DNA of 64,000 bases from contig CAMJKI010000005.1 in assembly GCA_946406355.1 (NCBI GenBank), forward strand, positions 1 through 64,000, in the 5' to 3' direction. A program made the translations under genes and the position numbers. This DNA comes from an uncultured Bacteroidales bacterium. Its GTDB lineage: Bacteria > Bacteroidota > Bacteroidia > Bacteroidales > UBA932. Positions 1-64,000 of this stretch are shown here, one piece after another; position 1 is the stretch's first letter; the number at the start of each line of letters is the position of its first letter. The notes beneath the pieces were generated by a model. The model was not told the origin of the DNA, ran no database searches, and saw nothing but the letters and a program-made list of their open reading frames with translations.

Positions 1-634
1 AAACGGCCACGGAGGCGGCCGATGTCTGGATACGGCCCTGGGTTTCGGTCTGGGGAACACGCTGCACGCGGTGCACGCCGGATTCGTATTTCATAACGCC
101 GTACACGCCGTCCTGGGCGCTGGAAAGCTTGAACACAATTTGCTTGTAGCCACCGGAGGTGCCGGGAGCCTGGTCCGTGATTTCCAGTTTCCAGCCCCTG
201 CGTTCGGCAAAGTGCTGGTACATGCGGAAGAGGTCGCCGGCAAAGATGGCGGCTTCGTCACCGCCGGTGCCGCCGCGGATTTCCACCATGGCGTTCTTGC
301 TGTCGTCGGGATCGGCCGGAATTAGCAGGAGCTTGATGTTCTGCTCCATGTCCGGGAGTTTGGGCTCAATTTCCGCAATCTCCTCGCGGGCCATTTCCTT
401 GAGGTCTTCGTCCTTTTCGTTCATGAGGATGTCCTTGGCCTGCGCCAATTCTTCCACCAGCCGTTTGTATTCCAGGCCGGCGGCAATGATGGGCTGCAAT
501 TCCTTGTAGTCCTTGTTCAGCTGAACGAACTTCTTCATGTCGGCAATCACCTCCGGATCGGCCAACTGCTGCTCCAGCTTATTGTATTTATCCTGAAGGC
601 TGAGCACCTTCTCCAACAGCGTATTCTCTGCCAT
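1..634 (-). CDS. prfA: Peptide chain release factor 1 (5' part; gene runs off the left edge)
   Basis: Class I release factor that reads UAA/UAG at the ribosomal A site and triggers hydrolysis of peptidyl-tRNA. The first 211 residues are present, starting MAENTLLEKV: a helical N-terminal domain (1-100), the conserved RGGTGGDEAA segment at 120-129, and the recognition stretch RVPQTETQGR near 192-201. That stretch has the PxT form (here PQT) of RF1 rather than the SPF of RF2. The catalytic GGQ loop would lie just past the window edge, so it cannot be checked. The gene starts next to a TATCTTTG promoter box and is divergent from mazG. Identity is clear; only completeness is unknown. Confidence 0.96.
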   Translation of the reverse strand, partial: MAENTLLEKVLSLQDKYNKLEQQLADPEVIADMKKFVQLNKDYKELQPIIAAGLEYKRLVEELAQAKDILMNEKDEDLKEMAREEIAEIEPKLPDMEQNIKLLLIPADPDDSKNAMVEIRGGTGGDEAAIFAGDLFRMYQHFAERRGWKLEITDQAPGTSGGYKQIVFKLSSAQDGVYGVMKYESGVHRVQRVPQTETQGRIQTSAASVAV

Positions 635-655
635 AGCAAATTATATTTCAGTCTG

Positions 656-663
656 CAAAGATA
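656..663 (-). promoter_or_regulatory. -7 promoter box for prfA
   Basis: TATCTTTG (read on the minus strand) matches the Bacteroidota -7 consensus TAnnTTTG and lies 21 nt upstream of the prfA start. No clear TTTG -33 box was seen at the usual 19-21 nt spacing. Confidence 0.6.
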
Positions 664-733
664 ATGATTTTCTGCCGCATGTGAAAATCTTGTAGTATTG
701 CCAGGTAACAATACGTATTATTATCTTATTGTG

Positions 734-741
734 TATCTTTG
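734..741 (+). promoter_or_regulatory. -7 promoter box for mazG
   Basis: TATCTTTG on the plus strand, 20 nt before the mazG ATG at 762. It argues against the longer reading frame starting at 729, which would begin upstream of the promoter box. Confidence 0.6.
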
Positions 742-761
742 TATCCAAATACGGGAAAGAT

Positions 762-1553
762 ATGCACTCGAAACAGGAGAAACTGGAAGCCTTCGGCCGT
801 CTGCTGGACATTATGGACCAGCTGCGGGAAAAGTGCCCCTGGAACGCCGAACAAACCTTCGACTCCATCCGGCGCCTCACCGAAGAGGAAGTCTATGAAC
901 TTAGCGACGCTATTATGGCAGGCGACAGGCAGGCCACGGCCAAGGAAATCGGCGACCTGCTGTACCACATGGTCTTCTATGCCCGTATCGGCCAGGAGGA
1001 GGGCGCCTTCGATATTGCCGACAGCATAGATAAGATCTGCGACAAAATGGTGTTCCGCCACCCGCATGTCTTTGGCCCGGAGGCCGGAAAAGCCACCACG
1101 GCCAAAGAGATAGCCGATACCTGGGAACTGGTGAAGGCCAAGGAAAAGGGCGGCAACAAGCGTGTAATGTCCGGCATTCCCCAGGCCATGCCGGCCCTGC
1201 TAAAGGCCCTGGCCATGCAGGAAAAGGCCCGTGGCTGTGGCTTTGACTGGGAAAAGAAGGAGGATGTTTGGGACAAGGTGCAGGAAGAGGTGAACGAAGT
1301 GAATGAAGCCTGCGCCAATGCCGATGCCACCCAGATAGAAGGCGAATTCGGCGACCTGCTGTTTACGGTAATCAATGCCGCGCGGCTGTATGGGGTGGAC
1401 CCGGAAGTGGCCCTGAACCGCACCAGCGAAAAATTCCGCCGCCGCTTCACCTATCTGGAAGAACAGACGCTCCGCAAAGGCCTCCAATTCAGCGATCTTA
1501 CCATGGCGCAGATGGATGCCCTGTGGGATGAGGCCAAGGCAAAAGGATTATAA
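762..1553 (+). CDS. mazG: Nucleoside triphosphate pyrophosphohydrolase MazG
   Basis: Hydrolyses (d)NTPs to NMP and pyrophosphate in the cytosol, a house-cleaning role. The 263-residue product matches the usual two-domain MazG length (about 260). The N-terminal signature is visible as CPWNAEQTF followed by an EEVYEL/EIGDLLYH helix pair with metal-binding acidic residues. A second copy of the same fold appears as VQEEVNEVNEA and GEFGDLLFTV in the C-terminal half. The start at 762 (MHSKQEKLEAF) is preferred because the -7 box at 734-741 lies just upstream. It is divergent from prfA and followed by an acyl-CoA transferase with its own promoter. Confidence 0.95.
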   Translation: MHSKQEKLEAFGRLLDIMDQLREKCPWNAEQTFDSIRRLTEEEVYELSDAIMAGDRQATAKEIGDLLYHMVFYARIGQEEGAFDIADSIDKICDKMVFRHPHVFGPEAGKATTAKEIADTWELVKAKEKGGNKRVMSGIPQAMPALLKALAMQEKARGCGFDWEKKEDVWDKVQEEVNEVNEACANADATQIEGEFGDLLFTVINAARLYGVDPEVALNRTSEKFRRRFTYLEEQTLRKGLQFSDLTMAQMDALWDEAKAKGL

Positions 1554-1600
1554 TCTGCATATTATTCACCTTTATACGAATAATATACAAAGATTATAAC

Positions 1601-1608
1601 TATCTTTG
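1601..1608 (+). promoter_or_regulatory. -7 promoter box for the CoA-transferase gene
   Basis: TATCTTTG ends 9 nt before the ATG at 1618, which would leave a very short or absent 5' leader. It favours the ATG at 1618 over the in-frame TTG at 1606, which lies inside the box. Confidence 0.5.
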
Positions 1609-1617
1609 CCACTCCTT

Positions 1618-2889
1618 ATGACAACGAAACCTTTTATATCGGCCCAGGAGGCCGTTCGCGTGATACGGAGCGGGGACCATATCCACCTCTCCAGCATAGC
1701 CAGCGTTCCGCATATCCTCATCGAAGCCCTTTGCCAACGCGCGGGGGAACTGAAGGACCTGCATTTCCACCATTTCCATACGGAAGGTCCGGCACCCTAT
1801 GCCGAAGGCGGCCCCTTCTTTGACCAGGGTTTCTTCGTTGGCCCCAACGTGCGCGAAAATGTGGGCCTGGGCCTGGCCGACTATATTCCCTCCAACCTCT
1901 TTGAGTCGCAGCTCATGTACCGCACCGGAGCGCTGCCCTGCGATGTGGCCATGGTGCAGGTGTCGGAGCCGGTGGATGGAATGGTGTCGCTGGGAACTTC
2001 GGTAGACTGCTCCCTGGCGGCCCTGGAAGTAGCCCGGGAACGCATTGCGGTGGTGAATCCCAACGTGCCCTTTGCCTATGGGGACCTGGTTCCCCTGGAG
2101 CGTTTCACGGCGCTGGTAAAAGCCGACAACCCGCTTATTACCAAAACCTATTCGGAACCTTCGGACACCGACCGGGAAATCGGCCGTCATTGTGCCGAGC
2201 TGGTCCCGGACGGCGCCTGTCTGCAAATGGGCATCGGCGCCATGCCCAACGCCATCTGCGCCTGCCTGGGCGGTCACCAGCATCTGGGACTGCACACGGA
2301 AATGTTCTCGGACGGTGCCCTGGCGCTCATCAAAAAAGGCGTCATTGACGGTTCATGCAAAGCCATAGACAAGGGCCGGATTGTGGCTTCCTTTCTGCTG
2401 GGTTCGCAGGCCGTTTACGACTTCATCCACCGGAATCCCTCCGTTCAGATGCGGGACATCGCCTATACCAACGACCCGCGCGTGATTTCCCAGAATCCGG
2501 GCATGGTGTCCATCAATTCGGCTATAGAAATTGACCTTACCGGCCAGGTGTGCGCCGATTCCATCGGCCAGCGCATTTATTCCGGAGCCGGCGGCCAGCT
2601 GGACTTCGTGCGCGGCGCCAAGCTTTCCAAAGGCGGCAAGGCCATCATCGCCCTGGCTGCCCGTACCGCCAAAGGCCTTCCCAAGATTGTCCCCACGCTG
2701 AAACCCGGTGCCGGTGTAGTTACCCCCCGGGCCGATATCCAGTGGGTGGTTACGGAATTCGGCGCCGTGAATCTGTACGGCAAGTCCTTACAAGAAAGGG
2801 CGAAGCTGTTAATCAGCATCGCCCATCCTCAAGATCGGGAAGCCCTGGAACGCGCCGCTTTCGAGCGTTTTGGCCCGCACTGGCGCTAG
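1618..2889 (+). CDS. Acyl-CoA:acetate CoA-transferase (4-hydroxybutyrate/butyrate type)
   Basis: Member of the acetyl-CoA hydrolase/transferase family (two Rossmann-like CoA-transferase domains), 423 residues. It should move CoA between a short acyl-CoA and acetate during fermentation. Landmarks: a GDHIHLSS segment near the N-terminus, the HTEMFSDGAL segment whose Glu is the expected gamma-glutamyl-CoA nucleophile, and the glycine-rich SGAGGQLDFVRGA loop of the C-terminal domain. The sequence resembles 4-hydroxybutyrate and butyryl-CoA:acetate transferases more than succinyl-CoA ones, but the acyl substrate cannot be fixed from sequence. It is a single-gene unit with its own promoter, convergent with the next gene (6 bp gap). 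Confidence 0.87.
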   Translation: MTTKPFISAQEAVRVIRSGDHIHLSSIASVPHILIEALCQRAGELKDLHFHHFHTEGPAPYAEGGPFFDQGFFVGPNVRENVGLGLADYIPSNLFESQLMYRTGALPCDVAMVQVSEPVDGMVSLGTSVDCSLAALEVARERIAVVNPNVPFAYGDLVPLERFTALVKADNPLITKTYSEPSDTDREIGRHCAELVPDGACLQMGIGAMPNAICACLGGHQHLGLHTEMFSDGALALIKKGVIDGSCKAIDKGRIVASFLLGSQAVYDFIHRNPSVQMRDIAYTNDPRVISQNPGMVSINSAIEIDLTGQVCADSIGQRIYSGAGGQLDFVRGAKLSKGGKAIIALAARTAKGLPKIVPTLKPGAGVVTPRADIQWVVTEFGAVNLYGKSLQERAKLLISIAHPQDREALERAAFERFGPHWR

Positions 2890-2895
2890 GCATTC

Positions 2896-4587
2896 CTATT
2901 TAATCAGATTCCCCAGAATGGAGCGGGTGAGCTCCTTGGTGAGGGTGTTGGTAGCACTCTTGGTGGCCTTGGTGATGGCTTTCTTGCCGGTAGAAGTCTT
3001 GGACGTCTTTTTGGTCCCGGTAATCTTGCCGGTAACGGCATCGGCTGCAGCGGCGGCGGCAACGCCCGTAACAGCGGTTATCACCGACTTCAGCACCTTG
3101 CTGGCAATACTGTTCTTGGCCTTCTTCTGGGCTTCTTTCTGGGCCCTTTCGGCCTCCTTCTGCGCCCGGGCGGCTTCCCTTTCGGCCTCTTTGGCCAGAC
3201 GGGCCTCTTCCTTAGCCTGGATGGCAGCCTGCTTGGCCTCCACTATCCGCTGACGCTCTGCCGCTTCCTCGGCCTCAATTTCTGCTTTCTGCCGCTCGGC
3301 CTCTGCGGTGGCGGTGGTAATGATTTCATAGGCGCTTTCGCGGTCGATGGCGTGGTCGTAACGGCCGAACAGGCGGCTGCGCTTGATAAGATCGGCCCGC
3401 TGTTCTTCTGTGATGGCGCCAATCTGGCTCAGGGGGAACAGAATCTTGGCACGCTCCACCGTGGCAGGGGTGCCCTTTTCGTCCAGGAAGGAAACCAGGG
3501 CTTCGCCGGTTCCCAGCTCCAGCAGCGTGTCGTAGGTGTTGAAGGCGGGGTTGGCGCGGAAGGTATCGGCCGCCACCTTCACGGCCTTCTGGTCCTTGGG
3601 ACTGTAGGCGCGCAGGGCATGCTGCACACGGTTACCCAGCTGACCCAGGATGTCGGACGGAATGTCCGTGGGACTCTGGGTAATGAAATAGATGCCCACG
3701 CCCTTGGAACGGATGAGGCGGATTACCTGCTCAATCTTGTCCGTGAGGGCCTTGGACGTGCCTTCGAACAGCATGTGGGCCTCGTCAAAGAAGAACACCA
3801 GCTTGGGCAGATCCATGTCGCCCACTTCCGGCAGGGTGGCATACAGCTCGCTCAGCAGCCACAGCAGGAAGGTGGAATACAGCTTGGGCTGCAGCATCAG
3901 GCGGTCGGCCGCCAGCACGTTCATGATGCCCTTGCCGCCCTCGCACTGCAGCAGGTCGTAGATGTCGAAGTCCGGCTCACCGAAGAACTTTTCGGCCCCC
4001 TGGTTCTCCAGGGCCAGCAGCGAACGCTGGATGGCGCCGATGGAGGCTGCCGTCACAAAGCCGTACTGCGTGGTATACTCCGAGGCATTCTGGCCCACGA
4101 AGTTGAGCATGGCCTTGAGGTCCTTGATGTCTATGAGCAGCAGGCCGTTGTCATCGGCAATCTTGAAGACCACGTTCAGCACACCGGTCTGGGTTTCATT
4201 CAGGTCCATCAGGCGGCCCAGCATCTCCGGTCCCATGCGGGAAATGGTGGAGCGCATGGGATGGCCCTGCTCGCCGTACACATCAAAGAAACGCACCGGG
4301 CAGCTCTGGAACTGCGGATTCTCTATGCCGAACTCCGGCAGGCGCTTCTCGATGAAACCGGAAAGCTTACCCACTTGGGAAATGCCGCTCAGGTCCCCCT
4401 TCATGTCGGCCATGAAGCAGGGCACGCCGGCCTGGCAGAAAGTCTCGGCCAGCACCTGCAGGGTGACGGTTTTACCGGTACCGGTAGCGCCGGCAATGAG
4501 TCCGTGCCGGTTGGCCATCTTCCCAATCAGCGAGATGGGTCCGTTGTTGGAGTGGGCGACATACAGCCCTCTTTCTTTATCTAACAT
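2896..4587 (-). CDS. HerA-like DUF853 P-loop ATPase (YjgR family)
   Basis: A 563-residue ATPase of the DUF853/YjgR group, related to the HerA/FtsK pumping ATPases. Walker A is GATGTGKT near residues 33-40 and Walker B is LVFFFDEAH; a sensor-like ITQSPTDIP follows. From about 420 the protein becomes a long Glu/Ala/Arg/Lys-rich helix (AERQKAEIEAEEAAERQ, then AREAARAQKEAERAQKE) and ends in a Lys/Thr/Ser-rich basic tail. That looks like a coiled coil plus a nucleic-acid or membrane-contacting tail. The biological role of the family is unknown. It lies downstream of cstA on the same strand, with palindromic repeat copy A in between. Confidence 0.9.
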   Translation of the reverse strand: MLDKERGLYVAHSNNGPISLIGKMANRHGLIAGATGTGKTVTLQVLAETFCQAGVPCFMADMKGDLSGISQVGKLSGFIEKRLPEFGIENPQFQSCPVRFFDVYGEQGHPMRSTISRMGPEMLGRLMDLNETQTGVLNVVFKIADDNGLLLIDIKDLKAMLNFVGQNASEYTTQYGFVTAASIGAIQRSLLALENQGAEKFFGEPDFDIYDLLQCEGGKGIMNVLAADRLMLQPKLYSTFLLWLLSELYATLPEVGDMDLPKLVFFFDEAHMLFEGTSKALTDKIEQVIRLIRSKGVGIYFITQSPTDIPSDILGQLGNRVQHALRAYSPKDQKAVKVAADTFRANPAFNTYDTLLELGTGEALVSFLDEKGTPATVERAKILFPLSQIGAITEEQRADLIKRSRLFGRYDHAIDRESAYEIITTATAEAERQKAEIEAEEAAERQRIVEAKQAAIQAKEEARLAKEAEREAARAQKEAERAQKEAQKKAKNSIASKVLKSVITAVTGVAAAAAADAVTGKITGTKKTSKTSTGKKAITKATKSATNTLTKELTRSILGNLIK

Positions 4588-4626
4588 ATTGCGAAATGTA
4601 TGTGGTTAATATTCAGCAACTTGCGT

Positions 4627-4698
4627 GTTTCCCGGTGCAATCTGATTTGCACCGGGAAACACTTAACTTGTTAATTCCTAGCAGTTTGCATTTTGCGG
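4627..4698 (-). repeat. REP-like palindromic element, copy A
   Basis: Perfect 14-bp arms (GTTTCCCGGTGCAA and its complement) around the loop TCTGAT at 4627-4660. On the right follows the family's 'left module', read on the minus strand (CCGCAAAATGCAAACTGC at 4681-4698 and a TTAA foot). That module overlaps the 3' end of cstA: its last codons (K-M-Q-T-A-R-N and TAA) lie inside the element. Confidence 0.85.
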
Positions 4699-6134
4699 TG
4701 CCAGAGGGCGAAGAGGATGTAGGAGAGCAGGAAGGTGCCCAGGCCGATCCAGGGGGCCGTGGCGGCGGGGAGGCGGAAGCCCACCTGGTCCACCAGAATG
4801 AAGGTGGTGCACACCGCAGTCATGAACATGGCCGGGAAAAGGGTAATGAGATACCATCGGCCGCCTTTCTTCAGGGCCAAATACACCGTAATGGTCCAGA
4901 GTGTGAACACCGCCAGCGTCTGGTTGCTCCAGCCGAAGTAGCGCCAGATGGTGTTGAAACCGTTGGCATCGGCAATGTTGTACCACAGAAGCAGCGCGGA
5001 AAACACAAACAGGGGTACGGCAATGTACAGGCGATGGCCCATGCTCTTCTGATCCAGTTTCAGGAAATCGGCAATGATCAGACGGGCGCTGCGGAAAGCC
5101 GTATCCCCGGAGGTAATGGGAGCCGCCACTACGCCCAGAAGGGCCAGCACGCCGCCAGCAATACCCAGCCAGTTCTTGGAAACGGCCGTAACAATGGCGG
5201 GAGCAGCCGATCCGGCCGATATGCCCACCTCTTCGGCACCGCCGTCAAAGAAGAACCAGGAAGCCACGGCAGCCCACACCAGGGCCACCATGCCTTCCGT
5301 AATCATGGAGCCGTAGAACACCGGGCGGCCCAGCTTTTCGTTCTGGATGCAGCGGGCCATAAGCGGGCTCTGCGTAGCATGGAAGCCGCTGATGGCTCCG
5401 CAGGCTATGGTGATGAACAGGCAGGGGAAAATGGGCTGGTTGGCTACGCCGGTTTGCTGCGACCAGCCGGAAAGGCCGTCCCAAATCTCCGGCATGGAAG
5501 GCCACTTGATAAGCAGGCACACCAGCAACCCGGTCGCCATGAACAGAAGCGCCACGGCAAAGGCGGGGTAAATGCGGCCGATAATCTTGTCGATGGGAAG
5601 CAGCGTAGCCACTACATAATAGAGGAAGATGACGCCTACCCAGATCATGATGGACGACCGGCCGCCGTCACCGGCGATGTCGCCCAGAATGAGGGCCGGG
5701 GAATAAACAAACACGGCACCCACCATGGTGAGCAGCAGCACGGAGAACACCAGCATCACCGTTTTGGTGCGCTTTCCCAGGTAGGTTCCCACCAGTTCCG
5801 GCAGGCCGACACCCCCATGACGGACGGAAAGCATGCCACTGAGATAGTCATGCACCGCTCCGGCAAAAATGCAGCCGAAAACAATCCACAGATAGCTGGC
5901 CGGGCCGAACTTGGCGCCCATGATGGCGCCAAAGATGGGACCGGTGCCGGCAATGTTCAGGAACTGGATCATGAACACTTTCCAGGTGGGCATGGCAATG
6001 AAATCCACGCCGTCGGCCTTCTCTACGGCCGGGGTCTTGCGGGCAGGATCCGGGCCGAAAACCCGTTCCACGAATCTTCCATACAGGAGGTAGCCCAACA
6101 CGAGGGCCACAATGCTTAATACAAAGGATATCAT
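4671..6134 (-). CDS. cstA: Carbon starvation protein A / peptide-pyruvate permease family
   Basis: Polytopic inner-membrane protein of 487 residues in the CstA family, whose characterised members take up peptides or pyruvate. Many membrane segments are visible, from the start (MISFVLSIVALVLGYLLYG) to the last (LGTFLLSYILFALW). Family landmarks include IAGTGPIFGAIMGAKFGP, GAVHDYLSGMLSVRHGG and GFHATQSPLMARC. The start at 6134 overlaps the rsmD stop as ATGA, implying translational coupling; a longer frame upstream would overlap rsmD. The C-terminus is shorter than many homologues and is encoded by repeat copy A. Confidence 0.93.
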   Translation of the reverse strand: MISFVLSIVALVLGYLLYGRFVERVFGPDPARKTPAVEKADGVDFIAMPTWKVFMIQFLNIAGTGPIFGAIMGAKFGPASYLWIVFGCIFAGAVHDYLSGMLSVRHGGVGLPELVGTYLGKRTKTVMLVFSVLLLTMVGAVFVYSPALILGDIAGDGGRSSIMIWVGVIFLYYVVATLLPIDKIIGRIYPAFAVALLFMATGLLVCLLIKWPSMPEIWDGLSGWSQQTGVANQPIFPCLFITIACGAISGFHATQSPLMARCIQNEKLGRPVFYGSMITEGMVALVWAAVASWFFFDGGAEEVGISAGSAAPAIVTAVSKNWLGIAGGVLALLGVVAAPITSGDTAFRSARLIIADFLKLDQKSMGHRLYIAVPLFVFSALLLWYNIADANGFNTIWRYFGWSNQTLAVFTLWTITVYLALKKGGRWYLITLFPAMFMTAVCTTFILVDQVGFRLPAATAPWIGLGTFLLSYILFALWHRKMQTARN

Positions 6135-6661
6135 TGGAAAAAGCTGAAATGTACGCGTCCGTAATGGCGCTCTTTCACAAAATGCGGATGTTCCGTAAAA
6201 CTGTACTCCCCGCCATGTTCCAGGATAAAATAGCATTCCGGATGCAGCAGGTCCAGAGAGAAAATCAGGTCCGGGAGGCCGTCAAGGCCTTCCAGGGCAT
6301 AGGGAGGATCGGCAAACACCAGGTCGAACTTCTCGTGACAGATGGGAAGGAAATCGAAGACGTTGTCCCGCACCATGGTAACATTGGCCAGGCCCAGCCG
6401 GGCGGCCTCCGTTTTGATAAAGCTGGCGTTCTCGCGGGCCATTTCCACACAATACACGCGCGCCGCGCCGCGGGAGGCAAACTCGAAAGCGATGGAGCCG
6501 GTGCCGCCAAAAAGATCCAGCACCTTGAGGTCTTCAAATTCGTATTCGTTGTCCAGGATGTTGAACAGGCCCTCCTTGGCAAAATCCGTGGTGGGCCTCG
6601 CCATGTACCCTGCCGGGGGCAGGATCACTTTTCCCTTTAACCTGCCGCCGATGATTCTCAT
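6131..6661 (-). CDS. rsmD: 16S rRNA (guanine966-N2)-methyltransferase RsmD
   Basis: SAM-dependent methyltransferase acting on G966 of 16S rRNA in the assembled small subunit. The 176 residues carry the family opening MRIIGGRLKGK and RPTTDFAKEGLFNIL, the SAM-binding loop VLDLFGGTGSIAFE, and the catalytic DPPY motif (FADPPYAL). Length is typical. The start codon overlaps the stop of the upstream DUF3822 gene (ATGA) and its stop overlaps the cstA start, so three genes are translationally chained. Confidence 0.96.
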   Translation of the reverse strand: MRIIGGRLKGKVILPPAGYMARPTTDFAKEGLFNILDNEYEFEDLKVLDLFGGTGSIAFEFASRGAARVYCVEMARENASFIKTEAARLGLANVTMVRDNVFDFLPICHEKFDLVFADPPYALEGLDGLPDLIFSLDLLHPECYFILEHGGEYSFTEHPHFVKERHYGRVHFSFFQ

Positions 6662-7347
6662 AGCTGAACAACAGATTTGAAGTAGCGGTACAGCGACATT
6701 TCCGCATCGGCATCCAGGGGAGTATGGAAGCAGACTGTGGAGACTTCCGGATTAAGTTGCAGCCGCTTGAGGGCCAGGAACAGGAAGTATTCGGCCGTGG
6801 TGAAGTCCGGCGCCTGGAACACATTGGCCAGCCGCAGAGTCTTGCCCTGGGCTATGACCAGATGCAGCCAGCCGTCCTTCCAGGAAGCGATAATTTTGTT
6901 GTACTCCTGGATGGCATCCAGCATGGACAGCTGATAATACAGCTCCGGCAATACCCGCACCGGATTTCCGGAAGCGGGCAGCACCGTCTGGGCCAGTACG
7001 CGCGAAAGGGATTCGCCGATGGAATTGGAAAACAGCAGTACCGAAGAGAAGGCCGGGACCTCCACCCATTCCACCTTGTCGGATTCCTCCAGGGCCACAA
7101 CCTCGGCCAGGGCCTTGCGGGCCGAATCCGGGTCGAAGAAAACGTCCGGGACCAGGGCTACCTTGGGGGTAAGGAGGGAGATTTCCACCCTGTCGTACCG
7201 GCGCTGGAACTCCGGCGTAGTGAACAGGCGTTCCGCTCCCATCCATTCCGATTCCCGGACTTCCTGAGAGGAAGCCACCTTAAAAGAATATCCACTCAAG
7301 GAAACTTGAATGGATATTCCCGTAAACGATGTATGGGTATGGTCCAT
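6658..7347 (-). CDS. DUF3822 family protein
   Basis: A 229-residue soluble protein of the Bacteroidota-specific DUF3822 family, commonly found directly upstream of rsmD, as here (4-nt overlap). No catalytic motif is evident; the sequence alternates strands and helices, for example VLLFSNSIGESLSRVL and EYFLFLALKRLQLNP. The fold family has been suggested to resemble actin/ASKHA-type proteins, which cannot be verified from the text. Function is unknown; the linkage suggests ribosome maturation. Confidence 0.75.
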   Translation of the reverse strand: MDHTHTSFTGISIQVSLSGYSFKVASSQEVRESEWMGAERLFTTPEFQRRYDRVEISLLTPKVALVPDVFFDPDSARKALAEVVALEESDKVEWVEVPAFSSVLLFSNSIGESLSRVLAQTVLPASGNPVRVLPELYYQLSMLDAIQEYNKIIASWKDGWLHLVIAQGKTLRLANVFQAPDFTTAEYFLFLALKRLQLNPEVSTVCFHTPLDADAEMSLYRYFKSVVQL

Positions 7348-7352
7348 AGGGC

Positions 7353-8054
7353 CTATTCCCAGTTACCCGCGTTATTGTTAGGAGCAGTGACGGAACCCAC
7401 CTGCAGGCCCTTGTAGCGGCCCAGGTCTTCGCACTCTGCATCCTTGTTGATACGGAGCTGGTTGTCCATACCCTTGCACAGGGCCTTGTACGGCATGCGG
7501 GCCTCGAACAGCGGAACCTGTACGCCGGAAACCGTCTTGATGGTGGACTCCATTTCCGTGAGCTGCTTGCCCGAGAACGGGATGTAGTACAGGGAGTCGA
7601 TGCAGAAGTCCGGACGGTTGTTGAACAGGGTATCCTTCACCGGGATTTGGGTGGTTATGGAGAACACAACCTTCTGGCCCTGGGCATAGGCTTCCTGCAG
7701 TTTGGCAGTGAGCTGTTCCGGAGTGAGCTTCTTGTTGGCCTTCTTGATAGCTTCCGTATTTTCCACGGCCAGGGAGTCGTCGTTGGAGCCGATTTGCATG
7801 GTGATGTCCATCTTACCGCTTTCGTAGAACATCTTGAGGGAGTCTACGCAAGGGGAGAAACGGCCATTGGCGCTCTTGAAAGCCACCTGGAGGGTACGGA
7901 TGTCTTTAAGGCGCTGTACGGCAACCTGCGTGCGGGCATCCAGTTCCTTGTTGAACTTGACAGGCTTCTGCACGCTGGTGATGATGAGCCAGGCAAGGAA
8001 TACAATGAGGGCTGCCAGAACAATCTCGAGGATGATTTTAAGTGATTTGCTCAT
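7353..8054 (-). CDS. Conserved membrane-anchored protein of unknown function
   Basis: A 233-residue protein with one N-terminal membrane segment (residues 6-27, LKIILEIVLAALIVFLAW) and a mostly hydrophilic exported domain. It has no lipobox, and two Cys pairs (SPCVDSL, DFCIDSL) could matter structurally. It heads the co-directional run with DUF3822, rsmD and cstA (5 nt to DUF3822) and has a TATCTTTG box upstream. I do not recognise a characterised family. The position suggests an envelope protein of the Bacteroidota core set. Confidence 0.75.
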   Translation of the reverse strand: MSKSLKIILEIVLAALIVFLAWLIITSVQKPVKFNKELDARTQVAVQRLKDIRTLQVAFKSANGRFSPCVDSLKMFYESGKMDITMQIGSNDDSLAVENTEAIKKANKKLTPEQLTAKLQEAYAQGQKVVFSITTQIPVKDTLFNNRPDFCIDSLYYIPFSGKQLTEMESTIKTVSGVQVPLFEARMPYKALCKGMDNQLRINKDAECEDLGRYKGLQVGSVTAPNNNAGNWE

Positions 8055-8088
8055 TATTTTAGTGTTTTATAATTTTCAAAACTTCTCG

Positions 8089-8096
8089 CAAAGATA
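8089..8096 (-). promoter_or_regulatory. -7 promoter box for the 7353-8054 operon
   Basis: TATCTTTG on the minus strand, 34 nt upstream of the ATG at 8054; the likely promoter of the chain ending in cstA. Confidence 0.5.
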
Positions 8097-8128
8097 GAAA
8101 AATCATTTATCAAAAGCAATATATTTTG

Positions 8129-8136
8129 TAACTTTG
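8129..8136 (+). promoter_or_regulatory. -7 promoter box for the DHH phosphoesterase operon
   Basis: TAACTTTG matches TAnnTTTG, 23 nt upstream of the ATG at 8160; back-to-back with the divergent box at 8089-8096. Confidence 0.5.
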
Positions 8137-8159
8137 CCCACGCAAAAAGTTTCGTAAAG

Positions 8160-9239
8160 ATGCTTAGTATTCGGCAAGACAGCCTTTTAAGGTTTCAAGC
8201 GCTTATAGACGGTGCCACGCGGATAACCGTCCTGGGACATACGCACCCGGACGGAGACGCCCTGGGCTGCACCGGAGCGCTGGCCGGATACCTTCGCGAA
8301 GTACGGGGAAAAGAGGCCGCCGTGGTTCTGCCGGACACCCCGGCCGACAACCTTCGCTTCATCGTTCCCCCGTCCTGTCCCCTGCTGTGCTATGACAAAG
8401 AGCCCCAGGCAGTTCTGGACTGGATTGCCGGCAGCAACCTGATTGTGTTGCTGGACTGCAACGGCTTCTCCCGCACAGAGGCCTTGGAGCCCTTCCTGAC
8501 AGCCTCCAAGGCCCCCAAGGTACTCATCGACCATCATCTGAATCCGCAGGTACAAAGCTTCAACGTGATTTTCTCCACCCCGGACATCTCCTCCGCCTCG
8601 GAGTTGCTTTTTTGGGTATTGAAAAGTCTGGAGGGCAACGTCCCTTCGGTCACTGAAAAGATAGCCGATGTTCCCTTCGGGACGTCGCCCTCCAGCCCAG
8701 CATACCTGACTATCGGCACCTGCCTGCTGGCGGGGATGACCACGGATACCAACAATTTTGCCAATTCGGTATTTCCCAGCACGCTGCAGATGGCTTCCGA
8801 ACTGTTGGCGCTGGGGGTAGACCGGGACGCCCTGCTGCTGCAACTGTACAGCAGTTACCGGGAAAACCGGGTGCGTCTGTTCGGCCACATGCAGGAGCAG
8901 GAGCTCCGCATCCTGGGCTGCGCCGCCTGCATGATCCTTACCCGGGAGCTGCAACAGCGCTTCGACGTACGGGAAGGCGAGACGGAAGGCCTGGTGAACG
9001 TGCCCCTATCCATTGCCGATGTGCGCCTTAGCATCTTCCTGAAAGAGGACGACAGACACTTCCGCGTATCCATCCGTTCCAAAAAAGGGACATCGGCCCA
9101 ACAGCTGGCCATGCAATACTTCCACGGGGGCGGACACGAGAACGCCGCCGGAGGAAAACTGTTTATCGGCCAGGATATTGCCCGGGCCGATGAAGCCGCC
9201 GCCTATGTAGAATCCGCTTTAAAATCTTTCCTGTCATGA
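8160..9239 (+). CDS. DHH/DHHA1 phosphoesterase (NrnA-like nanoRNase/pAp phosphatase)
   Basis: A 359-residue DHH-superfamily phosphoesterase of the NrnA type, expected to degrade short oligonucleotides and 3',5'-pAp with Mn2+. Metal-site motifs are HTHPDGDALG (near 27-36), LLDCN, IDHHLNP (the DHH motif, about 123-129) and TDTNNF. The DHHA1 substrate-binding domain ends in GGGHENAAGG. It is slightly longer than typical members because a palindromic element is inserted in frame at 8628-8695 (about residues 157-179, LEGNVPSVTEKIADVPFGTS), between DHH-domain elements. The stop overlaps the next start (ATGA). The catalytic motifs are intact, so the insertion is presumably tolerated. Confidence 0.9.
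   Translation: MLSIRQDSLLRFQALIDGATRITVLGHTHPDGDALGCTGALAGYLREVRGKEAAVVLPDTPADNLRFIVPPSCPLLCYDKEPQAVLDWIAGSNLIVLLDCNGFSRTEALEPFLTASKAPKVLIDHHLNPQVQSFNVIFSTPDISSASELLFWVLKSLEGNVPSVTEKIADVPFGTSPSSPAYLTIGTCLLAGMTTDTNNFANSVFPSTLQMASELLALGVDRDALLLQLYSSYRENRVRLFGHMQEQELRILGCAACMILTRELQQRFDVREGETEGLVNVPLSIADVRLSIFLKEDDRHFRVSIRSKKGTSAQQLAMQYFHGGGHENAAGGKLFIGQDIARADEAAAYVESALKSFLS
8628..8695. repeat. In-frame palindromic insertion inside the DHH phosphoesterase gene
   Basis: Arms CTGGAGGGCAACGTCCC (8628-8644) and the complement of CTGGAGGGCGACGTCCC (8679-8695) differ at one base. They enclose a core containing GAAAAGATAGCCGATG. The polA element at 24268-24331 has the same core and layout. Read on the opposite strand, both encode related peptides: GDVPKGTSAIFSVTEG here and GDVPFSVASAIFFAEEKG in polA. 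Confidence 0.75.
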
Positions 9240-9793
9240 AACGTTCCACCTGGCTCACCCTCCTTGTGGCCGGATGCCTGACGCTTCCGGCAGCCTGCAA
9301 CAAAGAAGCCCTGCAGACCACCTACAACAAGCAGGAAACCTATATTGAAGGCTTCATATCGGCCGCCCTCAAGAAGGACACTACCGCTACCGTCACCATT
9401 ACGGACGGCGTGTACCGGCTTACCCAGCACGATACCCTTAACAAGCGGGATTCCCTCCTCTGGGGCGGACGGGTAACCTTGCGCTACGCCTGCTACCTGC
9501 TCACATCCAACTCCATCAGCAACAGCAACCTGGTGGCCACCAATGTGCGCTCCATCGCTTCCGCTGCGGGCTGGACCCTTTCGGACACAAGCCAGTTCCA
9601 TCCTACCACCCTCACCCTGGACAAAACCCTCCTGGAAGGTTTGCGGCTGGGGCTTTACGGCGTTCAGGAAGAGGACGAGGGCTATATCCTGTTCAACGGT
9701 AAATTTGGCTTCGGAAACCACGTCCAAGGCACGATTCCTGCATTATCGGCCCTGGCTTATCATATTTGGATAGACAGCATTGAGAACGAATAA
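9236..9793 (+). CDS. FKBP-like lipoprotein (DUF4827-type)
   Basis: A 185-residue predicted lipoprotein: signal peptide MKRSTWLTLLVAGCLTLPAAC with the lipidated Cys at 21. The C-terminal half looks like a diverged FKBP fold (LLEGLRLGLYGVQEEDEGYI then ALSALAYHIWIDSIE), resembling the 'G.y.l.iP...lIFdVeL' pattern of FKBP peptidyl-prolyl isomerases. The active-site aromatic residues are not clearly conserved, so isomerase activity is doubtful. It overlaps the DHH gene by 4 nt and is followed 1 nt later by a second FKBP-like lipoprotein, so the three form an operon. Confidence 0.75.
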   Translation: MKRSTWLTLLVAGCLTLPAACNKEALQTTYNKQETYIEGFISAALKKDTTATVTITDGVYRLTQHDTLNKRDSLLWGGRVTLRYACYLLTSNSISNSNLVATNVRSIASAAGWTLSDTSQFHPTTLTLDKTLLEGLRLGLYGVQEEDEGYILFNGKFGFGNHVQGTIPALSALAYHIWIDSIENE

Positions 9794-9794
9794 T

Positions 9795-10829
9795 ATGAAA
9801 AAATCCATCATACTCATCACCGCAGCCGCCTGCCTGCTGGCTATCGGCTGCGAGAAAAAAAACAATGACACCACCGGCGCCATCGCCAAGGAATACCTTG
9901 ATCTGTGGATGCAGGAGTACCATCCCGGTGTGAGCGCAAACGCCAACGGTGTTTACATTCTGGAAGATGAGCCCGGCAGCGGCGCCCTTTGGAATAAAGA
10001 CCTCAAATACAGCCGGCTCAACATCACCATCCGCGGCTTTAACGGCAAAATCACCTCCACCGGTCACGAAGAATACGCCAAGCAGCTGGGCACCTATGAA
10101 GTGGGCAATTACTACGGCCCCACCTTCTCCATTCCGTCCAGCGGCTATGCCGGCGTGGAAGCCCTGCTCACCGGTATGCGGATGGGTGGCACCCGCACGG
10201 CGGTAATCCCCGCATGGCTGCTTACAACTGACCGCTACTCTTCACAGCAGGAATACCTGAAAGCCTGCAGCACCGCTTCCAGCCTCATTTACACCATCAC
10301 GCTATGGGAGCAGACCGATGACCTGGAGAACTGGGAACAGCAGGAACTCAGACAATACGTCACAGGCAATTTCGGATCCAGCATCCAAAGCGCCTCTTTC
10401 AACGACGACACCAAGGAAAAAGATATCTATTATTTTGTTTCCGACGTTTCTTCGTTCCAGGAATCGGGGGCTATCGTCAGCGGTCAAAAATTCAAGCTCA
10501 ATTACACAGGCCGCCTGCTGAACGGACAGGTGTTTGACACCACGCTGGAAAAAGTGGCCAAAGATAACGGCATCTACGACAGCTCCCGCACGTATGCACC
10601 GGTTACCATCACCACGGCCGACAGCTACGAGAACTATGCCCTGGACGGCAGCACCAGTATGTTGGACGGCTTTAAAGGCGCCCTGTACATGATGCGTTTC
10701 GTGGGGCAGAAAGGCGTGGCCATGTTCACCTCGTCCCTGGGTTATTCCTCCAGCGGCAGCGGCTCCAAGATTCCGGCCTATGCACCCCTGCGCTTCGATT
10801 TGGAAATCGTTTCAGTAGTCCAGGAATAG
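9795..10829 (+). CDS. FKBP-type peptidyl-prolyl isomerase lipoprotein
   Basis: A 344-residue lipoprotein (MKKSIILITAAACLLAIGC, Cys at 19) with two FKBP-like regions. The first (about 60-150) has FKBP-like spacing: YSRLNITIRGFNGKI, a TFSIPSSGYAGVEALLTGMRMGG loop region and VIPAWLLTT. The second (about 235-344) is the better match: GQKFKLNYTGRLLNGQVFDTT, a DGFKGALYMMRFVGQKG helix-loop and APLRFDLEIVSV. It is probably a periplasmic or surface folding factor. The start at MKKSI (9795) is preferred over an upstream one because it gives a clean signal peptide and follows the previous stop by 1 nt. Confidence 0.85.
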   Translation: MKKSIILITAAACLLAIGCEKKNNDTTGAIAKEYLDLWMQEYHPGVSANANGVYILEDEPGSGALWNKDLKYSRLNITIRGFNGKITSTGHEEYAKQLGTYEVGNYYGPTFSIPSSGYAGVEALLTGMRMGGTRTAVIPAWLLTTDRYSSQQEYLKACSTASSLIYTITLWEQTDDLENWEQQELRQYVTGNFGSSIQSASFNDDTKEKDIYYFVSDVSSFQESGAIVSGQKFKLNYTGRLLNGQVFDTTLEKVAKDNGIYDSSRTYAPVTITTADSYENYALDGSTSMLDGFKGALYMMRFVGQKGVAMFTSSLGYSSSGSGSKIPAYAPLRFDLEIVSVVQE

Positions 10830-10832
10830 TTC

Positions 10833-12233
10833 ATGGCCGGTTCTGCAGTTCCTACCAATCTGGGCACCAAGCCCGTCAAATCCCTCCTGAGGCAATACGC
10901 CGTTCCCGGCATCATCGCCATGACGGCGTCTTCGCTGTACAACATGGTGGACAGCATCTACATCGGCCATATTCCCGATGTGGGGTCCCTGTCCATGTCG
11001 GGCCTGGCCGTCACCTTCCCGCTCATGAACATTTCCACGGCCTTCGGTACGCTGGTGGGCGTGGGCGCCTCCACCATGATTTCCGTTCTGCTGGGCCAGA
11101 AGAACTATCAGGTGGCCAAAAAGGTGCTGGCCAACGAGGTTTCCCTGAATATCCTCACCGGCGTTATCTTCACGCTGGTCACGCTGCTGTGGATGGACCC
11201 CATCCTGCGCTTTTTCGGCGCCAGTGACGCCACCCTCCCCTATGCCCGCAGCTACATGACCATCATCGCCCTGGGCAATGCGGTCACACACCTGTACTTC
11301 GGCCTCAACAACATTGTTCGGGCGTCGGGCAATCCCAAACTGGCCATGGGGCTAACCCTGTTTACAGTAACCTCCAACGCCATTCTGGACCCCATTTTCA
11401 TCTTTGCACTGGGCATGGGTATTCAGGGAGCGGCGCTGGCTACGGTGCTTTGCCAGTGCATGGCCCTGGCCATCACCTTCCGCTACTTCCTGAATCCGGA
11501 ACGATTCCTGAACCTCCCGCGGCAGATCAAAAGCTATAAGATAGACTGGAGAATTGCCAAAGATTCCCTGTCCATCGGCATGGGTCCGTTCCTCATGAAC
11601 CTGGCCAGTTGCATCGTGGTGCTGTTCATCAACCAGCAACTGGTAAAATGGGGCGGAGACCTGGCCCTGGGTGCCTATGGCATCGTAAACCGCATCAGCT
11701 TCCTGTTCGTGATGATTGTGTTCGGCTTCAACCAAGGCATGCAGCCCATCGCCGGCTACAATTATGGCGCCCGCCAATACGGACGCGTACGGGAGGTATA
11801 TTTGAGGACCGCCGGATGGGCCACCCTGGTAACCGTTTTCGGCTTCCTCATCTCGGAGTTCCTTCCCGGACCCACCGCCAGCATTTTTACCAACGACCCG
11901 GAGCTGCACAACCTGGCCGCCCAAGGTCTGCAGAAATTGAATATCGCCTTCCCCATCGTTGGCTTCCAGATGGTAACCACCAATCTGTTCCAGTGCCTGG
12001 GCATGGTGAAAAAATCCATCTTCCTGTCCCTGACGCGGCAGCTGCTGTTCCTGCTTCCGTGCATCTACATCCTTCCTGCCGTACTGGAATCCGAAGCGGG
12101 AGTCTGGTACAGCTTCCCTATTTCCGATACCCTTTCGGCTATCATTACCGCCATCTTCGGCCTGTCGCTGCTGCGCAAACTGGCCAAGCTTAAAGACGGC
12201 GACGATCCTTCTATTTTGGGCAGTCAAATCTAG
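10833..12233 (+). CDS. MATE family multidrug/organic cation exporter
   Basis: A 466-residue inner-membrane transporter with about 12 hydrophobic segments in two homologous halves. MATE landmarks: a first-helix region LLRQYAVPGIIAMTASSLYN and VDSIYIGH, the G-x-x-S/T-rich stretch FGTLVGVGASTMISVLLGQK, and the second-half counterpart MIVFGFNQGMQPIAGYNYGA. It should export drugs or metabolites using an Na+ or H+ gradient; the substrate is not predictable. It follows the FKBP gene by 3 nt and precedes the kinase-like gene by 4 nt, so it probably belongs to the same operon. Confidence 0.92.
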   Translation: MAGSAVPTNLGTKPVKSLLRQYAVPGIIAMTASSLYNMVDSIYIGHIPDVGSLSMSGLAVTFPLMNISTAFGTLVGVGASTMISVLLGQKNYQVAKKVLANEVSLNILTGVIFTLVTLLWMDPILRFFGASDATLPYARSYMTIIALGNAVTHLYFGLNNIVRASGNPKLAMGLTLFTVTSNAILDPIFIFALGMGIQGAALATVLCQCMALAITFRYFLNPERFLNLPRQIKSYKIDWRIAKDSLSIGMGPFLMNLASCIVVLFINQQLVKWGGDLALGAYGIVNRISFLFVMIVFGFNQGMQPIAGYNYGARQYGRVREVYLRTAGWATLVTVFGFLISEFLPGPTASIFTNDPELHNLAAQGLQKLNIAFPIVGFQMVTTNLFQCLGMVKKSIFLSLTRQLLFLLPCIYILPAVLESEAGVWYSFPISDTLSAIITAIFGLSLLRKLAKLKDGDDPSILGSQI

Positions 12234-12237
12234 CATT

Positions 12238-12846
12238 ATGCATACCATCATCAACATCGGCCGGAGTTTCGGCAGCGGCGGCGGATTTGTGGGCCAGGCT
12301 ATCGCCCGGAAACTGGGCATTCCGTTCTACGACAACGAACTCATCTCGCAGGTTGCCGAAGAAAGCGGCTACTCCAAAGACCTGTTCTCGGGAGGGGAAA
12401 AGAAGCGCAGCATCTTCTCGGCTTCCAGCTTCTTTACATCGGGCCGGATGAGTTATCTGGACAGCGCCTATGTGAACGACGACCTCCTTTTCAAGGCGCA
12501 GAGCGACGTTATTCTGAACATCGCCAAAAAGGGAGACGCTGTGATTATCGGCCGCTGCGCCGATTATATCCTGCGAGACCAGAACTGCCTGAACGTCTTT
12601 GTGTGCGCCCCGGAAGAGTACCGCATCAAGCGCCTGATGGAGAACGAGGGTTTGTCGGCCGATGACGCCGAAGCGCTCATGCGCCGCAAGGACCGTACGC
12701 GGCAAACCTACTACAACTACTACACCTTCGGCGCCTGGGGCGTGGCTTCCAACTACGATCTTTGCGTGGACAGCTCTATCCTGGGCATCGACGGAACCGC
12801 CGACTTTATCATTGAATTCGGCCGCCGCGCCGGAAGAATCCGGTGA
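12238..12846 (+). CDS. Cytidylate kinase-like family protein
   Basis: A 202-residue P-loop protein of the cytidylate-kinase-like family (Cytidylate_kin2). The P-loop region is INIGRSFGSGGGFVGQAIA near the start, followed by LGIPFYDNELI. The lid-like segment DAVIIGRCADYIL and the Arg-rich RRKDRTRQTYYNYYT follow. A bona fide cmk is present at 59741, so this copy is unlikely to be the housekeeping CMP kinase; the physiological substrate of the family is unknown. It overlaps the next gene by 4 nt (GTGA). Confidence 0.85.
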   Translation: MHTIINIGRSFGSGGGFVGQAIARKLGIPFYDNELISQVAEESGYSKDLFSGGEKKRSIFSASSFFTSGRMSYLDSAYVNDDLLFKAQSDVILNIAKKGDAVIIGRCADYILRDQNCLNVFVCAPEEYRIKRLMENEGLSADDAEALMRRKDRTRQTYYNYYTFGAWGVASNYDLCVDSSILGIDGTADFIIEFGRRAGRIR

Positions 12847-14081
12847 GCGGGAAAACCCTGATATCGGGCCTGCTGCTCCTCTTTGCGGGGGGCGGCTGTT
12901 CTTTTCTGCTGCGGGGCCAGGCCGATAACACGCCCATGCCCGTGTACAAGGAGTCGCTGAACGAGGCCATCACCAACGACTTGTCGGAGCTTCCGGAACT
13001 GCGACCCATGGACCAGGTGATTGACAGCTTCATGGACTTCTGGAGCCTGCACGGGGCCTCCCTGGCCGTGATGCGTAACGACTCGCTGGTGTATGCCAAG
13101 AGCTACGGCTGGGCCGATTCCACCACCCCCATGACCCCCGGCACCACGCTGCGCCTGGCCTCCGTTTCCAAGCTGCTCACCGCCGTGGGCGTGATGAAGC
13201 TGCAGGAAGAGGGAAAATTGTTCCTGGATTCCCCCGTTTTCGGCCCGCTGGGCATTCTGGGAAAGTACGATTCCTACATCCGGGACGACAATTATTACCT
13301 GATAACCATAGAGCACCTGCTGCGCCACCAGGCCGGCTTCACTTCCCGGGGCGGGGACCCGGTGTTTTCGCCCTACAGCTCACTGGATGCGCTGCTGCGT
13401 CAGCAATTAAGGCGCAACCTGGCTTATGAGCCGGGCACCTGGCAGGAATACTCCAACTTTGGTTTCCTGCTGCTTTCGCTGGTAATAGAAGAGGTGTCCG
13501 GACAATCTTACGAAAGCTTTATGCAGGAGCAGGTCTTTGAACCAGCCCGCTGCCATGGATTCCGCATCGCCGGCAATTACCTGGCCGACCGCCATCCCGG
13601 CGAAACCCGCTACTACATGCAGCCGGACGCCGAAAAGATGCCTTCCTTCGACGGTAAATACGCCCTGGTGGAAAAGTGCTACGGCGGCAACAACGTAAGC
13701 GGTTCCATGGGTGCCGGCGGCTGGACGGGATCGGCCGTGGAACTGGCCCGGATGGTGGCCGTAATTGACGGGAAAGGGCCCCTGCCGGACGTGCTGTCGG
13801 CCTTTACGGTAGAGCAGATGACGCACTACTTTGACCGGGACACCTATTCCCTGGGCTGGAACGACACCAAACCCAGCGGCGAATGGACGCGCTCCGGTTC
13901 TTTCTCGGGCACGCAAGCGCTTATCAAAACCTATCCCGACGGAGAGTGCTGGGTTTTCATTTCCAACACTTCCTCCTGGCGCGGCTCCCGTTTTTCCAAC
14001 AACATCGCCGACCTGTTTGCCAACCTCCGGAGCCGCTTTTCCAGCGCACTTCCCCAGCGGGATTTGTTCCAGGAAGAATAA
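12843..14081 (+). CDS. Class C beta-lactamase-fold serine hydrolase
   Basis: A 412-residue exported serine hydrolase of the beta-lactamase/DD-peptidase (AmpC/esterase) superfamily. The N-terminus is a signal peptide with a lipobox-like GGGC. The SxxK nucleophile motif is ASVSKLLTA, the YxN motif is YSNFGF, and the third motif region is GSFSGTQAL in place of KTG. GAGGWTGSAVELARM is typical of the group. The start is the GTG at 12843 overlapping the upstream stop. It could act on peptidoglycan peptides or esters; antibiotic hydrolysis cannot be inferred. It ends directly against the convergent next gene (stop codons abut). Confidence 0.85.
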   Translation: MSGKTLISGLLLLFAGGGCSFLLRGQADNTPMPVYKESLNEAITNDLSELPELRPMDQVIDSFMDFWSLHGASLAVMRNDSLVYAKSYGWADSTTPMTPGTTLRLASVSKLLTAVGVMKLQEEGKLFLDSPVFGPLGILGKYDSYIRDDNYYLITIEHLLRHQAGFTSRGGDPVFSPYSSLDALLRQQLRRNLAYEPGTWQEYSNFGFLLLSLVIEEVSGQSYESFMQEQVFEPARCHGFRIAGNYLADRHPGETRYYMQPDAEKMPSFDGKYALVEKCYGGNNVSGSMGAGGWTGSAVELARMVAVIDGKGPLPDVLSAFTVEQMTHYFDRDTYSLGWNDTKPSGEWTRSGSFSGTQALIKTYPDGECWVFISNTSSWRGSRFSNNIADLFANLRSRFSSALPQRDLFQEE

Positions 14082-15962
14082 CTATTGGTAGCGGAAAGCC
14101 CGGTAGGAATGGGGCTTGAGGGTGAAGGCCGCCTTTACGGCCGGAGCCTGACGGGAACGGAAGAAAGCGCCGAAAGGATTCTGCTCCTGGGCTGCCGCTA
14201 TTTCTTCGCCGTTTTCCAGGTCTGTAAGCTTGGCAAAACCTTCTCCGCCCACCAGTTTCACCTCTACGGGCGTGTCGTTGAAATTCTCCACTATCACAGT
14301 TTTGTTGTCGTAGAGGAAAACGCTCACCTTGGAGGGGCCTTCCAGATACAGGTCCAGGTCCTTGCTCAGGGTGCGGCGGATTTCGTTGAGCACACCGGCG
14401 GGATAGTCGTACAGATTGCCGAAATCGTCCGGAATAGCCAGCACGTACAGGGTACCCTTGGAATAGAGGGCCCGGTGCAGAATGGGATAGCCGGAAACGC
14501 CGCCTGTGAGCGGCCTGCCGGCGCTGATTACCTCCCAGCTGTCGTTGGTAAGGTACTGGATTTGCGGAATCAGGATATCCTTTTCGCTCTGGCCATATCG
14601 GCCGAAGTCGTTCACCAGGGCCTTGTAGCCGTCGCAGCGGAGCTCGCAAATCTGGGCCAGCTTATCCGGAATGGCATTGAGAAGACCGGTGGTGATAGCC
14701 ACAAAGTTGCCGTCCATCAATTGTTTCTGGATTTTGTCCACAATATCCGGGTCCCCTGCCGCCTGGCGCGTAAGCAGCACCATCTTCCTTCCTTCCGGGA
14801 AGGTGGAATACATGTCCATCGGCAGGCCGATCATACCCAGGTAATTCTGCAGGAATTCCTCTCCCGTGGCGTGGAACACTTTGTACGACTGGATGCCCAC
14901 CGGATTGCCCAGCTGGCCCACCAGTTCGTCGGCCTGACGGAGAACCACATCGGCAATGCGGGCCATGGTGGTGGGAGTTACCGTTTCCTTGCCTTTGGCA
15001 AAGGGGGCCGTCATTTCGTCGTAATTCCAGCTGGTGGTACCGTCCTGCCAGGGGGCGCGGAAGCGGGGATTCAACGCTACGCTCAGGAGCTGGCTGTAGT
15101 CGAAGAGCATCACGTCCCGGCCCTTGGCGATGGCCGTGAGGAACAGCTGTTCGGCATAGCGGTCCATGCTGTTGTAGATACCGCCCGAATCTACCCAACC
15201 GCCGCCGTTGCGCCCTCCGGAAATGTTCTCGAAGTAGCGCATAATATTGTAGCTAAGGTAGTTCTGCAAGTGCTGGTTGCCGGCAGGGTCCCGGGTTTCC
15301 GTCCCCGTCCACACGCCGTCGAAGATTTGCGGCCCCCATTCCAGGTTAAAGCCCAGGCCCTGGAAATGGTCGTACCAGTTGGGGTACTTGATAATCACTT
15401 TCACCTTGGGGTTCACGGCTTTGGCCGGGCCCACCACCAGGTTGCGGCCGGCCTCATTCATGAGCTCCAGACGGTACTGGGTCCAGCTCTTTTCCCCCTT
15501 GGCGGCAATTTCCACATCCTTCTTGCTGCTGGTAAAGAAGAAATCGTCCAGCAGGAATTCGTCAAAGTGACGGGCGGTATGCTCGGCTATCTCCTTTACC
15601 TTGGCCCGGTCGGCCGGGTCTGAGTAGCTGAAAGTTTCAAAGTCGTTGGACTCGTTGATGGTGTAGGTGATGCCGCCGGCCACCTCTATGCCCTGCTTCT
15701 GGAAAAACTTTTTGGCCTTTTCCAGCGTGGCGTCGTCTACAATCAGAAGGTCCCGGTGGGTTTCCAGGTAGATTTTGTCCACGTCCAGCTGGCTGGAAAT
15801 GGTTTTCCAGGAGGATTCCAGCCACTGGGAATCCTTCATCTTTTCCACTTCATAGGCACGCACATACACGGAGACTTTGAAGTTCTTGTGGCCGGCACGG
15901 GCGGGGATGGCGGCGACTGCCACCAGCAGCGGAACCAACAGGGAGATAAGGAGTTTTTTCAT
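14082..15962 (-). CDS. Secreted protein of unknown function, glycosidase-like barrel suspected
   Basis: A 626-residue exported protein: signal peptide MKKLLISLLVPLLVAVAAI ending at ARAG. The first half reads like a TIM barrel: VSVYVRAYEV, VDKIYLETHRDLLIVD, VAGGITYTI, the acidic FDEFLLDDFFFTSSKK, VKVIIKYPNWYDHFQG and FDGVWTGTETRD, i.e. successive strands ending in acidic or aromatic residues. The C-terminal part (VSVFLYDNKTVIVENF, LKPHSYRAFRY) resembles a beta-sandwich that ends many glycosidases. I do not recognise a named GH family, so function is open. The much longer open frame upstream runs antisense through ettA and is rejected; the start at 15962 has a signal peptide and a well-spaced promoter. 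Confidence 0.75.
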   Translation of the reverse strand: MKKLLISLLVPLLVAVAAIPARAGHKNFKVSVYVRAYEVEKMKDSQWLESSWKTISSQLDVDKIYLETHRDLLIVDDATLEKAKKFFQKQGIEVAGGITYTINESNDFETFSYSDPADRAKVKEIAEHTARHFDEFLLDDFFFTSSKKDVEIAAKGEKSWTQYRLELMNEAGRNLVVGPAKAVNPKVKVIIKYPNWYDHFQGLGFNLEWGPQIFDGVWTGTETRDPAGNQHLQNYLSYNIMRYFENISGGRNGGGWVDSGGIYNSMDRYAEQLFLTAIAKGRDVMLFDYSQLLSVALNPRFRAPWQDGTTSWNYDEMTAPFAKGKETVTPTTMARIADVVLRQADELVGQLGNPVGIQSYKVFHATGEEFLQNYLGMIGLPMDMYSTFPEGRKMVLLTRQAAGDPDIVDKIQKQLMDGNFVAITTGLLNAIPDKLAQICELRCDGYKALVNDFGRYGQSEKDILIPQIQYLTNDSWEVISAGRPLTGGVSGYPILHRALYSKGTLYVLAIPDDFGNLYDYPAGVLNEIRRTLSKDLDLYLEGPSKVSVFLYDNKTVIVENFNDTPVEVKLVGGEGFAKLTDLENGEEIAAAQEQNPFGAFFRSRQAPAVKAAFTLKPHSYRAFRYQ

Positions 15963-15987
15963 ATTGTGAGCTACTATATGGTCTTTA

Positions 15988-16020
15988 CAAATATAGTGTT
16001 TTTTTCTATCTTTGCGCAAA
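15988..16020 (-). promoter_or_regulatory. Promoter for the 14082-15962 gene (TTTG-N21-TATATTTG)
   Basis: On the minus strand TTTG (16017-16020) is separated by 21 nt from TATATTTG (15988-15995), which lies 26-33 nt upstream of the ATG. It overlaps the divergent ettA promoter. Confidence 0.55.
16007..16014 (+). promoter_or_regulatory. -7 promoter box for ettA
   Basis: TATCTTTG, 17 nt before the ettA ATG at 16032. It lies inside the spacer of the opposite-strand promoter, so polymerase binding to the two should be mutually exclusive. Confidence 0.55.
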
Positions 16021-16031
16021 GGCAAAAAACC

Positions 16032-17711
16032 ATGGCAGACGAAAAGATTATTTTTTCCATGAACAGGGTGAGCAAGGTGCTTCCCCATAATAACAAGGTT
16101 ATCCTCAAGGACATCTGGCTGGGCTTCTACTATGGGGCCAAGATTGGCATCATCGGCCTTAACGGGTCCGGTAAAAGTACCCTTCTTAAGATTATCGCAG
16201 GAGTAGAGAAATCCTATCAGGGAGAGGTTGTCTGGGCGCCCGGCTACAGCGTGGGCTACCTGGAGCAGGAGCCGCAGATGGATCCGGAAAAAACGGTACT
16301 GGAAGTGGTTCAGGAGGGTGTTCAGCCTGTCATGGATATCCTGCAGGAATACAACGACATTTCCCTCAAGTTCATGGAGCCGATGGACGACGACGAAATG
16401 AACCGCCTCATCGAGCGCCAGGGAGAACTCACGGAACAGATAGAGCATGTGGGCGGATGGGAGATTGATTCCAAGCTGGAGAGGGCTATGGACGCCCTGC
16501 AGTGCCCGCCTTCGGACGCTTTGGTGAAAAACCTTTCCGGCGGTGAACGGCGCCGGGTGGCCCTGTGCCGCCTGCTGCTGCAGGAACCGGACGTGCTGTT
16601 GCTGGACGAACCCACCAACCACCTGGACACGGAGAGTATCCAGTGGCTGGAAGCCCATCTGCAGCAGTACAAGGGTACGGTAATCGCCGTTACGCACGAC
16701 CGCTACTTCCTGGACAACGTCGCCGGCTGGATCCTGGAGCTGGACCGCGGCGAAGGCATTCCCTGGAAGGGCAACTACTCCAGCTGGCTGGAGCAGAAGA
16801 CCAAGCGTCTGGCCCAGGAAGAAAAGGCCGAAAGCAAGCGCCGCAAAACCCTGGAACGGGAACTGGAGTGGGTGCGGATGGCCCCCAAGGCCCGCCAGGC
16901 CAAGCAGAAGGCCCGTCTGGGCGCCTACGAAAAACTGGCATCGGCCGATACCAAACAGAAGGAAGCCAACCTGGAAATCTATATTCCCAACGGACCGCAC
17001 CTGGGCAACAAGGTAATCAAGTTCACGGATGTGTCCAAGGCCTATGGGGACAAACTGCTGTTCGAGCACCTGTCCTTCGAACTGCCGCCGGCTGGCATCG
17101 TGGGCGTTATCGGCCCGAACGGTGCCGGCAAAACCACGCTTTTCCGCCTGATTATGGGCATTGAAAAACCGGACAGCGGCACCATTGAGATTGGCGACAC
17201 GGTAAAGATTTCCTACGTGGACCAGCAGCACCGTTCCATCGACCCCGACAAGACCGTTTACGAAACCATTGCGGGCAATTCCGAATGGGTGCGCATGGGC
17301 GGCCGGGACGTGAACGCCCGCGCATGGGTGTCCCGCTTCAACTTCTCCGGGGCCGATCAGGAAAAGCTCTGCGGCGTGCTCTCCGGCGGCGAACGCAACC
17401 GCCTGCACCTGGCTTTAACCTTGAAGGACGAGGGCAACGTGCTCCTGCTGGACGAACCCACCAACGATGTGGATGTGAACACCATCCGCGCCCTGGAAGA
17501 AGGCCTGGACGGCTTTGCGGGCTGCGCGGTGGTTGTTTCACACGACCGCTGGTTCCTGGACCGCATCGCCACCCACATCCTGGCCTACGAAGGCGAGGGC
17601 AAAGTGGTGTTCTTCGAGGGCAACTACCAGGAATACGAAGCCAACCGCAAGCTCCGCCTGGGCCCGGACGCCGAACCCAAGCGCTTCAAGTACAAGAAAC
17701 TGATGGAATAA
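16032..17711 (+). CDS. ettA: ABC-F ATPase EttA (energy-dependent translational throttle)
   Basis: A 559-residue ABC-F protein with two ATPase domains and no membrane segments. Domain 1: Walker A GLNGSGKST, signature LSGGERRRVAL, Walker B LLLDEPTNHLD. Then the charged ABC-F linker (LEQKTKRLAQEEKAESKRR). Domain 2: GPNGAGKTT, LSGGERNRLHLA, LLLDEPTNDVD. Length and linker match EttA, which binds the ribosomal E site and gates entry into elongation according to energy charge. The start at 16032 follows a TATCTTTG box; the longer upstream frame overlaps the divergent gene and is rejected. Confidence 0.94.
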   Translation: MADEKIIFSMNRVSKVLPHNNKVILKDIWLGFYYGAKIGIIGLNGSGKSTLLKIIAGVEKSYQGEVVWAPGYSVGYLEQEPQMDPEKTVLEVVQEGVQPVMDILQEYNDISLKFMEPMDDDEMNRLIERQGELTEQIEHVGGWEIDSKLERAMDALQCPPSDALVKNLSGGERRRVALCRLLLQEPDVLLLDEPTNHLDTESIQWLEAHLQQYKGTVIAVTHDRYFLDNVAGWILELDRGEGIPWKGNYSSWLEQKTKRLAQEEKAESKRRKTLERELEWVRMAPKARQAKQKARLGAYEKLASADTKQKEANLEIYIPNGPHLGNKVIKFTDVSKAYGDKLLFEHLSFELPPAGIVGVIGPNGAGKTTLFRLIMGIEKPDSGTIEIGDTVKISYVDQQHRSIDPDKTVYETIAGNSEWVRMGGRDVNARAWVSRFNFSGADQEKLCGVLSGGERNRLHLALTLKDEGNVLLLDEPTNDVDVNTIRALEEGLDGFAGCAVVVSHDRWFLDRIATHILAYEGEGKVVFFEGNYQEYEANRKLRLGPDAEPKRFKYKKLME

Positions 17712-17728
17712 TTCCCCTCCCCGCCGCC

Positions 17729-17837
17729 GTTGCAGAATGCAACTTGCTGATGCTTAGCTACTTAACTGTTTCCCGGTGCAATTTAATTTGCACCGGGAAA
17801 CCTTTTATCCGCTCTGTATCAAGTAGTTCCGTTCTGC
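17729..17837 (+). repeat. REP-like palindromic element, copy B (full length)
   Basis: Central palindrome 17768-17801: 14-bp arms GTTTCCCGGTGCAA around the loop TTTAAT. The left module starts with a small hairpin (GTTGCAGAATGCAAC, 17729-17743) and has a TTAACT foot. The right module contains CGCTCTGTATCA and ends GTTCCGTTCTGC. It begins 17 nt after the ettA stop. Confidence 0.88.
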
Positions 17838-17857
17838 GCTAATCTTTGGGTATGCGG

Positions 17858-18604
17858 CTAGTATCTAAAAGAAATACCCACTTTGAAGCTGTCGTATCTG
17901 TTACAGAAGCCATGAGGACCTATACCTGCTGGAGAGTAACTGGCAGTAAGGCCGATGTTTTTATACCAGATGCCGGCTTTGAGTTCCAGACGGAATCCCA
18001 GATTCCCTGAAGCATTGTCCTGGATCAGGGTATTCCTGCCCCGCGTATCATGCCTGAATTGAAGGACATCCTCATACTCATTATAATAGGCGGCTCCGCC
18101 CACATAACTATTCCGTTGTGTGGTCCATCCAATCCCGGGGAGCAGCGAAATGCCGGTTTTCCAGTTACCGAATTCACGGACGTAACCCAACTGGAGAGAA
18201 ACAGCGTTTTCGATAAAGTTACTCCAAGTTGCTGTTAACGCTAATGCTGGCAAAGGAACAATACTGCCATCCAAGCCAAAGGCATACTTATTCACCTGAA
18301 GGAAATGGCGATCTGAGGAAACCGTTATTCCGCAAGTGAAATAATTCTCGTTACGCCAGGGCCGGGCTTGCAACTCAACGAGGGTTAATTCTGCATAACA
18401 CCCTACGGGGCGCATCGCATCCGGAGTCTGGCATGCGAAACTGGCACCCGCCTCCACATTGCCGAAGGCAACGACAGACCATGCCGGCTTCACGTTCTTT
18501 GCCGTAACGCCAAAAAGGGGCGCCTCAAAATTGAGTTTTGGATTCTGCGCATTTGCAGTTACAATTGTTAATGCAAATACGATAAGGGTAAGCATTCTTT
18601 TCAT
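17858..18604 (-). CDS. Predicted outer-membrane beta-barrel protein
   Basis: A 248-residue exported protein: signal peptide MKRMLTLIVFALTIVTANA then QNPKLNF. Alternating short strands rich in aromatic and small residues (YAELTLVELQARPW, AVSLQLGYVREF, IGLTASYSPAGIG) and an aromatic C-terminus (VGISFRY) are typical of a small outer-membrane barrel. No family recognised. It is the last gene of the minus-strand ECF sigma operon, 11 nt after the preceding stop, so it is probably an envelope target or effector of that system. Base composition looks AT-richer than the flanks. Confidence 0.7.
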   Translation of the reverse strand: MKRMLTLIVFALTIVTANAQNPKLNFEAPLFGVTAKNVKPAWSVVAFGNVEAGASFACQTPDAMRPVGCYAELTLVELQARPWRNENYFTCGITVSSDRHFLQVNKYAFGLDGSIVPLPALALTATWSNFIENAVSLQLGYVREFGNWKTGISLLPGIGWTTQRNSYVGGAAYYNEYEDVLQFRHDTRGRNTLIQDNASGNLGFRLELKAGIWYKNIGLTASYSPAGIGPHGFCNRYDSFKVGISFRY

Positions 18605-18615
18605 TATCGGGGTAT

Positions 18616-19062
18616 TTATTGTTTTTCAAACATGGATCTCAAATCCTCCAGCGAGGCCGGTCCTTCAAGATAAAGAAGGGTGATTTTCCACTGTCCTTCT
18701 TCCAGGGCGCGGGCCTGAAAGCACAAATAACGCTTGGTCTTCCCTTTCGATTTGGGTTGAATCAGGGCATAGGTAAGCCGTCCGCCCACCTTCTCTGTTT
18801 CCTTCACGGCAGCGGCATCGGCATCCTGTTCCACCAACCCCGCCACTTGATTGGCAAGCCTTTCATCAACTTGGAAGTTAACGCCACGGTAGTAATCAAG
18901 TTTATATGCGGCCATGCTGTTTCCACGGACCTCTGTGATTACCATTTGCTTTCCAGGAACCACTTTGCCTTCAAATACGGAATGGCATTTAAGGTCACGC
19001 TGGGCCGATGCCGCGCCGCTCATAAGCAGCAATAAAAACAAGGTAACGACTATCCTTTTCAT
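18616..19062 (-). CDS. Exported DUF6108-like protein
   Basis: A 148-residue protein with a clear signal peptide (MKRIVVTLFLLLLMSGAASAQ) and a compact soluble domain. A DUF6108-type identity is suggested by size and by linkage to an ECF sigma/anti-sigma pair; this is a tentative match. It overlaps the anti-sigma-like gene by 4 nt. Function unknown, probably periplasmic. Confidence 0.6.
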   Translation of the reverse strand: MKRIVVTLFLLLLMSGAASAQRDLKCHSVFEGKVVPGKQMVITEVRGNSMAAYKLDYYRGVNFQVDERLANQVAGLVEQDADAAAVKETEKVGGRLTYALIQPKSKGKTKRYLCFQARALEEGQWKITLLYLEGPASLEDLRSMFEKQ

Positions 19063-19475
19063 CGCTTGAATATCTCTATAAGGTTAGCTTCCGCCGGGTT
19101 TGCCACGCTGAAGAAATCGGCCAGGGAGGCATCCACCTCGGCCATAACCGTTTTCTTATCAGAAGAAACCTCCCCATAAGCATTGATAGTTAACTGGTCA
19201 TCGGCTTTGTCCCTTTTTTGAATACCAAAACCAATAGCAATCATAACCGCCATACTGGCGGCAACAGCCGAGTATGACAGAATGTATACTGCCCGATCTT
19301 TGCGCCTTTTCTTTTCCCTGCCGATGGACAGATATCCCAATACTCCCCGGAGTTCCTCAAACAGGGGGTCGTCCGTTCCGGCAGCATAGATGGCCAGTTC
19401 CTTCTCCTCTTCCGGCGTGGTATCGGCCTCAAAGTATCGCTGCATCAGATTTGCTAATTTTTCTTTATTTGTCAT
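19059..19475 (-). CDS. Probable membrane-bound anti-sigma factor
   Basis: A 138-residue protein: an N-terminal cytoplasmic helix-rich part (NLMQRYFEADTTPEEEKELA), a basic stretch REKKRRKDRA, one membrane segment (about 62-84, VYILSYSAVAASMAVMIAIG) and a short periplasmic tail. This layout and the 11-nt overlap with the ECF sigma gene are typical of Bacteroidota anti-sigma proteins. No zinc-binding ASD motif (HxxxCxxC) is visible. Assignment rests on context. Confidence 0.65.
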   Translation of the reverse strand: MTNKEKLANLMQRYFEADTTPEEEKELAIYAAGTDDPLFEELRGVLGYLSIGREKKRRKDRAVYILSYSAVAASMAVMIAIGFGIQKRDKADDQLTINAYGEVSSDKKTVMAEVDASLADFFSVANPAEANLIEIFKR

Positions 19476-19944
19476 GTTTTAAGGCCATTCTAAGAGTCTT
19501 ACGTGCTCGCGAAAGCTGCATCCTGACAGCCGCGGCTTCCATTCCAAGTTCTTTTGCAATATTCTCCAACGGGCGTCCTCCATATTCTTTCTCTTCCAGG
19601 ATGTATCGTTGTGTTTTTGTGAGTTCCGATTCTATCTTTTGGCGCATCCGAACGAACGCTCTCTCTTTTTCCTCCCTGTTTTGGGGATCCTCCGCGATAT
19701 CGGTTTCCAGGGGAATCGGCCTTTTTCGCCGGCGCTCATTGAGGCTGGCATTCCTGACAGCCCTGGATAGCAATGCATTGGCTTCGGCTTCCGATTGCAA
19801 AGGATAATTCCGCTGCCACAGCCGGACAAAACAGTCTTGAAGGACGTCCTCGGCATCATCGGCATCGGGCAATATCCTTAAGGGTATCGCCTTCAGCTTT
19901 TGTCGAAGCCTCACAAATGCTTCTGTCAAGTAGTCCTTTGCCAT
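19465..19944 (-). CDS. ECF-family RNA polymerase sigma factor
   Basis: A 159-residue ECF sigma factor. Region 2 is DADDAEDVLQDCFVRLWQR; region 4 is LTKTQRYILEEKEYGG with the helix-turn-helix RPLENIAKELGMEAAAVRMQLSRARKTL. It is the first gene of a four-gene operon (sigma, anti-sigma, exported DUF, beta-barrel), and would redirect RNA polymerase in response to an envelope signal. The upstream region (19945-20071) shows no good TAnnTTTG box, compatible with autoregulation from an ECF-specific promoter. Confidence 0.88.
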   Translation of the reverse strand: MAKDYLTEAFVRLRQKLKAIPLRILPDADDAEDVLQDCFVRLWQRNYPLQSEAEANALLSRAVRNASLNERRRKRPIPLETDIAEDPQNREEKERAFVRMRQKIESELTKTQRYILEEKEYGGRPLENIAKELGMEAAAVRMQLSRARKTLRMALKHDK

Positions 19945-20071
19945 AGCTGCGGCTATAGAGCAGTAATTGTGCCACCTACTTTAATAACACCGTAATACCA
20001 AAAACGCAACACGAATGTGCCAAATTGTTTTTCCGATATACATTCCGTGATTCAGTAGATAGCCGAAGGCC

Positions 20072-20190
20072 GCCATTGCGGTCTGCGAAATGCAAGCTGC
20101 TGTTTTTCAGCGATTTAACTGTTTCCCGGTGCAATTAGATTTGCACCGGGAAACCCTTTATTCGCTCTGTATCAGGCAGTTCCGTTCTGC
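20072..20190 (+). repeat. REP-like palindromic element, copy C (full length, at RAYT 3' end)
   Basis: Palindrome 20121-20154 (14-bp arms, loop TTAGAT), left module from about 20072 (ATTGCG...AATGCAAGCTGCTG, TTTAACT foot) and right module CTTTATTCGCTCTGTATCAG through GTTCTGC at 20190. The RAYT stop codon (20172-20174) and its last codons (E-S-Q-N-G-T-A) fall in or beside the right module. Confidence 0.88.
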
Positions 20191-21113
20191 GACTCTTTTG
20201 CCAAGTGAAGGAACTTCCGGACTTGATAGGGTTTTGCTCCGGTTTCCCGAACCAGAATATCGGCAATAGCAAGCTTCTGGCCGATTGGCAGAGCCAGAAG
20301 GGCCGGGATGTTCGCGGCATAACTGGAGCGCCTGCATACTTCCAGCATGCTCTCATAAATCTGGTCGGAATTACTGTCGTGCTGTTCCTTGATGTCATAC
20401 TCTGACCCAGTATTGGAGTTTATGGCAATCAGCATAGTTTCATAATCTCCATAGCAGGCAATCAGTGCTTCTTTATCCAAAGGCAGGTACTTGCCGATGA
20501 TATAATCCGTAAGCTGTTCACTCTCACTTTCAGTCAGTTTTTCATACATGCTTCTCAATACGGGATAATCCAACCATATTTGACGCTTATATAATGCATC
20601 CACCCTGGTTAGAGCTATCATGAGCCGATGAGAACACCTTCGCCTGTCAATCTTTTCGGAAAACGGATGATCCGAGTTAAGGTAGGCCAGAAAGTTCCAT
20701 CGACAGTCTTCGGCCCGATTCCCCAATTTCTTTTCTACGTGATTGTTGAATAAATAGGCAATGGCAGTCCGTATCTTCTTTAAGCCGATTTTGGGAGCAT
20801 TGCCATATGCCTTGCGAAAAATGGGCCCCTTCCTGCCGGAGTTCCTATTGAAAGCCAGCACATATTTGGAAGTATATTCTCCCACGAACAGAGACATTAT
20901 CTCTGTGGCAAACACCTGAACCAGCGAGTGAATATGGTCAAACATCAGACACAACCCCCAAACAGGAACGCCGTATTTCTTGGCAGCGATTGAGTAGATA
21001 GTCAGGAACACAAGCCTGTCCAAAACGGAATAAAAGAGCAGCTTTCCGTCATAAGTGTTCTGGTAAATGTGTTGCAGACCTTCTTCCTGCACTTTCCTTT
21101 TTACGCCCCGCAT
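20172..21113 (-). CDS. REP-associated tyrosine transposase (RAYT, IS200/Y1 family)
   Basis: A 313-residue Y1-type HUH transposase. The metal-binding HUH motif is FDHIHSLV (His60, His62) where classical members have PNHVHLLV. Downstream EYTSKYVLAFNRNSGRKG matches the RAYT pattern around the catalytic tyrosine (Tyr80 or Tyr84), followed by PIFRKAYGN and the helix AYLFNNHVEKKLG. It is longer than a minimal TnpA because of a C-terminal domain with a helix-turn-helix-like end (KLAIADILVRETGAKPYQVRKFL). It is flanked by inverted copies C and D of the same palindrome. The start at 21113 (MRGVKRKV) excludes codons lying in repeat D. It looks AT-richer than its neighbours and intact. Confidence 0.85.
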   Translation of the reverse strand: MRGVKRKVQEEGLQHIYQNTYDGKLLFYSVLDRLVFLTIYSIAAKKYGVPVWGLCLMFDHIHSLVQVFATEIMSLFVGEYTSKYVLAFNRNSGRKGPIFRKAYGNAPKIGLKKIRTAIAYLFNNHVEKKLGNRAEDCRWNFLAYLNSDHPFSEKIDRRRCSHRLMIALTRVDALYKRQIWLDYPVLRSMYEKLTESESEQLTDYIIGKYLPLDKEALIACYGDYETMLIAINSNTGSEYDIKEQHDSNSDQIYESMLEVCRRSSYAANIPALLALPIGQKLAIADILVRETGAKPYQVRKFLHLAKESQNGTA

Positions 21114-21145
21114 AATATAACTCCTTGATTCTTTGTGTTTTGAAT

Positions 21146-21217
21146 ACTTCCCGGTGCAATTAGATTTGCACCGGGAAACAGTTATTATCAACAGTATGAG
21201 GAAGTTACATTTTGCAT
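21146..21217 (-). repeat. REP-like palindromic element, copy D (at RAYT 5' side, inverted to C)
   Basis: Arms TTCCCGGTGCAA (21148-21159) and complement (21166-21177), loop TTAGAT. One outer end is degenerate (ACTT instead of GTTT). The rightward flank, read on the minus strand, is a decayed left module (ATGCAAAATGTAACTTCC...AATAACT), so the copy is inverted relative to copy C. Confidence 0.8.
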
Positions 21218-21344
21218 CCCCATCCTGCTGGCTATTTGCAAGGATAGGGAATTAGAAGAGGACTTTCAATAGTTCGGTTGAAAGAAATCTGAAAGTTTTT
21301 CTGTTTTTTACGATTAGGGACAAAGGGGGGAAATATGGGACGAA

Positions 21345-21998
21345 TTACCGCCTGATGTGGATGACCAGTTTGCCGTCGTAGTAGGGGTCGTGGAGCCAGG
21401 AGGAGACGGGCCAGGTGGAAACGCTGCCGCGGGGCAGCTTGTGGCGGGCCATGACGGCGGCAATTTCTTCATTCACATCGCCACCCTTCAGGTACAGGAT
21501 GCCCTGGGTGTATTTCCCCTTCACCCAGGGATAGAAATCCGGCAGGGAGGCCACGGCGCGGGACACCACAAAGTCGAAGGTGCCCGGCAGGGATTCGGCC
21601 CGAGCATTCACCACCTCTACGTTCTTAAGGTTTAGGGCCGATGCAACCGCCTGTGCCACAATCGTTTTCTTTCCAACAGAGTCGCATAGGACAAAGCGGG
21701 CCGATGGAAACAGGATGGCCAGCGGAATGCCGGGGAAGCCGCCGCCGGTACCCAGATCCAGAACCCGGGAAGCAGCAAAGGCCTCCGGCAGACCGGGCAC
21801 GGTAAGAAGGTAGCGGGCGATGGCCAGCGAATGCAGCACATGATGATCGTACAGGCCGTCGATATCCTTCCGTGAAATCACATTAATCTGGGCGTTCCAC
21901 TCCCGGTACAGGCTGTCCAGGGCGCAGAACTGCTGCTCCTGGGCGGGCGAAAGGGAAAAATCGGCCCGGATAAACTCCAAAAACTCCAAAGCCGTCAT
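21345..21998 (-). CDS. rsmG: 16S rRNA (guanine527-N7)-methyltransferase RsmG
   Basis: A 217-residue SAM-dependent methyltransferase acting on G527 of 16S rRNA. Landmarks: YREWNAQINVISRKD with the following DHHVLHSLAIA, the SAM loop VLDLGTGGGFPGIPLAI, and the catalytic-region SRAVASLPDFYPW. Length is typical. It overlaps the upstream ECF sigma gene by 4 nt (ATGA). The 21114-21344 gap to RAYT contains only repeat D and AT-rich sequence with no gene seen. Confidence 0.95.
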   Translation of the reverse strand: MTALEFLEFIRADFSLSPAQEQQFCALDSLYREWNAQINVISRKDIDGLYDHHVLHSLAIARYLLTVPGLPEAFAASRVLDLGTGGGFPGIPLAILFPSARFVLCDSVGKKTIVAQAVASALNLKNVEVVNARAESLPGTFDFVVSRAVASLPDFYPWVKGKYTQGILYLKGGDVNEEIAAVMARHKLPRGSVSTWPVSSWLHDPYYDGKLVIHIRR

Positions 21999-22543
21999 TC
22001 CACTTCCCCCCTTAGCATCATTTCGGCCAGGTGCTGTTTGCCCCGACGGATGCGCGTGCGCACCGTATTAAGCTCCAGGTCCAGTTCCCGGGCAATGGCC
22101 TCGTATTCCATCTCTTCTATCATGTACTTGATCATCACGTCTTTATACAGCGAAGGCAGCTCTTCTATAAACTGCATCAGGCGCTGGTGCACCTCGTCGT
22201 TGATAATCTCTTCTTCCGGCGTGGTGTCGGTGAGCTGGGGCGCGTCACTCTGCCCTTCCTTCTTTTCGTCTTCCCGCTGGATGCTGCTCAGGTGGTCCAG
22301 TGCCGTTCGGGTGGCAATGGTGAGCAGCCAGGGACGGAATTCCCGCGTAGTGTCAAAGGATTTCAGGGCCGAAAAAGCCTTCTGGAAGCTCTCCGACACC
22401 ACATCGTCCACATCGGCCTTCCATTTGAAATAGCCGCTCACCCGGCCCCGGACGGCCCGTTCGTGAATCTGGTACAGCATCCGGAAAGCGGTCTGGTTGC
22501 CGGACATGGCCTGTTCTATAAGTTCTTTTTCGTTGTATTCCAT
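21995..22543 (-). CDS. ECF-family RNA polymerase sigma factor
   Basis: A 182-residue sigma-70 family ECF factor. Region 2: AFRMLYQIHERAVRGRVSGY and DVDDVVSESFQKAFSAL; region 4: LPSLYKDVMIKYMIEEMEYEAIARELDLELNTVRTRIRRGKQ (helix-turn-helix). The start MEYNEKELIEQ at 22543 is chosen over an upstream ATG, because the upstream codons come from an intergenic repeat (peptide CHSERSEES) that fills the whole gap to polA. No anti-sigma gene is adjacent; this resembles the housekeeping-like ECF often found near rsmG in this phylum. Confidence 0.9.
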   Translation of the reverse strand: MEYNEKELIEQAMSGNQTAFRMLYQIHERAVRGRVSGYFKWKADVDDVVSESFQKAFSALKSFDTTREFRPWLLTIATRTALDHLSSIQREDEKKEGQSDAPQLTDTTPEEEIINDEVHQRLMQFIEELPSLYKDVMIKYMIEEMEYEAIARELDLELNTVRTRIRRGKQHLAEMMLRGEVE

Positions 22544-22570
22544 AGATTCTTCGCTTCGCTCAGAATGACA
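22544..22570 (-). repeat. Short imperfect palindrome of the 'CHSERSEES' type
   Basis: The plus strand reads AGATTCTTCGCTTCGCTCAG then AATGACA. Together with a few flanking bases it is the entire spacer between the polA stop and the sigma-factor start. It has the same AGATT...AATGACA frame as 26995-27022 and the 28605-28633 insert. I recall such repeats as common in Bacteroidota genomes, where they translate to this peptide. Confidence 0.7.
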
Positions 22571-22572
22571 GG

Positions 22573-25200
22573 TTAATGGGCTTCCAGCCAGTTCTTTCCG
22601 GCGGAACATTCTACAATCAGGGGAACGGACAGCTCCATCACGTGCTCCATCACGTCCACCACTATTTCCTTAAGCCTATCCACCTCTTGCGGCAGGGCAT
22701 CGAACAGCAGTTCGTCATGGATTTGCAGCACCATGCGGCTCTTCAGGCCTTCTTCCTTAAGCCGCCGGGCCACGCCTATCATGGCCAGCTTGATGATATC
22801 GGCCGATGTCCCCTGGATGGGGGCGTTAACGGCGTTGCGTTCGGCCAGGGCACGGACGGTGGCGTTGCGGGCAGTGATGTCCGGCAGGTAACGCCGGCGC
22901 CCGAAGAGCGTTTCCACATAACCGTTCTCCCGGGCGAAGGCAATGCTGCTGTCAATGAAGGAACGGATGGCCGGGAAGGATGCAAAGTAACCGTCTATCA
23001 GCTCTTTGGCAGCACTGCGCGAAAGGTGCAGGCGCTGCGCCAGGCCAAAGGAAGAGATGCCATACATGATGCCGAAATTGGCCGTCTTGGCCATACCCCG
23101 CTGCTCACGCGTAACCTCCTGAACCGGAATGCCGAAGATTTTGGCGGCCGTGGCGGCGTGCACGTCCACCCCCTCGCGGAAAGCCTGCACCAGATGGGTG
23201 TCCTGGCTCAGGTGCGCCATGATGCGCAGCTCTATCTGCGAGTAGTCGGCACTTACAATTACGCCGTCCGGTGCACCGGGGATGAAGGCCTTGCGGATTT
23301 CCTTGCCGCGCTCGGTACGCACGGGGATATTCTGCAGGTTGGGGTTAGAGCTGGAAAGCCTTCCCGTTGCCGTAAGTGCCTGGTTGAACGTGGTATGCAC
23401 CCGTCCGTCCTTGGGCGAAATGTAGGAAGGGAACGGCTCTATATAGGTGGAAAGCAGCTTTTTCACCGCCCGGAATTCCAGGATTTCCTCTACCACGGGA
23501 TGGCGGTCGGCTATGGCCAGGAGGGTGGCTTCGTCGGTAGGATACTGGCCGGCCTTGCCGCTCTTTTTGGCCTTGGGATCCAACTTCAGCTTCTCAAAAA
23601 GCACATCGCCCACCTGCTTGGGGGAGGAGATATTCAGCGCCGGCTCCTGCACCATCTCACGGATACGGATTTCCCGTTCCGCCAGTTCTTTCCGGAGTCC
23701 GTCGGCATATACGCGAATCTGTTCCAAATCTACCTTTACGCCGTCCCGTTCCATCTGCGCCAGCACCTTGGCCAGCGGTTCCTCCATAGATCCGTAAAAT
23801 GGAGGCAGGCTTTCCCGGAGCCTTTCGCCCAGGGGGATCAGCACCGCCGCTTCCTTCAGTCGGGAAGGTTCGGCCTCATCGGGCACGTCGTCAAACAGAG
23901 AGCCGGTAACGGCCGATTCCGGGGCCTCTTCCAGGCTCACACCCAAATAGGTCTGCGCCAGGGCAGCCAGCTCGTGGCTGCGCTCCGGATTCAGGACATA
24001 GTGCATGAGCGGGATATCGTACCAGGTCCCTTCCAGGCCGATTCCTTCGGCCGCCAGGGCATTGGCCATCCGCTTAAGGTCCACTCCATACTTGGCCACC
24101 GCAGCGTCTTCCAGCACGTTTCGGCCTTCCAGCAAGGGCATGGTTGCCACCTTCCCCTCAGCTGCCAGCAACAGCTGGTTTCCATTAAGAACCAACCCGG
24201 CTTTACCAGATTTCTTAGCGGCTATAAGGACATCTTTAACAGGGGAAATAACCAGATTTTCCGGAACGGGGGATGTCCCCTTTTCCGTAGCATCGGCTAT
24301 ATTTTTCGCGGAGGAAAAGGGGGTATCCCCCATCCCTGCCTTGAGATACTTTTTCAGCGAAGCAAACTCGTACTTCTGGAACAGATCGGCCAGTACGGGT
24401 TGGAACTGGCCCGTGTAGCGCATGTCTTCCAGCGTTACGGGCAGTTCCATGTCGGTTTTGATGGTTACCAGCGTTTTGGACAGGGCCATGTGGGGTTCGG
24501 CCTCCCGGAACTGGTCCTGCTGGCGAGCGCTCAGTTCATCCAGATGGGCGTAAATGTTCTCCATGCTGCCATACTTGGCAATGAGTTTGGCGGCGCCTAC
24601 CTCTCCAACGCCCTTTACGCCCGGCACATTGTCGGCCGAATCGCCGCAAAGAGCCAGCATATCAATCACTTGCAACGGGCTAGAGATACCCCATTTCTCG
24701 CACAGGGCAGCGCTGTCCACCAGTTCCGCCTCGGCCCCGGATTTGCCGGGCTTCAGCTGGAAGGCATGCGGGCCGATGAGCTGACCGTAGTCCTTGTCCG
24801 GCGTTACCATGTACACGTCCAACTGTTCCGATGCAAATTGCGTGGCGATGGACCCCAGCACATCATCGGCCTCAAAGCCGGGGATGGTGAGCACGGGAAT
24901 ATTCATGGCCTGCACCAATTCCGTGAGCGGCTGCAGGGCGTCTATAACCAGCTGCGGGGTTGGCGGACGAGTACCTTTGTACTCCGGATACAACTGATTG
25001 CGAAAGGTGCCGCCCGGCGGGTCGAAGGCCACAAGCAGATGCGTAGGCTTCTCCCGCTCAATCATTTCCAGCAGGTACTTGGTAAACCCGTACAGAATGG
25101 ACATATCGGCTCCCTGGGAGTTGATCATGGGCCTGCGCAGGAAGGCGTAATACATTTTGAACACCAGCGCGTGCCCGTCTATGAGGAAGAGTTTTGCCAT
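22573..25200 (-). CDS. polA: DNA polymerase I, proofreading domain degenerate
   Basis: An 875-residue family A DNA polymerase for Okazaki fragment processing and repair. The 5'-3' nuclease domain (1 to about 285) opens LFLIDGHALVFKMYYAF, with FEADDVLGS and TPDKDYGQL. The polymerase domain (about 480-875) has motif A VSADYSQIELRIMAHLS, motif B RGMAKTANFGIMYG and motif C VLQIHDELLFD. The middle exonuclease-like domain is short and lacks every catalytic carboxylate: the DTE position reads VLNGN, the exoII Asp is Met (DLKRM), and the exoIII Asp is Ala. A palindromic element is inserted in frame at about residues 290-311, in the linker after the 5' nuclease. E. coli PolA is 928 residues. Confidence 0.95.
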   Translation of the reverse strand: MAKLFLIDGHALVFKMYYAFLRRPMINSQGADMSILYGFTKYLLEMIEREKPTHLLVAFDPPGGTFRNQLYPEYKGTRPPTPQLVIDALQPLTELVQAMNIPVLTIPGFEADDVLGSIATQFASEQLDVYMVTPDKDYGQLIGPHAFQLKPGKSGAEAELVDSAALCEKWGISSPLQVIDMLALCGDSADNVPGVKGVGEVGAAKLIAKYGSMENIYAHLDELSARQQDQFREAEPHMALSKTLVTIKTDMELPVTLEDMRYTGQFQPVLADLFQKYEFASLKKYLKAGMGDTPFSSAKNIADATEKGTSPVPENLVISPVKDVLIAAKKSGKAGLVLNGNQLLLAAEGKVATMPLLEGRNVLEDAAVAKYGVDLKRMANALAAEGIGLEGTWYDIPLMHYVLNPERSHELAALAQTYLGVSLEEAPESAVTGSLFDDVPDEAEPSRLKEAAVLIPLGERLRESLPPFYGSMEEPLAKVLAQMERDGVKVDLEQIRVYADGLRKELAEREIRIREMVQEPALNISSPKQVGDVLFEKLKLDPKAKKSGKAGQYPTDEATLLAIADRHPVVEEILEFRAVKKLLSTYIEPFPSYISPKDGRVHTTFNQALTATGRLSSSNPNLQNIPVRTERGKEIRKAFIPGAPDGVIVSADYSQIELRIMAHLSQDTHLVQAFREGVDVHAATAAKIFGIPVQEVTREQRGMAKTANFGIMYGISSFGLAQRLHLSRSAAKELIDGYFASFPAIRSFIDSSIAFARENGYVETLFGRRRYLPDITARNATVRALAERNAVNAPIQGTSADIIKLAMIGVARRLKEEGLKSRMVLQIHDELLFDALPQEVDRLKEIVVDVMEHVMELSVPLIVECSAGKNWLEAH
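24268..24331. repeat. In-frame palindromic insertion inside polA
   Basis: Arms at 24268-24286 and 24313-24331 (GGGGGATACCCCCTTTTCC and a near-complementary partner) enclose a core with GAAAAATATAGCCGATG on the coding strand. The length (64 bp plus edges) keeps the frame open on both strands. It is homologous to the 8628-8695 element by core, layout and translated reverse strand. Confidence 0.75.
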
Positions 25201-25207
25201 AAGTTTT

Positions 25208-25215
25208 CAAAGATA
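25208..25215 (-). promoter_or_regulatory. -7 promoter box for polA
   Basis: TATCTTTG on the minus strand, 8-15 nt upstream of the polA ATG; implies a very short leader. Confidence 0.5.
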
Positions 25216-25240
25216 CAAAAAAGGATTCAAAGAAAAAATA

Positions 25241-25272
25241 TTTGGCGGTTTCGTCAAGAATTGCTATCTTTG
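25241..25272 (+). promoter_or_regulatory. Promoter of rpmH (TTTG-N20-TATCTTTG)
   Basis: TTTG at 25241-25244 and TATCTTTG at 25265-25272 with 20 nt between them, an exact match to the Bacteroidota -33/-7 architecture, 35 nt before the rpmH start. Confidence 0.75.
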
Positions 25273-25307
25273 CAGCCCTTACGCGAAAAATATAAAAACG
25301 AGATATC

Positions 25308-25460
25308 ATGAAGAGAACATTTCAACCTTCCCGCCGCAAGCGTGTGAACAAGCACGGCTTCCGCGCCCGCATGGCTTCTGCCAACGGCCGCCGCGTCCTT
25401 AGCGCCCGCCGTCGTCATGCCCGCAAGAAACTCAGCGTATCCGACGAAGACCGCTGGTAG
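25308..25460 (+). CDS. rpmH: 50S ribosomal protein L34
   Basis: A 50-residue very basic protein of the large ribosomal subunit. It begins [20 protein letters not shown], continues [20 protein letters not shown] and ends [10 protein letters not shown]; the first two thirds are the invariant L34 signature. The acidic-aromatic C-terminal tail is a common Bacteroidota extension. It has its own consensus promoter and is followed by an intrinsic terminator. It is divergent from polA. Confidence 0.98.
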
Positions 25461-25482
25461 TCTTTAGCAGGTTAGAGAAACA

Positions 25483-25514
25483 AAACCGCAAGCCTTTCTG
25501 GCCTGCGGTTTTTT
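25483..25514 (+). terminator. Intrinsic terminator after rpmH
   Basis: Stem AAACCGCAAGCC with GGCCTGCGGTTT (one mismatch) and loop TTTCT, followed by a T run; 22 nt after the rpmH stop. Confidence 0.8.
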
Positions 25515-25526
25515 GTTGCAGGGACT

Positions 25527-25637
25527 GCAGAATGGAACTGCCTGATACAGAGCGAATAAAGGGTTTCCCGGTGCAAATCTAATTGCACCGGGAAACAATT
25601 AAGTGGCTAAGCAGCAGCGAGTTGCATTCCGCAACGG
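25527..25637 (-). repeat. REP-like palindromic element, copy E (full length)
   Basis: Palindrome 25563-25596 (14-bp arms, loop ATCTAA). Read on the minus strand the order is left module (CCGTTGCGGAATGCAAC hairpin at the 25637 end, TTAATT foot), palindrome, right module (CCTTTATTCGCTCTGTATCA, then GTTCCATTCTGC). The MFS transporter stop codon (25638-25640) abuts the left module directly. Confidence 0.88.
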
Positions 25638-26981
25638 CTACTTCTTAATAGGGTACAGACGCAGCAGGAGCATGATCAGCAGGGCAAAGGCGGCCGGGAA
25701 GAGGGAGAACAGCGACCATACCATCTGCTGCACCGAGGCCTCGTTGGTAATGGTGACAACGGTTTGCCCCGTGACAGGGTCGGTGCCGGAAATGAAGCCG
25801 GCCAGGCCCAGGAAAGCGGCCACCAGGGCGCCGGAAACGGCCGAACCGAACTTCTGTGCCATGGTGCCGGAAGAGAAGATGAGGCCGGTGGAGGAGGTGC
25901 CGTTCTGCTCGGTGGCGTAATCGGCCACATCGGCGTACATGGACCACAGCAGCGGAGAATACAGGCCGATGCCGATGGAGGTGACAATCACCATCCCCAC
26001 CATTACCCAGATGAATGCCGGATCCATGGGAATGAAGAAGAAGGCCACAGAAGTTACGGCGCAGATGGCAGCAGCCCAGCTGAAGGCTTTCTTCTTGGAA
26101 CCCACCCACTTGGTGAACTTGGGAGAAAGGCCGCCGAAGATCATGCAGGTTACCTCGCCGAAGGTCATGAACACCGTGTAATTGATGATGAGGCCGTTCA
26201 CCGTAACATCGCCGTGCAGGCAATATTCCAGCAGATAGCCTGCCACCGCATAGCGGAATCCGTTGAAGAAATTGGTGCAGATGCCGATGAGCGTAAGGTA
26301 AATCCAGGGCTTGTTGCGGAACAGGTCGGCAAAGGGCTTGAAGGAGAACTTTTCGGCCCGGATAGGCTTCAGGCGCTCCTTGGTGAGCAGGCCGCAAGCC
26401 AGGGTGCCCAGAGCGGCCAGGGCGCCCAGCACCACGCCCAAAACGGCATACTGATGCGCCTCGCTCCCCCCTACCAGCTTCTGCAGATAAGGGAAGGAAA
26501 GCAGGGTTATGAAACCCATGGCATAGGCGCCCACCATCCGGTACGAGGAAAACTCGTTCTTCTCGTTGTCATCGGCCGTCATCACGCCCAGGAGCGAGCC
26601 GTAAGGCACATTCACCGCCGTGTACACAGCCATCATCAGCAGGTACATGGAATAGGCCCAGATGCGCTTTCCCACTATGCCGAAGTCCGGCGTAAAGAGC
26701 AGCAGGGCAAACACAACGCCCAGCGGAATGGCGCCGAAGATGAGCCAGGGCCGATAAGTGCCCCAGCGGGACTGGGTGCGGTCGGCCAGGGCGCCCATCA
26801 TGGGGTCGGTGACCACATCGAAGAGGCGGGCCACCAGCATGAGGGTTGCCGCATCGGCCACGGTAAGGCCGAAGATGTTGGTGAAAAACAGCGGGAACGC
26901 GATGGACATCACCTTCCAGGTGATTCCTCCGGCGGCGGCATCACCCAGGGCGTAGCCAATTTTCTCGGAAAACTTTGCCAT
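25638..26981 (-). CDS. GPH/MFS-type oligosaccharide:cation symporter
   Basis: A 447-residue inner-membrane carrier of the glycoside-pentoside-hexuronide group. The start MAKFSEKIGYALGDAAAG, the VVTDPMMGALADRTQSRWGTYRPWL cytoplasmic loop and about 12 hydrophobic segments are characteristic. Its position beside a 2-epimerase and downstream of GH130 matches the mannobiose transporter of known Bacteroides mannan loci; import of beta-1,4-mannobiose or gluco-manno-disaccharides is inferred. It is the last gene of the 13-gene operon, and its stop codon abuts repeat copy E. Confidence 0.88.
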   Translation of the reverse strand: MAKFSEKIGYALGDAAAGGITWKVMSIAFPLFFTNIFGLTVADAATLMLVARLFDVVTDPMMGALADRTQSRWGTYRPWLIFGAIPLGVVFALLLFTPDFGIVGKRIWAYSMYLLMMAVYTAVNVPYGSLLGVMTADDNEKNEFSSYRMVGAYAMGFITLLSFPYLQKLVGGSEAHQYAVLGVVLGALAALGTLACGLLTKERLKPIRAEKFSFKPFADLFRNKPWIYLTLIGICTNFFNGFRYAVAGYLLEYCLHGDVTVNGLIINYTVFMTFGEVTCMIFGGLSPKFTKWVGSKKKAFSWAAAICAVTSVAFFFIPMDPAFIWVMVGMVIVTSIGIGLYSPLLWSMYADVADYATEQNGTSSTGLIFSSGTMAQKFGSAVSGALVAAFLGLAGFISGTDPVTGQTVVTITNEASVQQMVWSLFSLFPAAFALLIMLLLRLYPIKK

Positions 26982-26994
26982 ATAATATATTATA

Positions 26995-27022
26995 AGATTT
27001 CTCGACTTCGCTCGAAATGACA
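26995..27022 (-). repeat. Short palindrome, AGATTT...AAATGACA type
   Basis: AGATTTCTCGACTTCGCTCG then AAATGACA; arms TTTCGAGC / GCTCGAAA-like. It lies in the 62-nt gap between the epimerase stop and the transporter start, the same family as 22544-22570. Confidence 0.65.
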
Positions 27023-27043
27023 GTTACACTCCGAAGAACAAAA

Positions 27044-28225
27044 TTATTCAAATATTTTCAATGTTTCAAGACACATGCGGGTATTGTGGTACGGACACTT
27101 CCAGAAGCCGGCCTTGGGCTGCTTCTTGTCCACGGAACCGTTGGGGAGTATGGCCCAGTGCCAGTCGCCTCCCTTCCGGTCCACCAGGTGGTCACGGATG
27201 TAGGCCCAGATGGCCATGGCCCGGCGGGCGCCGGCCACGTCGCCATGGTATTTCCACAGCCAGAGGTTGCCCACTACGGCTTCGGCCTGAACCCACCACT
27301 GGCGGGACTCGTCAAAGCTGCCATCGGCCTTCCGTTCGTAAATCATGGAACCGTCGGGCAGCAGGCCGTCGATACCCGCCCTGCCCATGGACACGCAGTA
27401 CGGACGAATGTCGGTAACCACGTCCACGTCCTTCACCGCAAAAGCGCACTCCAGCGCCAGCCAGGAAGTCTCTATGTCGTGGCCGTAGGAAACCGCGCCG
27501 GGCAGTACCGTCCAGTTCCGGTGAAAATACAGCCGCAAATGACCGTCCAGGCCGATAATCCGGGTACGGAAAATCTCCAGCAAAGCCTCCACCGCCGCCT
27601 TCAGGTCTTCGTTCGGCCACACCTTATACAGGTTGGCATAAGCTTCCAGCAGGTGCAGGTGGGAATTCATGGTCTTGTCGGCGTTGATGTCATGCTCGCT
27701 CAGGGACATGTCGGCCAGAGGGGAAAAGTCCCGGTTCAGGGCTTCGGTGTATCCGCCGTACTCCTTGTCGGCAAAATAGGTTTCCACCACCTTGAAGATG
27801 TTCACGGCGTTCTTCAGGGCTTCGTCGTCGCGGGTTGCCTTGTACAGTTCGCTTAAGCCATAAATGGCAAAAGCCTGTGCGTACAACTGCTTTTTCCCGT
27901 CCAGGCGCATTCCTTCCGGAGTGACCGTCCAGTTGACCCCGCCATAGCGGTGGTCGCAGAAATGGTTCAGGAACCAGTCCCGTGCATGCATGGCAGCCAC
28001 CAAGTATTCCGTTTTGTGGAATGCCTTGTAGGCTGCGGAAAAAGTCCACAGGATACGGGCATTCAGGATGGCGCCCCGGGGCGCATCATAGTCTATCTTG
28101 CCATTGGCGCGCACGTTGCCATAGAAGCCGCCCCGCGGATCCTTTAACGTGAGCCAGAACGGCAGTATATTTTCCAACAGCTCCTCCCGTACTTCCCGGA
28201 GAAAAATCTCTGTTTTCGTTTCCAT
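27044..28225 (-). CDS. Cellobiose/mannobiose 2-epimerase (AGE family)
   Basis: A 393-residue (alpha/alpha)6-barrel epimerase. It converts the reducing-end mannose of beta-1,4-mannobiose to glucose (or Glc to Man in cellobiose) in the cytosol. Catalytic His-bearing segments are visible: NSHLHLLEA, SYGHDIETSWL and KCPYHNTRMC, together with RILWTFSAAY and WWVQAEAVVGNLWL. Size is typical (about 390). Next to a GH130_1 phosphorylase and a GPH transporter it supplies the middle step of the mannobiose pathway. Spacing from the GH3 gene is 45 nt and contains a strong hairpin. Confidence 0.92.
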   Translation of the reverse strand: METKTEIFLREVREELLENILPFWLTLKDPRGGFYGNVRANGKIDYDAPRGAILNARILWTFSAAYKAFHKTEYLVAAMHARDWFLNHFCDHRYGGVNWTVTPEGMRLDGKKQLYAQAFAIYGLSELYKATRDDEALKNAVNIFKVVETYFADKEYGGYTEALNRDFSPLADMSLSEHDINADKTMNSHLHLLEAYANLYKVWPNEDLKAAVEALLEIFRTRIIGLDGHLRLYFHRNWTVLPGAVSYGHDIETSWLALECAFAVKDVDVVTDIRPYCVSMGRAGIDGLLPDGSMIYERKADGSFDESRQWWVQAEAVVGNLWLWKYHGDVAGARRAMAIWAYIRDHLVDRKGGDWHWAILPNGSVDKKQPKAGFWKCPYHNTRMCLETLKIFE

Positions 28226-28242
28226 AGAAAATTAAGGTCAAG

Positions 28243-28268
28243 GCCATCCCCAGCGTGCCGGGGATGGC
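28243..28268. repeat. Hairpin between GH3 and epimerase genes
   Basis: Perfect 9-bp stem GCCATCCCC / GGGGATGGC with an 8-nt loop. No U run follows on the minus strand, so an mRNA-processing or stabilising role, or another dispersed palindrome, is likelier than termination. Confidence 0.6.
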
Positions 28269-28270
28269 AA

Positions 28271-30607
28271 TTAATCGATATTGGGGGTCTCCCAAACCTT
28301 CGTTTCGGTGCAATTCACAAGAGCGCCCAGTCCTCCGCAGGAAAGGCGGAAATCGCCCTTCTCCAGACGCCACTTGCCGTCGGCTCCTACAAAGGCCAGT
28401 TCGCTGGCCGGCACTTCAAAGGTGACGGTTTTGGTTTCGCCGGGCTGCAACGCAATCTTTTCAAAGCCCCGCAGGCGCTTCACATCCGGAATCAGGGAGG
28501 CCACCAGGTCGGAACTGTATAGCAGAACGGCCTCCTTGCCGGCCCGCTCGCCGGTATTGGTCACGTCCACGGATACCTTCAGAACATCGCCAGACTTGAA
28601 GACAGGAGATTCCCGATCGGAGCCGGGAATGACGACATTCAAATTGGAATAAGCGAACGTGGTATAGCTGAGGCCGAAGCCGAAAGGCCACTGGACATCC
28701 ATCACGGCGTCGTAATTGTAGGATCCTTCCATCACCTCGCGATGCTCGGACACCTTGTAATCGTAGGTATGCAGGGCGTTGATATGCTTGCTGTAGGTGA
28801 ACGGCAGCTTGCCGGAGAAGTTCTCGTCGCCGGCGAGGAGGGCAGCCAGGGCGTCGCCGCCGTAGTTGGAAGGCAGCATCACATCCACCACCGCCTTTGC
28901 CAGGGGCTCAATATCGCCGATAATGCGGGGACGGCCCTCGTTCAGTACCAGGATCACGGGTTTTCCCGTTGCCGCCAGGGCACGGACCAGATCTTTCTGG
29001 CCGGCCGACAGGTTCAGGTCGTCCATGTTACCGGGGGTTTCGCAGTAGGAATTCTCTCCCACGCAGCAGATAATGACATCGGCCTTGTAGGCGGCCATGG
29101 CGGCGCGGGTTATTCCGGAAGCATCTTCCTGCTGCCAGTCATCGCCTTCGTACACCACGCCGGGCTCATAGCTAACCTTGGGAAAACGCTGCTGCAGGGC
29201 CTCCAGAATGGTATTGTACTGCGGGACAAACAAGTCGGCATTCCCCTGCCAGGTATAGCTCCAGCCACCGTTGAGGGTACGGAGAGAATTGGCGTTGGGG
29301 CCGCAGACCAGAATACGCTCGCTGCCGGTGAGGGGCAGGATGCCGTCTTCGTTCTTCAGGAGCACTTCGCCCTCTACGGCTGCATCGTAAGACTCCCTGG
29401 CATAACGCTCGCAGGCAAAGTCCGGATACTCATGCTCCCAGGTGGGGTTGTCGAACAGGCCCAGACGCACTTTCAGGCGAAGGATGCGGCGAACGGCGTC
29501 ATCGATACGGGCCATAGGGATTTCACCGGATTCTACCAGCGCCACAATGTCGTTCACGCATTCCGGGTTGTAGGGGTCCATAATCATGTCGATGCCGGCG
29601 TTGATGCCCTGGGCAAGGGCTTCCCGCTTGTCGGCCGCCACATGGTCCCGCTGAAACAGGTTGTCGATATCGGCCCAGTCCGTGACCAGCATGCCGTCCC
29701 AGCCCAGCTGCTCCTTGGCCCAGCCGGTGAGGAGGGTTCTGTTGGCGTGGGTAGGGACGCCGTTGATGGAGGCCGAATTCACCATGGCGGTGAGGGCACC
29801 GGCCTGGAAGCACTCCTTGAACGGACGGAAGTACTTCTCCCGCAGGTCGTTCTCGGCAATGTAGGCCGGGGTGCGGTCCTTTCCGCTGTGGGGTACGCCA
29901 TAACCCATATAGTGCTTGATGCTAACGGCCGCATGCTCCAGGTCGATATGGTTAGGGTCCGTGCCCTGGATGGCCACCGTTTCCGTACGGGCCATTTCGG
30001 CCTGCAGATAGGGATCCTCACCCCAGCTTTCCCAATGGCGCGGCCAGCGCGGGTCACGGCCCAGGTCCATAACCGGAGAGAACACCCACGGCACCTGGGC
30101 GGCGCGGGTTTCATAGGCCATGGCCTCGCCCATCATGCGGGCATAGTCCCGGTTGAAGGTGGCGGCCAGGTTGATTTCCTGCGGAAACAGGGAACCTTCC
30201 AGGAGGTAGGACGCTCCGTGAATCATGTCCAGGCCATAGATGCAGGGAATGCCCAGCACCTCCATGGATTTGTCTTGAATCTGCTTCACCATGTTGGCCG
30301 TATGCTCCCGGGTATGGGCGTAATCGTGCATTACATTCAGGATGGAGCCCACCTTGTACTCGCCGATAATCTTGTCCAGCTTGGCCGGGTCGATGGCCTC
30401 ATGGGTATCGTCTTCCAGCACCATGATGGACAGCTGCACCATCTGGCCGGCCTTCTCCTTCAGGGTCATGTCTTTAAGCACGCTTTCCACTTTGGCCTCC
30501 ACCCCGGCGTCGGTGGCGATGGCCTGGGGCTGATTCCCGTTGTTGCAGGCCGCCACTATCCCTGCAAACAGGGTAACGGAAGCCATTTTCAATAAAAGAG
30601 TATTCAT
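28271..30607 (-). CDS. GH3 family beta-glucosidase-like lipoprotein
   Basis: A 778-residue GH3 enzyme (MNTLLLKMASVTLFAGIVAAC, lipobox Cys). Domain 1 barrel: VEAKVESVLKDMTLKEKAGQM, the binding motif SIKHYMGYGVPHSGKDR, and the nucleophile Asp310 in MLVTDWADI. Domain 2 alpha/beta sandwich: RILVCGPNANSLRTLNGGWS. The C-terminal fibronectin-III-like domain ends near VNCTETKVW. It removes non-reducing beta-linked glucose (or related sugar) from oligosaccharides. A repeat encoding VIPGSDRESP is inserted in frame at about residues 659-668 at the start of the Fn3 domain. Starts further upstream are rejected: they run into the GH31 gene. Confidence 0.92.
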   Translation of the reverse strand: MNTLLLKMASVTLFAGIVAACNNGNQPQAIATDAGVEAKVESVLKDMTLKEKAGQMVQLSIMVLEDDTHEAIDPAKLDKIIGEYKVGSILNVMHDYAHTREHTANMVKQIQDKSMEVLGIPCIYGLDMIHGASYLLEGSLFPQEINLAATFNRDYARMMGEAMAYETRAAQVPWVFSPVMDLGRDPRWPRHWESWGEDPYLQAEMARTETVAIQGTDPNHIDLEHAAVSIKHYMGYGVPHSGKDRTPAYIAENDLREKYFRPFKECFQAGALTAMVNSASINGVPTHANRTLLTGWAKEQLGWDGMLVTDWADIDNLFQRDHVAADKREALAQGINAGIDMIMDPYNPECVNDIVALVESGEIPMARIDDAVRRILRLKVRLGLFDNPTWEHEYPDFACERYARESYDAAVEGEVLLKNEDGILPLTGSERILVCGPNANSLRTLNGGWSYTWQGNADLFVPQYNTILEALQQRFPKVSYEPGVVYEGDDWQQEDASGITRAAMAAYKADVIICCVGENSYCETPGNMDDLNLSAGQKDLVRALAATGKPVILVLNEGRPRIIGDIEPLAKAVVDVMLPSNYGGDALAALLAGDENFSGKLPFTYSKHINALHTYDYKVSEHREVMEGSYNYDAVMDVQWPFGFGLSYTTFAYSNLNVVIPGSDRESPVFKSGDVLKVSVDVTNTGERAGKEAVLLYSSDLVASLIPDVKRLRGFEKIALQPGETKTVTFEVPASELAFVGADGKWRLEKGDFRLSCGGLGALVNCTETKVWETPNID
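28605..28633 (-). repeat. In-frame short palindrome (SDRESP type) in the GH3 gene
   Basis: The plus strand reads GGAGATTCCCGATCGGAGCC then GGGAATGAC; stem ATTCCCG / CGGGAAT with an 8-nt loop (28609-28630). It shares the AGATT...AATGAC frame with the two intergenic copies but has a different stem. The encoded peptide VIPGSDRESP matches a repeat-derived motif I recall from Bacteroidota proteins. Confidence 0.65.
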
Positions 30608-30611
30608 ATCA

Positions 30612-33392
30612 TCAATCAATTCTAGCTGTTTCCATTTCACCGGTATAACGGACAGTAACGCTGCCTGCAGCATCCGGATCATAGCCGAAAGGATGCATGG
30701 GGTCGGCCACCACAACGCGGAAGCTGCGTTCCTGCAGCATGCCCGGGAAGGAGCCTTCCCGCTTGCCGATGGTGAGGGTGCGCTCGGCATCGTTCCAATC
30801 CAGGCCGATGGTGGCGAAGGCGCCTTTTTCGTAGCCGTAGGTGAGGCCGTCGTCCTCGTACAGAGTAAAGTGGGCGTCGGCACCGGCGTACACAATCAGG
30901 AGAAGGTTATCGGCCGGTTTCTCGTCGCTCCATTCCATGTCCGGGCCCACGGGGAGGATGCTGCCGGCCCGCACGTACAGCGGCATACGCTCGTAGGGAG
31001 CGTCCACCGTAAGTGTGAGGCCGCCAGGGATATAAGCACCGGAATAGAAGTCGTACCAGCCGCCCTCGGGGAAGTACACCTGGCGGCTGCGGGCCTGGTA
31101 CTCATACACCGGGCAGGGCATCAGGGCCGGGCCGAACATCCACTGGTCGGAGAGGTCACGCACCTGCATATCCTGCGGGAAATCCATCGGCAGGCCGCGC
31201 ATGAGGGTGTAATCCTCGCGGTTCACGGCGCCGGCCAGGGAATACAGGTACGGCATCAGGCGATAACGCAGGCGCATGTACCACAGGATGCTCTCGTAGG
31301 CGGGAGTACCAGCATCGGCAATGTACATGAGCTCCCGACGGGGGAACTGTCCGTGGGTGCGGAACAGCGGAACAAAAGTGCCGAACTGGTGCCAGCGGGT
31401 CTGGAGTTCCTGCCATTCAGGCAGGTTGGCCGGGCTGTAGAATTTGTTCATCACCGAGAATCCGCCGATGTCCATGCCCCAGAACGGGATGCCGCTCATG
31501 GAGAAATCCAGGCCGGCGGCCATCTGCATGCGCATATCGGTCCAGGAAGTGCCGATATCGCCGCTCCAGGTGGCGGTGCTGTAACGCTGCTCGCCGATAA
31601 AACCGCTGCGGGTGAGGAGGAATACGCGCTTGTCGGGTTCCACGCTCCGCTGGCCGTTGTAGATGGCATCGGCGTTCACGATGGAATAGGCGTTGAGGTA
31701 TTCGGTGGAAGGGCCCAGGGCCGTGGGGGTTAGCAGCCACTTGAGGTAGTCCATGGGCAGACAGTCGCGCAGGTTGGGTTCGCTGGCGTCCATCCACCAG
31801 GCGTCAATTTTGCGGTTGTACTTGGTGTACAGGCTTTCGTCTATCTGCCGCCAGAACATCTTGCGACCGCCTTCGGCATAGGCGTCATAGAAGGTCTGTT
31901 CGTGTCCCAGCCAGTCCTGCAGGCCCACATCCTCGGCATGGGTATAGGCATAACCGGCTGCCTTCAGTTCCTTGTAATGGTCGGTATTGGTGTAGAATTT
32001 GGGCCAGACGGAAATCATGAAACGGGCGTTCATGGCGTGAACGGCATCCAGCATTCCTTCCGGGTCCGGGAAACGGGTTTCATCAAACTCGTGGCTTCCC
32101 CACTGGTCCTCTTTCCAATAGTGCCAGTCCTGGACGATGTTATCTACCGGAATGTGGCGACGGCGCATTTCGGCCAGCGTTTCCACCAGCTCCTCCTGGG
32201 TGCTGTAGCGCTCGCGGCTCTGCCAGAATCCCAGTACCCACTTGGGCATAACGGGGGCCTTGCCGGTGAGAGTGCGGTATCCGTGAATTACCTCATCGTA
32301 GCTCTTGCCGGCAATGAAGTAATAGTCGGCCTGGGGCTCGAATTCGCTCCAGAAACTGATGCCGGCCTCTTCCTCCGGGGAAAGCAGTTCCGCTACCCGC
32401 AAGCCAATGTAAGAGACATCGCCGTCCGGTTCCCATTCCACCTTGATGGGGGTTTTAACGCCCTTTTCCAGATGGACGGTGAACTTGTAGCTGTTGGGGT
32501 TCCAGGCCGGACGCCAGCGGCGGCTCATTACCTCCTTCCCGTCCACCAGGGTATGCTGGAAGCCAGCGTAATACTGGATAAAGTGGTAATCGGCCGATTC
32601 CGGGGCCTCCAGATAGCCTTCGTAAACGACGCTTGCGCCAGCCAGGGGGACGGCCGGGAGATTCTTCACGTGGAATTCGGTCTCGTAATACAGGCTGTCT
32701 TCGCGCTGCACCAGGAGTTCTCCCTTGGCCGGCCGGTAGGTGCCGGTGAGGGCACCTTCCACGCCGTCTTTGTCGTATAGCTTGAAGGAAGCACCCAGTT
32801 GCTTATAAGGATACGGATTGCCCCAGCGGCTCAGGGAATAGGCATCGAACATCAGACCGTAGCCCTTGGTGGAGACTACCATCGGCACGCTCACCTTGGT
32901 GTTGTACTGGTACAGTTCCTCGCTGCGGTTCTTGTGGTCGAACTCCCCTGCCTGCTGTTGTCCCAGGCCGTAGAAAGACTCGTCGGGCGTGCTGGAGAAC
33001 TGCGTACGCACGCTGTAGGCCTTCTTTCCTTCCACCTCAATGGGCTCAAAGCTGGAACGGCCTTCGCCGGTGAGCAAGTTCCCTTCGGCATCAAAGAAGT
33101 CCACCGTAGCCGTGGCCTTATTCACCACTACGGTAAGGGCCGATGTTTTTACGGTCACCTTGTTTTCGGCCTTCTGCACCGTAAGAGGCTCTGTATAGGC
33201 CTGCTGCGGCACAACGGCCAGGCTCTTGCGGTCCCGGAACTTTCCGTCCGGAGTCTCCGTCACCCGGATCACCTCCGGCGTAATCACCTCCAGGCGAATG
33301 GTCTTGTCCCCGCAGGGAACGCTTACGGTGCTGTTCTGGCTGCAGGCAAATAGCAGCAGCAAACTCGCCAGAGCGAAAAATCCAACTTTCAT
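30612..33392 (-). CDS. GH31 alpha-glycosidase with PA14 insert (alpha-xylosidase-like)
   Basis: A 926-residue lipoprotein (LLLLFACSQ) of GH31. The nucleophile Asp535 lies in AWWMDASEPN; other barrel landmarks are PKWVLGFWQSRERYS, VDNIVQDWHYW, TATWSGDIGTSW and PFWGMDIGGF. A PA14-like beta domain is inserted at about 245-345 (YEGYLEAPESADYHF, VEWEPDGDVSYIGLRV). The PA14-in-GH31 layout is that of xyloglucan alpha-xylosidases from Bacteroides and Cellvibrio, which supports alpha-xylosidase over alpha-glucosidase. Its stop is 4 nt before the GH3 start. Specificity is inferred, not shown. Confidence 0.88.
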   Translation of the reverse strand: MKVGFFALASLLLLFACSQNSTVSVPCGDKTIRLEVITPEVIRVTETPDGKFRDRKSLAVVPQQAYTEPLTVQKAENKVTVKTSALTVVVNKATATVDFFDAEGNLLTGEGRSSFEPIEVEGKKAYSVRTQFSSTPDESFYGLGQQQAGEFDHKNRSEELYQYNTKVSVPMVVSTKGYGLMFDAYSLSRWGNPYPYKQLGASFKLYDKDGVEGALTGTYRPAKGELLVQREDSLYYETEFHVKNLPAVPLAGASVVYEGYLEAPESADYHFIQYYAGFQHTLVDGKEVMSRRWRPAWNPNSYKFTVHLEKGVKTPIKVEWEPDGDVSYIGLRVAELLSPEEEAGISFWSEFEPQADYYFIAGKSYDEVIHGYRTLTGKAPVMPKWVLGFWQSRERYSTQEELVETLAEMRRRHIPVDNIVQDWHYWKEDQWGSHEFDETRFPDPEGMLDAVHAMNARFMISVWPKFYTNTDHYKELKAAGYAYTHAEDVGLQDWLGHEQTFYDAYAEGGRKMFWRQIDESLYTKYNRKIDAWWMDASEPNLRDCLPMDYLKWLLTPTALGPSTEYLNAYSIVNADAIYNGQRSVEPDKRVFLLTRSGFIGEQRYSTATWSGDIGTSWTDMRMQMAAGLDFSMSGIPFWGMDIGGFSVMNKFYSPANLPEWQELQTRWHQFGTFVPLFRTHGQFPRRELMYIADAGTPAYESILWYMRLRYRLMPYLYSLAGAVNREDYTLMRGLPMDFPQDMQVRDLSDQWMFGPALMPCPVYEYQARSRQVYFPEGGWYDFYSGAYIPGGLTLTVDAPYERMPLYVRAGSILPVGPDMEWSDEKPADNLLLIVYAGADAHFTLYEDDGLTYGYEKGAFATIGLDWNDAERTLTIGKREGSFPGMLQERSFRVVVADPMHPFGYDPDAAGSVTVRYTGEMETARID

Positions 33393-33410
33393 AGTGTCAA
33401 TTAATTACGG

Positions 33411-33447
33411 GTTTCCCGGTGCAATTTTATTTGCACCGGGAAACATT
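33411..33447 (-). repeat. REP-like palindromic element, copy F (core only, supplies GH130 stop)
   Basis: Palindrome 33411-33444 (14-bp arms, loop TTTTAT) with only the TTAAAT foot of the left module. The minus strand AATGTTTCCCGGTGCAAATAA-type reading gives N-V-S-R-C-K-stop, so the last codons and the stop of the GH130 gene lie inside the element. It sits 18 nt upstream of the GH31 start. Confidence 0.88.
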
Positions 33448-34596
33448 TAAATTACTGTCTATCAGGTTATTGAGTATCTCAACGGAGAGGCCGGTGCGGA
33501 GACCGTCCGGGGCGGTGTTCAGGCAGTAATCTACCAGGCGGTCCAGCGTAGAGGTGGCTACGTGCATACGGGTATCGGAGGAGGCATAATAGATAAACAC
33601 CTTGCCGTCCTCATCGGCTATCCAGCCGTTTGCAAAGAGGACGTTCATTACGTCGCCGATGTATTCGGGGCCTTCCGGGGCCATGAAGAAGCCGGCCGGA
33701 TTGGCAATCACGCGGGTAGGGTCGTCCAGGGCCGTCATGTACAGGTACAGCACATAGCGGAGGCCGCTGGCGCAGGCACGTACGCCGTGGGCCAGATGCA
33801 GCCAGCCCTGTGGAGTCTTGATGGGGTGCGGGCCCTCGCCGTTCTTCACTTCCATAATGGTATGGTAGTGCCGGCGGTTGATAATCTTTTCCTCGCCGAC
33901 AACGGCATGCTCCATGCTATCCACCAGCGCCCAGCCGATACCGCCGCCGCTGCCGGTGTCGATAAAACCGTCCTGCGGACGCGTGTACAGGGCATATTTA
34001 CCATCCACGAACTCCGGATGCAACACCACGTTGCGCTGCTGGCTCTTGCTCTGCAGGTCCGGCAGGCGCTCCCAGTTCACCAGGTCTTTGGTGCGGGCTA
34101 TTCCGGCAGCCGCCGTAGCGGCCGACAAATCGCCTTCGGCCGAATGATCCTTGCGCTCTACGCAGAAGATGCCGTAAATCCAGCCGTCTTCGTGCGCGGT
34201 AAGGCGCATGTCATATACATTTGTGGCGGGTTCCCCCCACTCCGGCATGGTAATGGGCCGGGGCCAGAAGGTGAAATGGTCCACGCCGTTGGGGCTTTCG
34301 GCCACGGCAAAGAAGCTCTTCCGGTCGGCGCCTTCCACGCGGGCAACCAGCACATACTTTCCTTTCCATTTGATGGCGCCGGAGTTCAGCACGGCATGGA
34401 TGCCGAAGCGTTCCATCAGATAGGGATTACGTTCTTTGTTAAAATCGTAGCGCCACTCCAGGGGGGCATGTTCGGCCGTAAGCACCGGATTTTCGTACCG
34501 TTCATACACGCCGTTGCCCTCGATGGGAGCGTTGGGCCTTTCAATCAGCCGCTGATGCGCCGTCTGCAGCCAGGCTAATCTTTCACTGTAGTTCAT
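33427..34596 (-). CDS. GH130 4-O-beta-D-mannosyl-D-glucose phosphorylase
   Basis: A 389-residue GH130 phosphorylase. It splits beta-1,4-mannosyl-glucose with phosphate into mannose-1-phosphate and glucose in the cytosol. The five-bladed propeller carries the proton-donor Asp129 in NVYDMRLTAHEDGW; phosphate-site and family landmarks include RNVVLHPEF, YALYTRPQDGF, HYHTIMEVKNGEGPHPI and IGDVMNVLFANGW. It resembles GH130_1 enzymes that work with mannobiose 2-epimerase. The start overlaps the GH26 stop by 4 nt. The natural C-terminus appears to have been replaced by six residues read from repeat copy F. Confidence 0.93.
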   Translation of the reverse strand: MNYSERLAWLQTAHQRLIERPNAPIEGNGVYERYENPVLTAEHAPLEWRYDFNKERNPYLMERFGIHAVLNSGAIKWKGKYVLVARVEGADRKSFFAVAESPNGVDHFTFWPRPITMPEWGEPATNVYDMRLTAHEDGWIYGIFCVERKDHSAEGDLSAATAAAGIARTKDLVNWERLPDLQSKSQQRNVVLHPEFVDGKYALYTRPQDGFIDTGSGGGIGWALVDSMEHAVVGEEKIINRRHYHTIMEVKNGEGPHPIKTPQGWLHLAHGVRACASGLRYVLYLYMTALDDPTRVIANPAGFFMAPEGPEYIGDVMNVLFANGWIADEDGKVFIYYASSDTRMHVATSTLDRLVDYCLNTAPDGLRTGLSVEILNNLIDSNLNVSRCK

Positions 34597-35684
34597 AACA
34601 ACACTATATCTTCCTTTTCACTGAAATTCTTGAAATCTCCAGCGCCCTCGAAGCCCTTCCAGGGGGCATAGAAGTGGCCCGGCTTGTCGTGGGCGTTCCG
34701 CCAGGTGAGCACATAGGAGATGGGGTAATCCTTGATGGCGGGATACAGCACATCGGTCCACCAATTGTGGTCCGGAAGGCCCTCCAGGCCGGTCTCGCTA
34801 AGGCACATCAGCTTATGATGGTCCGTAGCCAGGACGTTGAGGGCCGTGAGCATGCTCTTGACCTGGGTGCCAAAACGCACACCAGCCTCCTCCAGGCCAT
34901 CGGGGCCCACATATTCATAGATATCCGTTCCCAGGATGTCCACAAACTCGTCCCCGGGATAACGGGACATGTATTCTTCCGGCTCGATGGGGCCGTTGGG
35001 CGAATAGCACCAGAGAATGTTGGAAAGTCCGCGTTCCCGGGTGAAATACAGCCAGGTGTGACGGTACAGTTCCTTGTACTGCAGCGCGGAACAGAGCCGG
35101 ACGCCCCACCAGAACCAGCTGCCCAGATTCTCGTGCCAGGGACGGAAAATCACCGGTGTGTCCGGGCCCAGGCTCTCTATGAAATCGGCAGCCCGCTCAA
35201 GCCAGAGCATGAATTCCCCATATTTTTCGCCACCTTTCAAGATGGACGACACCACCTGGTCCGAACTTACGTCCCAGGCATCGCCGCCCGTATAGGGATT
35301 TCGCGGATGCCAGGAAAAAGTGACAATGCCGCCCCTTTCGATATGCTTAAGGGCCGCCTTTCTCATAAGGCCGAAGGGGACGCCGTCCAGATTGCAGGAG
35401 TCGGCCAGCTCTATTCCGCCCAGGTCAAAGCCCAGCACCATGGGATAATGGCCTGTGACATCCTTGACGTCCGAACGCTCCAGAGGGTCGTTTTCCCAGT
35501 CCGTCACCACCCAGGCGTGGCCATACGAAAGGTCGTCCTGGTGGCCATAGGCAATGGCGCCGGTCTCGGCAAAGGAGAACAGGCGGTGGACCAACTGGTC
35601 CTTGGGTGTTTCCATGGGTTTCTGCTTACCAGTGCCGCATGCCGCAAGCATCAGAACGGCAAACAGACAATACAAGTTTTTCAT
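34593..35684 (-). CDS. GH26 beta-mannanase (lipoprotein)
   Basis: A 363-residue GH26 clan-A enzyme with lipobox LMLAAC (Cys16). Acid/base Glu185 lies in RPWHENLGSWFWWG and the nucleophile Glu297 in CLSETGLEG; GGIVTFSWHPRNPYTG is also typical. It should release mannobiose or cleave mannan at the surface or in the periplasm. It is a single catalytic domain without accessory modules, probably the oligomannoside-processing partner. It overlaps the GH130 gene by 4 nt (coupled) and lies 1 nt from the upstream GH5 gene. Confidence 0.93.
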   Translation of the reverse strand: MKNLYCLFAVLMLAACGTGKQKPMETPKDQLVHRLFSFAETGAIAYGHQDDLSYGHAWVVTDWENDPLERSDVKDVTGHYPMVLGFDLGGIELADSCNLDGVPFGLMRKAALKHIERGGIVTFSWHPRNPYTGGDAWDVSSDQVVSSILKGGEKYGEFMLWLERAADFIESLGPDTPVIFRPWHENLGSWFWWGVRLCSALQYKELYRHTWLYFTRERGLSNILWCYSPNGPIEPEEYMSRYPGDEFVDILGTDIYEYVGPDGLEEAGVRFGTQVKSMLTALNVLATDHHKLMCLSETGLEGLPDHNWWTDVLYPAIKDYPISYVLTWRNAHDKPGHFYAPWKGFEGAGDFKNFSEKEDIVLL

Positions 35685-35685
35685 A

Positions 35686-37239
35686 TCAGTTTTTACTGTC
35701 CTTATAAGCCTTTAAGATGGCATCCTTCAGCGTAGGTTTGGTCCACTTGGGGACGGAACGGTCTTCCCCGTCGCTCAGTGCCATCCAGTAGAAGCACGGA
35801 ATATTGTATTTGGCGGCGGTAGAGACATAGCAGGCGGCCTGCTTGGCAAGTTCCGCCTCCACCCGTTTGGAGGTATCGGCCCCGTATTCTCCCAAGACGC
35901 AGGGGATGCCCTTGCTCACCAGATAATTGTTCATGTCTTCTATAATGGACTTCACCTCCTTTTCACAGGAAGCGTCGAATTCGTTCTTGGGCGTTTCCGT
36001 ATCGAAAGCGAAATGGTAGGGAGCATAGCTGTGCACCTCGGCCATAAGATGGTCTTCCACCGTATCTGAAGGAAGGCGGAAAGCATCCAGCGTCTGGGGT
36101 GTGGGGCTTGCGGCATAGGTGTTCAGGATCAGGTTTCTCCTTGCATTGTTCCCACCCGTGGCCCTTACGGTTTCCACAAAAGCGGCATTGTACAGGTTGA
36201 TGGCCTCGTGGGCATCGGCCGATGAATAATTCCACGTCCCCTTGGAGTCCAACATCTCGTTGAAGGACTCGAACACCAGTTTCTGGTCATAGGAGGCAAA
36301 CTCGGTGGCTATCTGCCGCCAAAGCTCCGTGTACCTTTCCCGGACCGAATTATAAACCTTCGTATCGGCCCGAAGCCAGGCGGTTGTGGCAGTCCCCGTG
36401 TCGTGGTGAACGTTAAGAATGCAGTACATCCCCTCATCCAGCACATATCCCACAATCTCCTTCACCCTGGCCATCCAGGTGGGATCCACCGCGTAGCCCG
36501 TCCAAGTAGACATGTCCCAATGGCCCTTGTTGTCGCTTACGGTAACATCAACAGTGCCGATATGCGGATACCAGGTAACCGGAACGCGGATGGCGCCGAA
36601 TCCAGCCTGTTTGAACATGTGGATGAGCTCACGGGTGGTGACAGGCTGGCCCCAGGCGGTTTCATAATCTTCCGTAGTCCGCTTGGAGAAGGCTTCAATC
36701 CACATATTGTTCACATCTCCGCTATTGGCGTCCAGCGTATTGCCCAGGTTCCAACCCACGCCCATATTCTGGGCGCACGCAGCAGCATTCTCCCAACCTT
36801 CCGAATCTACACCCGGCACCATGGGGGAAGGCTGGACTTCCGGCTCGGCCATGGAGAAAGACAAGGTAACGGCAGCCGATCCCTTCTGATTCTCCTTATA
36901 CCCCTGCACCGTTCCTGCCGGAAGGGAAACCGTATAGCTGTTTCCGCGCACCAGGCCCGAAACGGACACCGTAAGGTTTGTTCCATAGGCATTGACTTTG
37001 TCTATGGATGCTCCTCCGGTTATGGTTATGCCACCTTGCGCCTCCTTGGTGCACTTGATATTCTGATCGAAGGTGAAAACAACAGACAGGGTCGCATCCA
37101 CGAATCCATCTGCTCCGTTTTCCGGAGACGTGGAGACAAGGACCGGCGCCGCCGCCTCCTCCGGCTGCGGGTTTTCCTTATTCTCGCAGGAAAAAAAAGC
37201 CAGCGCCAGCATCATAAAAAGACCGAAATATCTTTTCAT
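35686..37239 (-). CDS. GH5 (subfamily 4-like) endo-beta-1,4-glucanase with N-terminal Ig-like domain
   Basis: A 517-residue lipoprotein (LALAFFSC). Residues 33-131 form a Big_5/SbsA-type Ig domain (VLVSTSPENGADGF to VTLSFSM); 150-517 is a GH5 barrel. GVGWNLGNTLDA, FGAIRVPVTWYPHIG and ILNVHHDTG are typical of subfamily 4. Acid/base Glu328 lies in FESFNEM, nucleophile Glu451 in VLGEYGAD. GH5_4 enzymes attack xyloglucan, mixed-linkage glucan or glucomannan, not plain mannan, so this gene widens the locus's range. The N-terminal domain is nearly shared with the adjacent GH26. Substrate inferred. Confidence 0.88.
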   Translation of the reverse strand: MKRYFGLFMMLALAFFSCENKENPQPEEAAAPVLVSTSPENGADGFVDATLSVVFTFDQNIKCTKEAQGGITITGGASIDKVNAYGTNLTVSVSGLVRGNSYTVSLPAGTVQGYKENQKGSAAVTLSFSMAEPEVQPSPMVPGVDSEGWENAAACAQNMGVGWNLGNTLDANSGDVNNMWIEAFSKRTTEDYETAWGQPVTTRELIHMFKQAGFGAIRVPVTWYPHIGTVDVTVSDNKGHWDMSTWTGYAVDPTWMARVKEIVGYVLDEGMYCILNVHHDTGTATTAWLRADTKVYNSVRERYTELWRQIATEFASYDQKLVFESFNEMLDSKGTWNYSSADAHEAINLYNAAFVETVRATGGNNARRNLILNTYAASPTPQTLDAFRLPSDTVEDHLMAEVHSYAPYHFAFDTETPKNEFDASCEKEVKSIIEDMNNYLVSKGIPCVLGEYGADTSKRVEAELAKQAACYVSTAAKYNIPCFYWMALSDGEDRSVPKWTKPTLKDAILKAYKDSKN

Positions 37240-37245
37240 AGTCAG

Positions 37246-38733
37246 TTATTTAAGGGAAGGAACATCCTTCCGGTTAATAGTATGGGTATTCGAGAGGGCG
37301 GCCTTCCAGTCCTCTGCGGTGTTGTTCCAGGAATAGCTTCCGTCGGAATTCTTGCACCACAGGACCGGCTGATTGTTCTCGAAATTGCACCAGTTCATGA
37401 AATAGCCCCAGGGGGCGTTTTCGGAGAAGAATCCGTCAATATCCAGCAAATTACCGAACTCGCTCAGGACCACCATCTTCCCACCTTTTACGGAATCGTT
37501 CACCAGCTGGAAGGCCGCCGACTGGGTGGTGTTCTTAGTAACATAAAGGTCGGCCCCCACCAGGTCCACGTATTCGTCTCCCGGATACCAGGCCTGCAGG
37601 TTGGACACGGAGGAGAGCTTTCCTGCATCCGAGGTCTGGGCCGTCCAAACCCAGATGAGGTTGTTGAGTCCGTAGGTCTCCGTAAATTCTTTATACATAT
37701 ACTGCCACAGCCGCTTGCAGGCATCGGCTCCGTCGTAGCCCCACCAGAACCAGGCGCCCCAGGTATAGTCTCCGGCCGCCTCGTGGAGCGGTCGCCAGAG
37801 AACGGGAATGCCCTCCTGCTGCAAAAGCGCCAGGAAACCGGCCACCTGTTTTAACTGCTTTTTCATCTCGGCATTCTGCCAGGTGCCTTCCCTCAGGGCA
37901 TTCTCTACGCCAAAGGCTTTGGTATTATAGGAATAGGTGTCTATGTACCGTTTGCCGCCGGAGGTATCAAAAGCCTCCTCGGTGGTTGTGGGGACGCACC
38001 AGTGCCACCCGATCTGGATGATGTTATGGGCCTCCCAAGCCTGTTTTACCGGTGTAATGTCTGTGTAATCCGGCCGGCCGGACCATTCGCTCTTCCTGTC
38101 GGCCCAATTGTTAAAAATGTAGTCGAAACCCACTATCGCAGGATAGATTCCGGTAAGGGAGCCGATATGGTCGGTATACGAAGTCTCCCAGGCGGTACCA
38201 CCCATGGCGCCGGACAGGGTTCTGGTCCCGTAATTGCCCAGCAGGTACGAATACAGTTTCCGGGCCTGCGCCGTGGATTTGGCATTGCTTAAGGATGCTG
38301 AAGGCTCCAGTCCATAGTGTTTCTCGGGCTCTACATATTCCATCGAAAAACTTACGCTCATGGCCGCAGCGCTTTCCTGGTTCTCCTTGAAGCCCTGAAC
38401 CACACCGGCAGGGATGGAGACTGTATAGCTTCCCCCGTTCTCCAACCCTTCCACATTCACGGTCACATCCTTGTTATAGGCATTGACGGATGCAATAGTG
38501 GCGTTCCCGCTCACAGAAACCTGCTGGATTCCAGAAGCGGTCACCTTTACATTCTGATCCATCGTGAATACTACGGAAAGGGTATTCCCTTTCAGGTGTG
38601 CAGTGCCATCGGCCGGCGAAGTGGACACCAGCCTGGGCGCCTCGGCCTTCTCTATCACAGGGTCCTGTTGGCAGCCATTAAAGAGCAATGCTCCTCCCAG
38701 GGCTATCGGGAGTAAAAACTTTATTCTTTTCAT
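37246..38733 (-). CDS. GH26 beta-mannanase with N-terminal Ig-like domain
   Basis: A 495-residue lipoprotein (GGALLFNGC, Cys21). Residues 34-132 are a Big_5/SbsA-like Ig domain (RLVSTSPADGTAHL) closely resembling that of the neighbouring GH5. The GH26 domain has acid/base Glu318 in WRPLHEAAG, the GAWFWWGYDGA segment and nucleophile Glu425 in VVLSEFGNL. It is probably the surface endo-mannanase that makes oligosaccharides for SusC/D. The stop lies 6 nt upstream of the GH5 start. A strong hairpin lies in its 5' leader. Confidence 0.92.
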   Translation of the reverse strand: MKRIKFLLPIALGGALLFNGCQQDPVIEKAEAPRLVSTSPADGTAHLKGNTLSVVFTMDQNVKVTASGIQQVSVSGNATIASVNAYNKDVTVNVEGLENGGSYTVSIPAGVVQGFKENQESAAAMSVSFSMEYVEPEKHYGLEPSASLSNAKSTAQARKLYSYLLGNYGTRTLSGAMGGTAWETSYTDHIGSLTGIYPAIVGFDYIFNNWADRKSEWSGRPDYTDITPVKQAWEAHNIIQIGWHWCVPTTTEEAFDTSGGKRYIDTYSYNTKAFGVENALREGTWQNAEMKKQLKQVAGFLALLQQEGIPVLWRPLHEAAGDYTWGAWFWWGYDGADACKRLWQYMYKEFTETYGLNNLIWVWTAQTSDAGKLSSVSNLQAWYPGDEYVDLVGADLYVTKNTTQSAAFQLVNDSVKGGKMVVLSEFGNLLDIDGFFSENAPWGYFMNWCNFENNQPVLWCKNSDGSYSWNNTAEDWKAALSNTHTINRKDVPSLK

Positions 38734-38740
38734 ACTGGTA

Positions 38741-38768
38741 CCCGGAGGGAGGGTCAGCCCCCTCCGGG
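38741..38768. promoter_or_regulatory. Intercistronic hairpin between binding-protein and enzyme genes
   Basis: Stem CCCGGAGGG / CCCTCCGGG with a 10-nt loop in the 46-nt gap between the 786-residue binding protein and the GH26 gene. No T run follows on the minus strand. Such hairpins can set transcript ratios between the import genes and downstream enzymes by partial termination or RNA processing; the role is inferred. Confidence 0.5.
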
Positions 38769-38779
38769 TAAAGAAATCA

Positions 38780-41140
38780 TCAGAAGACGGCTATCCTTGT
38801 GATGATGGCACTCTCGCCCTGACAGAGGAGAGCACCGCCCCAACCCTGGATGTCGTTGAAGTGGGCCAGGAGGTCATCGGTAAGCACGAATTCAATGCAG
38901 GAAGTGGAAGAGCAGTTGTCCGGATTGACGGTATTGCCACCGAACTCGTCGATGGAAATGCCATCCCAGTGACCGCCCCAGATCTGGATCTGCCACCAGT
39001 CGGCGGTAGGAGTGAAGTAGATGCGCATCAGGTCACCTGCCTTCACGCCCATCTCGGCCAGTATTCCTTCTGTACCGAAAGAAGGCTGGTTGCTCCAGGA
39101 GCCCAGATCCTCATAACCTTCCCAGACATCCCTTTCCTGAGGAATCTCATGGATCATGGTGACCATGGTCACGGCTGCAGCCTCACCCTGGGTGAGGATG
39201 GCACCGCCCCAACCACCGACAGTATTCAGAATAGCGATATTATCTGCCGTGACGCTGAATTCGAAGAAGCCGGTATAGGTGGGCATGGTTTCAGGAGAAA
39301 TGGTGTTGGAGCCAGCGAGCTCAGGGAATGTCATTCCCTCCCAGTGGCCGCCGAATACCTGAATCTGATACCAGTCTGCATTAGGCGTGTAGTAGATACG
39401 GACTTTGTCGCCCACGGAAAGACCTGCCGCAAGGAAAGCACCGTCTGCGCCAAGATAGGGCTGGTTGCTCCAGGAGCCCAGGTCCTCGTAGCCTTCCCAG
39501 ATAACGGTGATGTTCTGCTCCAGCTGCACCTCGATGGTGCTGGGGCAGGTTTCCACGTCACCGGAGAAGAGTTCGAACTTCACCTCGTACACGCCAACCT
39601 TGTTGTACGGCATGGTGAACTGGATTTCGTTGTCCGTACGAACCAGGTAGCCCGTCACTTTCTTTTCGCCGATATAGATGTTCTCGATCATCATGAAGTT
39701 TTCGCCCTTCATGGTAACCACGGCGCCAATGTGTTCGGCTGCAGGCATCTCATTCACGATGATGAACGAGTCGTAGCTGAGGGTGATATTCTCCTCGGGA
39801 GCGACGGTTTCGCCGTTGGCGAGGGTAAGGACAATCTTACCGGAAACGGAAGTGTTGTAGGTCTGGAGGGTGAGCTTGTCATCGGCAAACTCTACGCCCA
39901 ATTCCTTACCGCCGAGGGTGGCCCCGGTGATAAGGTCCAGGTCGGTACCCGTAACCGTAATGGTCTCGCCGGCCTTGAGTTCCACGGGGCTGACCCCGGT
40001 TACCTCCGGATGTACCAGCGTATAGGCCACCGTAACGGCATCCCCGTTTTCCATGGAAAGGGTGATGTCACCCTCGGTTGCCTTGGCGGGAACGGTTACA
40101 AGGATTCCCTTGTCGCTGTCGTAGTAGAAGGAGGTTTCACCTGCGCCAGGGAAGGAGACGGAAGTAACCACGTTAAGGTCCTCACCGCTGATCGTGAGTT
40201 CGTTACCGGCCTTTACGGGCATGGGATCGGCCTTGAGACCGCCGGGCTGTACCATCTCGATGGCACCGGCCACGAATTCTTTCCCTGCATAGTCTACGGC
40301 GACGACGTCACCGGACTTGGCGGTGGAAGGAATGGCCACGGTGAGGGTCTTTCCGTCTTCGGAAACGATGAAATCCGTCACCTCCACACCGCCGGGGAAC
40401 ACAATCTTGCTGATCATGTCCATGTAGGCGCCCGAGATAACGACATTTTCACCGGGCTTGGCAAGCGCGACTGCCAGTTTGCTCACAGTAGGATCGCCGA
40501 TGGTGAGTTCCTCGTCAGAGTACACCTTGTTGGCCACGGTGTCCGGATCCAGGACCTCGTCGGAGTCACCGATGACAAGACGGCCAGAAATGGCATTTGA
40601 CGGAACGATGAGCCTGAGCTCATAGCGGGACTGGGCCACGAACTGGGTCACATAGGCTGCACCTTCAAAGATGACTTCCTTGACAAGGTTCATGTAATCA
40701 CCCTTGATAGTAAGCTCGTCACCAGGCATGGCCGATGCGGGGCTGAAGGAAGTGAAAACGATGGGTTCGGTGTAGGTAAGCTTGGCAACCGATTCAATCT
40801 TGGTGCCGTCTTTCCCCACAAGGGTAATCACGCCTTCCTCCGGACCGTCCACCGGGACAATGAATGTAAGCTTGCATTCACGACCGGAGCCGGAAACGTT
40901 GAAGCTGGTAATGGGATTCACCCCGGGAACCAGAATCTCGGAGACCTGATCCAGGTTGCTGCCGATAACGGTGATTTCCCCGCCACGGTAAACCGGATTG
41001 GGCGAGAACGCGCTGAGGGCAAGGCGGTCACTACTGTACTGGTCGGTACTGAGTTCCTCTCTCTGACAGCCGATAACAGCCATCAAAGCGGCCACGGCCA
41101 TAACGGAGAACTTGAATATTCTGTTCATAACGTTCTTCAT
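38780..41140 (-). CDS. Surface glycan-binding protein with IPT/TIG repeats and duplicated Trp-rich C-terminal modules
   Basis: A 786-residue lipoprotein (ALMAVIGC). Residues about 40-545 are successive Ig-like IPT/TIG domains (for example SAFSPNPVYRGGEITVIGSN, SFSPASAMPGDELTIKGDYM, GVSPVELKAGETITVTGTD). The C-terminus is a tandem duplication: 547-671 and 672-786 both begin WEGYEDLGSWSNQP and contain GD.(V/L)RIY(Y/F)TP.ADW(Y/W)QIQ, then GGHW(E/D)G and GWGGA. Their exposed-looking Trp/Tyr residues suggest two carbohydrate-binding modules. It lies next to SusC/D and another binding protein. No catalytic motif. A SusE/F or SGBP role is inferred. Confidence 0.82.
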   Translation of the reverse strand: MKNVMNRIFKFSVMAVAALMAVIGCQREELSTDQYSSDRLALSAFSPNPVYRGGEITVIGSNLDQVSEILVPGVNPITSFNVSGSGRECKLTFIVPVDGPEEGVITLVGKDGTKIESVAKLTYTEPIVFTSFSPASAMPGDELTIKGDYMNLVKEVIFEGAAYVTQFVAQSRYELRLIVPSNAISGRLVIGDSDEVLDPDTVANKVYSDEELTIGDPTVSKLAVALAKPGENVVISGAYMDMISKIVFPGGVEVTDFIVSEDGKTLTVAIPSTAKSGDVVAVDYAGKEFVAGAIEMVQPGGLKADPMPVKAGNELTISGEDLNVVTSVSFPGAGETSFYYDSDKGILVTVPAKATEGDITLSMENGDAVTVAYTLVHPEVTGVSPVELKAGETITVTGTDLDLITGATLGGKELGVEFADDKLTLQTYNTSVSGKIVLTLANGETVAPEENITLSYDSFIIVNEMPAAEHIGAVVTMKGENFMMIENIYIGEKKVTGYLVRTDNEIQFTMPYNKVGVYEVKFELFSGDVETCPSTIEVQLEQNITVIWEGYEDLGSWSNQPYLGADGAFLAAGLSVGDKVRIYYTPNADWYQIQVFGGHWEGMTFPELAGSNTISPETMPTYTGFFEFSVTADNIAILNTVGGWGGAILTQGEAAAVTMVTMIHEIPQERDVWEGYEDLGSWSNQPSFGTEGILAEMGVKAGDLMRIYFTPTADWWQIQIWGGHWDGISIDEFGGNTVNPDNCSSTSCIEFVLTDDLLAHFNDIQGWGGALLCQGESAIITRIAVF

Positions 41141-41147
41141 TTAAAGA

Positions 41148-42431
41148 TTACATAGGTACAACGCGGATGTGGTCAATGGCAACGATCGGCTCGCAGGCAG
41201 TACCCGTGAAGCCACTCCATATGAAGAGTGCAAAACCATCCAGCCAACTGCTGTCGAACTTGGTCGCGCAGACGGCACCGGTGGGAGTGAGAGTGAATTC
41301 GGAGAGCGGGACGCTCACGGTCACCCACTTGTCGCCGGTATCGTAGGAACCGGTGGCCTGCCAGGGCGTCCAGAGGGCGCGAGGCACGCTGTCTTCCGAG
41401 AAATAGGTATTGTTCATGTTGTCGTTGGACACCACGGAACTGCTGGAGAACATGAGCTGCATGGAAGCACCCGTCCAGGGGTTGGACGAAGGAATCAGGC
41501 ACTCGAACTTGAGGGTAAGGCCGCCAACGCCAAACTTCTGGAGGTATGCGTCGAAGGCGGGAAGGGTCCTGAGCGGAGGAATGGACGAGGCGGGATCCTC
41601 ACTGTTCCAGTAGTCGAAGGAATATTCATCCTCGGCCCAGTTGGAGGTGGGATCCTTGACGCCAAGCCACAGATACGAGCCGTCCAGCGCGGGGAACGGG
41701 TCGTCGCCGGGGTTGTGCAGGTGACCGGTTGCCGGGGCACGCCAGCCGTTACCGGTAGCAAAACCGCCGCGCAGTCCGTCAAAGTCGAAGAGCATGTTGC
41801 GCTGGTCCATGTACTGGAAGGAACTGTTGGTCGATCCGGAGGCCGTGGTCACGGAAACGGGACCGGGAGTGGCACCGGCGGGCACCTTGAAGGTAATGTG
41901 CTCGCTGTCCACAACGTTGAAGCCGGTCACCTCGGCGCCAGGCATGGAAACGGTCTGGACATCCATGAAGTATTTGCCTTCGAGGGTAACCTCCTCGCCT
42001 TCCTTGGCCCATTCATTGGACATGGAAAGAACCTTCGGAACAGGAGGAAGCACCTTGAAGTCGTAGTCCACGGAAACACCGTCCTTGTTCAGGAGATACA
42101 GCTTGTTGGTCACTTCCACAGCCTGATTGTTGGGGACGGCCACCACAAGCGTATTATCGGTGATGTAGCTCGTATTGAGCACAGCCTTCTGGTCGTTGAA
42201 ATAAACGTCGTGCACGCTGGTAAGGTTGGTACCCACGATGCAGAGGATCTCGTCCATGAAAGCCTGCTCAATGAAAACATCCTTGTCGGCATACCGGACA
42301 TAGCTGATGGTCGGCACACCGGTGGTAGCACGGAAACGGTCGGGATAGTCATACCGCTCACAGGAGAAGAGACCTCCGGCGAGGATGGCTGTTCCGGCAA
42401 TACCGATGATATATCTGATTACTGATTTCAT
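41148..42431 (-). CDS. Surface glycan-binding protein (SGBP-B-like)
   Basis: A 427-residue lipoprotein (AILAGGLFSC). Two IPT/TIG-like domains (ISYVRYADKDVFIEQAFMDE to KVLPPVPKVLSMSNEWAKEG and on to about 215) are followed by a beta-sandwich glycan-binding domain (MLFDFDGLRGGFATGNGW, SYLWLGVKDPTSNW, GLTLKFECLIPS, IVAIDHIRVVPM). This matches the SGBP-B architecture first described in xyloglucan loci but also found in mannan loci. It follows susD by 12 nt and precedes the larger binding protein by 7 nt. It should hold polysaccharide near the SusC/D transporter. Confidence 0.88.
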   Translation of the reverse strand: MKSVIRYIIGIAGTAILAGGLFSCERYDYPDRFRATTGVPTISYVRYADKDVFIEQAFMDEILCIVGTNLTSVHDVYFNDQKAVLNTSYITDNTLVVAVPNNQAVEVTNKLYLLNKDGVSVDYDFKVLPPVPKVLSMSNEWAKEGEEVTLEGKYFMDVQTVSMPGAEVTGFNVVDSEHITFKVPAGATPGPVSVTTASGSTNSSFQYMDQRNMLFDFDGLRGGFATGNGWRAPATGHLHNPGDDPFPALDGSYLWLGVKDPTSNWAEDEYSFDYWNSEDPASSIPPLRTLPAFDAYLQKFGVGGLTLKFECLIPSSNPWTGASMQLMFSSSSVVSNDNMNNTYFSEDSVPRALWTPWQATGSYDTGDKWVTVSVPLSEFTLTPTGAVCATKFDSSWLDGFALFIWSGFTGTACEPIVAIDHIRVVPM

Positions 42432-42443
42432 TGCTGGTTTGGA

Positions 42444-44216
42444 TTAAAAGTCATAGGAGTAGGTCTCGCGAATATCCACATGGATGGCGGGAGCAGTGGA
42501 AGCCATGTTGGGATTGGCAACCACATCTTCCGTCGGCATGGGAACAATGAACATGGAGGCTTTCACGTCCACAAGGTCGTTGTCACCGTTGTAGGTGATG
42601 GCGCTGGCATCCCAGGTGTTGGCACCGGGACCGGCATAATTGCCTTCACTGTCCAGGACAAAGTTCTTGTAGACACCGTCCAATCCACCCTCATAGTAGC
42701 CTCTGCGCTGAGACAGAAGGTCTGCGATGCAGGCGTCCACATCATAGTAGGAACGGCGGACATAGTCGTACCAGCGGTCGCCTTCCAGAGCAAGCTCCAG
42801 GCGGCGCTCCTTCCAGATGGTCTCGTAATCCACCGTGGTCACAGGGGCGGCGTTGGCACGCGTACGGATGGCATTGACATATTTGAGGGCCTTGCCGGTG
42901 TCTCCGGTCAGGAAGGCCGATTCGGCCGCGACAAGATAGATGTCGCCCAGACGGAGGATGTGGGTGGGCAACTGGTTGTACTGCTGGTGAGGCACCACGC
43001 CGGTTCCGTCAATATGGTCCTGATAGTCGCCATAGATGTGCTTTCCGTAGAAGGCACCGGTAGAGCAACCCCAGTTCTGGCTGGAGATGTTGGGATTGTC
43101 GGTGCCAAGTCCGTAGCTCTTGTCGTAGAAGAAACGGTACAGGTCAAAACCGCCCTTGTCCTTCCAGAAATAGTCGTACTGGTCGCCAAACATCATGATG
43201 GTGACCTTGCGGCGGTCGTCTTTGTCCTCGCGGGTCTGCGGGTTCTGGATGGCCGATACGCCAAAAGCATCCTGCAGGTCGATGGAGGGGCCTTTCCAGT
43301 CGCCCCAGTTGTTCTCTTCCGAGAAGCCCACCAGGCCTACGTCGTTCTGCATGTAGCTCTGGGTGCACCACATTTCCACCTTGGCCTGCCACAGCCAGGA
43401 GAACAGGCATTCACCCGTCTGCTGGAACACCTTGGGGTCAATGCGGAATACATCCGAATACTTGGGAGTAAGGGTACGGCCGGAATTGTTGATAACATCC
43501 TCGGCATAGCTGAGAGCCTTGGAGAGATCCTCCTGGGACAGGGAACCGGTAACACCGGCCTTGGTCAGGTAAACCTTTGCCAGCAGGGCTTCGGCTGCAT
43601 AGTGGTCGATTCTGTTGTACTCGCCGATATGGGCATTTTTGGGAAGCATCTCCATGGCTTTTTCCAGCGTGAGGATGATGTACTCGTAGACATCGGCCTT
43701 CTCCACCTTCTGGAGCTCGTTGTAGGTGCCTTCCGTGATGATGGCGGTGTTGTCGTGCACGATGGGGACATCGCCGAAGTTACGTACCAGGAAGAAGTAG
43801 GCCATGGCCTTCCAGGCAAGGCATTCGCCGATGCACTGGTTGATGACTTCCTGGGAAGCGCCGCTGGAGCCCAGCAGGTTGTTGATAACCGTGTTGCAAT
43901 GTGCGTTGATGGACCACAGGGAATAGGACATGTCCTTAAGTTCCTGATCGGTACCATTGACGGTGAGCGTGGTGTAAGGACTGTTGCTGGTCCAGACATT
44001 GCCGCTCATATATTCCGAGTCATATACATAGAAACGAGTCACATCACTCCAGGGACCGGAATACAGGTAGTTGACACCCATGATGCACTGTTCGTCGTTC
44101 TTATAAAAGCCGGCCACAACATAGCTGTCCTCGGAAGGACGGTTCAGGAAGTCACTGCAGGAAACTGCGCTGAGAGCCATTGTGACGGCAGCAAATATTC
44201 CAAATAATTTCTTCAT
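42444..44216 (-). CDS. SusD/RagB family outer-membrane glycan-binding lipoprotein
   Basis: A 590-residue SusD homologue with lipobox VTMALSAVSC and the expected helical TPR-like scaffold (KAMAYFFLVRNFGDVPIVHD, AEALLAKVYLTKAG, NAIRTRANA, WKERRLELALEGDRWYDYVR). It caps the SusC channel and binds oligosaccharides. The ATG at 44216 is preferred over the one at 44222 (adds only M-I) because GGGAGG lies at good Shine-Dalgarno spacing for 44216, which is notable since such sites are uncommon in this phylum. It is 9-15 nt downstream of susC. Confidence 0.94.
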   Translation of the reverse strand: MKKLFGIFAAVTMALSAVSCSDFLNRPSEDSYVVAGFYKNDEQCIMGVNYLYSGPWSDVTRFYVYDSEYMSGNVWTSNSPYTTLTVNGTDQELKDMSYSLWSINAHCNTVINNLLGSSGASQEVINQCIGECLAWKAMAYFFLVRNFGDVPIVHDNTAIITEGTYNELQKVEKADVYEYIILTLEKAMEMLPKNAHIGEYNRIDHYAAEALLAKVYLTKAGVTGSLSQEDLSKALSYAEDVINNSGRTLTPKYSDVFRIDPKVFQQTGECLFSWLWQAKVEMWCTQSYMQNDVGLVGFSEENNWGDWKGPSIDLQDAFGVSAIQNPQTREDKDDRRKVTIMMFGDQYDYFWKDKGGFDLYRFFYDKSYGLGTDNPNISSQNWGCSTGAFYGKHIYGDYQDHIDGTGVVPHQQYNQLPTHILRLGDIYLVAAESAFLTGDTGKALKYVNAIRTRANAAPVTTVDYETIWKERRLELALEGDRWYDYVRRSYYDVDACIADLLSQRRGYYEGGLDGVYKNFVLDSEGNYAGPGANTWDASAITYNGDNDLVDVKASMFIVPMPTEDVVANPNMASTAPAIHVDIRETYSYDF

Positions 44217-44231
44217 AATCATGTCCTCCCG

Positions 44232-47200
44232 TTAGAAAGTGATGTTCAAACCGAAAGAATAGGTGGTAGGGGAAGGATAACGTCCATTATCCACACCGAA
44301 GGTCATGCCCTGGGCATCCTGGGTGCTGGCACCCACTTCCGGATCGTAACCGGTATACCGGGTAAAGGTGTAGAGGTTCTGGATGTTCACATAGACGCGG
44401 ACGTTCTCCATCTTCATCCGGGAAAGCAGGCTCTTGGGAAGGGTGTATCCCAGAGTAATGTTCTTGATACGGAGATAGGAGCCGTCCTCGATGTAACGGT
44501 CGCTCATGCGGTCGTTGTCGTTCGGGTCGGCCGTAGTGATACGGGGCATCCGGGTGCCGGAGTTGGCCACTTTGACATTGGTGATATCATCGTACCAGTT
44601 GTCGGAATAGACACCGTCTGCAGGTACCAGCTGGGCGCGCTGGGTAACGATCTTCTGCTGGTTGGTCCAGTAGCTGGTCATGTGGGACAGACCATTGTGA
44701 CCCTGACCCATCAGGTTGTAGTTGAGAACCTTGTTACCGTAAGTACCGTTGAAGAAGATGCTCAGGTCCAGGTTCTTGTAGCGGAAGGTGTTGGTCCAGC
44801 CGTAGGTGAACAGCGGGAGCGGGGAACCCAGGTTGGTGCGGTCCAGTTCGTTGATCACGCCATCCGGAACACCGTCGGGGCCGCTGATATCGGCGAACTT
44901 GAGGTCGCCGGGCCATACGGTGGTGTTGCGGTTGAACACGCCGTCAACGGGATATTTCTCGGCCTTGGGGCTGTTGAGGATATCTTCGAAATCCTTGTAG
45001 ACACCCACGACCTTATAACCATAGAAACCATACAGGGGCTGGCCGATCTCCGTGACGCTCACGATATCGTTCCACTGTCCGTACCCGAAGAGCTGGGCAT
45101 TGGCGGAGCCGTCAAGGGCGACGAGCTTGTTCTGGTTGAAGGAAATCTGGAAGTTGCTGTCCCACTCGAAATCACGGGTCTGGACAGGATAGCCGCTGAT
45201 GGTAATCTCGAGGCCCCGGTTGTCGATGGTACCGAAGTTACCCTTGGGGGCTGCCAGGGCGGCGGAGGAGTTACCCTTGGTACCCATGTAGGACGGGAGG
45301 TCCAGCGACATGAGCATGTCGGAAGACCGCTTGTCATAGGCGTCGACGGTGAGGGACAGCCTGTTGTCGAAGAAAGCGAGATCCAAACCTACGTTGATCT
45401 GTTCCTGCTTCTCCCAGTGGATACCCGTGTTGGGGATGTTGGTAGGACGCTGGGCGTCTCCCAGGGCGGAATAGGAATCGTAGATGTTGGCTTCCCATGC
45501 ACCGCCGCCGATATTGGCGTTACCGGTCTGGCCCCAGCCCACACGGATCTTACCGGTGCTGATGACGGGCTTGATGCTCTCGAAGAACTTCTCGTTGGAG
45601 AACTTCCAGCTGGCCGCGAAGGAATGGAACCCGGCCCAGCGGTTATCCGGACCGAAGTTGGACGAACCGTCATAGCGGAAAGTATAGGTGACCAGGTAAC
45701 GGTCTCCGTAGTTGTAATTCCAGCGGGTGAAGAAGGAAGCCATGGCAGTGCTGCCGAATCCGTGACCCACGGTAGGGTCACCGGTTGCCTTGGAAAGGGT
45801 ACGGACGACATTGTCCGGGAGGTTGGAGTTGGAAGCGCTCAGATATTTCCAGCGGGACTCCCAGCACTCCTGACCCAGCATGCCGGTGATATTGTGGTTG
45901 CCGAAGGACTGGTTCCAGGTAAGGTAGTTCTTGAGCTGCCAGTACACGCTGGAGTTCTCCTGCACGGACATGGAGTTGGTCTTGTTTTCCTTGCCGCCCA
46001 GGATATAGGTGGGCTTGAAAGTGTTACTCTCCGAATGGCTGGCGTCAAAACCAATCTCCGAACGCCAGGTGATATGCTTGAAGGGCTGGATGTCTGCATA
46101 GACGTTACCGGTAAGCTTCTCACGCTTGAGGGTGTAGGAATTGATCATGGCAAGACCCACAGGGTTGGCGGAGGTGTAGCCTTCACGGACCACCGTGGCG
46201 TAGTTGCCGTCCAGGTCGTAGACCGGGATGTCGGGCAAAGTGCCGAGGGACTGGAAGATGAGACCTTCACCGCCGTCGGCCAGCTTGAGGTCGTCGTTGG
46301 TTACGGCGTAGGTGGCGTTGACGCCCAACTTGAGCCAGGATTTCACCTGGGAGTCGATATTGGTACGGACGCTGAAGCGGTCGAAGTTGGTTCCGATCAC
46401 CGTACCCTCCTGGTTCATGTAGGAACCGGACACATAGTACTGGATCCTGTCGTTACCGCCCTGGGCGCTCAGCTGATGCTGATGCTGGAAAGCGGTGCGG
46501 AACACTTCGTCCTGCCAGTTGGTACCTACGCCCAGCAGGGAAGGATCGGCATAATAGGAATTGGCGGAAGCCTCGCCGATCTTCACGAAATCGTTGTAGA
46601 ATTCGGCCCACTCGCGCAGGTTGAGCATGTCGATGCGGACATTCTGCTGGCTCACGGCAGCCATGCCTTCGTAAGAGATCTTGGATTCTCCGGACTTACC
46701 GTGCTTGGTGGTGATGAGCACTACACCGTTGGCACCCTGGGCACCGTAGATGGCGGTGGCAGAGGCGTCCTTGAGGATTTCCATGCTCACGATATCCGAA
46801 GGGTTGAGGGTGGCCAGCGGAGAGATTGTGGAAATCTTACCGTTGCCCAGGCCGCCGAGACCGTAGTCCCATGCGGAATTGCCGCCGCCCTGGACAATGA
46901 CGCCGTCAATGACGTACAGAGGTTCGGCGCCGGCATTCACGGTTGCCTGGCCGCGGACACGGATGGAAGAGGAGGAACCCGGAGCACCGGAGGTCTGCAC
47001 GGCGGTAACACCGGCGGCACGGCCCTGCAAGGACTGATCCAGATTGGTGATGATGGAGCCCTTGAGGTCTTCTTCCTTCATGGAAACGGAAGCGCCGGAG
47101 AGGTCACTCCTTTTCATGGTACCGTAACCCACGACGACAACTTCGTCCAGGAATTCGGCATCTTCTTTCAGGAGTACGTTGATGACAGTCTGGCTGCCCA

Positions 47201-47441
47201 CTGCAATCTCCTGCGTTGCATAGCCGATGGAAGAGAACACGAGCGTAGCGCCGGGCTTCACCGTGATCTCGTAGTTTCCATCCAGGTCTGTGATGACACC
47301 GTTGTTGGTGCCCTTCTCCATTACCGATACTCCAATGGCCGGTCCCATATTGTCGGACACGGTACCGCGAACCTTGGTCTGTGCGAACAAGGCCGTGGTG
47401 GTGAGGAGTGCCAGCATGAAGGTCACAAATTTTTGTTTCAT
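44232..47441 (-). CDS. SusC/RagA family TonB-dependent oligosaccharide receptor
   Basis: A 1069-residue outer-membrane transporter. Order: signal peptide (MKQKFVTFMLALLTTTALFA), carboxypeptidase-regulatory-like domain (KVRGTVSDNMGPAIGVSV to INVLLKED), TonB-box region DEVVVVGYGTMKRSDLSGA, plug with SIRVRGQATVNAGAEPLYV and ILKDASATAIYGAQGANG, then the 22-strand barrel ending TYSFGLNITF. It imports mannan-derived oligosaccharides with TonB energy. No N-terminal STN signalling domain, so control is through the AraC regulator rather than a sigma/anti-sigma pair. It follows the GH5_7 gene by 30 nt. Confidence 0.96.
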   Translation of the reverse strand: MKQKFVTFMLALLTTTALFAQTKVRGTVSDNMGPAIGVSVMEKGTNNGVITDLDGNYEITVKPGATLVFSSIGYATQEIAVGSQTVINVLLKEDAEFLDEVVVVGYGTMKRSDLSGASVSMKEEDLKGSIITNLDQSLQGRAAGVTAVQTSGAPGSSSSIRVRGQATVNAGAEPLYVIDGVIVQGGGNSAWDYGLGGLGNGKISTISPLATLNPSDIVSMEILKDASATAIYGAQGANGVVLITTKHGKSGESKISYEGMAAVSQQNVRIDMLNLREWAEFYNDFVKIGEASANSYYADPSLLGVGTNWQDEVFRTAFQHQHQLSAQGGNDRIQYYVSGSYMNQEGTVIGTNFDRFSVRTNIDSQVKSWLKLGVNATYAVTNDDLKLADGGEGLIFQSLGTLPDIPVYDLDGNYATVVREGYTSANPVGLAMINSYTLKREKLTGNVYADIQPFKHITWRSEIGFDASHSESNTFKPTYILGGKENKTNSMSVQENSSVYWQLKNYLTWNQSFGNHNITGMLGQECWESRWKYLSASNSNLPDNVVRTLSKATGDPTVGHGFGSTAMASFFTRWNYNYGDRYLVTYTFRYDGSSNFGPDNRWAGFHSFAASWKFSNEKFFESIKPVISTGKIRVGWGQTGNANIGGGAWEANIYDSYSALGDAQRPTNIPNTGIHWEKQEQINVGLDLAFFDNRLSLTVDAYDKRSSDMLMSLDLPSYMGTKGNSSAALAAPKGNFGTIDNRGLEITISGYPVQTRDFEWDSNFQISFNQNKLVALDGSANAQLFGYGQWNDIVSVTEIGQPLYGFYGYKVVGVYKDFEDILNSPKAEKYPVDGVFNRNTTVWPGDLKFADISGPDGVPDGVINELDRTNLGSPLPLFTYGWTNTFRYKNLDLSIFFNGTYGNKVLNYNLMGQGHNGLSHMTSYWTNQQKIVTQRAQLVPADGVYSDNWYDDITNVKVANSGTRMPRITTADPNDNDRMSDRYIEDGSYLRIKNITLGYTLPKSLLSRMKMENVRVYVNIQNLYTFTRYTGYDPEVGASTQDAQGMTFGVDNGRYPSPTTYSFGLNITF

Positions 47442-47471
47442 GCTACTAGATTTGTTGGTTAATTATTACTA

Positions 47472-48737
47472 TTAATGGTTTAGATTTGATATCGCTTCTT
47501 GAATAGCGTCTACCGTGTAGTCCGTAATGTAAACGCCGTTAAGTCCCTGGGCTTCCTGGGCGGGGTCGCCGGTATAAGGGTCGCCGGTTTCCCACTGCTG
47601 GTGGAGGGGTATGGCAAAGCCGCTCCAGCCCCAGAAGTTCACCCCCTGAAAGGCGTCGCCCACCTGGGAGAAGACATAGGCATAGTAGGTATCGCGGGCC
47701 GAAGTGCCGGCCTCCATTTCCGGAGAAAAGCCGTCGCGGGGGAAGCCGAATTCCTCGCACACGAGGGGAAGGCCCAGTTCCCGGGCCAGATCGGCATGGG
47801 CCGAAATGTACGCTTCCGTGTTTTGGATGGCGGCCGGAAGGTCTTCCTGCAGGCTGTCCTCCCCTGCCCAGCTCCAGTTATAGGGCCAGATGTGGATGGT
47901 CATGTAGTCCACCCCGGGAATGCTGTTCACCTGCCGCACCAGTTCCCAGTCGTTCTCACAGCCCATGAGACCCTCGTTGCCGGTAGATACCAGGTGATTG
48001 GGGTCCAGTTCCTTGATGAGGCGGGCCGATTCCGTGAGCCAGCCGATGAAGCCGGCACGGATTTCCGGATCGTCGGAGAAGCAGCGCGGCTCGTTGCCAA
48101 TTTGCCAGGAGAAGATGGCCGGATCCTCTTTGTAAGGCTTTCCGGTAATGCTGTTGGTTCGACCCACAATGGCGCGGATGTGATTAAAGAACAGTTCCTG
48201 CGACTCCTTGGAGGTCTGGAACTTGCGCATCTGCTGCATGAAGGGCCAGTAGCCGTCGATTAGTGGAATGAGCGTCTTTTCACCGGTAGCCCACTCCAGA
48301 TACTGGCCGTAGCCGCCGCTCCATTCCCAGGAGTTGTTCAGATACAGCACTGCCTGCATATCCCGCTTGCCCAGTTCCACCAGAAAACGGTCCAGCCCCA
48401 CCAGAAGTGTATCGTTATACACTCCCGGCGCAATTTGCAAGGTGGGCTCCACACGGGAGAAAACGCCATCCGGACCGTCTCCGCCCACCAGCACGCGGAG
48501 ATTCTCCATCCCCAGCGCCTTAAGCGTATCCAGTTCCAGACAAAGGCGGGTAAAGTCACCGCCCCGCCCCTCCGAAGCCAGGATGGGGCCGTACCAGAAA
48601 TTGGTGCCAATGTAGGTGTAAGGTTTCCCGTTACGGATAAACTGTCCGTCCTTTACCCGGACGAACTGCGTTTGGGCCGTACATCCAGCCGCCACTATTA
48701 GGATAAAAAAAAGGGCAAGTTTTAGTGTTTGCTTCAT
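47472..48737 (-). CDS. GH5 (subfamily 7-like) beta-1,4-mannanase lipoprotein
   Basis: A 421-residue lipoprotein (FFILIVAAGC, Cys19). The GH5 barrel has GTNFWYGPILAS, ENLRVLVGGDGPDG, acid/base Glu216 in WQIGNEPRCF, and the nucleophile Glu in the EEFGFPRDG segment (328-329), a set typical of GH5_7 endo-beta-mannanases. It is the first gene of the PUL, directly behind the operon promoter. The start at 48737 gives a clean signal peptide and lies 30 nt after the -7 box; codons further upstream read through the promoter. Likely a surface or periplasmic mannanase. Confidence 0.92.
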   Translation of the reverse strand: MKQTLKLALFFILIVAAGCTAQTQFVRVKDGQFIRNGKPYTYIGTNFWYGPILASEGRGGDFTRLCLELDTLKALGMENLRVLVGGDGPDGVFSRVEPTLQIAPGVYNDTLLVGLDRFLVELGKRDMQAVLYLNNSWEWSGGYGQYLEWATGEKTLIPLIDGYWPFMQQMRKFQTSKESQELFFNHIRAIVGRTNSITGKPYKEDPAIFSWQIGNEPRCFSDDPEIRAGFIGWLTESARLIKELDPNHLVSTGNEGLMGCENDWELVRQVNSIPGVDYMTIHIWPYNWSWAGEDSLQEDLPAAIQNTEAYISAHADLARELGLPLVCEEFGFPRDGFSPEMEAGTSARDTYYAYVFSQVGDAFQGVNFWGWSGFAIPLHQQWETGDPYTGDPAQEAQGLNGVYITDYTVDAIQEAISNLNH

Positions 48738-48767
48738 TATGTTGGCCGACATAGATAAATAACGTCG

Positions 48768-48799
48768 CAAAATTACAGCATAGGCCCGGGACAAACAAA
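48768..48799 (-). promoter_or_regulatory. Main PUL promoter (TTTG-N20-TAATTTTG)
   Basis: On the minus strand TTTG (48796-48799) and TAATTTTG (48768-48775) have exact 20-nt spacing, with about 30 nt to the GH5_7 ATG. No other comparable promoter was seen in the short gaps of the 13-gene run, supporting a single long transcript. Confidence 0.7.
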
Positions 48800-48837
48800 T
48801 GAAAAACTACCTAAATATGATACTTTTTTAACATGTC

Positions 48838-49716
48838 CTAAACGAAGACGCGGTTTTTGGCAAAAAGGGCCCGGAAATCCCGGGGCGTATGGCCGCGGTG
48901 CTTCTTGAAGGAGCGGTTGAAATTGGAGAGGTTGTTGAACCCGCAGGCATAGCAGATTTCCGACACGGAAGTGGTGGTGTCCACCAGCATCCGCGCGGCC
49001 TTTCCCAGACGGACGTCGATGATGAAATCCATCACGCTCCGGTTGGTATGCTGCTTGAAAAAACGGCTGAAGGCCGATGGGGTCATTCCCACTAGACTAG
49101 CCAGGGTTTCCAGACGGAGTTCATCCGTGTAATTATTTACTATATAATCCTTTACCTTGTTAACGCGCCGGCTCTCCCTATCCTGGTCCGACTGGGCGAA
49201 AGCACTGGAAGCCAGGGTTCTGGCTTCCTTGTCCTGGGACAACTCATACAGGATCTTGAGCATGTTGAGGAACTGGTCGAAACGTTCTTCCAGCGAGGGC
49301 AGCGTATCCAGCAGGTTATAGACTTTGGCAATGGTGGTCATGGAAAAAGTGACCCCCAGGCGGGCATCGGCGAACATCTTCCGGATATCGGAGAACTGGT
49401 TGCGGCCCAGCAGCCTTTCGTCCAGCAGCGTGTCCGAGAACTGTATGGTGATTTCACGCATATCCTTGTTGGTATTGGAACCCTGCTCCCAGGCATGCTC
49501 CAGGCCGTCCCCTGTTATGAGGGTGAGTTCGAAATCCCCTATTTCCTCAATGCTGTCCCCCACTACGCGGCACACCCCTTTCCCATGTTCTATGAAATTA
49601 AGTTCAAATTCTTTATGCGAGTGGATGGGATACACAAACTCACTCTTGTAGCGCTCCACAATGTAAAAACAGTCGCGGTCCGAAATGGGGGTTATTTCCC
49701 TAAGTACCTTGCTCAT
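48838..49716 (-). CDS. AraC family transcriptional regulator
   Basis: A 292-residue regulator. The N-terminal cupin-like sensor is HSHKEFELNFIEHGKGVCRVVGD; the C-terminal double helix-turn-helix is LRLETLASLVGMTPSAFSRFFKQHT and SVSEICYACGFNNLSNFNRSFKKHRGHTPRDFR, the AraC signature. It lies directly upstream of, and co-directional with, the PUL, so it is probably its local activator sensing an intracellular mannose-containing disaccharide. The start at 49716 (MSKVLREITP) is an ATG; an in-frame TTG further upstream is unlikely. Confidence 0.93.
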   Translation of the reverse strand: MSKVLREITPISDRDCFYIVERYKSEFVYPIHSHKEFELNFIEHGKGVCRVVGDSIEEIGDFELTLITGDGLEHAWEQGSNTNKDMREITIQFSDTLLDERLLGRNQFSDIRKMFADARLGVTFSMTTIAKVYNLLDTLPSLEERFDQFLNMLKILYELSQDKEARTLASSAFAQSDQDRESRRVNKVKDYIVNNYTDELRLETLASLVGMTPSAFSRFFKQHTNRSVMDFIIDVRLGKAARMLVDTTTSVSEICYACGFNNLSNFNRSFKKHRGHTPRDFRALFAKNRVFV

Positions 49717-49737
49717 GGCTTCCGAATAAAACTGATA

Positions 49738-49745
49738 CAAAAATA
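49738..49745 (-). promoter_or_regulatory. -7 promoter box for the AraC regulator
   Basis: TATTTTTG on the minus strand, 21 nt upstream of the ATG at 49716; no good -33 box at 19-21 nt. Confidence 0.45.
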
Positions 49746-49878
49746 CAGAAATTAATCAAATCTCATACTATTGATGCAAATTTTAATACTTTTTTTGCTC
49801 AATCCAAGGCTGTGAACACCACCTCTCCATCAGTGATTATTGCAAGAGTGAGAAAAATGCCGTAAATTGGCTTCCCAA

Positions 49879-50970
49879 ATGAAAACCCAAGTAACCACAT
49901 CCGTATTTGCATCTGGAAAAGGTGCCACGGCAGAATACCATGTCATGGTTTCCGTGACAGACCCTTCATTAAGCTATGAAGACCAGCTGGACGCCGTCCT
50001 GGAAGCTTGCAAGGATGCCTCCCAAGGCCGCACGGTCCATTTCCGCCGCTTCTTCCTGAGTGACGCGGCCAACCAGTTTTCCCGGCTGCGGGAAGCCTTG
50101 GCGGAGCTGCCCACAGTGCCCACTTCCATAGTCCAGCAGGCTCCGCTGGATGGAACGCGGATAGCCCTCTGGATGTACTGCACGGATCCTTTTGAATCCC
50201 CGGACGGCGTTCCCACGCATAACGGATATGCCCATTATTGGACCGGTTCCCTAGTATGTCCCGGCAAGGATTCCCGGGAACAAATGTCCGGCCTTTTCCA
50301 AAAACTGGAACAGGCGCTGCAAGGCCTCTCCATAGCTTCAGACACGGTTCGTACCTGGATTTTCGTACGGGACGTGGATGTGAATTACGCCGGTGTGGTG
50401 GAAGGCCGGAAGGATTATTTCAACCGGATCGGCCTCACGGCAGATACGCATTACATTGCCAGTACCGGCATTGAAGGACGCGCTCCGGACTGCCGGAACC
50501 TGGTAGAGATGGACGCCTACAGCGTCAAGGGCCTGCAAAAGGGACAGACAGATTATCTATACGCCCCGGAAAACCTTAGCCCCACGGCCCTTTACGGCGT
50601 CACCTTCGAGCGGGGGACGGCCATCACCTACGGAGACCGCAAACACGTTTTCATCAGCGGAACGGCCAGCATAGACAAAAAGGGAAAGGTCCTGCATCCG
50701 GGCGATGCAGCCGCCCAGGCCGGCCGGATGCTGGATAACATAGAGGCGCTGCTCAAAGAGGCGGGCGCCGGACTCGGGGATATCGGCATGGCCATCGTAT
50801 ATTTGAGGGATCCGGCCGATGAGCACGTGGCCAGGCGCGTGGTTCAAACGCGCTGCCCCTCCCTTAACGCCCTGTACGTGCTGGGTCCCGTCTGCCGCCC
50901 TTCCTGGCTGGTGGAGATGGAATGCATAGCCCTTACCCCAAAAGGAAACCCGTCCTTCCCCAAATTCTAA
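49879..50970 (+). CDS. Two-domain RidA/YjgF-like protein
   Basis: A 363-residue cytosolic protein. The C-terminal half (about 235-355) matches the RidA/YER057c/UK114 fold: TYGDRKHVFISGTASIDKKG, DAAAQAGRMLDNIEALLKEA, DIGMAIVYLRDPAD and LVEMECIAL. The N-terminal half (about 15-140) looks like a second, diverged domain of the chorismatase-like (FkbO/Hyg5) type. RidA proteins hydrolyse reactive enamines/imines; the fused form's reaction is unknown. It is divergent from the AraC regulator and 4 nt upstream of the GH36 gene, so it is probably co-transcribed. The ATG at 49879 is preferred over the upstream TTG. Confidence 0.78.
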   Translation: MKTQVTTSVFASGKGATAEYHVMVSVTDPSLSYEDQLDAVLEACKDASQGRTVHFRRFFLSDAANQFSRLREALAELPTVPTSIVQQAPLDGTRIALWMYCTDPFESPDGVPTHNGYAHYWTGSLVCPGKDSREQMSGLFQKLEQALQGLSIASDTVRTWIFVRDVDVNYAGVVEGRKDYFNRIGLTADTHYIASTGIEGRAPDCRNLVEMDAYSVKGLQKGQTDYLYAPENLSPTALYGVTFERGTAITYGDRKHVFISGTASIDKKGKVLHPGDAAAQAGRMLDNIEALLKEAGAGLGDIGMAIVYLRDPADEHVARRVVQTRCPSLNALYVLGPVCRPSWLVEMECIALTPKGNPSFPKF

Positions 50971-50974
50971 TACC

Positions 50975-53170
50975 ATGAAACGCTTTTGCCTCCTTGCAGC
51001 CCTGCTGCTGACAGCCCTGGCCCCATCGCTAGCCCGGGAAGTGAAAAAGACCGTGATAGCCGTAGAGACGGAAAATAGCGCCCTGGTGCTCCTGGTGCAG
51101 GAAAACGGCCAGGTATTCAACCTGCATTACGGTACCCGCGTGGGAGATGCGCAGCAGTTCCTGCCGATGGCCGTGGACTCGGACGACTATAACACGGCTT
51201 CCGGCCTGGCCTATCCCGCCACAGGCGGACGCTTCATCGGCGAGCCGGCCCTCCACGTTAAATATGCCGACGGAACCCACAATACGGAACTGTATTACTC
51301 GGGCCATTCCATTGAACCCCGTCTGGGCTGCATCACTACCTCCATCCGTCTGGACGACCCTGTGACCGGATTGCAGGTGAATCTGGTATACGACGCCTAC
51401 CAGAAGGAAAACGTGATAGTTACCCACAGCGAAATAGTAAATGGCGGAGGACGCCCCGTACAGCTGCTCAACTACGCCTCCGGCGCTTTATACCTGGATG
51501 CCGACGAATACCTGCTCACCCACTTCCACGGAGCCTGGGCGGCCGATATGCAGCTGGAGCACGAATGGCTGGGGCACGATATGAAAGTGATTGAAAGCCG
51601 CCGCGGCACGCAGGCCACCCAGGGAAACAACCCGTCTTTCCTCCTGAGCTTGGGCACCCGGGAATTCCGGGAAAACGAGGGCGAAGTCATCGCCGGGGCC
51701 CTGGCCTGGAGCGGCAATTTCCGCCTGTGTTTCGAGCAGGACGCCGGCCACAGGCTTAGCGTCCTGGCTGGTATCAGTCCCTTTGCATCGGCCTACCCCC
51801 TGGCCGCGGGAGACACTTTTGTAACGCCGGATTTCATTTATACCTGGTCGGACCAGGGAGCCGGCGGCGCTTCCCGGAACCTGCACCGCTGGGCGCGGAA
51901 ATACAGCGTGTACGGCGGCGGGGAGATAAATCCCACCCTCCTGAACAGCTGGGAAGGCGCCTACTTCAACTTTACCACGGAAACGCTGCTGCGCATGATG
52001 GACGACGCAGCCGGCATGGGCTTGGAGATGTTTGTGCTGGACGACGGCTGGTTCGGCAACGACTACCCGCGCAACGGGGACAACGCCGGCCTGGGAGACT
52101 GGGAGCCCAATGCGCAAAAGCTTCCGGAAGGGATTGATTATCTGGCCCGATACGCACACCGAAAAGGCCTGAAGTTTGGTATCTGGATAGAGCCGGAAAT
52201 GGCCAATCCGCAGTCCAACCTGGCGCAGGCGCACCCGGATTGGGTGGTGCAGAGCCCCGGTCGGGATATTTACCAGGGCCGGAACCAGTGGGTGCTGGAC
52301 CTCTCCAACCCGGAGGTGGAAGACTTCGTTTTCGGCATTTTCGACCGCACCATGCAGCTGGCGCCCCATATCGACTACATCAAATGGGACTGCAACCGCG
52401 TAATCCAGAGCTTCGGCAGCCCGTACCTGGGCGCGGAGCAGGACCGCTTTTACGTGGAATACACCCAGGGGCTTTACAATGTAATGCGCCGCATCCGGGA
52501 TAAATATCCGAAAGTAATTGTACAGTGCTGCTCCTCCGGCGGCGGCCGGGTGGACTACGGCGCCCTCCGCTACTGCAACGAGGTTTGGACCAGCGACAAC
52601 ACGGACGCCCTTTCCCGCGTGTTCATCCAGTACGCCACCAACCTCATTTATCCCGCGTGCGTAATGGGTTCACACGTTTCCACCGTTCCCAACCACCAGA
52701 CGGGCAACGTGACGCCCCTCAAGTTCCGCTTCGACCTGGCCTGTTCCGGCCGGTTGGGCATGGAACTGCAGCCCAAGACCCTTTCGGCCGAAGAACGCAC
52801 CCTGGCCGACCGCTGCATAAGCTCCTACAAGCAGTATCGCGACCTGGTGTTCTCCGGTAACGTGTACCGCCTGGCCTCGCCCTATGACGGCAGTTATTAC
52901 GGGTTGATGTATGTATCGGAGGACAAGAGCCGCGCCGTGGTGTTTACCTACTGCATCCACTACGAACCCCGCAACGTGGGCGGCAAATCCTTCAAACTCC
53001 GAGGTCTGGACCCTTCCCGCACCTACCGCGTTACAGAGCAGAATGTGAACCGCAGCTGCTGGTGGGGAAACGGCCAGTCCTTCTCCGGACAGTTCCTCTC
53101 CAGCGGAGCCTTCAACCCTGTCCTGCCCCAGCTTTATAGCTCCGCCGTCTTCCTACTGGAGGCCGAATAA
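50975..53170 (+). CDS. GH36 alpha-galactosidase (exported)
   Basis: A 731-residue GH36 enzyme with a signal peptide (MKRFCLLAALLLTALAPSLA). It has an N-terminal beta-supersandwich, a TIM barrel with the nucleophile Asp472 in YIKWDCNR and acid/base Asp541 in WTSDNTDA, plus LDDGWFG, DWEPNAQKLPEG, GIWIEPEM and CSSGGGRVDYG. It removes alpha-1,6-galactose from galactomannan side chains or raffinose-type sugars. Its position beside the mannan PUL suggests a periplasmic debranching role; it is divergent from the PUL and would need co-regulation by the AraC protein. Confidence 0.94.
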   Translation: MKRFCLLAALLLTALAPSLAREVKKTVIAVETENSALVLLVQENGQVFNLHYGTRVGDAQQFLPMAVDSDDYNTASGLAYPATGGRFIGEPALHVKYADGTHNTELYYSGHSIEPRLGCITTSIRLDDPVTGLQVNLVYDAYQKENVIVTHSEIVNGGGRPVQLLNYASGALYLDADEYLLTHFHGAWAADMQLEHEWLGHDMKVIESRRGTQATQGNNPSFLLSLGTREFRENEGEVIAGALAWSGNFRLCFEQDAGHRLSVLAGISPFASAYPLAAGDTFVTPDFIYTWSDQGAGGASRNLHRWARKYSVYGGGEINPTLLNSWEGAYFNFTTETLLRMMDDAAGMGLEMFVLDDGWFGNDYPRNGDNAGLGDWEPNAQKLPEGIDYLARYAHRKGLKFGIWIEPEMANPQSNLAQAHPDWVVQSPGRDIYQGRNQWVLDLSNPEVEDFVFGIFDRTMQLAPHIDYIKWDCNRVIQSFGSPYLGAEQDRFYVEYTQGLYNVMRRIRDKYPKVIVQCCSSGGGRVDYGALRYCNEVWTSDNTDALSRVFIQYATNLIYPACVMGSHVSTVPNHQTGNVTPLKFRFDLACSGRLGMELQPKTLSAEERTLADRCISSYKQYRDLVFSGNVYRLASPYDGSYYGLMYVSEDKSRAVVFTYCIHYEPRNVGGKSFKLRGLDPSRTYRVTEQNVNRSCWWGNGQSFSGQFLSSGAFNPVLPQLYSSAVFLLEAE

Positions 53171-53182
53171 ACTTCTATACCC

Positions 53183-53236
53183 GCATTTTGGCCCCAAAAT
53201 GCAGGTTCCGGCGTCTGGACGGACGTCGGAACCTGC
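53183..53236. terminator. Double hairpin between convergent GH36 and efp genes
   Basis: Hairpin 1 (53183-53202): GCATTTTGG / CCAAAATGC. Hairpin 2 (53201-53236): 15-bp stem GCAGGTTCCGGCGTC with one wobble pair and loop TGGACG. They share the GC dinucleotide at 53201-53202, so formation of one disturbs the base of the other. An A-rich run on the plus strand follows. Likely a bidirectional terminator. Confidence 0.6.
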
Positions 53237-53268
53237 AAAAATCTCAAAAAATGACGGCTTGGCCGCAA

Positions 53269-53838
53269 TTACTTCACGCGCTGGCCGTAGGAACGGTCTG
53301 TGGTGTTCACGGTAATGATTTCACCGGTTTCGATGAAGAGCGGGACCATGATCTTGGCGCCGGTCTCCAGGGTAACTTCCTTAAGGGCGCTGGTGGAAGC
53401 GGTGTTGCCCTTTACAGCGGGTTCGCTGTAGGTAACCTCCAGGGTAACATAGGTGGGAAGCTCGCAGGTGAGGCAGCGCTCTTCCGGCTCCGTGAGGAAC
53501 ATCATTTCCACACGCTGGCCTTCCTTCATGAGGTCGGCATTCTCCACTACGTCGTGGGGAAGGGTAATCTGTTCGTAGGTTTCCTCGTGCATGAAGTTGA
53601 AGGCCTCTCCATCGTCATAGAGGTACTGATAGGGACGGCGCTCCACGGAAATGGTGTCCAGCTTAACGCCGGCGGTAAAGGTATTTTCCAGGATGCGGCC
53701 ATTCTCCAGGTTGCGGAGCTTGGTCTTTACAAAGGCAGGGCCCTTGCCGGGTTTTACGTGCTGGAAGTACACCACAACGCAGGGTTTGCCATTGAACATG
53801 ATGTACATTCCGTTCTTCAGATCAGCAGTTGTTGCCAT
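53269..53838 (-). CDS. efp: Elongation factor P
   Basis: A 189-residue EF-P that relieves ribosome stalling at polyproline. Domain I carries the modified-loop sequence HVKPGKGPAF, with the Lys expected to sit near the peptidyl-transferase centre; domains II and III follow (LDTISVERRPYQYLY, TYVTLEVTYSEPAVKG, and the final VPLFIETGEIITVNTTDRSY). Length typical. Which post-translational modification is used cannot be told; no modifying enzyme lies nearby. It has a consensus promoter. Confidence 0.97.
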   Translation of the reverse strand: MATTADLKNGMYIMFNGKPCVVVYFQHVKPGKGPAFVKTKLRNLENGRILENTFTAGVKLDTISVERRPYQYLYDDGEAFNFMHEETYEQITLPHDVVENADLMKEGQRVEMMFLTEPEERCLTCELPTYVTLEVTYSEPAVKGNTASTSALKEVTLETGAKIMVPLFIETGEIITVNTTDRSYGQRVK

Positions 53839-53878
53839 AAAATGTATGTTTAGTTAATCGTTAATTCGTTTGAACCCA

Positions 53879-53910
53879 CAAAATTAACGATTTGTCACTT
53901 TTTCTGCAAA
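53879..53910 (-). promoter_or_regulatory. Promoter of efp (TTTG-N20-TAATTTTG)
   Basis: TTTG at 53907-53910 and TAATTTTG at 53879-53886 on the minus strand with exact 20-nt spacing, about 40 nt upstream of the efp start. Confidence 0.7.
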
Positions 53911-53916
53911 TTTTCT

Positions 53917-54339
53917 TTAATACACTGCCGTTTGTCGGGAGATGTTCAGCTCCTGGATCTTGTACGTTTCGCCGCCGGGAGCTGTGGCGTAGATGGTTAC
54001 CTGGAACAGTTCCCCACCGGCATTCAGCTGGCCGATAAGGTATTTTTTGTTGGCTTCCGACGCCCGGTGAGTGACCTCGAAGGAACGGGGTGTGTTGGCG
54101 CTGAAGAAGGAACGGAGAATTTCCCGGGCCTGTTTTTTGGAGCAGCTGCGGGTAGATGAGATTACCGTCACGTCCATATTTTCGGCAAACCAGCTGGACA
54201 GGGAATTTACATCACCCTGGGAAAGATAGCGGGTGATGGAAGAAAAGACGGCGAACTCCCCGTCGGCGTTTTGCGCCTTGGCGGCGGTTCCCGCCAGGAG
54301 CCCCGCCAATACCAGCAATATGCTTAGCAACTTTTTCAT
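53917..54339 (-). CDS. Exported DUF4783 family protein
   Basis: A 140-residue exported protein (MKKLLSILLVLAGLLAGTAAKAQ) of the Bacteroidota DUF4783 family, with an NTF2-like feel (FSSITRYLSQGDVNSLSSWF, NMDVTV, REILRSFFSAN, YKIQELNI). Function unknown, probably periplasmic. An in-frame ATG at 54348 is also possible; the downstream one gives the canonical signal peptide. It lies upstream of efp on the same strand and is divergent from rlmH. Confidence 0.75.
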   Translation of the reverse strand: MKKLLSILLVLAGLLAGTAAKAQNADGEFAVFSSITRYLSQGDVNSLSSWFAENMDVTVISSTRSCSKKQAREILRSFFSANTPRSFEVTHRASEANKKYLIGQLNAGGELFQVTIYATAPGGETYKIQELNISRQTAVY

Positions 54340-54414
54340 CCGAGCCATTTATCCTGCAAAATTCGCGCCGAACGCAAGTATTCCGGGTCGTTTTCAATTT
54401 AAGTGCAAAATGCT

Positions 54415-54422
54415 TACATTTG
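54415..54422 (+). promoter_or_regulatory. -7 promoter box for rlmH
   Basis: TACATTTG, 22 nt before the ATG at 54445. Confidence 0.5.
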
Positions 54423-54444
54423 TGGATATTAATTGCCGCATAAG

Positions 54445-54918
54445 ATGAATCTTTCGCTCCTTACCGTAGGCAAAACCGACATAGGATGGGTCAGGGAAGG
54501 TCTGGACGTGTATGTGTCCCGGCTGCGGCATTATGTTCCCTTCGCGGTAACGGAAATCCCGGAGCTCAAAAAAGTATCGGCCCTCACAGAGGCCCAGATC
54601 AAGGAAAAGGAGGGTGAACTCATCTTAAAGCAGGTGGGGCCGGCCGATATCCTGGTTCTGCTGGACGAACACGGCGCCCAGTACCGCTCCGTGGAGTTTG
54701 CCCGCTGGTTGGAAAAACAGCTTAGCCAGGGCGGCAGAAACCTGATTTTTGTGATTGGAGGCGCCTATGGCTTCTCCCCCGCCGTGTACGAAAGGGCCAA
54801 CGGAAAGATAGCCCTTTCCCAAATGACTTTCTCGCATCAGATGGTGCGCACTATTTTTGCAGAGCAGCTCTACCGGGCCTTTACCATCCTGAAAGGAGAG
54901 CCCTATCACCATGAATAA
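54445..54918 (+). CDS. rlmH: 23S rRNA (pseudouridine1915-N3)-methyltransferase RlmH
   Basis: A 157-residue SPOUT methyltransferase acting on pseudouridine 1915 of 23S rRNA in the 70S ribosome. Landmarks: MNLSLLTVGKTDIGWV, LLDEHGAQYRSVEFA, the trefoil-knot SAM site FVIGGAYGFSPAVYERA, and the C-terminal SQMTFSHQMVRTIFAEQLYR with GEPYHHE. Length matches the family exactly when the start at 54445 is used. It overlaps the histidine-kinase gene by 8 nt. Confidence 0.96.
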   Translation: MNLSLLTVGKTDIGWVREGLDVYVSRLRHYVPFAVTEIPELKKVSALTEAQIKEKEGELILKQVGPADILVLLDEHGAQYRSVEFARWLEKQLSQGGRNLIFVIGGAYGFSPAVYERANGKIALSQMTFSHQMVRTIFAEQLYRAFTILKGEPYHHE

Positions 54919-57900
54919 ACACAGGAGAATATGGGAAACACTGTCCGTGGTACTTGTACTGGCGGCAGTGGTGCTGTTTGCCGCGTCGCTGTTCATGGGC
55001 ATCGGCCGGGCCAACGCCACATCGGCATCGGCCGACCTGGGCCGGCGGATTGAGCGGCGCATCCGGGTGCTGGACGGCTATGTGCGGAAGGCCCTGGACG
55101 AGGATCCGGCCGAATGGATGCAGCTGGACGGGCTGCCGGAAGACATGGTGGTGTACCGCTATGTAGAAGATTCGCTGCAAAGCTGGGCCAACCAGTTCCC
55201 CATCCGCAGTGACGATATCCGCGAGCGCACCCTGGTGCAGCGCCTGGGAGACTCCCGGGGAGACTCCACCTCGCCCCTGGAAGAGGTGACCGAAGAGCTC
55301 ACTTACATGAACCTGGGCCCCAAATGGTTCCTTGTCAAGAGCGTTTACGAAGGCAAAAAACATATCATTGCCGGCCTGGAAATCATCAACGAACTGCAGG
55401 CGGGCTCCATGAACGGCGTCAACCGGCACCTGCTTTCCGGCGACCAGTACAGTATCCAGCCCCTCACGGCCAGTGTGGGCGTGCCTGTAATAGTGGACGG
55501 GAAACCGCTGCTTAAACTGACGGAAGAGAACATTGCCGTATTCGCCCCCCGCCATTCGGCCGTGCTGTGGCTGGCCATCGCCCTGCTCATAGCCGGAGCC
55601 CTGCTGTTCCTTTCCCTGCACCCCACCCCCTTCTGGCTGGGCATTACGCTGCTTATCCAGGGAGGCCTGCTGGGCTGGATGTACTTCTACGGGCGCCACA
55701 TCTCGCAGGAAACGCAACTGTTTTCGCCCCTGCTTTATGCCGACGGCCAGTTCCTGTATTCGCTGGGTGCGGTAGTGCTGGTGAACCTGGCCATCATCCT
55801 GCTGGTGCTGGACCTGTATCTGGCGCGCTGGCCGCTCCTGAGGGCCGTCCGCAGGCAAAGCCGATGGGTGCAGGCCCTGCTGGCCGCCCTTTCCCTTGTG
55901 CTGGCCGCCGCCATCGTCCTGTATATCCACTTTACTTTCCGGAGCATCGCCATCAATTCCGACATCTGCCTGGAACTGTATAAGGTGGCCATCCTCACCT
56001 GGTACACCGGCGTAGTCTATCTGTCCTTCCTGTTCCTGGCGCTGGCGGTGCCGCTGCTGCTGCAGATGGCCTCGCCGCTGTTCCGTTCGCTCTTCGGCCT
56101 GCGATATAATTTCTTCTCCGGGAAGGCCAGGCTGGTTTTTGCCCTTGTCACGGGTCTTTACTTTGTGATTGCCTCCTCCACGCTGGGCTTCCAAAAAGAA
56201 CAGCGACGGGTAGATGTATGGGCCAACCGTCTGGCCATGGACCGCGACGTAGCCCTGGAAATCCAGCTCCGCTCGGTGGAAGGCGCCATTGCCGAAGACC
56301 AGATGGTGGGCATGCTGTCGGTATTGAACAACAGCGCCGACCTTATCCGGGGCCGCCTGGTAAGCGCCTACATGAGCCGCATTTCCCAGGACTACGACAT
56401 TTCCGTGGTGCCTGCCTCCAACCGCCGGGTGGCCGACCAGCTGTTTGCCGAAAGGATCCGCGGCGGCGTACGGCTGTCGGACAACTCACACTTCTTCTAC
56501 AGCAGCCTGGGCAACGGGCGGGTCGCCTACACAGGCCTCTTCACCTATTATGTACCCAATTACGGGTCCTCCTCCCTGCTGGTGAAGGTGGAATCCAAGC
56601 ACAACCGGGAAGACCGGGGTTACCTGAGCCTGCTGGGTATCTCCGACCCGGGCCGCGTTTCCCTTCCTCCCGTTTACTCCTGGGCCAAATATGTAGAAGG
56701 GCATCTGGTGCAGTACAAGGGCGCTTATGCCTACCCTACCCTCTTCTCGGGAGCGCTCAAGGACAAGGCCGGCGACCGGCCCGACGGTCATGTGGATATG
56801 GACGGCTGGTGCCACTTCGTACACAGTGTGTCGGAAGACGAAGTAGTGATTCTCTCGCGCCCCAGCACCCGCGTAACCGACTATATCGTAGAAGGCTTCC
56901 TGTTTGCCATCATCGCCTTCTTCATGGTGAGTGCCCTCATCTGGCGCCGCCGCACGGTGGGCAGCAGGCGTTATTACCAGACCCGCATCAGCCTGATGAT
57001 GTATATCTCGCTCACGCTCACGCTGGTGGCCATGGCGGTGTTCAGCGTATGGTTCGTGTACAACCGGAACAACGCCGATATGGAAAGCATCATGACTTCC
57101 CGCATCAATACGCTCCAGGCCATGCTGCAGGAGCAGATGCGGCAGGTGGAATCGGCCGAAGACATCCGCACCCCGGGCGTGATGGAGGCGGTGGAAAACG
57201 TGGGAAACAACCTGCGCTGCGACATCACCCTGTTCGAGGCCAATGGCCTGATGGCCATCAGCACCACCCCGGAAGTGTACGACCGCATGATTCTGGGCCA
57301 TCGGCTGGACGACAATGCCTACTACAGTATTGTCTACGACCACAAACGCTTCTACATGCACCGGGAGCGGGCCAACCGGCGCAGCTATTATGCCCTGTAC
57401 GCCCCCGTCTTCAACAGCGCCGGGCAAATGGTGGCCATAGTTTCGTCACCATTCACCGACATGTCTTCCAACCTGGAGTCGGAGTCCATTGCGCACATAG
57501 CTACCATCCTTACGCTGTTCCTGCTGCTGCTCATGATTTCCCGCCTTATCACCTACGAGGTTGTGAGCCGCATGTTCCGGCCGCTTACGGAAATGAGCCG
57601 GAAGATGACGGTAAGCGATATCGACCACCTGGAGCCCATCGAATACGATCAGGACGATGAACTTACAGGCCTGGTGAAGGCCTACAACCGCATGGTGCAG
57701 GATTTGGGCGAATCTACCCGCCGGCTCACGCAAGTGGAGCGCGACAAGGCCTGGACGGACATGGCCCGCCGCGTGGCGCACGACCTCAAGAACCCGCTCA
57801 CGCCCATCAAGCTGCAGCTCCAGATGCTCATCCGCATGAAGTCTTCCGGCAATCCCGCCTGGCAGGAGCGCTTTGACGAGGTGGCCTCCACCGTGCTGTT

Positions 57901-58417
57901 CCACGTAGATTTGCTGGCCGATTCGGCCGATCAGTTCTCTACCTTCGCCAAGATGTACGACCAGAAGGTGGAAACCCTGGACCTGGACGCCCTCATCCGC
58001 CAGGAAGTGGACCTGTTTGACTCCCGCGACGACGTTACCCTGGACTATTACGGGCTGGAAGGCGCCATGGTGGACGCCCCGCGTCCGCAGCTCACCCGCG
58101 TGGTGGTGAACCTGATTACCAACGCCATCCAGGCCGTGGACGAGAACAAGGACGAAAAACGCCTGCTGGTGAGCCTGCGCAACGCCGCCGAAGACGGCTT
58201 CTACGAAATTGTGGTGGAAGACAACGGCCCGGGCGTAGACCAGGAAAATCAGGACAAGATCTTTACGCCGGACTTCACAACAAAAACCAGCGGCAGCGGC
58301 CTGGGTCTGGCCATCTGCCGCCGGATTGTAGATCACTGCGGGGGAAGCATTTCCTACAGCCGCTCCTTTGCCCTGGGCGGTGCCTGCTTCACGGTAAAAT
58401 ATCCTAAGAAAGCCTAG
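54911..58417 (+). CDS. NtrY-like sensor histidine kinase (large multi-pass membrane protein)
   Basis: A 1168-residue kinase. The N-terminal half has several membrane segments (about 10-30, 217-240, 245-265, 285-310, 325-345, 360-385, 415-435) around extracytoplasmic domains, another pair near 665 and 700, and a further segment near 860 before a HAMP-like linker. The kinase core has the phosphoacceptor His957 in ARRVAHDLKNPLTPIKL, N-box VVVNLITNAIQAV, G1 DNGPGVD and G2 GSGLGLAICRRIV. HDLKNPLTP is the NtrY/NtrB-type H-box, which pairs with sigma54 activators; the convergent gene is exactly that. The two genes overlap by 4 nt at their 3' ends. Signal unknown. Confidence 0.9.
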   Translation: MNKHRRIWETLSVVLVLAAVVLFAASLFMGIGRANATSASADLGRRIERRIRVLDGYVRKALDEDPAEWMQLDGLPEDMVVYRYVEDSLQSWANQFPIRSDDIRERTLVQRLGDSRGDSTSPLEEVTEELTYMNLGPKWFLVKSVYEGKKHIIAGLEIINELQAGSMNGVNRHLLSGDQYSIQPLTASVGVPVIVDGKPLLKLTEENIAVFAPRHSAVLWLAIALLIAGALLFLSLHPTPFWLGITLLIQGGLLGWMYFYGRHISQETQLFSPLLYADGQFLYSLGAVVLVNLAIILLVLDLYLARWPLLRAVRRQSRWVQALLAALSLVLAAAIVLYIHFTFRSIAINSDICLELYKVAILTWYTGVVYLSFLFLALAVPLLLQMASPLFRSLFGLRYNFFSGKARLVFALVTGLYFVIASSTLGFQKEQRRVDVWANRLAMDRDVALEIQLRSVEGAIAEDQMVGMLSVLNNSADLIRGRLVSAYMSRISQDYDISVVPASNRRVADQLFAERIRGGVRLSDNSHFFYSSLGNGRVAYTGLFTYYVPNYGSSSLLVKVESKHNREDRGYLSLLGISDPGRVSLPPVYSWAKYVEGHLVQYKGAYAYPTLFSGALKDKAGDRPDGHVDMDGWCHFVHSVSEDEVVILSRPSTRVTDYIVEGFLFAIIAFFMVSALIWRRRTVGSRRYYQTRISLMMYISLTLTLVAMAVFSVWFVYNRNNADMESIMTSRINTLQAMLQEQMRQVESAEDIRTPGVMEAVENVGNNLRCDITLFEANGLMAISTTPEVYDRMILGHRLDDNAYYSIVYDHKRFYMHRERANRRSYYALYAPVFNSAGQMVAIVSSPFTDMSSNLESESIAHIATILTLFLLLLMISRLITYEVVSRMFRPLTEMSRKMTVSDIDHLEPIEYDQDDELTGLVKAYNRMVQDLGESTRRLTQVERDKAWTDMARRVAHDLKNPLTPIKLQLQMLIRMKSSGNPAWQERFDEVASTVLFHVDLLADSADQFSTFAKMYDQKVETLDLDALIRQEVDLFDSRDDVTLDYYGLEGAMVDAPRPQLTRVVVNLITNAIQAVDENKDEKRLLVSLRNAAEDGFYEIVVEDNGPGVDQENQDKIFTPDFTTKTSGSGLGLAICRRIVDHCGGSISYSRSFALGGACFTVKYPKKA

Positions 58418-59562
58418 AAGACAAAGGCCTGGACATCGTCGGCGCTGACGGGATTGCCGCCCAAAATGAGCAGGCGCTCCACTACGTTGCGCAGTTCCCG
58501 GATGTTGCCGGGCCAGGAACGCTGCTGCAGCAGGGCGATGGCCTCCGGCGTAAAAGGACGTACGGGCTTGCCGCCTTCGGTGCTGATCCGTTCGCTGAAG
58601 TAATTTACCAACAGGGGAATATCTTCCTTACGCTCGTCCAGGGCCGGCACCTTGAGCACAATTACGCTAAGCCGGTGATAGAGATCTTCGCGGAAGTTGC
58701 CTTTCCGGATCTCTTCCTGCAGGTTTTTGTTGGTGGCGGCAATAACACGCACATCCACCGTTATTTCCTTGTCACCGCCCACCGGGGTAAGCTTGCGCTC
58801 CTGCAGCACGCGGAGCACCTTGGCCTGGGCCGCCAGCGACATGTCGCCAATCTCGTCCAGGAAAATGGTGCCGCCATCGGCCTGCTCGAATTTACCCTTA
58901 TGGTCGCGGATGGCCGATGTGAAGGAGCCCTTCTTGTGGCCGAACAGTTCGCTGTCGATAAGTTCCGACGGAATGGCGGCGCAGTTCACCTCCACGAAAG
59001 GCATCATGGACCGGGCCGACTGCTGGTAAATGCCCTGGGCCACCAGCTCCTTACCCGCCCCGTTGGGGCCGGTAATAAGGACGCTGGCCTGCGTGGGAGC
59101 CACTTTTTCTATCATCTCCTTCAGATGGCCAACCGGTGAACTTTCGCCCACCATTTCCTGGCCGTAAACCTTTTTCTTGAGGATTTTGGTCTGGGTTACC
59201 AGGTTGGCCTTGTCCGTGGCGTTCTTGAGGGTAATGAGGATGCGGTTAAGGTCCAGCGGCTTCTCAATAAAGTCGAAGGCGCCCCGCTTGATGCAGTCCA
59301 CGGCCGTGGAAATATCGGCATGGCCGGAGACCATGATCACAGGCGTTTCAATCCCTTCCTCCACCAGCTTGGACAGCACTTCCGTACCGTCCATAACGGG
59401 CATCTTGATGTCGCAGAAAATGGCGTCGTATTTTTCCTTTTCGGCCTTCTGGAGGCCTTCCTCTCCGTTTTCGGCCGTCTCCACCTGATAATTCTCCATT
59501 TCCAGGATTTCTTTCAGGGAGTAGCGGATGGCACGTTCGTCGTCGATAATAAGAACTTTCAT
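58414..59562 (-). CDS. Sigma54-type response regulator (NtrX-like) lacking a C-terminal HTH
   Basis: A 382-residue protein: receiver domain 1-120 with phospho-acceptor Asp51 in CDIKMPVMDG, then an AAA+ domain with Walker A GPNGAGKE, LFGHKKGSFTSA (the GAFTGA loop position), DGGTIFLDEIGDM and RELRNVVERLLIL. The loop reads GSFTSA, and the protein stops just after the AAA+ domain (DDVQAFVF) with no Fis-type helix-turn-helix, so it may activate sigma54 from solution or through another DNA-binding partner. Start at MKVLIIDDE (59562) rather than the longer frame. Convergent with its probable kinase. Confidence 0.9.
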   Translation of the reverse strand: MKVLIIDDERAIRYSLKEILEMENYQVETAENGEEGLQKAEKEKYDAIFCDIKMPVMDGTEVLSKLVEEGIETPVIMVSGHADISTAVDCIKRGAFDFIEKPLDLNRILITLKNATDKANLVTQTKILKKKVYGQEMVGESSPVGHLKEMIEKVAPTQASVLITGPNGAGKELVAQGIYQQSARSMMPFVEVNCAAIPSELIDSELFGHKKGSFTSAIRDHKGKFEQADGGTIFLDEIGDMSLAAQAKVLRVLQERKLTPVGGDKEITVDVRVIAATNKNLQEEIRKGNFREDLYHRLSVIVLKVPALDERKEDIPLLVNYFSERISTEGGKPVRPFTPEAIALLQQRSWPGNIRELRNVVERLLILGGNPVSADDVQAFVF

Positions 59563-59641
59563 AAGATGTGCACCGCAAGTGCTTAAATTCAACCTTTCCT
59601 GTTTTTACGCACAAGCCAACCCTGCGACTTGTCCACGTTAC

Positions 59642-59660
59642 CCCTTCCCTCGGGGAAGGG
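59642..59660. repeat. Small perfect hairpin in the 59563-59740 spacer
   Basis: CCCTTCCC / GGGAAGGG with loop TCG, in the 178-nt spacer between the response-regulator start and cmk. The spacer otherwise holds only the cmk promoter box. The local sequence resembles another dispersed repeat type (translates to PLPSGKGLAIAFG). Confidence 0.5.
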
Positions 59661-59711
59661 ACTTGCTATCGCCTTCGGCTCAAATGCTGTGCAAATATCG
59701 GAAAATTTTTC

Positions 59712-59719
59712 TATTTTTG
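59712..59719 (+). promoter_or_regulatory. -7 promoter box for cmk-ispH-cotH operon
   Basis: TATTTTTG, 21 nt before the ATG at 59741. Confidence 0.5.
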
Positions 59720-59740
59720 TATGTCATGACCTTGAATACC

Positions 59741-60454
59741 ATGAATGTTCCAGACATCATCATTGCCGTAGACGGCTATTCCTCTACCGGAAAAAGCACT
59801 TTTGCCAAGCTGGTGGCGGCCGAATTCGCTTTTCTGTACCTGGACAGCGGCGCCATGTACCGCGGCGTTACGCTGGCGGGGCTGGAGGCAGGTGTCATTG
59901 CCAACGGCAAAATTGACGAAGCAGCCCTGCTGCCGGTAATGGCCCCGCTGGACCTTCACTTCCAACAGGAAGACGGCACCACCAAACTGTACCTGGGAGA
60001 CCGTTGCATAGAAAAGGAAATCCGCGGCTGGGAGGTATCCCAGTACGTGAGCCCTGTGAGCGCCATCCCGCAGGTACGCAACTGGGTAGACGACAAGCTG
60101 CACGCCTTCGCCGCCGGCGGGCGCGTAATCATGGACGGCCGTGACATCGGCACCACCGTCTTCCCCAACGCCGAACTGAAAATTTTCATGACGGCCGATC
60201 CGCTGGTGCGAGCCCAACGCCGCCATGAAGAATTGCTGGCCAAGGGCGAAAATACCACCCTGGAGGAGGTGCTGGCCAATCTGCAGGACCGGGATTACCG
60301 GGATTCGCATCGGCCCACTTCCCCGCTCCGTCAGGCAGCGGACGCCTATGTGATGGACAATACCCATATGACCCTGCACGAGGAAGTGGTATGGGTTCTG
60401 GGGGTCATCCAAGGCAAATTCAATATTCTGGAAGCGCCTGCCCTGTCATGCTAA
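59741..60454 (+). CDS. cmk: Cytidylate kinase
   Basis: A 237-residue CMP/dCMP kinase. P-loop VDGYSSTGKSTFAK near residues 8-21, the LYLDSGAMYRGVT segment, the NMP-binding VIMDGRDIGTTVFP and the lid RRHEELLAKGEN with RDYRDSHRPTSPL. GYSSTGKST (in place of GPSGSGKST) is a common Bacteroidota variant. The start MNVPDIII at 59741 lies just after the promoter box; another in-frame ATG is at 59726. It overlaps ispH by 7 nt. Confidence 0.95.
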   Translation: MNVPDIIIAVDGYSSTGKSTFAKLVAAEFAFLYLDSGAMYRGVTLAGLEAGVIANGKIDEAALLPVMAPLDLHFQQEDGTTKLYLGDRCIEKEIRGWEVSQYVSPVSAIPQVRNWVDDKLHAFAAGGRVIMDGRDIGTTVFPNAELKIFMTADPLVRAQRRHEELLAKGENTTLEEVLANLQDRDYRDSHRPTSPLRQAADAYVMDNTHMTLHEEVVWVLGVIQGKFNILEAPALSC

Positions 60455-61323
60455 AGGTAGAGATAGACTCGGGGTCCGGCTTCTGCGGCGGGGTTATCCG
60501 GGCCATTACCCGGGCCGAGGAATTCCTTTCCGGAGGAGACACCTTGTATTCGCTGGGCGCCATCGTGCACAACGAAGCCGAGCTGGAACGCCTGCAGTCC
60601 CAGGGACTCCGCACCATTGAAACCCTGGAGGATGTGCCCGACGGCGGCACGGTCCTTATCCGGGCCCACGGGGAGCCTCCTTCCACTTACAAATCCGCCA
60701 CAGAACGTTCCCTTTCCGTTATCGACTGCACCTGCCCGGTGGTACTGCAACTGCAAAAACGCATCCGGGAGGCCTACCAGCGCCTGCACGCCGAAGGCCG
60801 GAAGGGCCAAGTGCTCATTTTCGGCCGGGTGGGCCATGCCGAAGTGCTGGGCCTGCTGGGCCAGGTGGGCGGAGATGCCCTGGTGGTAGAAAACGCCAAT
60901 ATGCTTCTGGAAGCCATCCGGGACGGCCGGCTGGACTTTTCCCAGCCCATGGAAATCTTCTCCCAAACCACCAAAAGTCCCCTGGAATACAAGCAGATTT
61001 GCGAGATGCTCCGCAACTACGGGGCCGACGTAAGGGTGCACGACACCATCTGTGCCCAGGTGGCTTCCCGGCACGAGAAGCTGTCGGCCTTTGCCCATTC
61101 CCACGACGTAATTCTGTTTGTTTCCGGACGAACCTCCTCCAACGGGAAGGTGCTCAGCAACCTGTGCAAGAGCGTCAATCCCAGAACCTACCTGATTAGT
61201 GCAGGCTCTAAAATTGACCCCCAATGGTTCCAGGGGGCCCAAACGGTGGGTATCTGCGGCGCCACCTCCACCCCCAAATGGCTGCTGGAAAAAGTAGCCG
61301 TTGTCGTTAGTGAAATGGCATGA
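60448..61323 (+). CDS. ispH: 4-hydroxy-3-methylbut-2-enyl diphosphate reductase
   Basis: A 291-residue iron-sulfur enzyme, last step of the MEP isoprenoid pathway (HMBPP to IPP and DMAPP). The three cluster cysteines are Cys13 (SGFCGGVIRAI), Cys96 (DCTCPVV) and Cys202 (HDTICAQVASR). GAIVHNEAE, RAHGEPP and GATSTPKWLLE are also family landmarks. The start at 60448 lies within the last codons of cmk, indicating coupled translation; its stop overlaps the next start (ATGA). Confidence 0.96.
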   Translation: MLKVEIDSGSGFCGGVIRAITRAEEFLSGGDTLYSLGAIVHNEAELERLQSQGLRTIETLEDVPDGGTVLIRAHGEPPSTYKSATERSLSVIDCTCPVVLQLQKRIREAYQRLHAEGRKGQVLIFGRVGHAEVLGLLGQVGGDALVVENANMLLEAIRDGRLDFSQPMEIFSQTTKSPLEYKQICEMLRNYGADVRVHDTICAQVASRHEKLSAFAHSHDVILFVSGRTSSNGKVLSNLCKSVNPRTYLISAGSKIDPQWFQGAQTVGICGATSTPKWLLEKVAVVVSEMA

Positions 61324-62819
61324 AACCCATGATGAAACATATTTTCCGCATTCTTTCCGCGGCTTTTCTGTTTGCCGCATTCCTATCCTGCAACAAACAA
61401 GCGGAACAGCCCCAGCTTACAGAGGGGGTTGTTGCAGTCAGCAGGGTAACCATCGATGGCAAGTACGCGTCCCTGAACAGGGAAAGCAGCTCCTTCCTGG
61501 CCACCCTTCCCACCACTACCGATTTTTCGGCCCTGGAAGTGAGCATTGACACCGATGCACAGGAAATCCTTATAGACAACCAGGCGGTTAACGGGGAAAA
61601 AATAGTGCTGGACCTGTCTTCCCCCAAGACCGTCCGGCTCATTCAGGACGGCCGCATTTATCAGGACTACACCCTTGAGGTAAGGAATACCGGGCTTCCG
61701 GTAGTAAGGATAGAAACGCCTAACCGTAAGTCCATTACCAGCAAGGAGGTATGGATGGAAGGCGCCACCCTGCGCATTGAGAAGGCCGACGGAACCGTGG
61801 ATTACGAAGGGCCGATGTCGGTACGCGGCCGTGGCAATTCCACCTGGAATTACCCCAAGAAACCTTACGCCATAAAGCTGGACAGCAAGGCCGAAATCCT
61901 TTCCATGCCATCCCACAAGCGGTGGGTTCTGCTGGCCAACTGGAAAGACCGCACCATCCTGCGCAACGATGCAGCCTTCTGGCTTTCCAGCCACACCGGC
62001 CTGCCCTACACGGTTCGGGGACAGTACGTAGAACTGGTGCTCAACGGGTTGCATATGGGCAATTATTACCTGTGCGAGCAAATCAAAATCAACAAGAACC
62101 GCGTGAACGTGAAGGACGGCGGCCTGCTGCTGGAGCTGGACACCTACTTTGACGAAGTAAACCGCTTCCATTCCAAGTTATTTAATCTTCCCTGGATGGT
62201 GAAGGAACCCGATGAGGAAGAACTCACCCGGGAACAGTTCCAGGAGTTCCAACAATGGATTGCCGACCTGGAAACCCTGCTGAAGGACCAGTCTCGGGTG
62301 AAAGCCCACGAATACGAGCAGTACTTGGATGTGGACACGGCCATCGACTACCTGATTGCCGAGGAACTCACCGGCAACCATGACTTCTACAACACCTGGC
62401 CATCCAACGGCCCCCACAGCGCCTATTTATACAAACAACCCGGCGGCAAACTTTACACCGGACCGATGTGGGACTTTGACTACCACACTTTCGTGCCCGA
62501 CCGCACCAAACAATGGGCCGGCGCAAAACAGACCATGTACTACCCGGCTTTGCTGAAGGATGAAAAGTTCCGCGCAAGACTTCTGGAAAGATGGGACGCG
62601 CAGAAGGACGTTTTAAAGGGGTTGCCGGAATACATCGACCAGATGGCCGACCATATCCGCTTGTCCGAGTATTACAACCATTCCTTATGGCCCATCAATC
62701 CGCCCCAAACCGAAAACGGAGATGAACAGCTGAGCTTCCAGCAGGCCGTAGAGCGCATGAAAAAGGCCTTCCTGGACAAGTGGGAGTGGATGGATAAGAA
62801 TATCGGGAATCTGCGTTAG
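61320..62819 (+). CDS. CotH-family lipoprotein (CotH kinase-like)
   Basis: A 499-residue lipoprotein (ILSAAFLFAAFLSC, lipobox). The N-terminal 110 residues are a beta-rich domain; from about 125 the CotH module is visible: MSVRGRGNSTWNYPKKPYAIKL, KRWVLLANWKDRTILRND, YVELVLNGLHMGNYYLCEQI and the metal-site region GPMWDFDYHTF. CotH proteins are atypical protein kinases in spore formers; in Bacteroidota they are widespread surface proteins of unknown target. It is the third gene of the cmk-ispH transcript (4-nt overlap), and its stop overlaps the convergent gpsA stop by 4 nt. Confidence 0.87.
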   Translation: MKPMMKHIFRILSAAFLFAAFLSCNKQAEQPQLTEGVVAVSRVTIDGKYASLNRESSSFLATLPTTTDFSALEVSIDTDAQEILIDNQAVNGEKIVLDLSSPKTVRLIQDGRIYQDYTLEVRNTGLPVVRIETPNRKSITSKEVWMEGATLRIEKADGTVDYEGPMSVRGRGNSTWNYPKKPYAIKLDSKAEILSMPSHKRWVLLANWKDRTILRNDAAFWLSSHTGLPYTVRGQYVELVLNGLHMGNYYLCEQIKINKNRVNVKDGGLLLELDTYFDEVNRFHSKLFNLPWMVKEPDEEELTREQFQEFQQWIADLETLLKDQSRVKAHEYEQYLDVDTAIDYLIAEELTGNHDFYNTWPSNGPHSAYLYKQPGGKLYTGPMWDFDYHTFVPDRTKQWAGAKQTMYYPALLKDEKFRARLLERWDAQKDVLKGLPEYIDQMADHIRLSEYYNHSLWPINPPQTENGDEQLSFQQAVERMKKAFLDKWEWMDKNIGNLR

Positions 62820-63859
62820 TCCAGATTCTGGAAGGTAAAGCGGTCCCAGGGAAGGTCTTCCACGGGTTTGCCGTCCAGCACGTCGGTAACAAAGTGCAGC
62901 AGCGGGAAATCCTCCGGCTTCACCAGACCGTTTTTAGCCTGGATGGAAAGGGCTTTCTGCAGCCGGCGCACGATTACCAGCGACTCCAGCGTCATTACGC
63001 CCAGGATTTGTTGCGCCTCTTCCACCGTTTTTCCTTCGCCCAAAAGCAGGCCCAGTTTGCGTGTTCTGGCTCCCGTAGAAGTCACATACAGGTCTCCCAG
63101 GCCGATGAGGGCGCTGTCCATATCGGCCTTCTGGAGGTTCAGGATACGGAGCATTTCCTTGGCGGCCTGGTAAAAAACCGCCGCCTGGGAATTGAAGTGA
63201 TTGGCTTCGGCATTCTTTCTGTTGGCAAAGCCCAGCGCCATGGAAACGCCCAGGGCGTATGCGTTCTTGATGGCCACGGCACTCTCCAGCCCGTTGGCGT
63301 CGCGGGTAAGCGAAATCTGGAACCAAGGAGTTTGCAGGGCCTTTTTCATCATTTCCAAAAGGGCCGAATCCTTGCCGCAAAGCACCACCTGGGTAGGATC
63401 GCGATGGATAATGCCGTCGGCCGTTCCCGGGCCGCCCAGCGCATAAATATCCCGCTCGATGCCTTTCTTGCGCAGTTCCTGCACCCAGTAGGTGGGATAA
63501 GAAATGAGGGAACCGTCCGGCTGGTCCATCAAACCCTTGGCGGCCGACAGGACCGGGATGGAAGGATCCATCTTCTTCAAGATGTCTTTCAGGAACCAGG
63601 CAACGCCGTAGGAAGATATGGCACCTATCACAAAATCGGCCCCTTGCACAGCCTCCTGCCACTGCTCGCAATAATAGAACTGCAGCCCGGCGGGATAGGG
63701 CGTATCCAGTTTGGGATGACGACCGTCTTTGCGACAGGCTTCCACCACCTTTTTATCCACCGGCGTTCCCACCATCCGCACCAGGTTGCCGTTTTCGGCA
63801 GCCACAAAAGCCAGGGCCGAGCCCATCTGGCCGATTCCTATGATAGTAACAATAGCCAT
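62816..63859 (-). CDS. gpsA: Glycerol-3-phosphate dehydrogenase [NAD(P)+]
   Basis: A 347-residue cytosolic enzyme reducing dihydroxyacetone phosphate to sn-glycerol-3-phosphate for phospholipid synthesis. The Rossmann motif is IIGIGQMGSALA; others are VLSAAKGLM, the catalytic Lys region GLESAVAIKNAYALGVSM, and the C-terminal GLGDLYVTSTGARTRKLGLLLGEG typical of GpsA. The dinucleotide loop reads GIGQMG rather than GaGswG, a modest variant. The start at MAIVTII (63859) puts the Rossmann motif at the N-terminus as expected. Confidence 0.92.
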   Translation of the reverse strand: MAIVTIIGIGQMGSALAFVAAENGNLVRMVGTPVDKKVVEACRKDGRHPKLDTPYPAGLQFYYCEQWQEAVQGADFVIGAISSYGVAWFLKDILKKMDPSIPVLSAAKGLMDQPDGSLISYPTYWVQELRKKGIERDIYALGGPGTADGIIHRDPTQVVLCGKDSALLEMMKKALQTPWFQISLTRDANGLESAVAIKNAYALGVSMALGFANRKNAEANHFNSQAAVFYQAAKEMLRILNLQKADMDSALIGLGDLYVTSTGARTRKLGLLLGEGKTVEEAQQILGVMTLESLVIVRRLQKALSIQAKNGLVKPEDFPLLHFVTDVLDGKPVEDLPWDRFTFQNLD

Positions 63860-63880
63860 TAACTCTTCTGTTTGCGACCG

Positions 63881-63888
63881 CAAAGTTA
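63881..63888 (-). promoter_or_regulatory. -7 promoter box for gpsA
   Basis: TAACTTTG on the minus strand, 21 nt upstream of the gpsA ATG. Confidence 0.5.
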
Positions 63889-63940
63889 ATAATAATATTT
63901 AAAAACAAGTTCCTCTCTTTTTTCTTGAAAATATAAGCAG

Positions 63941-63948
63941 TATCTTTG
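63941..63948 (+). promoter_or_regulatory. -7 promoter box for tRNA-Leu
   Basis: TATCTTTG, 10 nt before the first base of the tRNA gene, i.e. the initiation site would lie at or just ahead of the mature 5' end. Confidence 0.55.
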
Positions 63949-63958
63949 CAGGACCAAT

Positions 63959-64000
63959 GCGGGTGTGTTGGAATTGGTAGACAACCCAGACTTAGGATCT
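63959..64000 (+). tRNA. tRNA-Leu (anticodon TAG), 5' part cut by the window edge
   Basis: Starts GCGGGTG (acceptor stem) with D-arm bases TTGGAATTGGTAGACAACCC and anticodon loop CTTAGGA, giving anticodon TAG. The D-loop GGTAGACA is typical of class II leucine tRNAs. The variable arm and T arm lie outside the window. Confidence 0.9.

Follow-up and report, generated by a model that had tools for sequence, protein, structure and literature searches.

The window analysed here, a 64,000-nt stretch of an uncultured Bacteroidales genome, carries two copies of a dispersed palindromic repeat that has a constant loop and variable, covarying arms, and that lies in frame within the genes for an NrnA-type phosphoesterase and DNA polymerase I. 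This RPE-like coding palindrome resembles known systems and is itself undescribed among the listed hits of the literature searched, from which most subscription journals were excluded. Taken as a whole, the evidence indicates that it is probably a selfish hairpin repeat of RPE type, non-autonomous and confined to one lineage, whose arms are kept by template switching. The copies and their host genes are located as follows.

8160..9239, + strand: host gene, NrnA-type DHH/DHHA1 phosphoesterase, 359 aa; ORF open through the element, with Pfam DHH and DHHA1 domains
8628..8644, + strand: left arm of the NrnA copy, CTGGAGGGCAACGTCCC, with 16/17 positions paired with the right arm
8645..8678, + strand: loop of the NrnA copy, 34 nt, with the family core (core match; translation ...SVTEKIADVPF...)
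8655-8670, + strand: family core in the loop of the NrnA copy, GAAAAGATAGCCGATG
8679..8695, + strand: right arm of the NrnA copy, GGGACGTCGCCCTCCAG, from inverted-repeat pairing
22573..25200, - strand: second host gene, DNA polymerase I (polA), 875 aa, from ORF and Pfam domains
24267..24332, - strand: second family copy, reading ...GDTPFSSAKNIADATEKGTSP..., in the polA linker that joins the 5'-3' exonuclease to the 3'-5' exonuclease-like domain

The sequence-only reading had described a 68-bp near-perfect inverted repeat in the NrnA-like gene. The inverted repeat at 8628-8695 is real, but that wording was slightly generous, as the structure consists of 17-bp arms, paired at 16 of 17 positions, with a 34-nt loop between them. 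The same reading had held that the frame is unbroken and that about 20 residues are added. Both statements agree with our results: the DHH/DHHA1 reading frame is open across its 359 aa, and alignment of NrnA orthologues from the same genus showed that those without the inverted repeat lack the residues, being 12-20 residues shorter at the insert position. In the alignment with B. fragilis 4py9/3w5w the insert corresponds to a gap between ...SSASELLFWVLK and CLLAGMTTDTNNF. The closest NrnA orthologues that do have extra residues (in the sister genome G065, and in G028 and G019) carry a palindrome belonging to the family, so the finding that the reading had named as its refutation did not turn up. 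A covariance model trained on other copies, the NrnA copy being absent from its training set, matched this copy with E = 1.9e-7 in its own genome.

The core had also been noticed in polA, and the polA copy proved to be a member of the same family. Its insertion was shown against repeat-free orthologues: the element occupies the polA site in G065, G102 and G028, whereas G003, G017, G034, G099 and G120 lack it there. At both NrnA and polA the insertion sites are variable linkers that are missing in congeners. NrnA of G005 and G061 (L077, L078) has residues derived from a different repeat type at the same site, for example GATACGCTCGGCCCTTTGGGCCTCGGTATGACA, and polA of G061 and G005 (L223, L226) likewise carries a different repeat type at the family's polA site. 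Because another repeat type occurs at both sites, we conclude that each linker can take in-frame insertions from several repeat families.

The family core occurs dozens of times across the genome. In the 2.34-Mb genome from which the window derives (G000), 68 covariance-model matches represented about 65 sites, with copy counts varying with the covariance model used. Copies are mostly 64-72 bp long, roughly 66, and canonical ones align gap-free as a 20-nt arm, a 26-nt loop and a 20-nt arm. The canonical loop, TCCGCGAAAAA[GT]ATAGCCGATGCTAC, is nearly invariant within G000. Conservation is confined to the loop and the inner arm ends; the arms are copy-specific. An inverted-repeat search that was blind to the core recovered the same loops with different arms, and 409 kb of G000 contained, all kinds taken together, 79 tight inverted repeats (arms of 11 bp or more), compared with 7 in order-3 Markov shuffles. 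Site-specific arms of near-perfect complementarity might be produced if each insertion made its own arms by inverted copying of adjacent host sequence, so that the arms were duplicated target DNA. We consider this extremely improbable: a consensus of roughly GGAGRAGANGCCTTTTCC is common to copies and species, so the arms travel with the element, and neither arm is found in repeat-free orthologues.

Under stricter filters, matches were found in 18 of 121 same-genus genomes (41 in G000, 17 in G102, 11 in G028, 10 in G019 and 1-3 in the others). No further match appeared among 393 genomes of the order, where 13 candidates were scored per genome and distant or weak members could escape. The loops of related species are other sequences held within common edges (TTCC-TCCGC...ATGCTCC-GGAA), with variants of 26 nt containing AAGG or AGGG, of 38 nt (TCCGCGTCGCTTCGCGACCCTGTACGGGCAAATGCTCC), and shorter ones. 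The exact loop was found in only one other record of the named collection, the MAG 'Bacteroidales bacterium isolate Tb.RUG.329', which is G065. The distribution is best explained by a family restricted to one lineage, the source being a rumen-type Bacteroidales genome. Both G000 and G065 are draft assemblies, G065 being a MAG, and about 426 kb and 233 kb of them, respectively, were read base by base. An assembly artefact was ruled out, as independent assemblies share the element at the same sites.

Copies occur in unrelated genes and also between genes. Codon usage called 35 of the 46 copies examined coding, with about four at an ORF start or weak and perhaps intergenic. One orientation and phase accounts for 30 of the 35 coding copies (...SSAKKIADATE...), and three are inverted (...ASAIFFAE...); in other species most legible copies are in the same phase, in either orientation. 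The encoded peptide is hydrophilic and linker-like, and the remaining phases give stops or cysteine- and arginine-rich peptides. This phase bias fits the expected residue of purifying selection on random insertions, and an insertion preference may also be its source.

The arms covary along their full length. In 44 copies all 20 of the 20 arm pairs covaried, with 316 double changes and 2 G-U changes in 880 cells. Arm cells were paired in 95.9%, against 61% in shuffles, and double changes were 316 against 84, with 0 of 500 shuffles as high. As pairing had partly guided the choice of this set, a further test took sites by their location, in a comparison with the sister species G065, whose flanks show a nucleotide identity of about 70-92%. 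Of 23 comparable sites, 18 have the palindrome in both genomes, and at least two more are decayed in G065 (C1:78476 and C25:24531). At 12 common sites, whose arm strings were arranged manually for the comparison, both sides had changed at 45 of 240 pair positions, where 13.5 were expected (p = 1.7e-26); the odds ratio for two-sided changes was 54. A length difference was mirrored too: the intergenic copy at C16:13009 reads TTTGCC in one species and TTGCC in the other, with a matching one-base difference in the opposite arm. Orthologous arms were 63% identical on average, compared with 47% for non-orthologous arms, and 8 of 18 exceeded the 95th percentile. This excess of identity indicates that a good part of the copies at common sites are the same insertions.

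Several further features of the arms were recorded. Residual mismatches in 33 canonical G000 copies comprised 15 A.C/C.A and 3 G.T/T.G, read on the core-bearing strand. Three copies on C48 (L055:3336-3401, 3495-3560 and 8367-8432), within a span of about 5 kb, resemble one another in their arms, near-identity being reached in two, and a resemblance also links the counterparts in G065 (L075:5515-5580, L108:874-939); these are the closest arm relatives found between different sites, and local copying or conversion is possible. Partial tandem duplications of half-elements (the core and one arm, two or three times) were seen in L006 (C17) and in L148 and L121 (G065), as expected for slippage or template switching at hairpins.

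Very strong covariation around a conserved loop is the usual sign of structured RNA, and the arms might covary because selection restores pairing in a functional structure such as a regulatory hairpin, a processing site or a translational-bypass element. The details make such a function very improbable. G-U pairs, the usual intermediates, make up 2 of 880 cells, and the residual sense-strand mismatches are mostly A.C, which does not pair in RNA. The single-strand orientation of a structured RNA family is also lacking, as the loop is found in both orientations at common sites; moreover, the copies are scattered over unrelated genes and intergenic DNA, and most congeners are without the element. 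Two-sided changes are poorly explained by selection acting through unpaired or G-U intermediates, which favours copying of one arm from the other.

At 7-8 of the 18 sites that are orthologous between G000 and G065, the loop has opposite orientations in the two species, with the arms retained or recognisably homologous. The clearest instances are C16:13009 and C33:15458; for a ninth candidate, C73:9180, a same-orientation partner fits better, and the candidate at C28:10420 may be an independent insertion. The loop wording also differs by species: nearly all G000 sites read ATAGCC or a close variant, the same sites in G065 read AAGGCC or other forms, and outgroup loops have AAGG or AGGG. These species-specific loops at orthologous sites indicate that in G000 the loops of different sites changed jointly, the arms remaining local.

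Invertons abound in Bacteroidales, and a site-specific DNA invertase that flips the loop would make these elements very short intragenic invertons switching part of a protein. The orientation difference at 7-8 of 18 sites, the conserved loop edges (TTCC-TCCGC and GCTCC-GGAA) and a frame that is open in both orientations would suit such an enzyme. It would, however, have to act on a spacer of just 26 nt and, since the arms differ at every site, to do so with no common recombination site beyond the loop edges. One orientation also dominates in G000, by 30 to 3-4, and the two-sided arm changes and concerted loop wording would be left unexplained. We therefore regard an invertase as very improbable.

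The genome contains other hairpin repeats. A second, unrelated palindrome family is represented by six copies of about 108 nt with the core GTTTCCCGGTGCAA...TTGCACCGGGAAAC, and two of its copies flank a Y1 transposase (RAYT-like) gene at 20172-21191 (-), in a REP-RAYT-like arrangement. Another recurrent small hairpin, TTTCTCCCTGTGA...TCACAGGGAGAAA, has 12-14-bp arms and a 6-8-nt loop. The locations of both are given here.

4590-4697: second palindrome family
17731-17838: second palindrome family
20084-20191: second palindrome family
21109-21216: second palindrome family
25526-25633: second palindrome family
33374-33481: second palindrome family
L057:13210: small hairpin TTTCTCCCTGTGA...TCACAGGGAGAAA
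L060:1179: the same small hairpin
L061:7422: the same small hairpin
L069:11793: the same small hairpin
L072:10416 and 13582: the same small hairpin

REP sequences are also short hairpins, and the genome has two Y1_Tnp genes, one of them in the window, so a transposase, particularly this RAYT, might move the present family as a MITE or REP-type repeat. The palindromes that flank the window RAYT are, however, of the different family (TTTCCCGGTGCAA...), and no copy of the present family was found in the loci around either RAYT. The arms are variable, and there is neither a target-site duplication signal (3-9 bp) nor any conservation of the outer ends. Mobilisation by such a transposase is thus highly improbable. 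The conserved terminal inverted repeats and target-site duplication of MITEs are likewise absent. The arms of REPs are conserved, and REPs lie outside genes; the present family shares with REP/REPIN-RAYT systems the habit of short dispersed hairpins in a RAYT-encoding bacterial genome, but has variable arms, is mostly genic and is unlinked to RAYT genes.

We searched for other traces of mobility. No clean empty site was resolved between G000 and G065; C14:11672 alone looked empty, and its flanks were too poorly aligned for borders to be set. No mobilising enzyme or vehicle was found. A phage vehicle was considered and rejected, as the exact loop patterns had no match in viral contigs. The element is presumably selfish, given its dispersal in unrelated genes, its patchy distribution and its absence from most congeners.

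Polymerase template switching at inverted repeats, coding DNA included, has two published marks, homogenised arms and an inverted spacer (PMC8604942), and template switching has been argued to create and keep perfect hairpins (PMC8794818). Both marks were found here, with arms homogenised and the spacer inverted between relatives. We propose that copies settle in coding and intergenic DNA, where genic ones would persist because, in one codon phase, they read as a hydrophilic linker that does no harm. Arm complementarity would be upheld mainly by DNA synthesis, and not by selection on pairing: a polymerase at the hairpin would switch template and rewrite one arm from the other, so that a substitution or indel is copied into the partner arm, and a switch between strands would leave the loop inverted. 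Template switching is very likely the cause of arm maintenance and loop inversion. We infer that dispersed copies may also trade loops, through gene conversion or ectopic template switching, which would give the species-specific wording; homogenisation of the loop could instead reflect co-evolution with a putative binding protein.

Some points weigh against this model. Template switching is deduced here from its presumed products in the sequence; the 26-nt loop exceeds the 2-5 bp spacer changes reported for yeast (PMC8604942); and the strand bias of the residual mismatches (A.C 15 against G.T 3) is not predicted. It is also conceivable, if rather unlikely, that the replicating unit is the 26-38-nt loop alone, spreading and homogenising between hairpins by ectopic template switching without a transposase, while each site rewrites its own arms.

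Knowledge of coding palindromes in Rickettsia dates from 2000, and RPEs are short selfish palindromic elements found in frame in unrelated Rickettsia genes, housekeeping genes among them (review PMC10969869). The present family, with 30-35 of 46 copies in open frames, is likewise a dispersed palindrome in frame in unrelated genes, and in this habit it bears out the sequence-only reading, which had called it RPE-like and undescribed. RPEs were reportedly described by Ogata et al. in 2000 and 2002. They differ from the present element in being about 150 bp long with a conserved peptide in each copy, compared with about 66 bp and conservation of the loop only. For RPEs, a loss of repeat identity with time is reported (PMC6649704); here the arms change together and stay paired at common sites, although a few copies have decayed. 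Loop-only conservation, covarying variable arms, loop flips and concerted loop change between species are features beyond RPE, and were invisible to a reader of the one sequence.

In its arm behaviour the element resembles the palindromes of nematomorph mitochondria, perfect inverted repeats within protein-coding DNA that evolve yet stay perfect, for which template switching was proposed (PMC6649704). Those palindromes form no dispersed family with a common loop, and their arms encode conserved host residues, whereas here the whole element is an insertion. The inverted repeats studied for template switching (PMC8604942, PMC8794818) show the same arm homogenisation and spacer inversion, coding genes included, but are unrelated chance repeats with short spacers, with no family and no concerted change among dispersed copies. 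PARCELs (PMC2996958) are also bacterial palindromic coding elements of variable sequence; they are tandem 25-residue repeats, imperfectly symmetrical, in genes without a known function that frequently encode membrane proteins, whereas the present element mostly occurs singly, interspersed through conserved genes.

How the arms of coding palindromes evolve, and how such palindromes spread, has long been an open question, for which the dozens of copies of this family now provide a natural record. The same sites in two related species record arm rewriting, loop inversion and loop homogenisation, so that template switching in bacterial coding DNA can be counted for each site and each branch. A further lesson is the warning that very strong covariation is possible without RNA function, and scans for RNA structure would be likely to misread these copies as conserved structured RNAs. 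The family shows, too, that housekeeping proteins, NrnA and polA included, grow in frame by dispersed repeats. If the loop alone were the replicating unit, this would be a self-maintaining mobile hairpin dependent on nothing but the replication machinery, and a steady source of new in-frame linkers for proteins.
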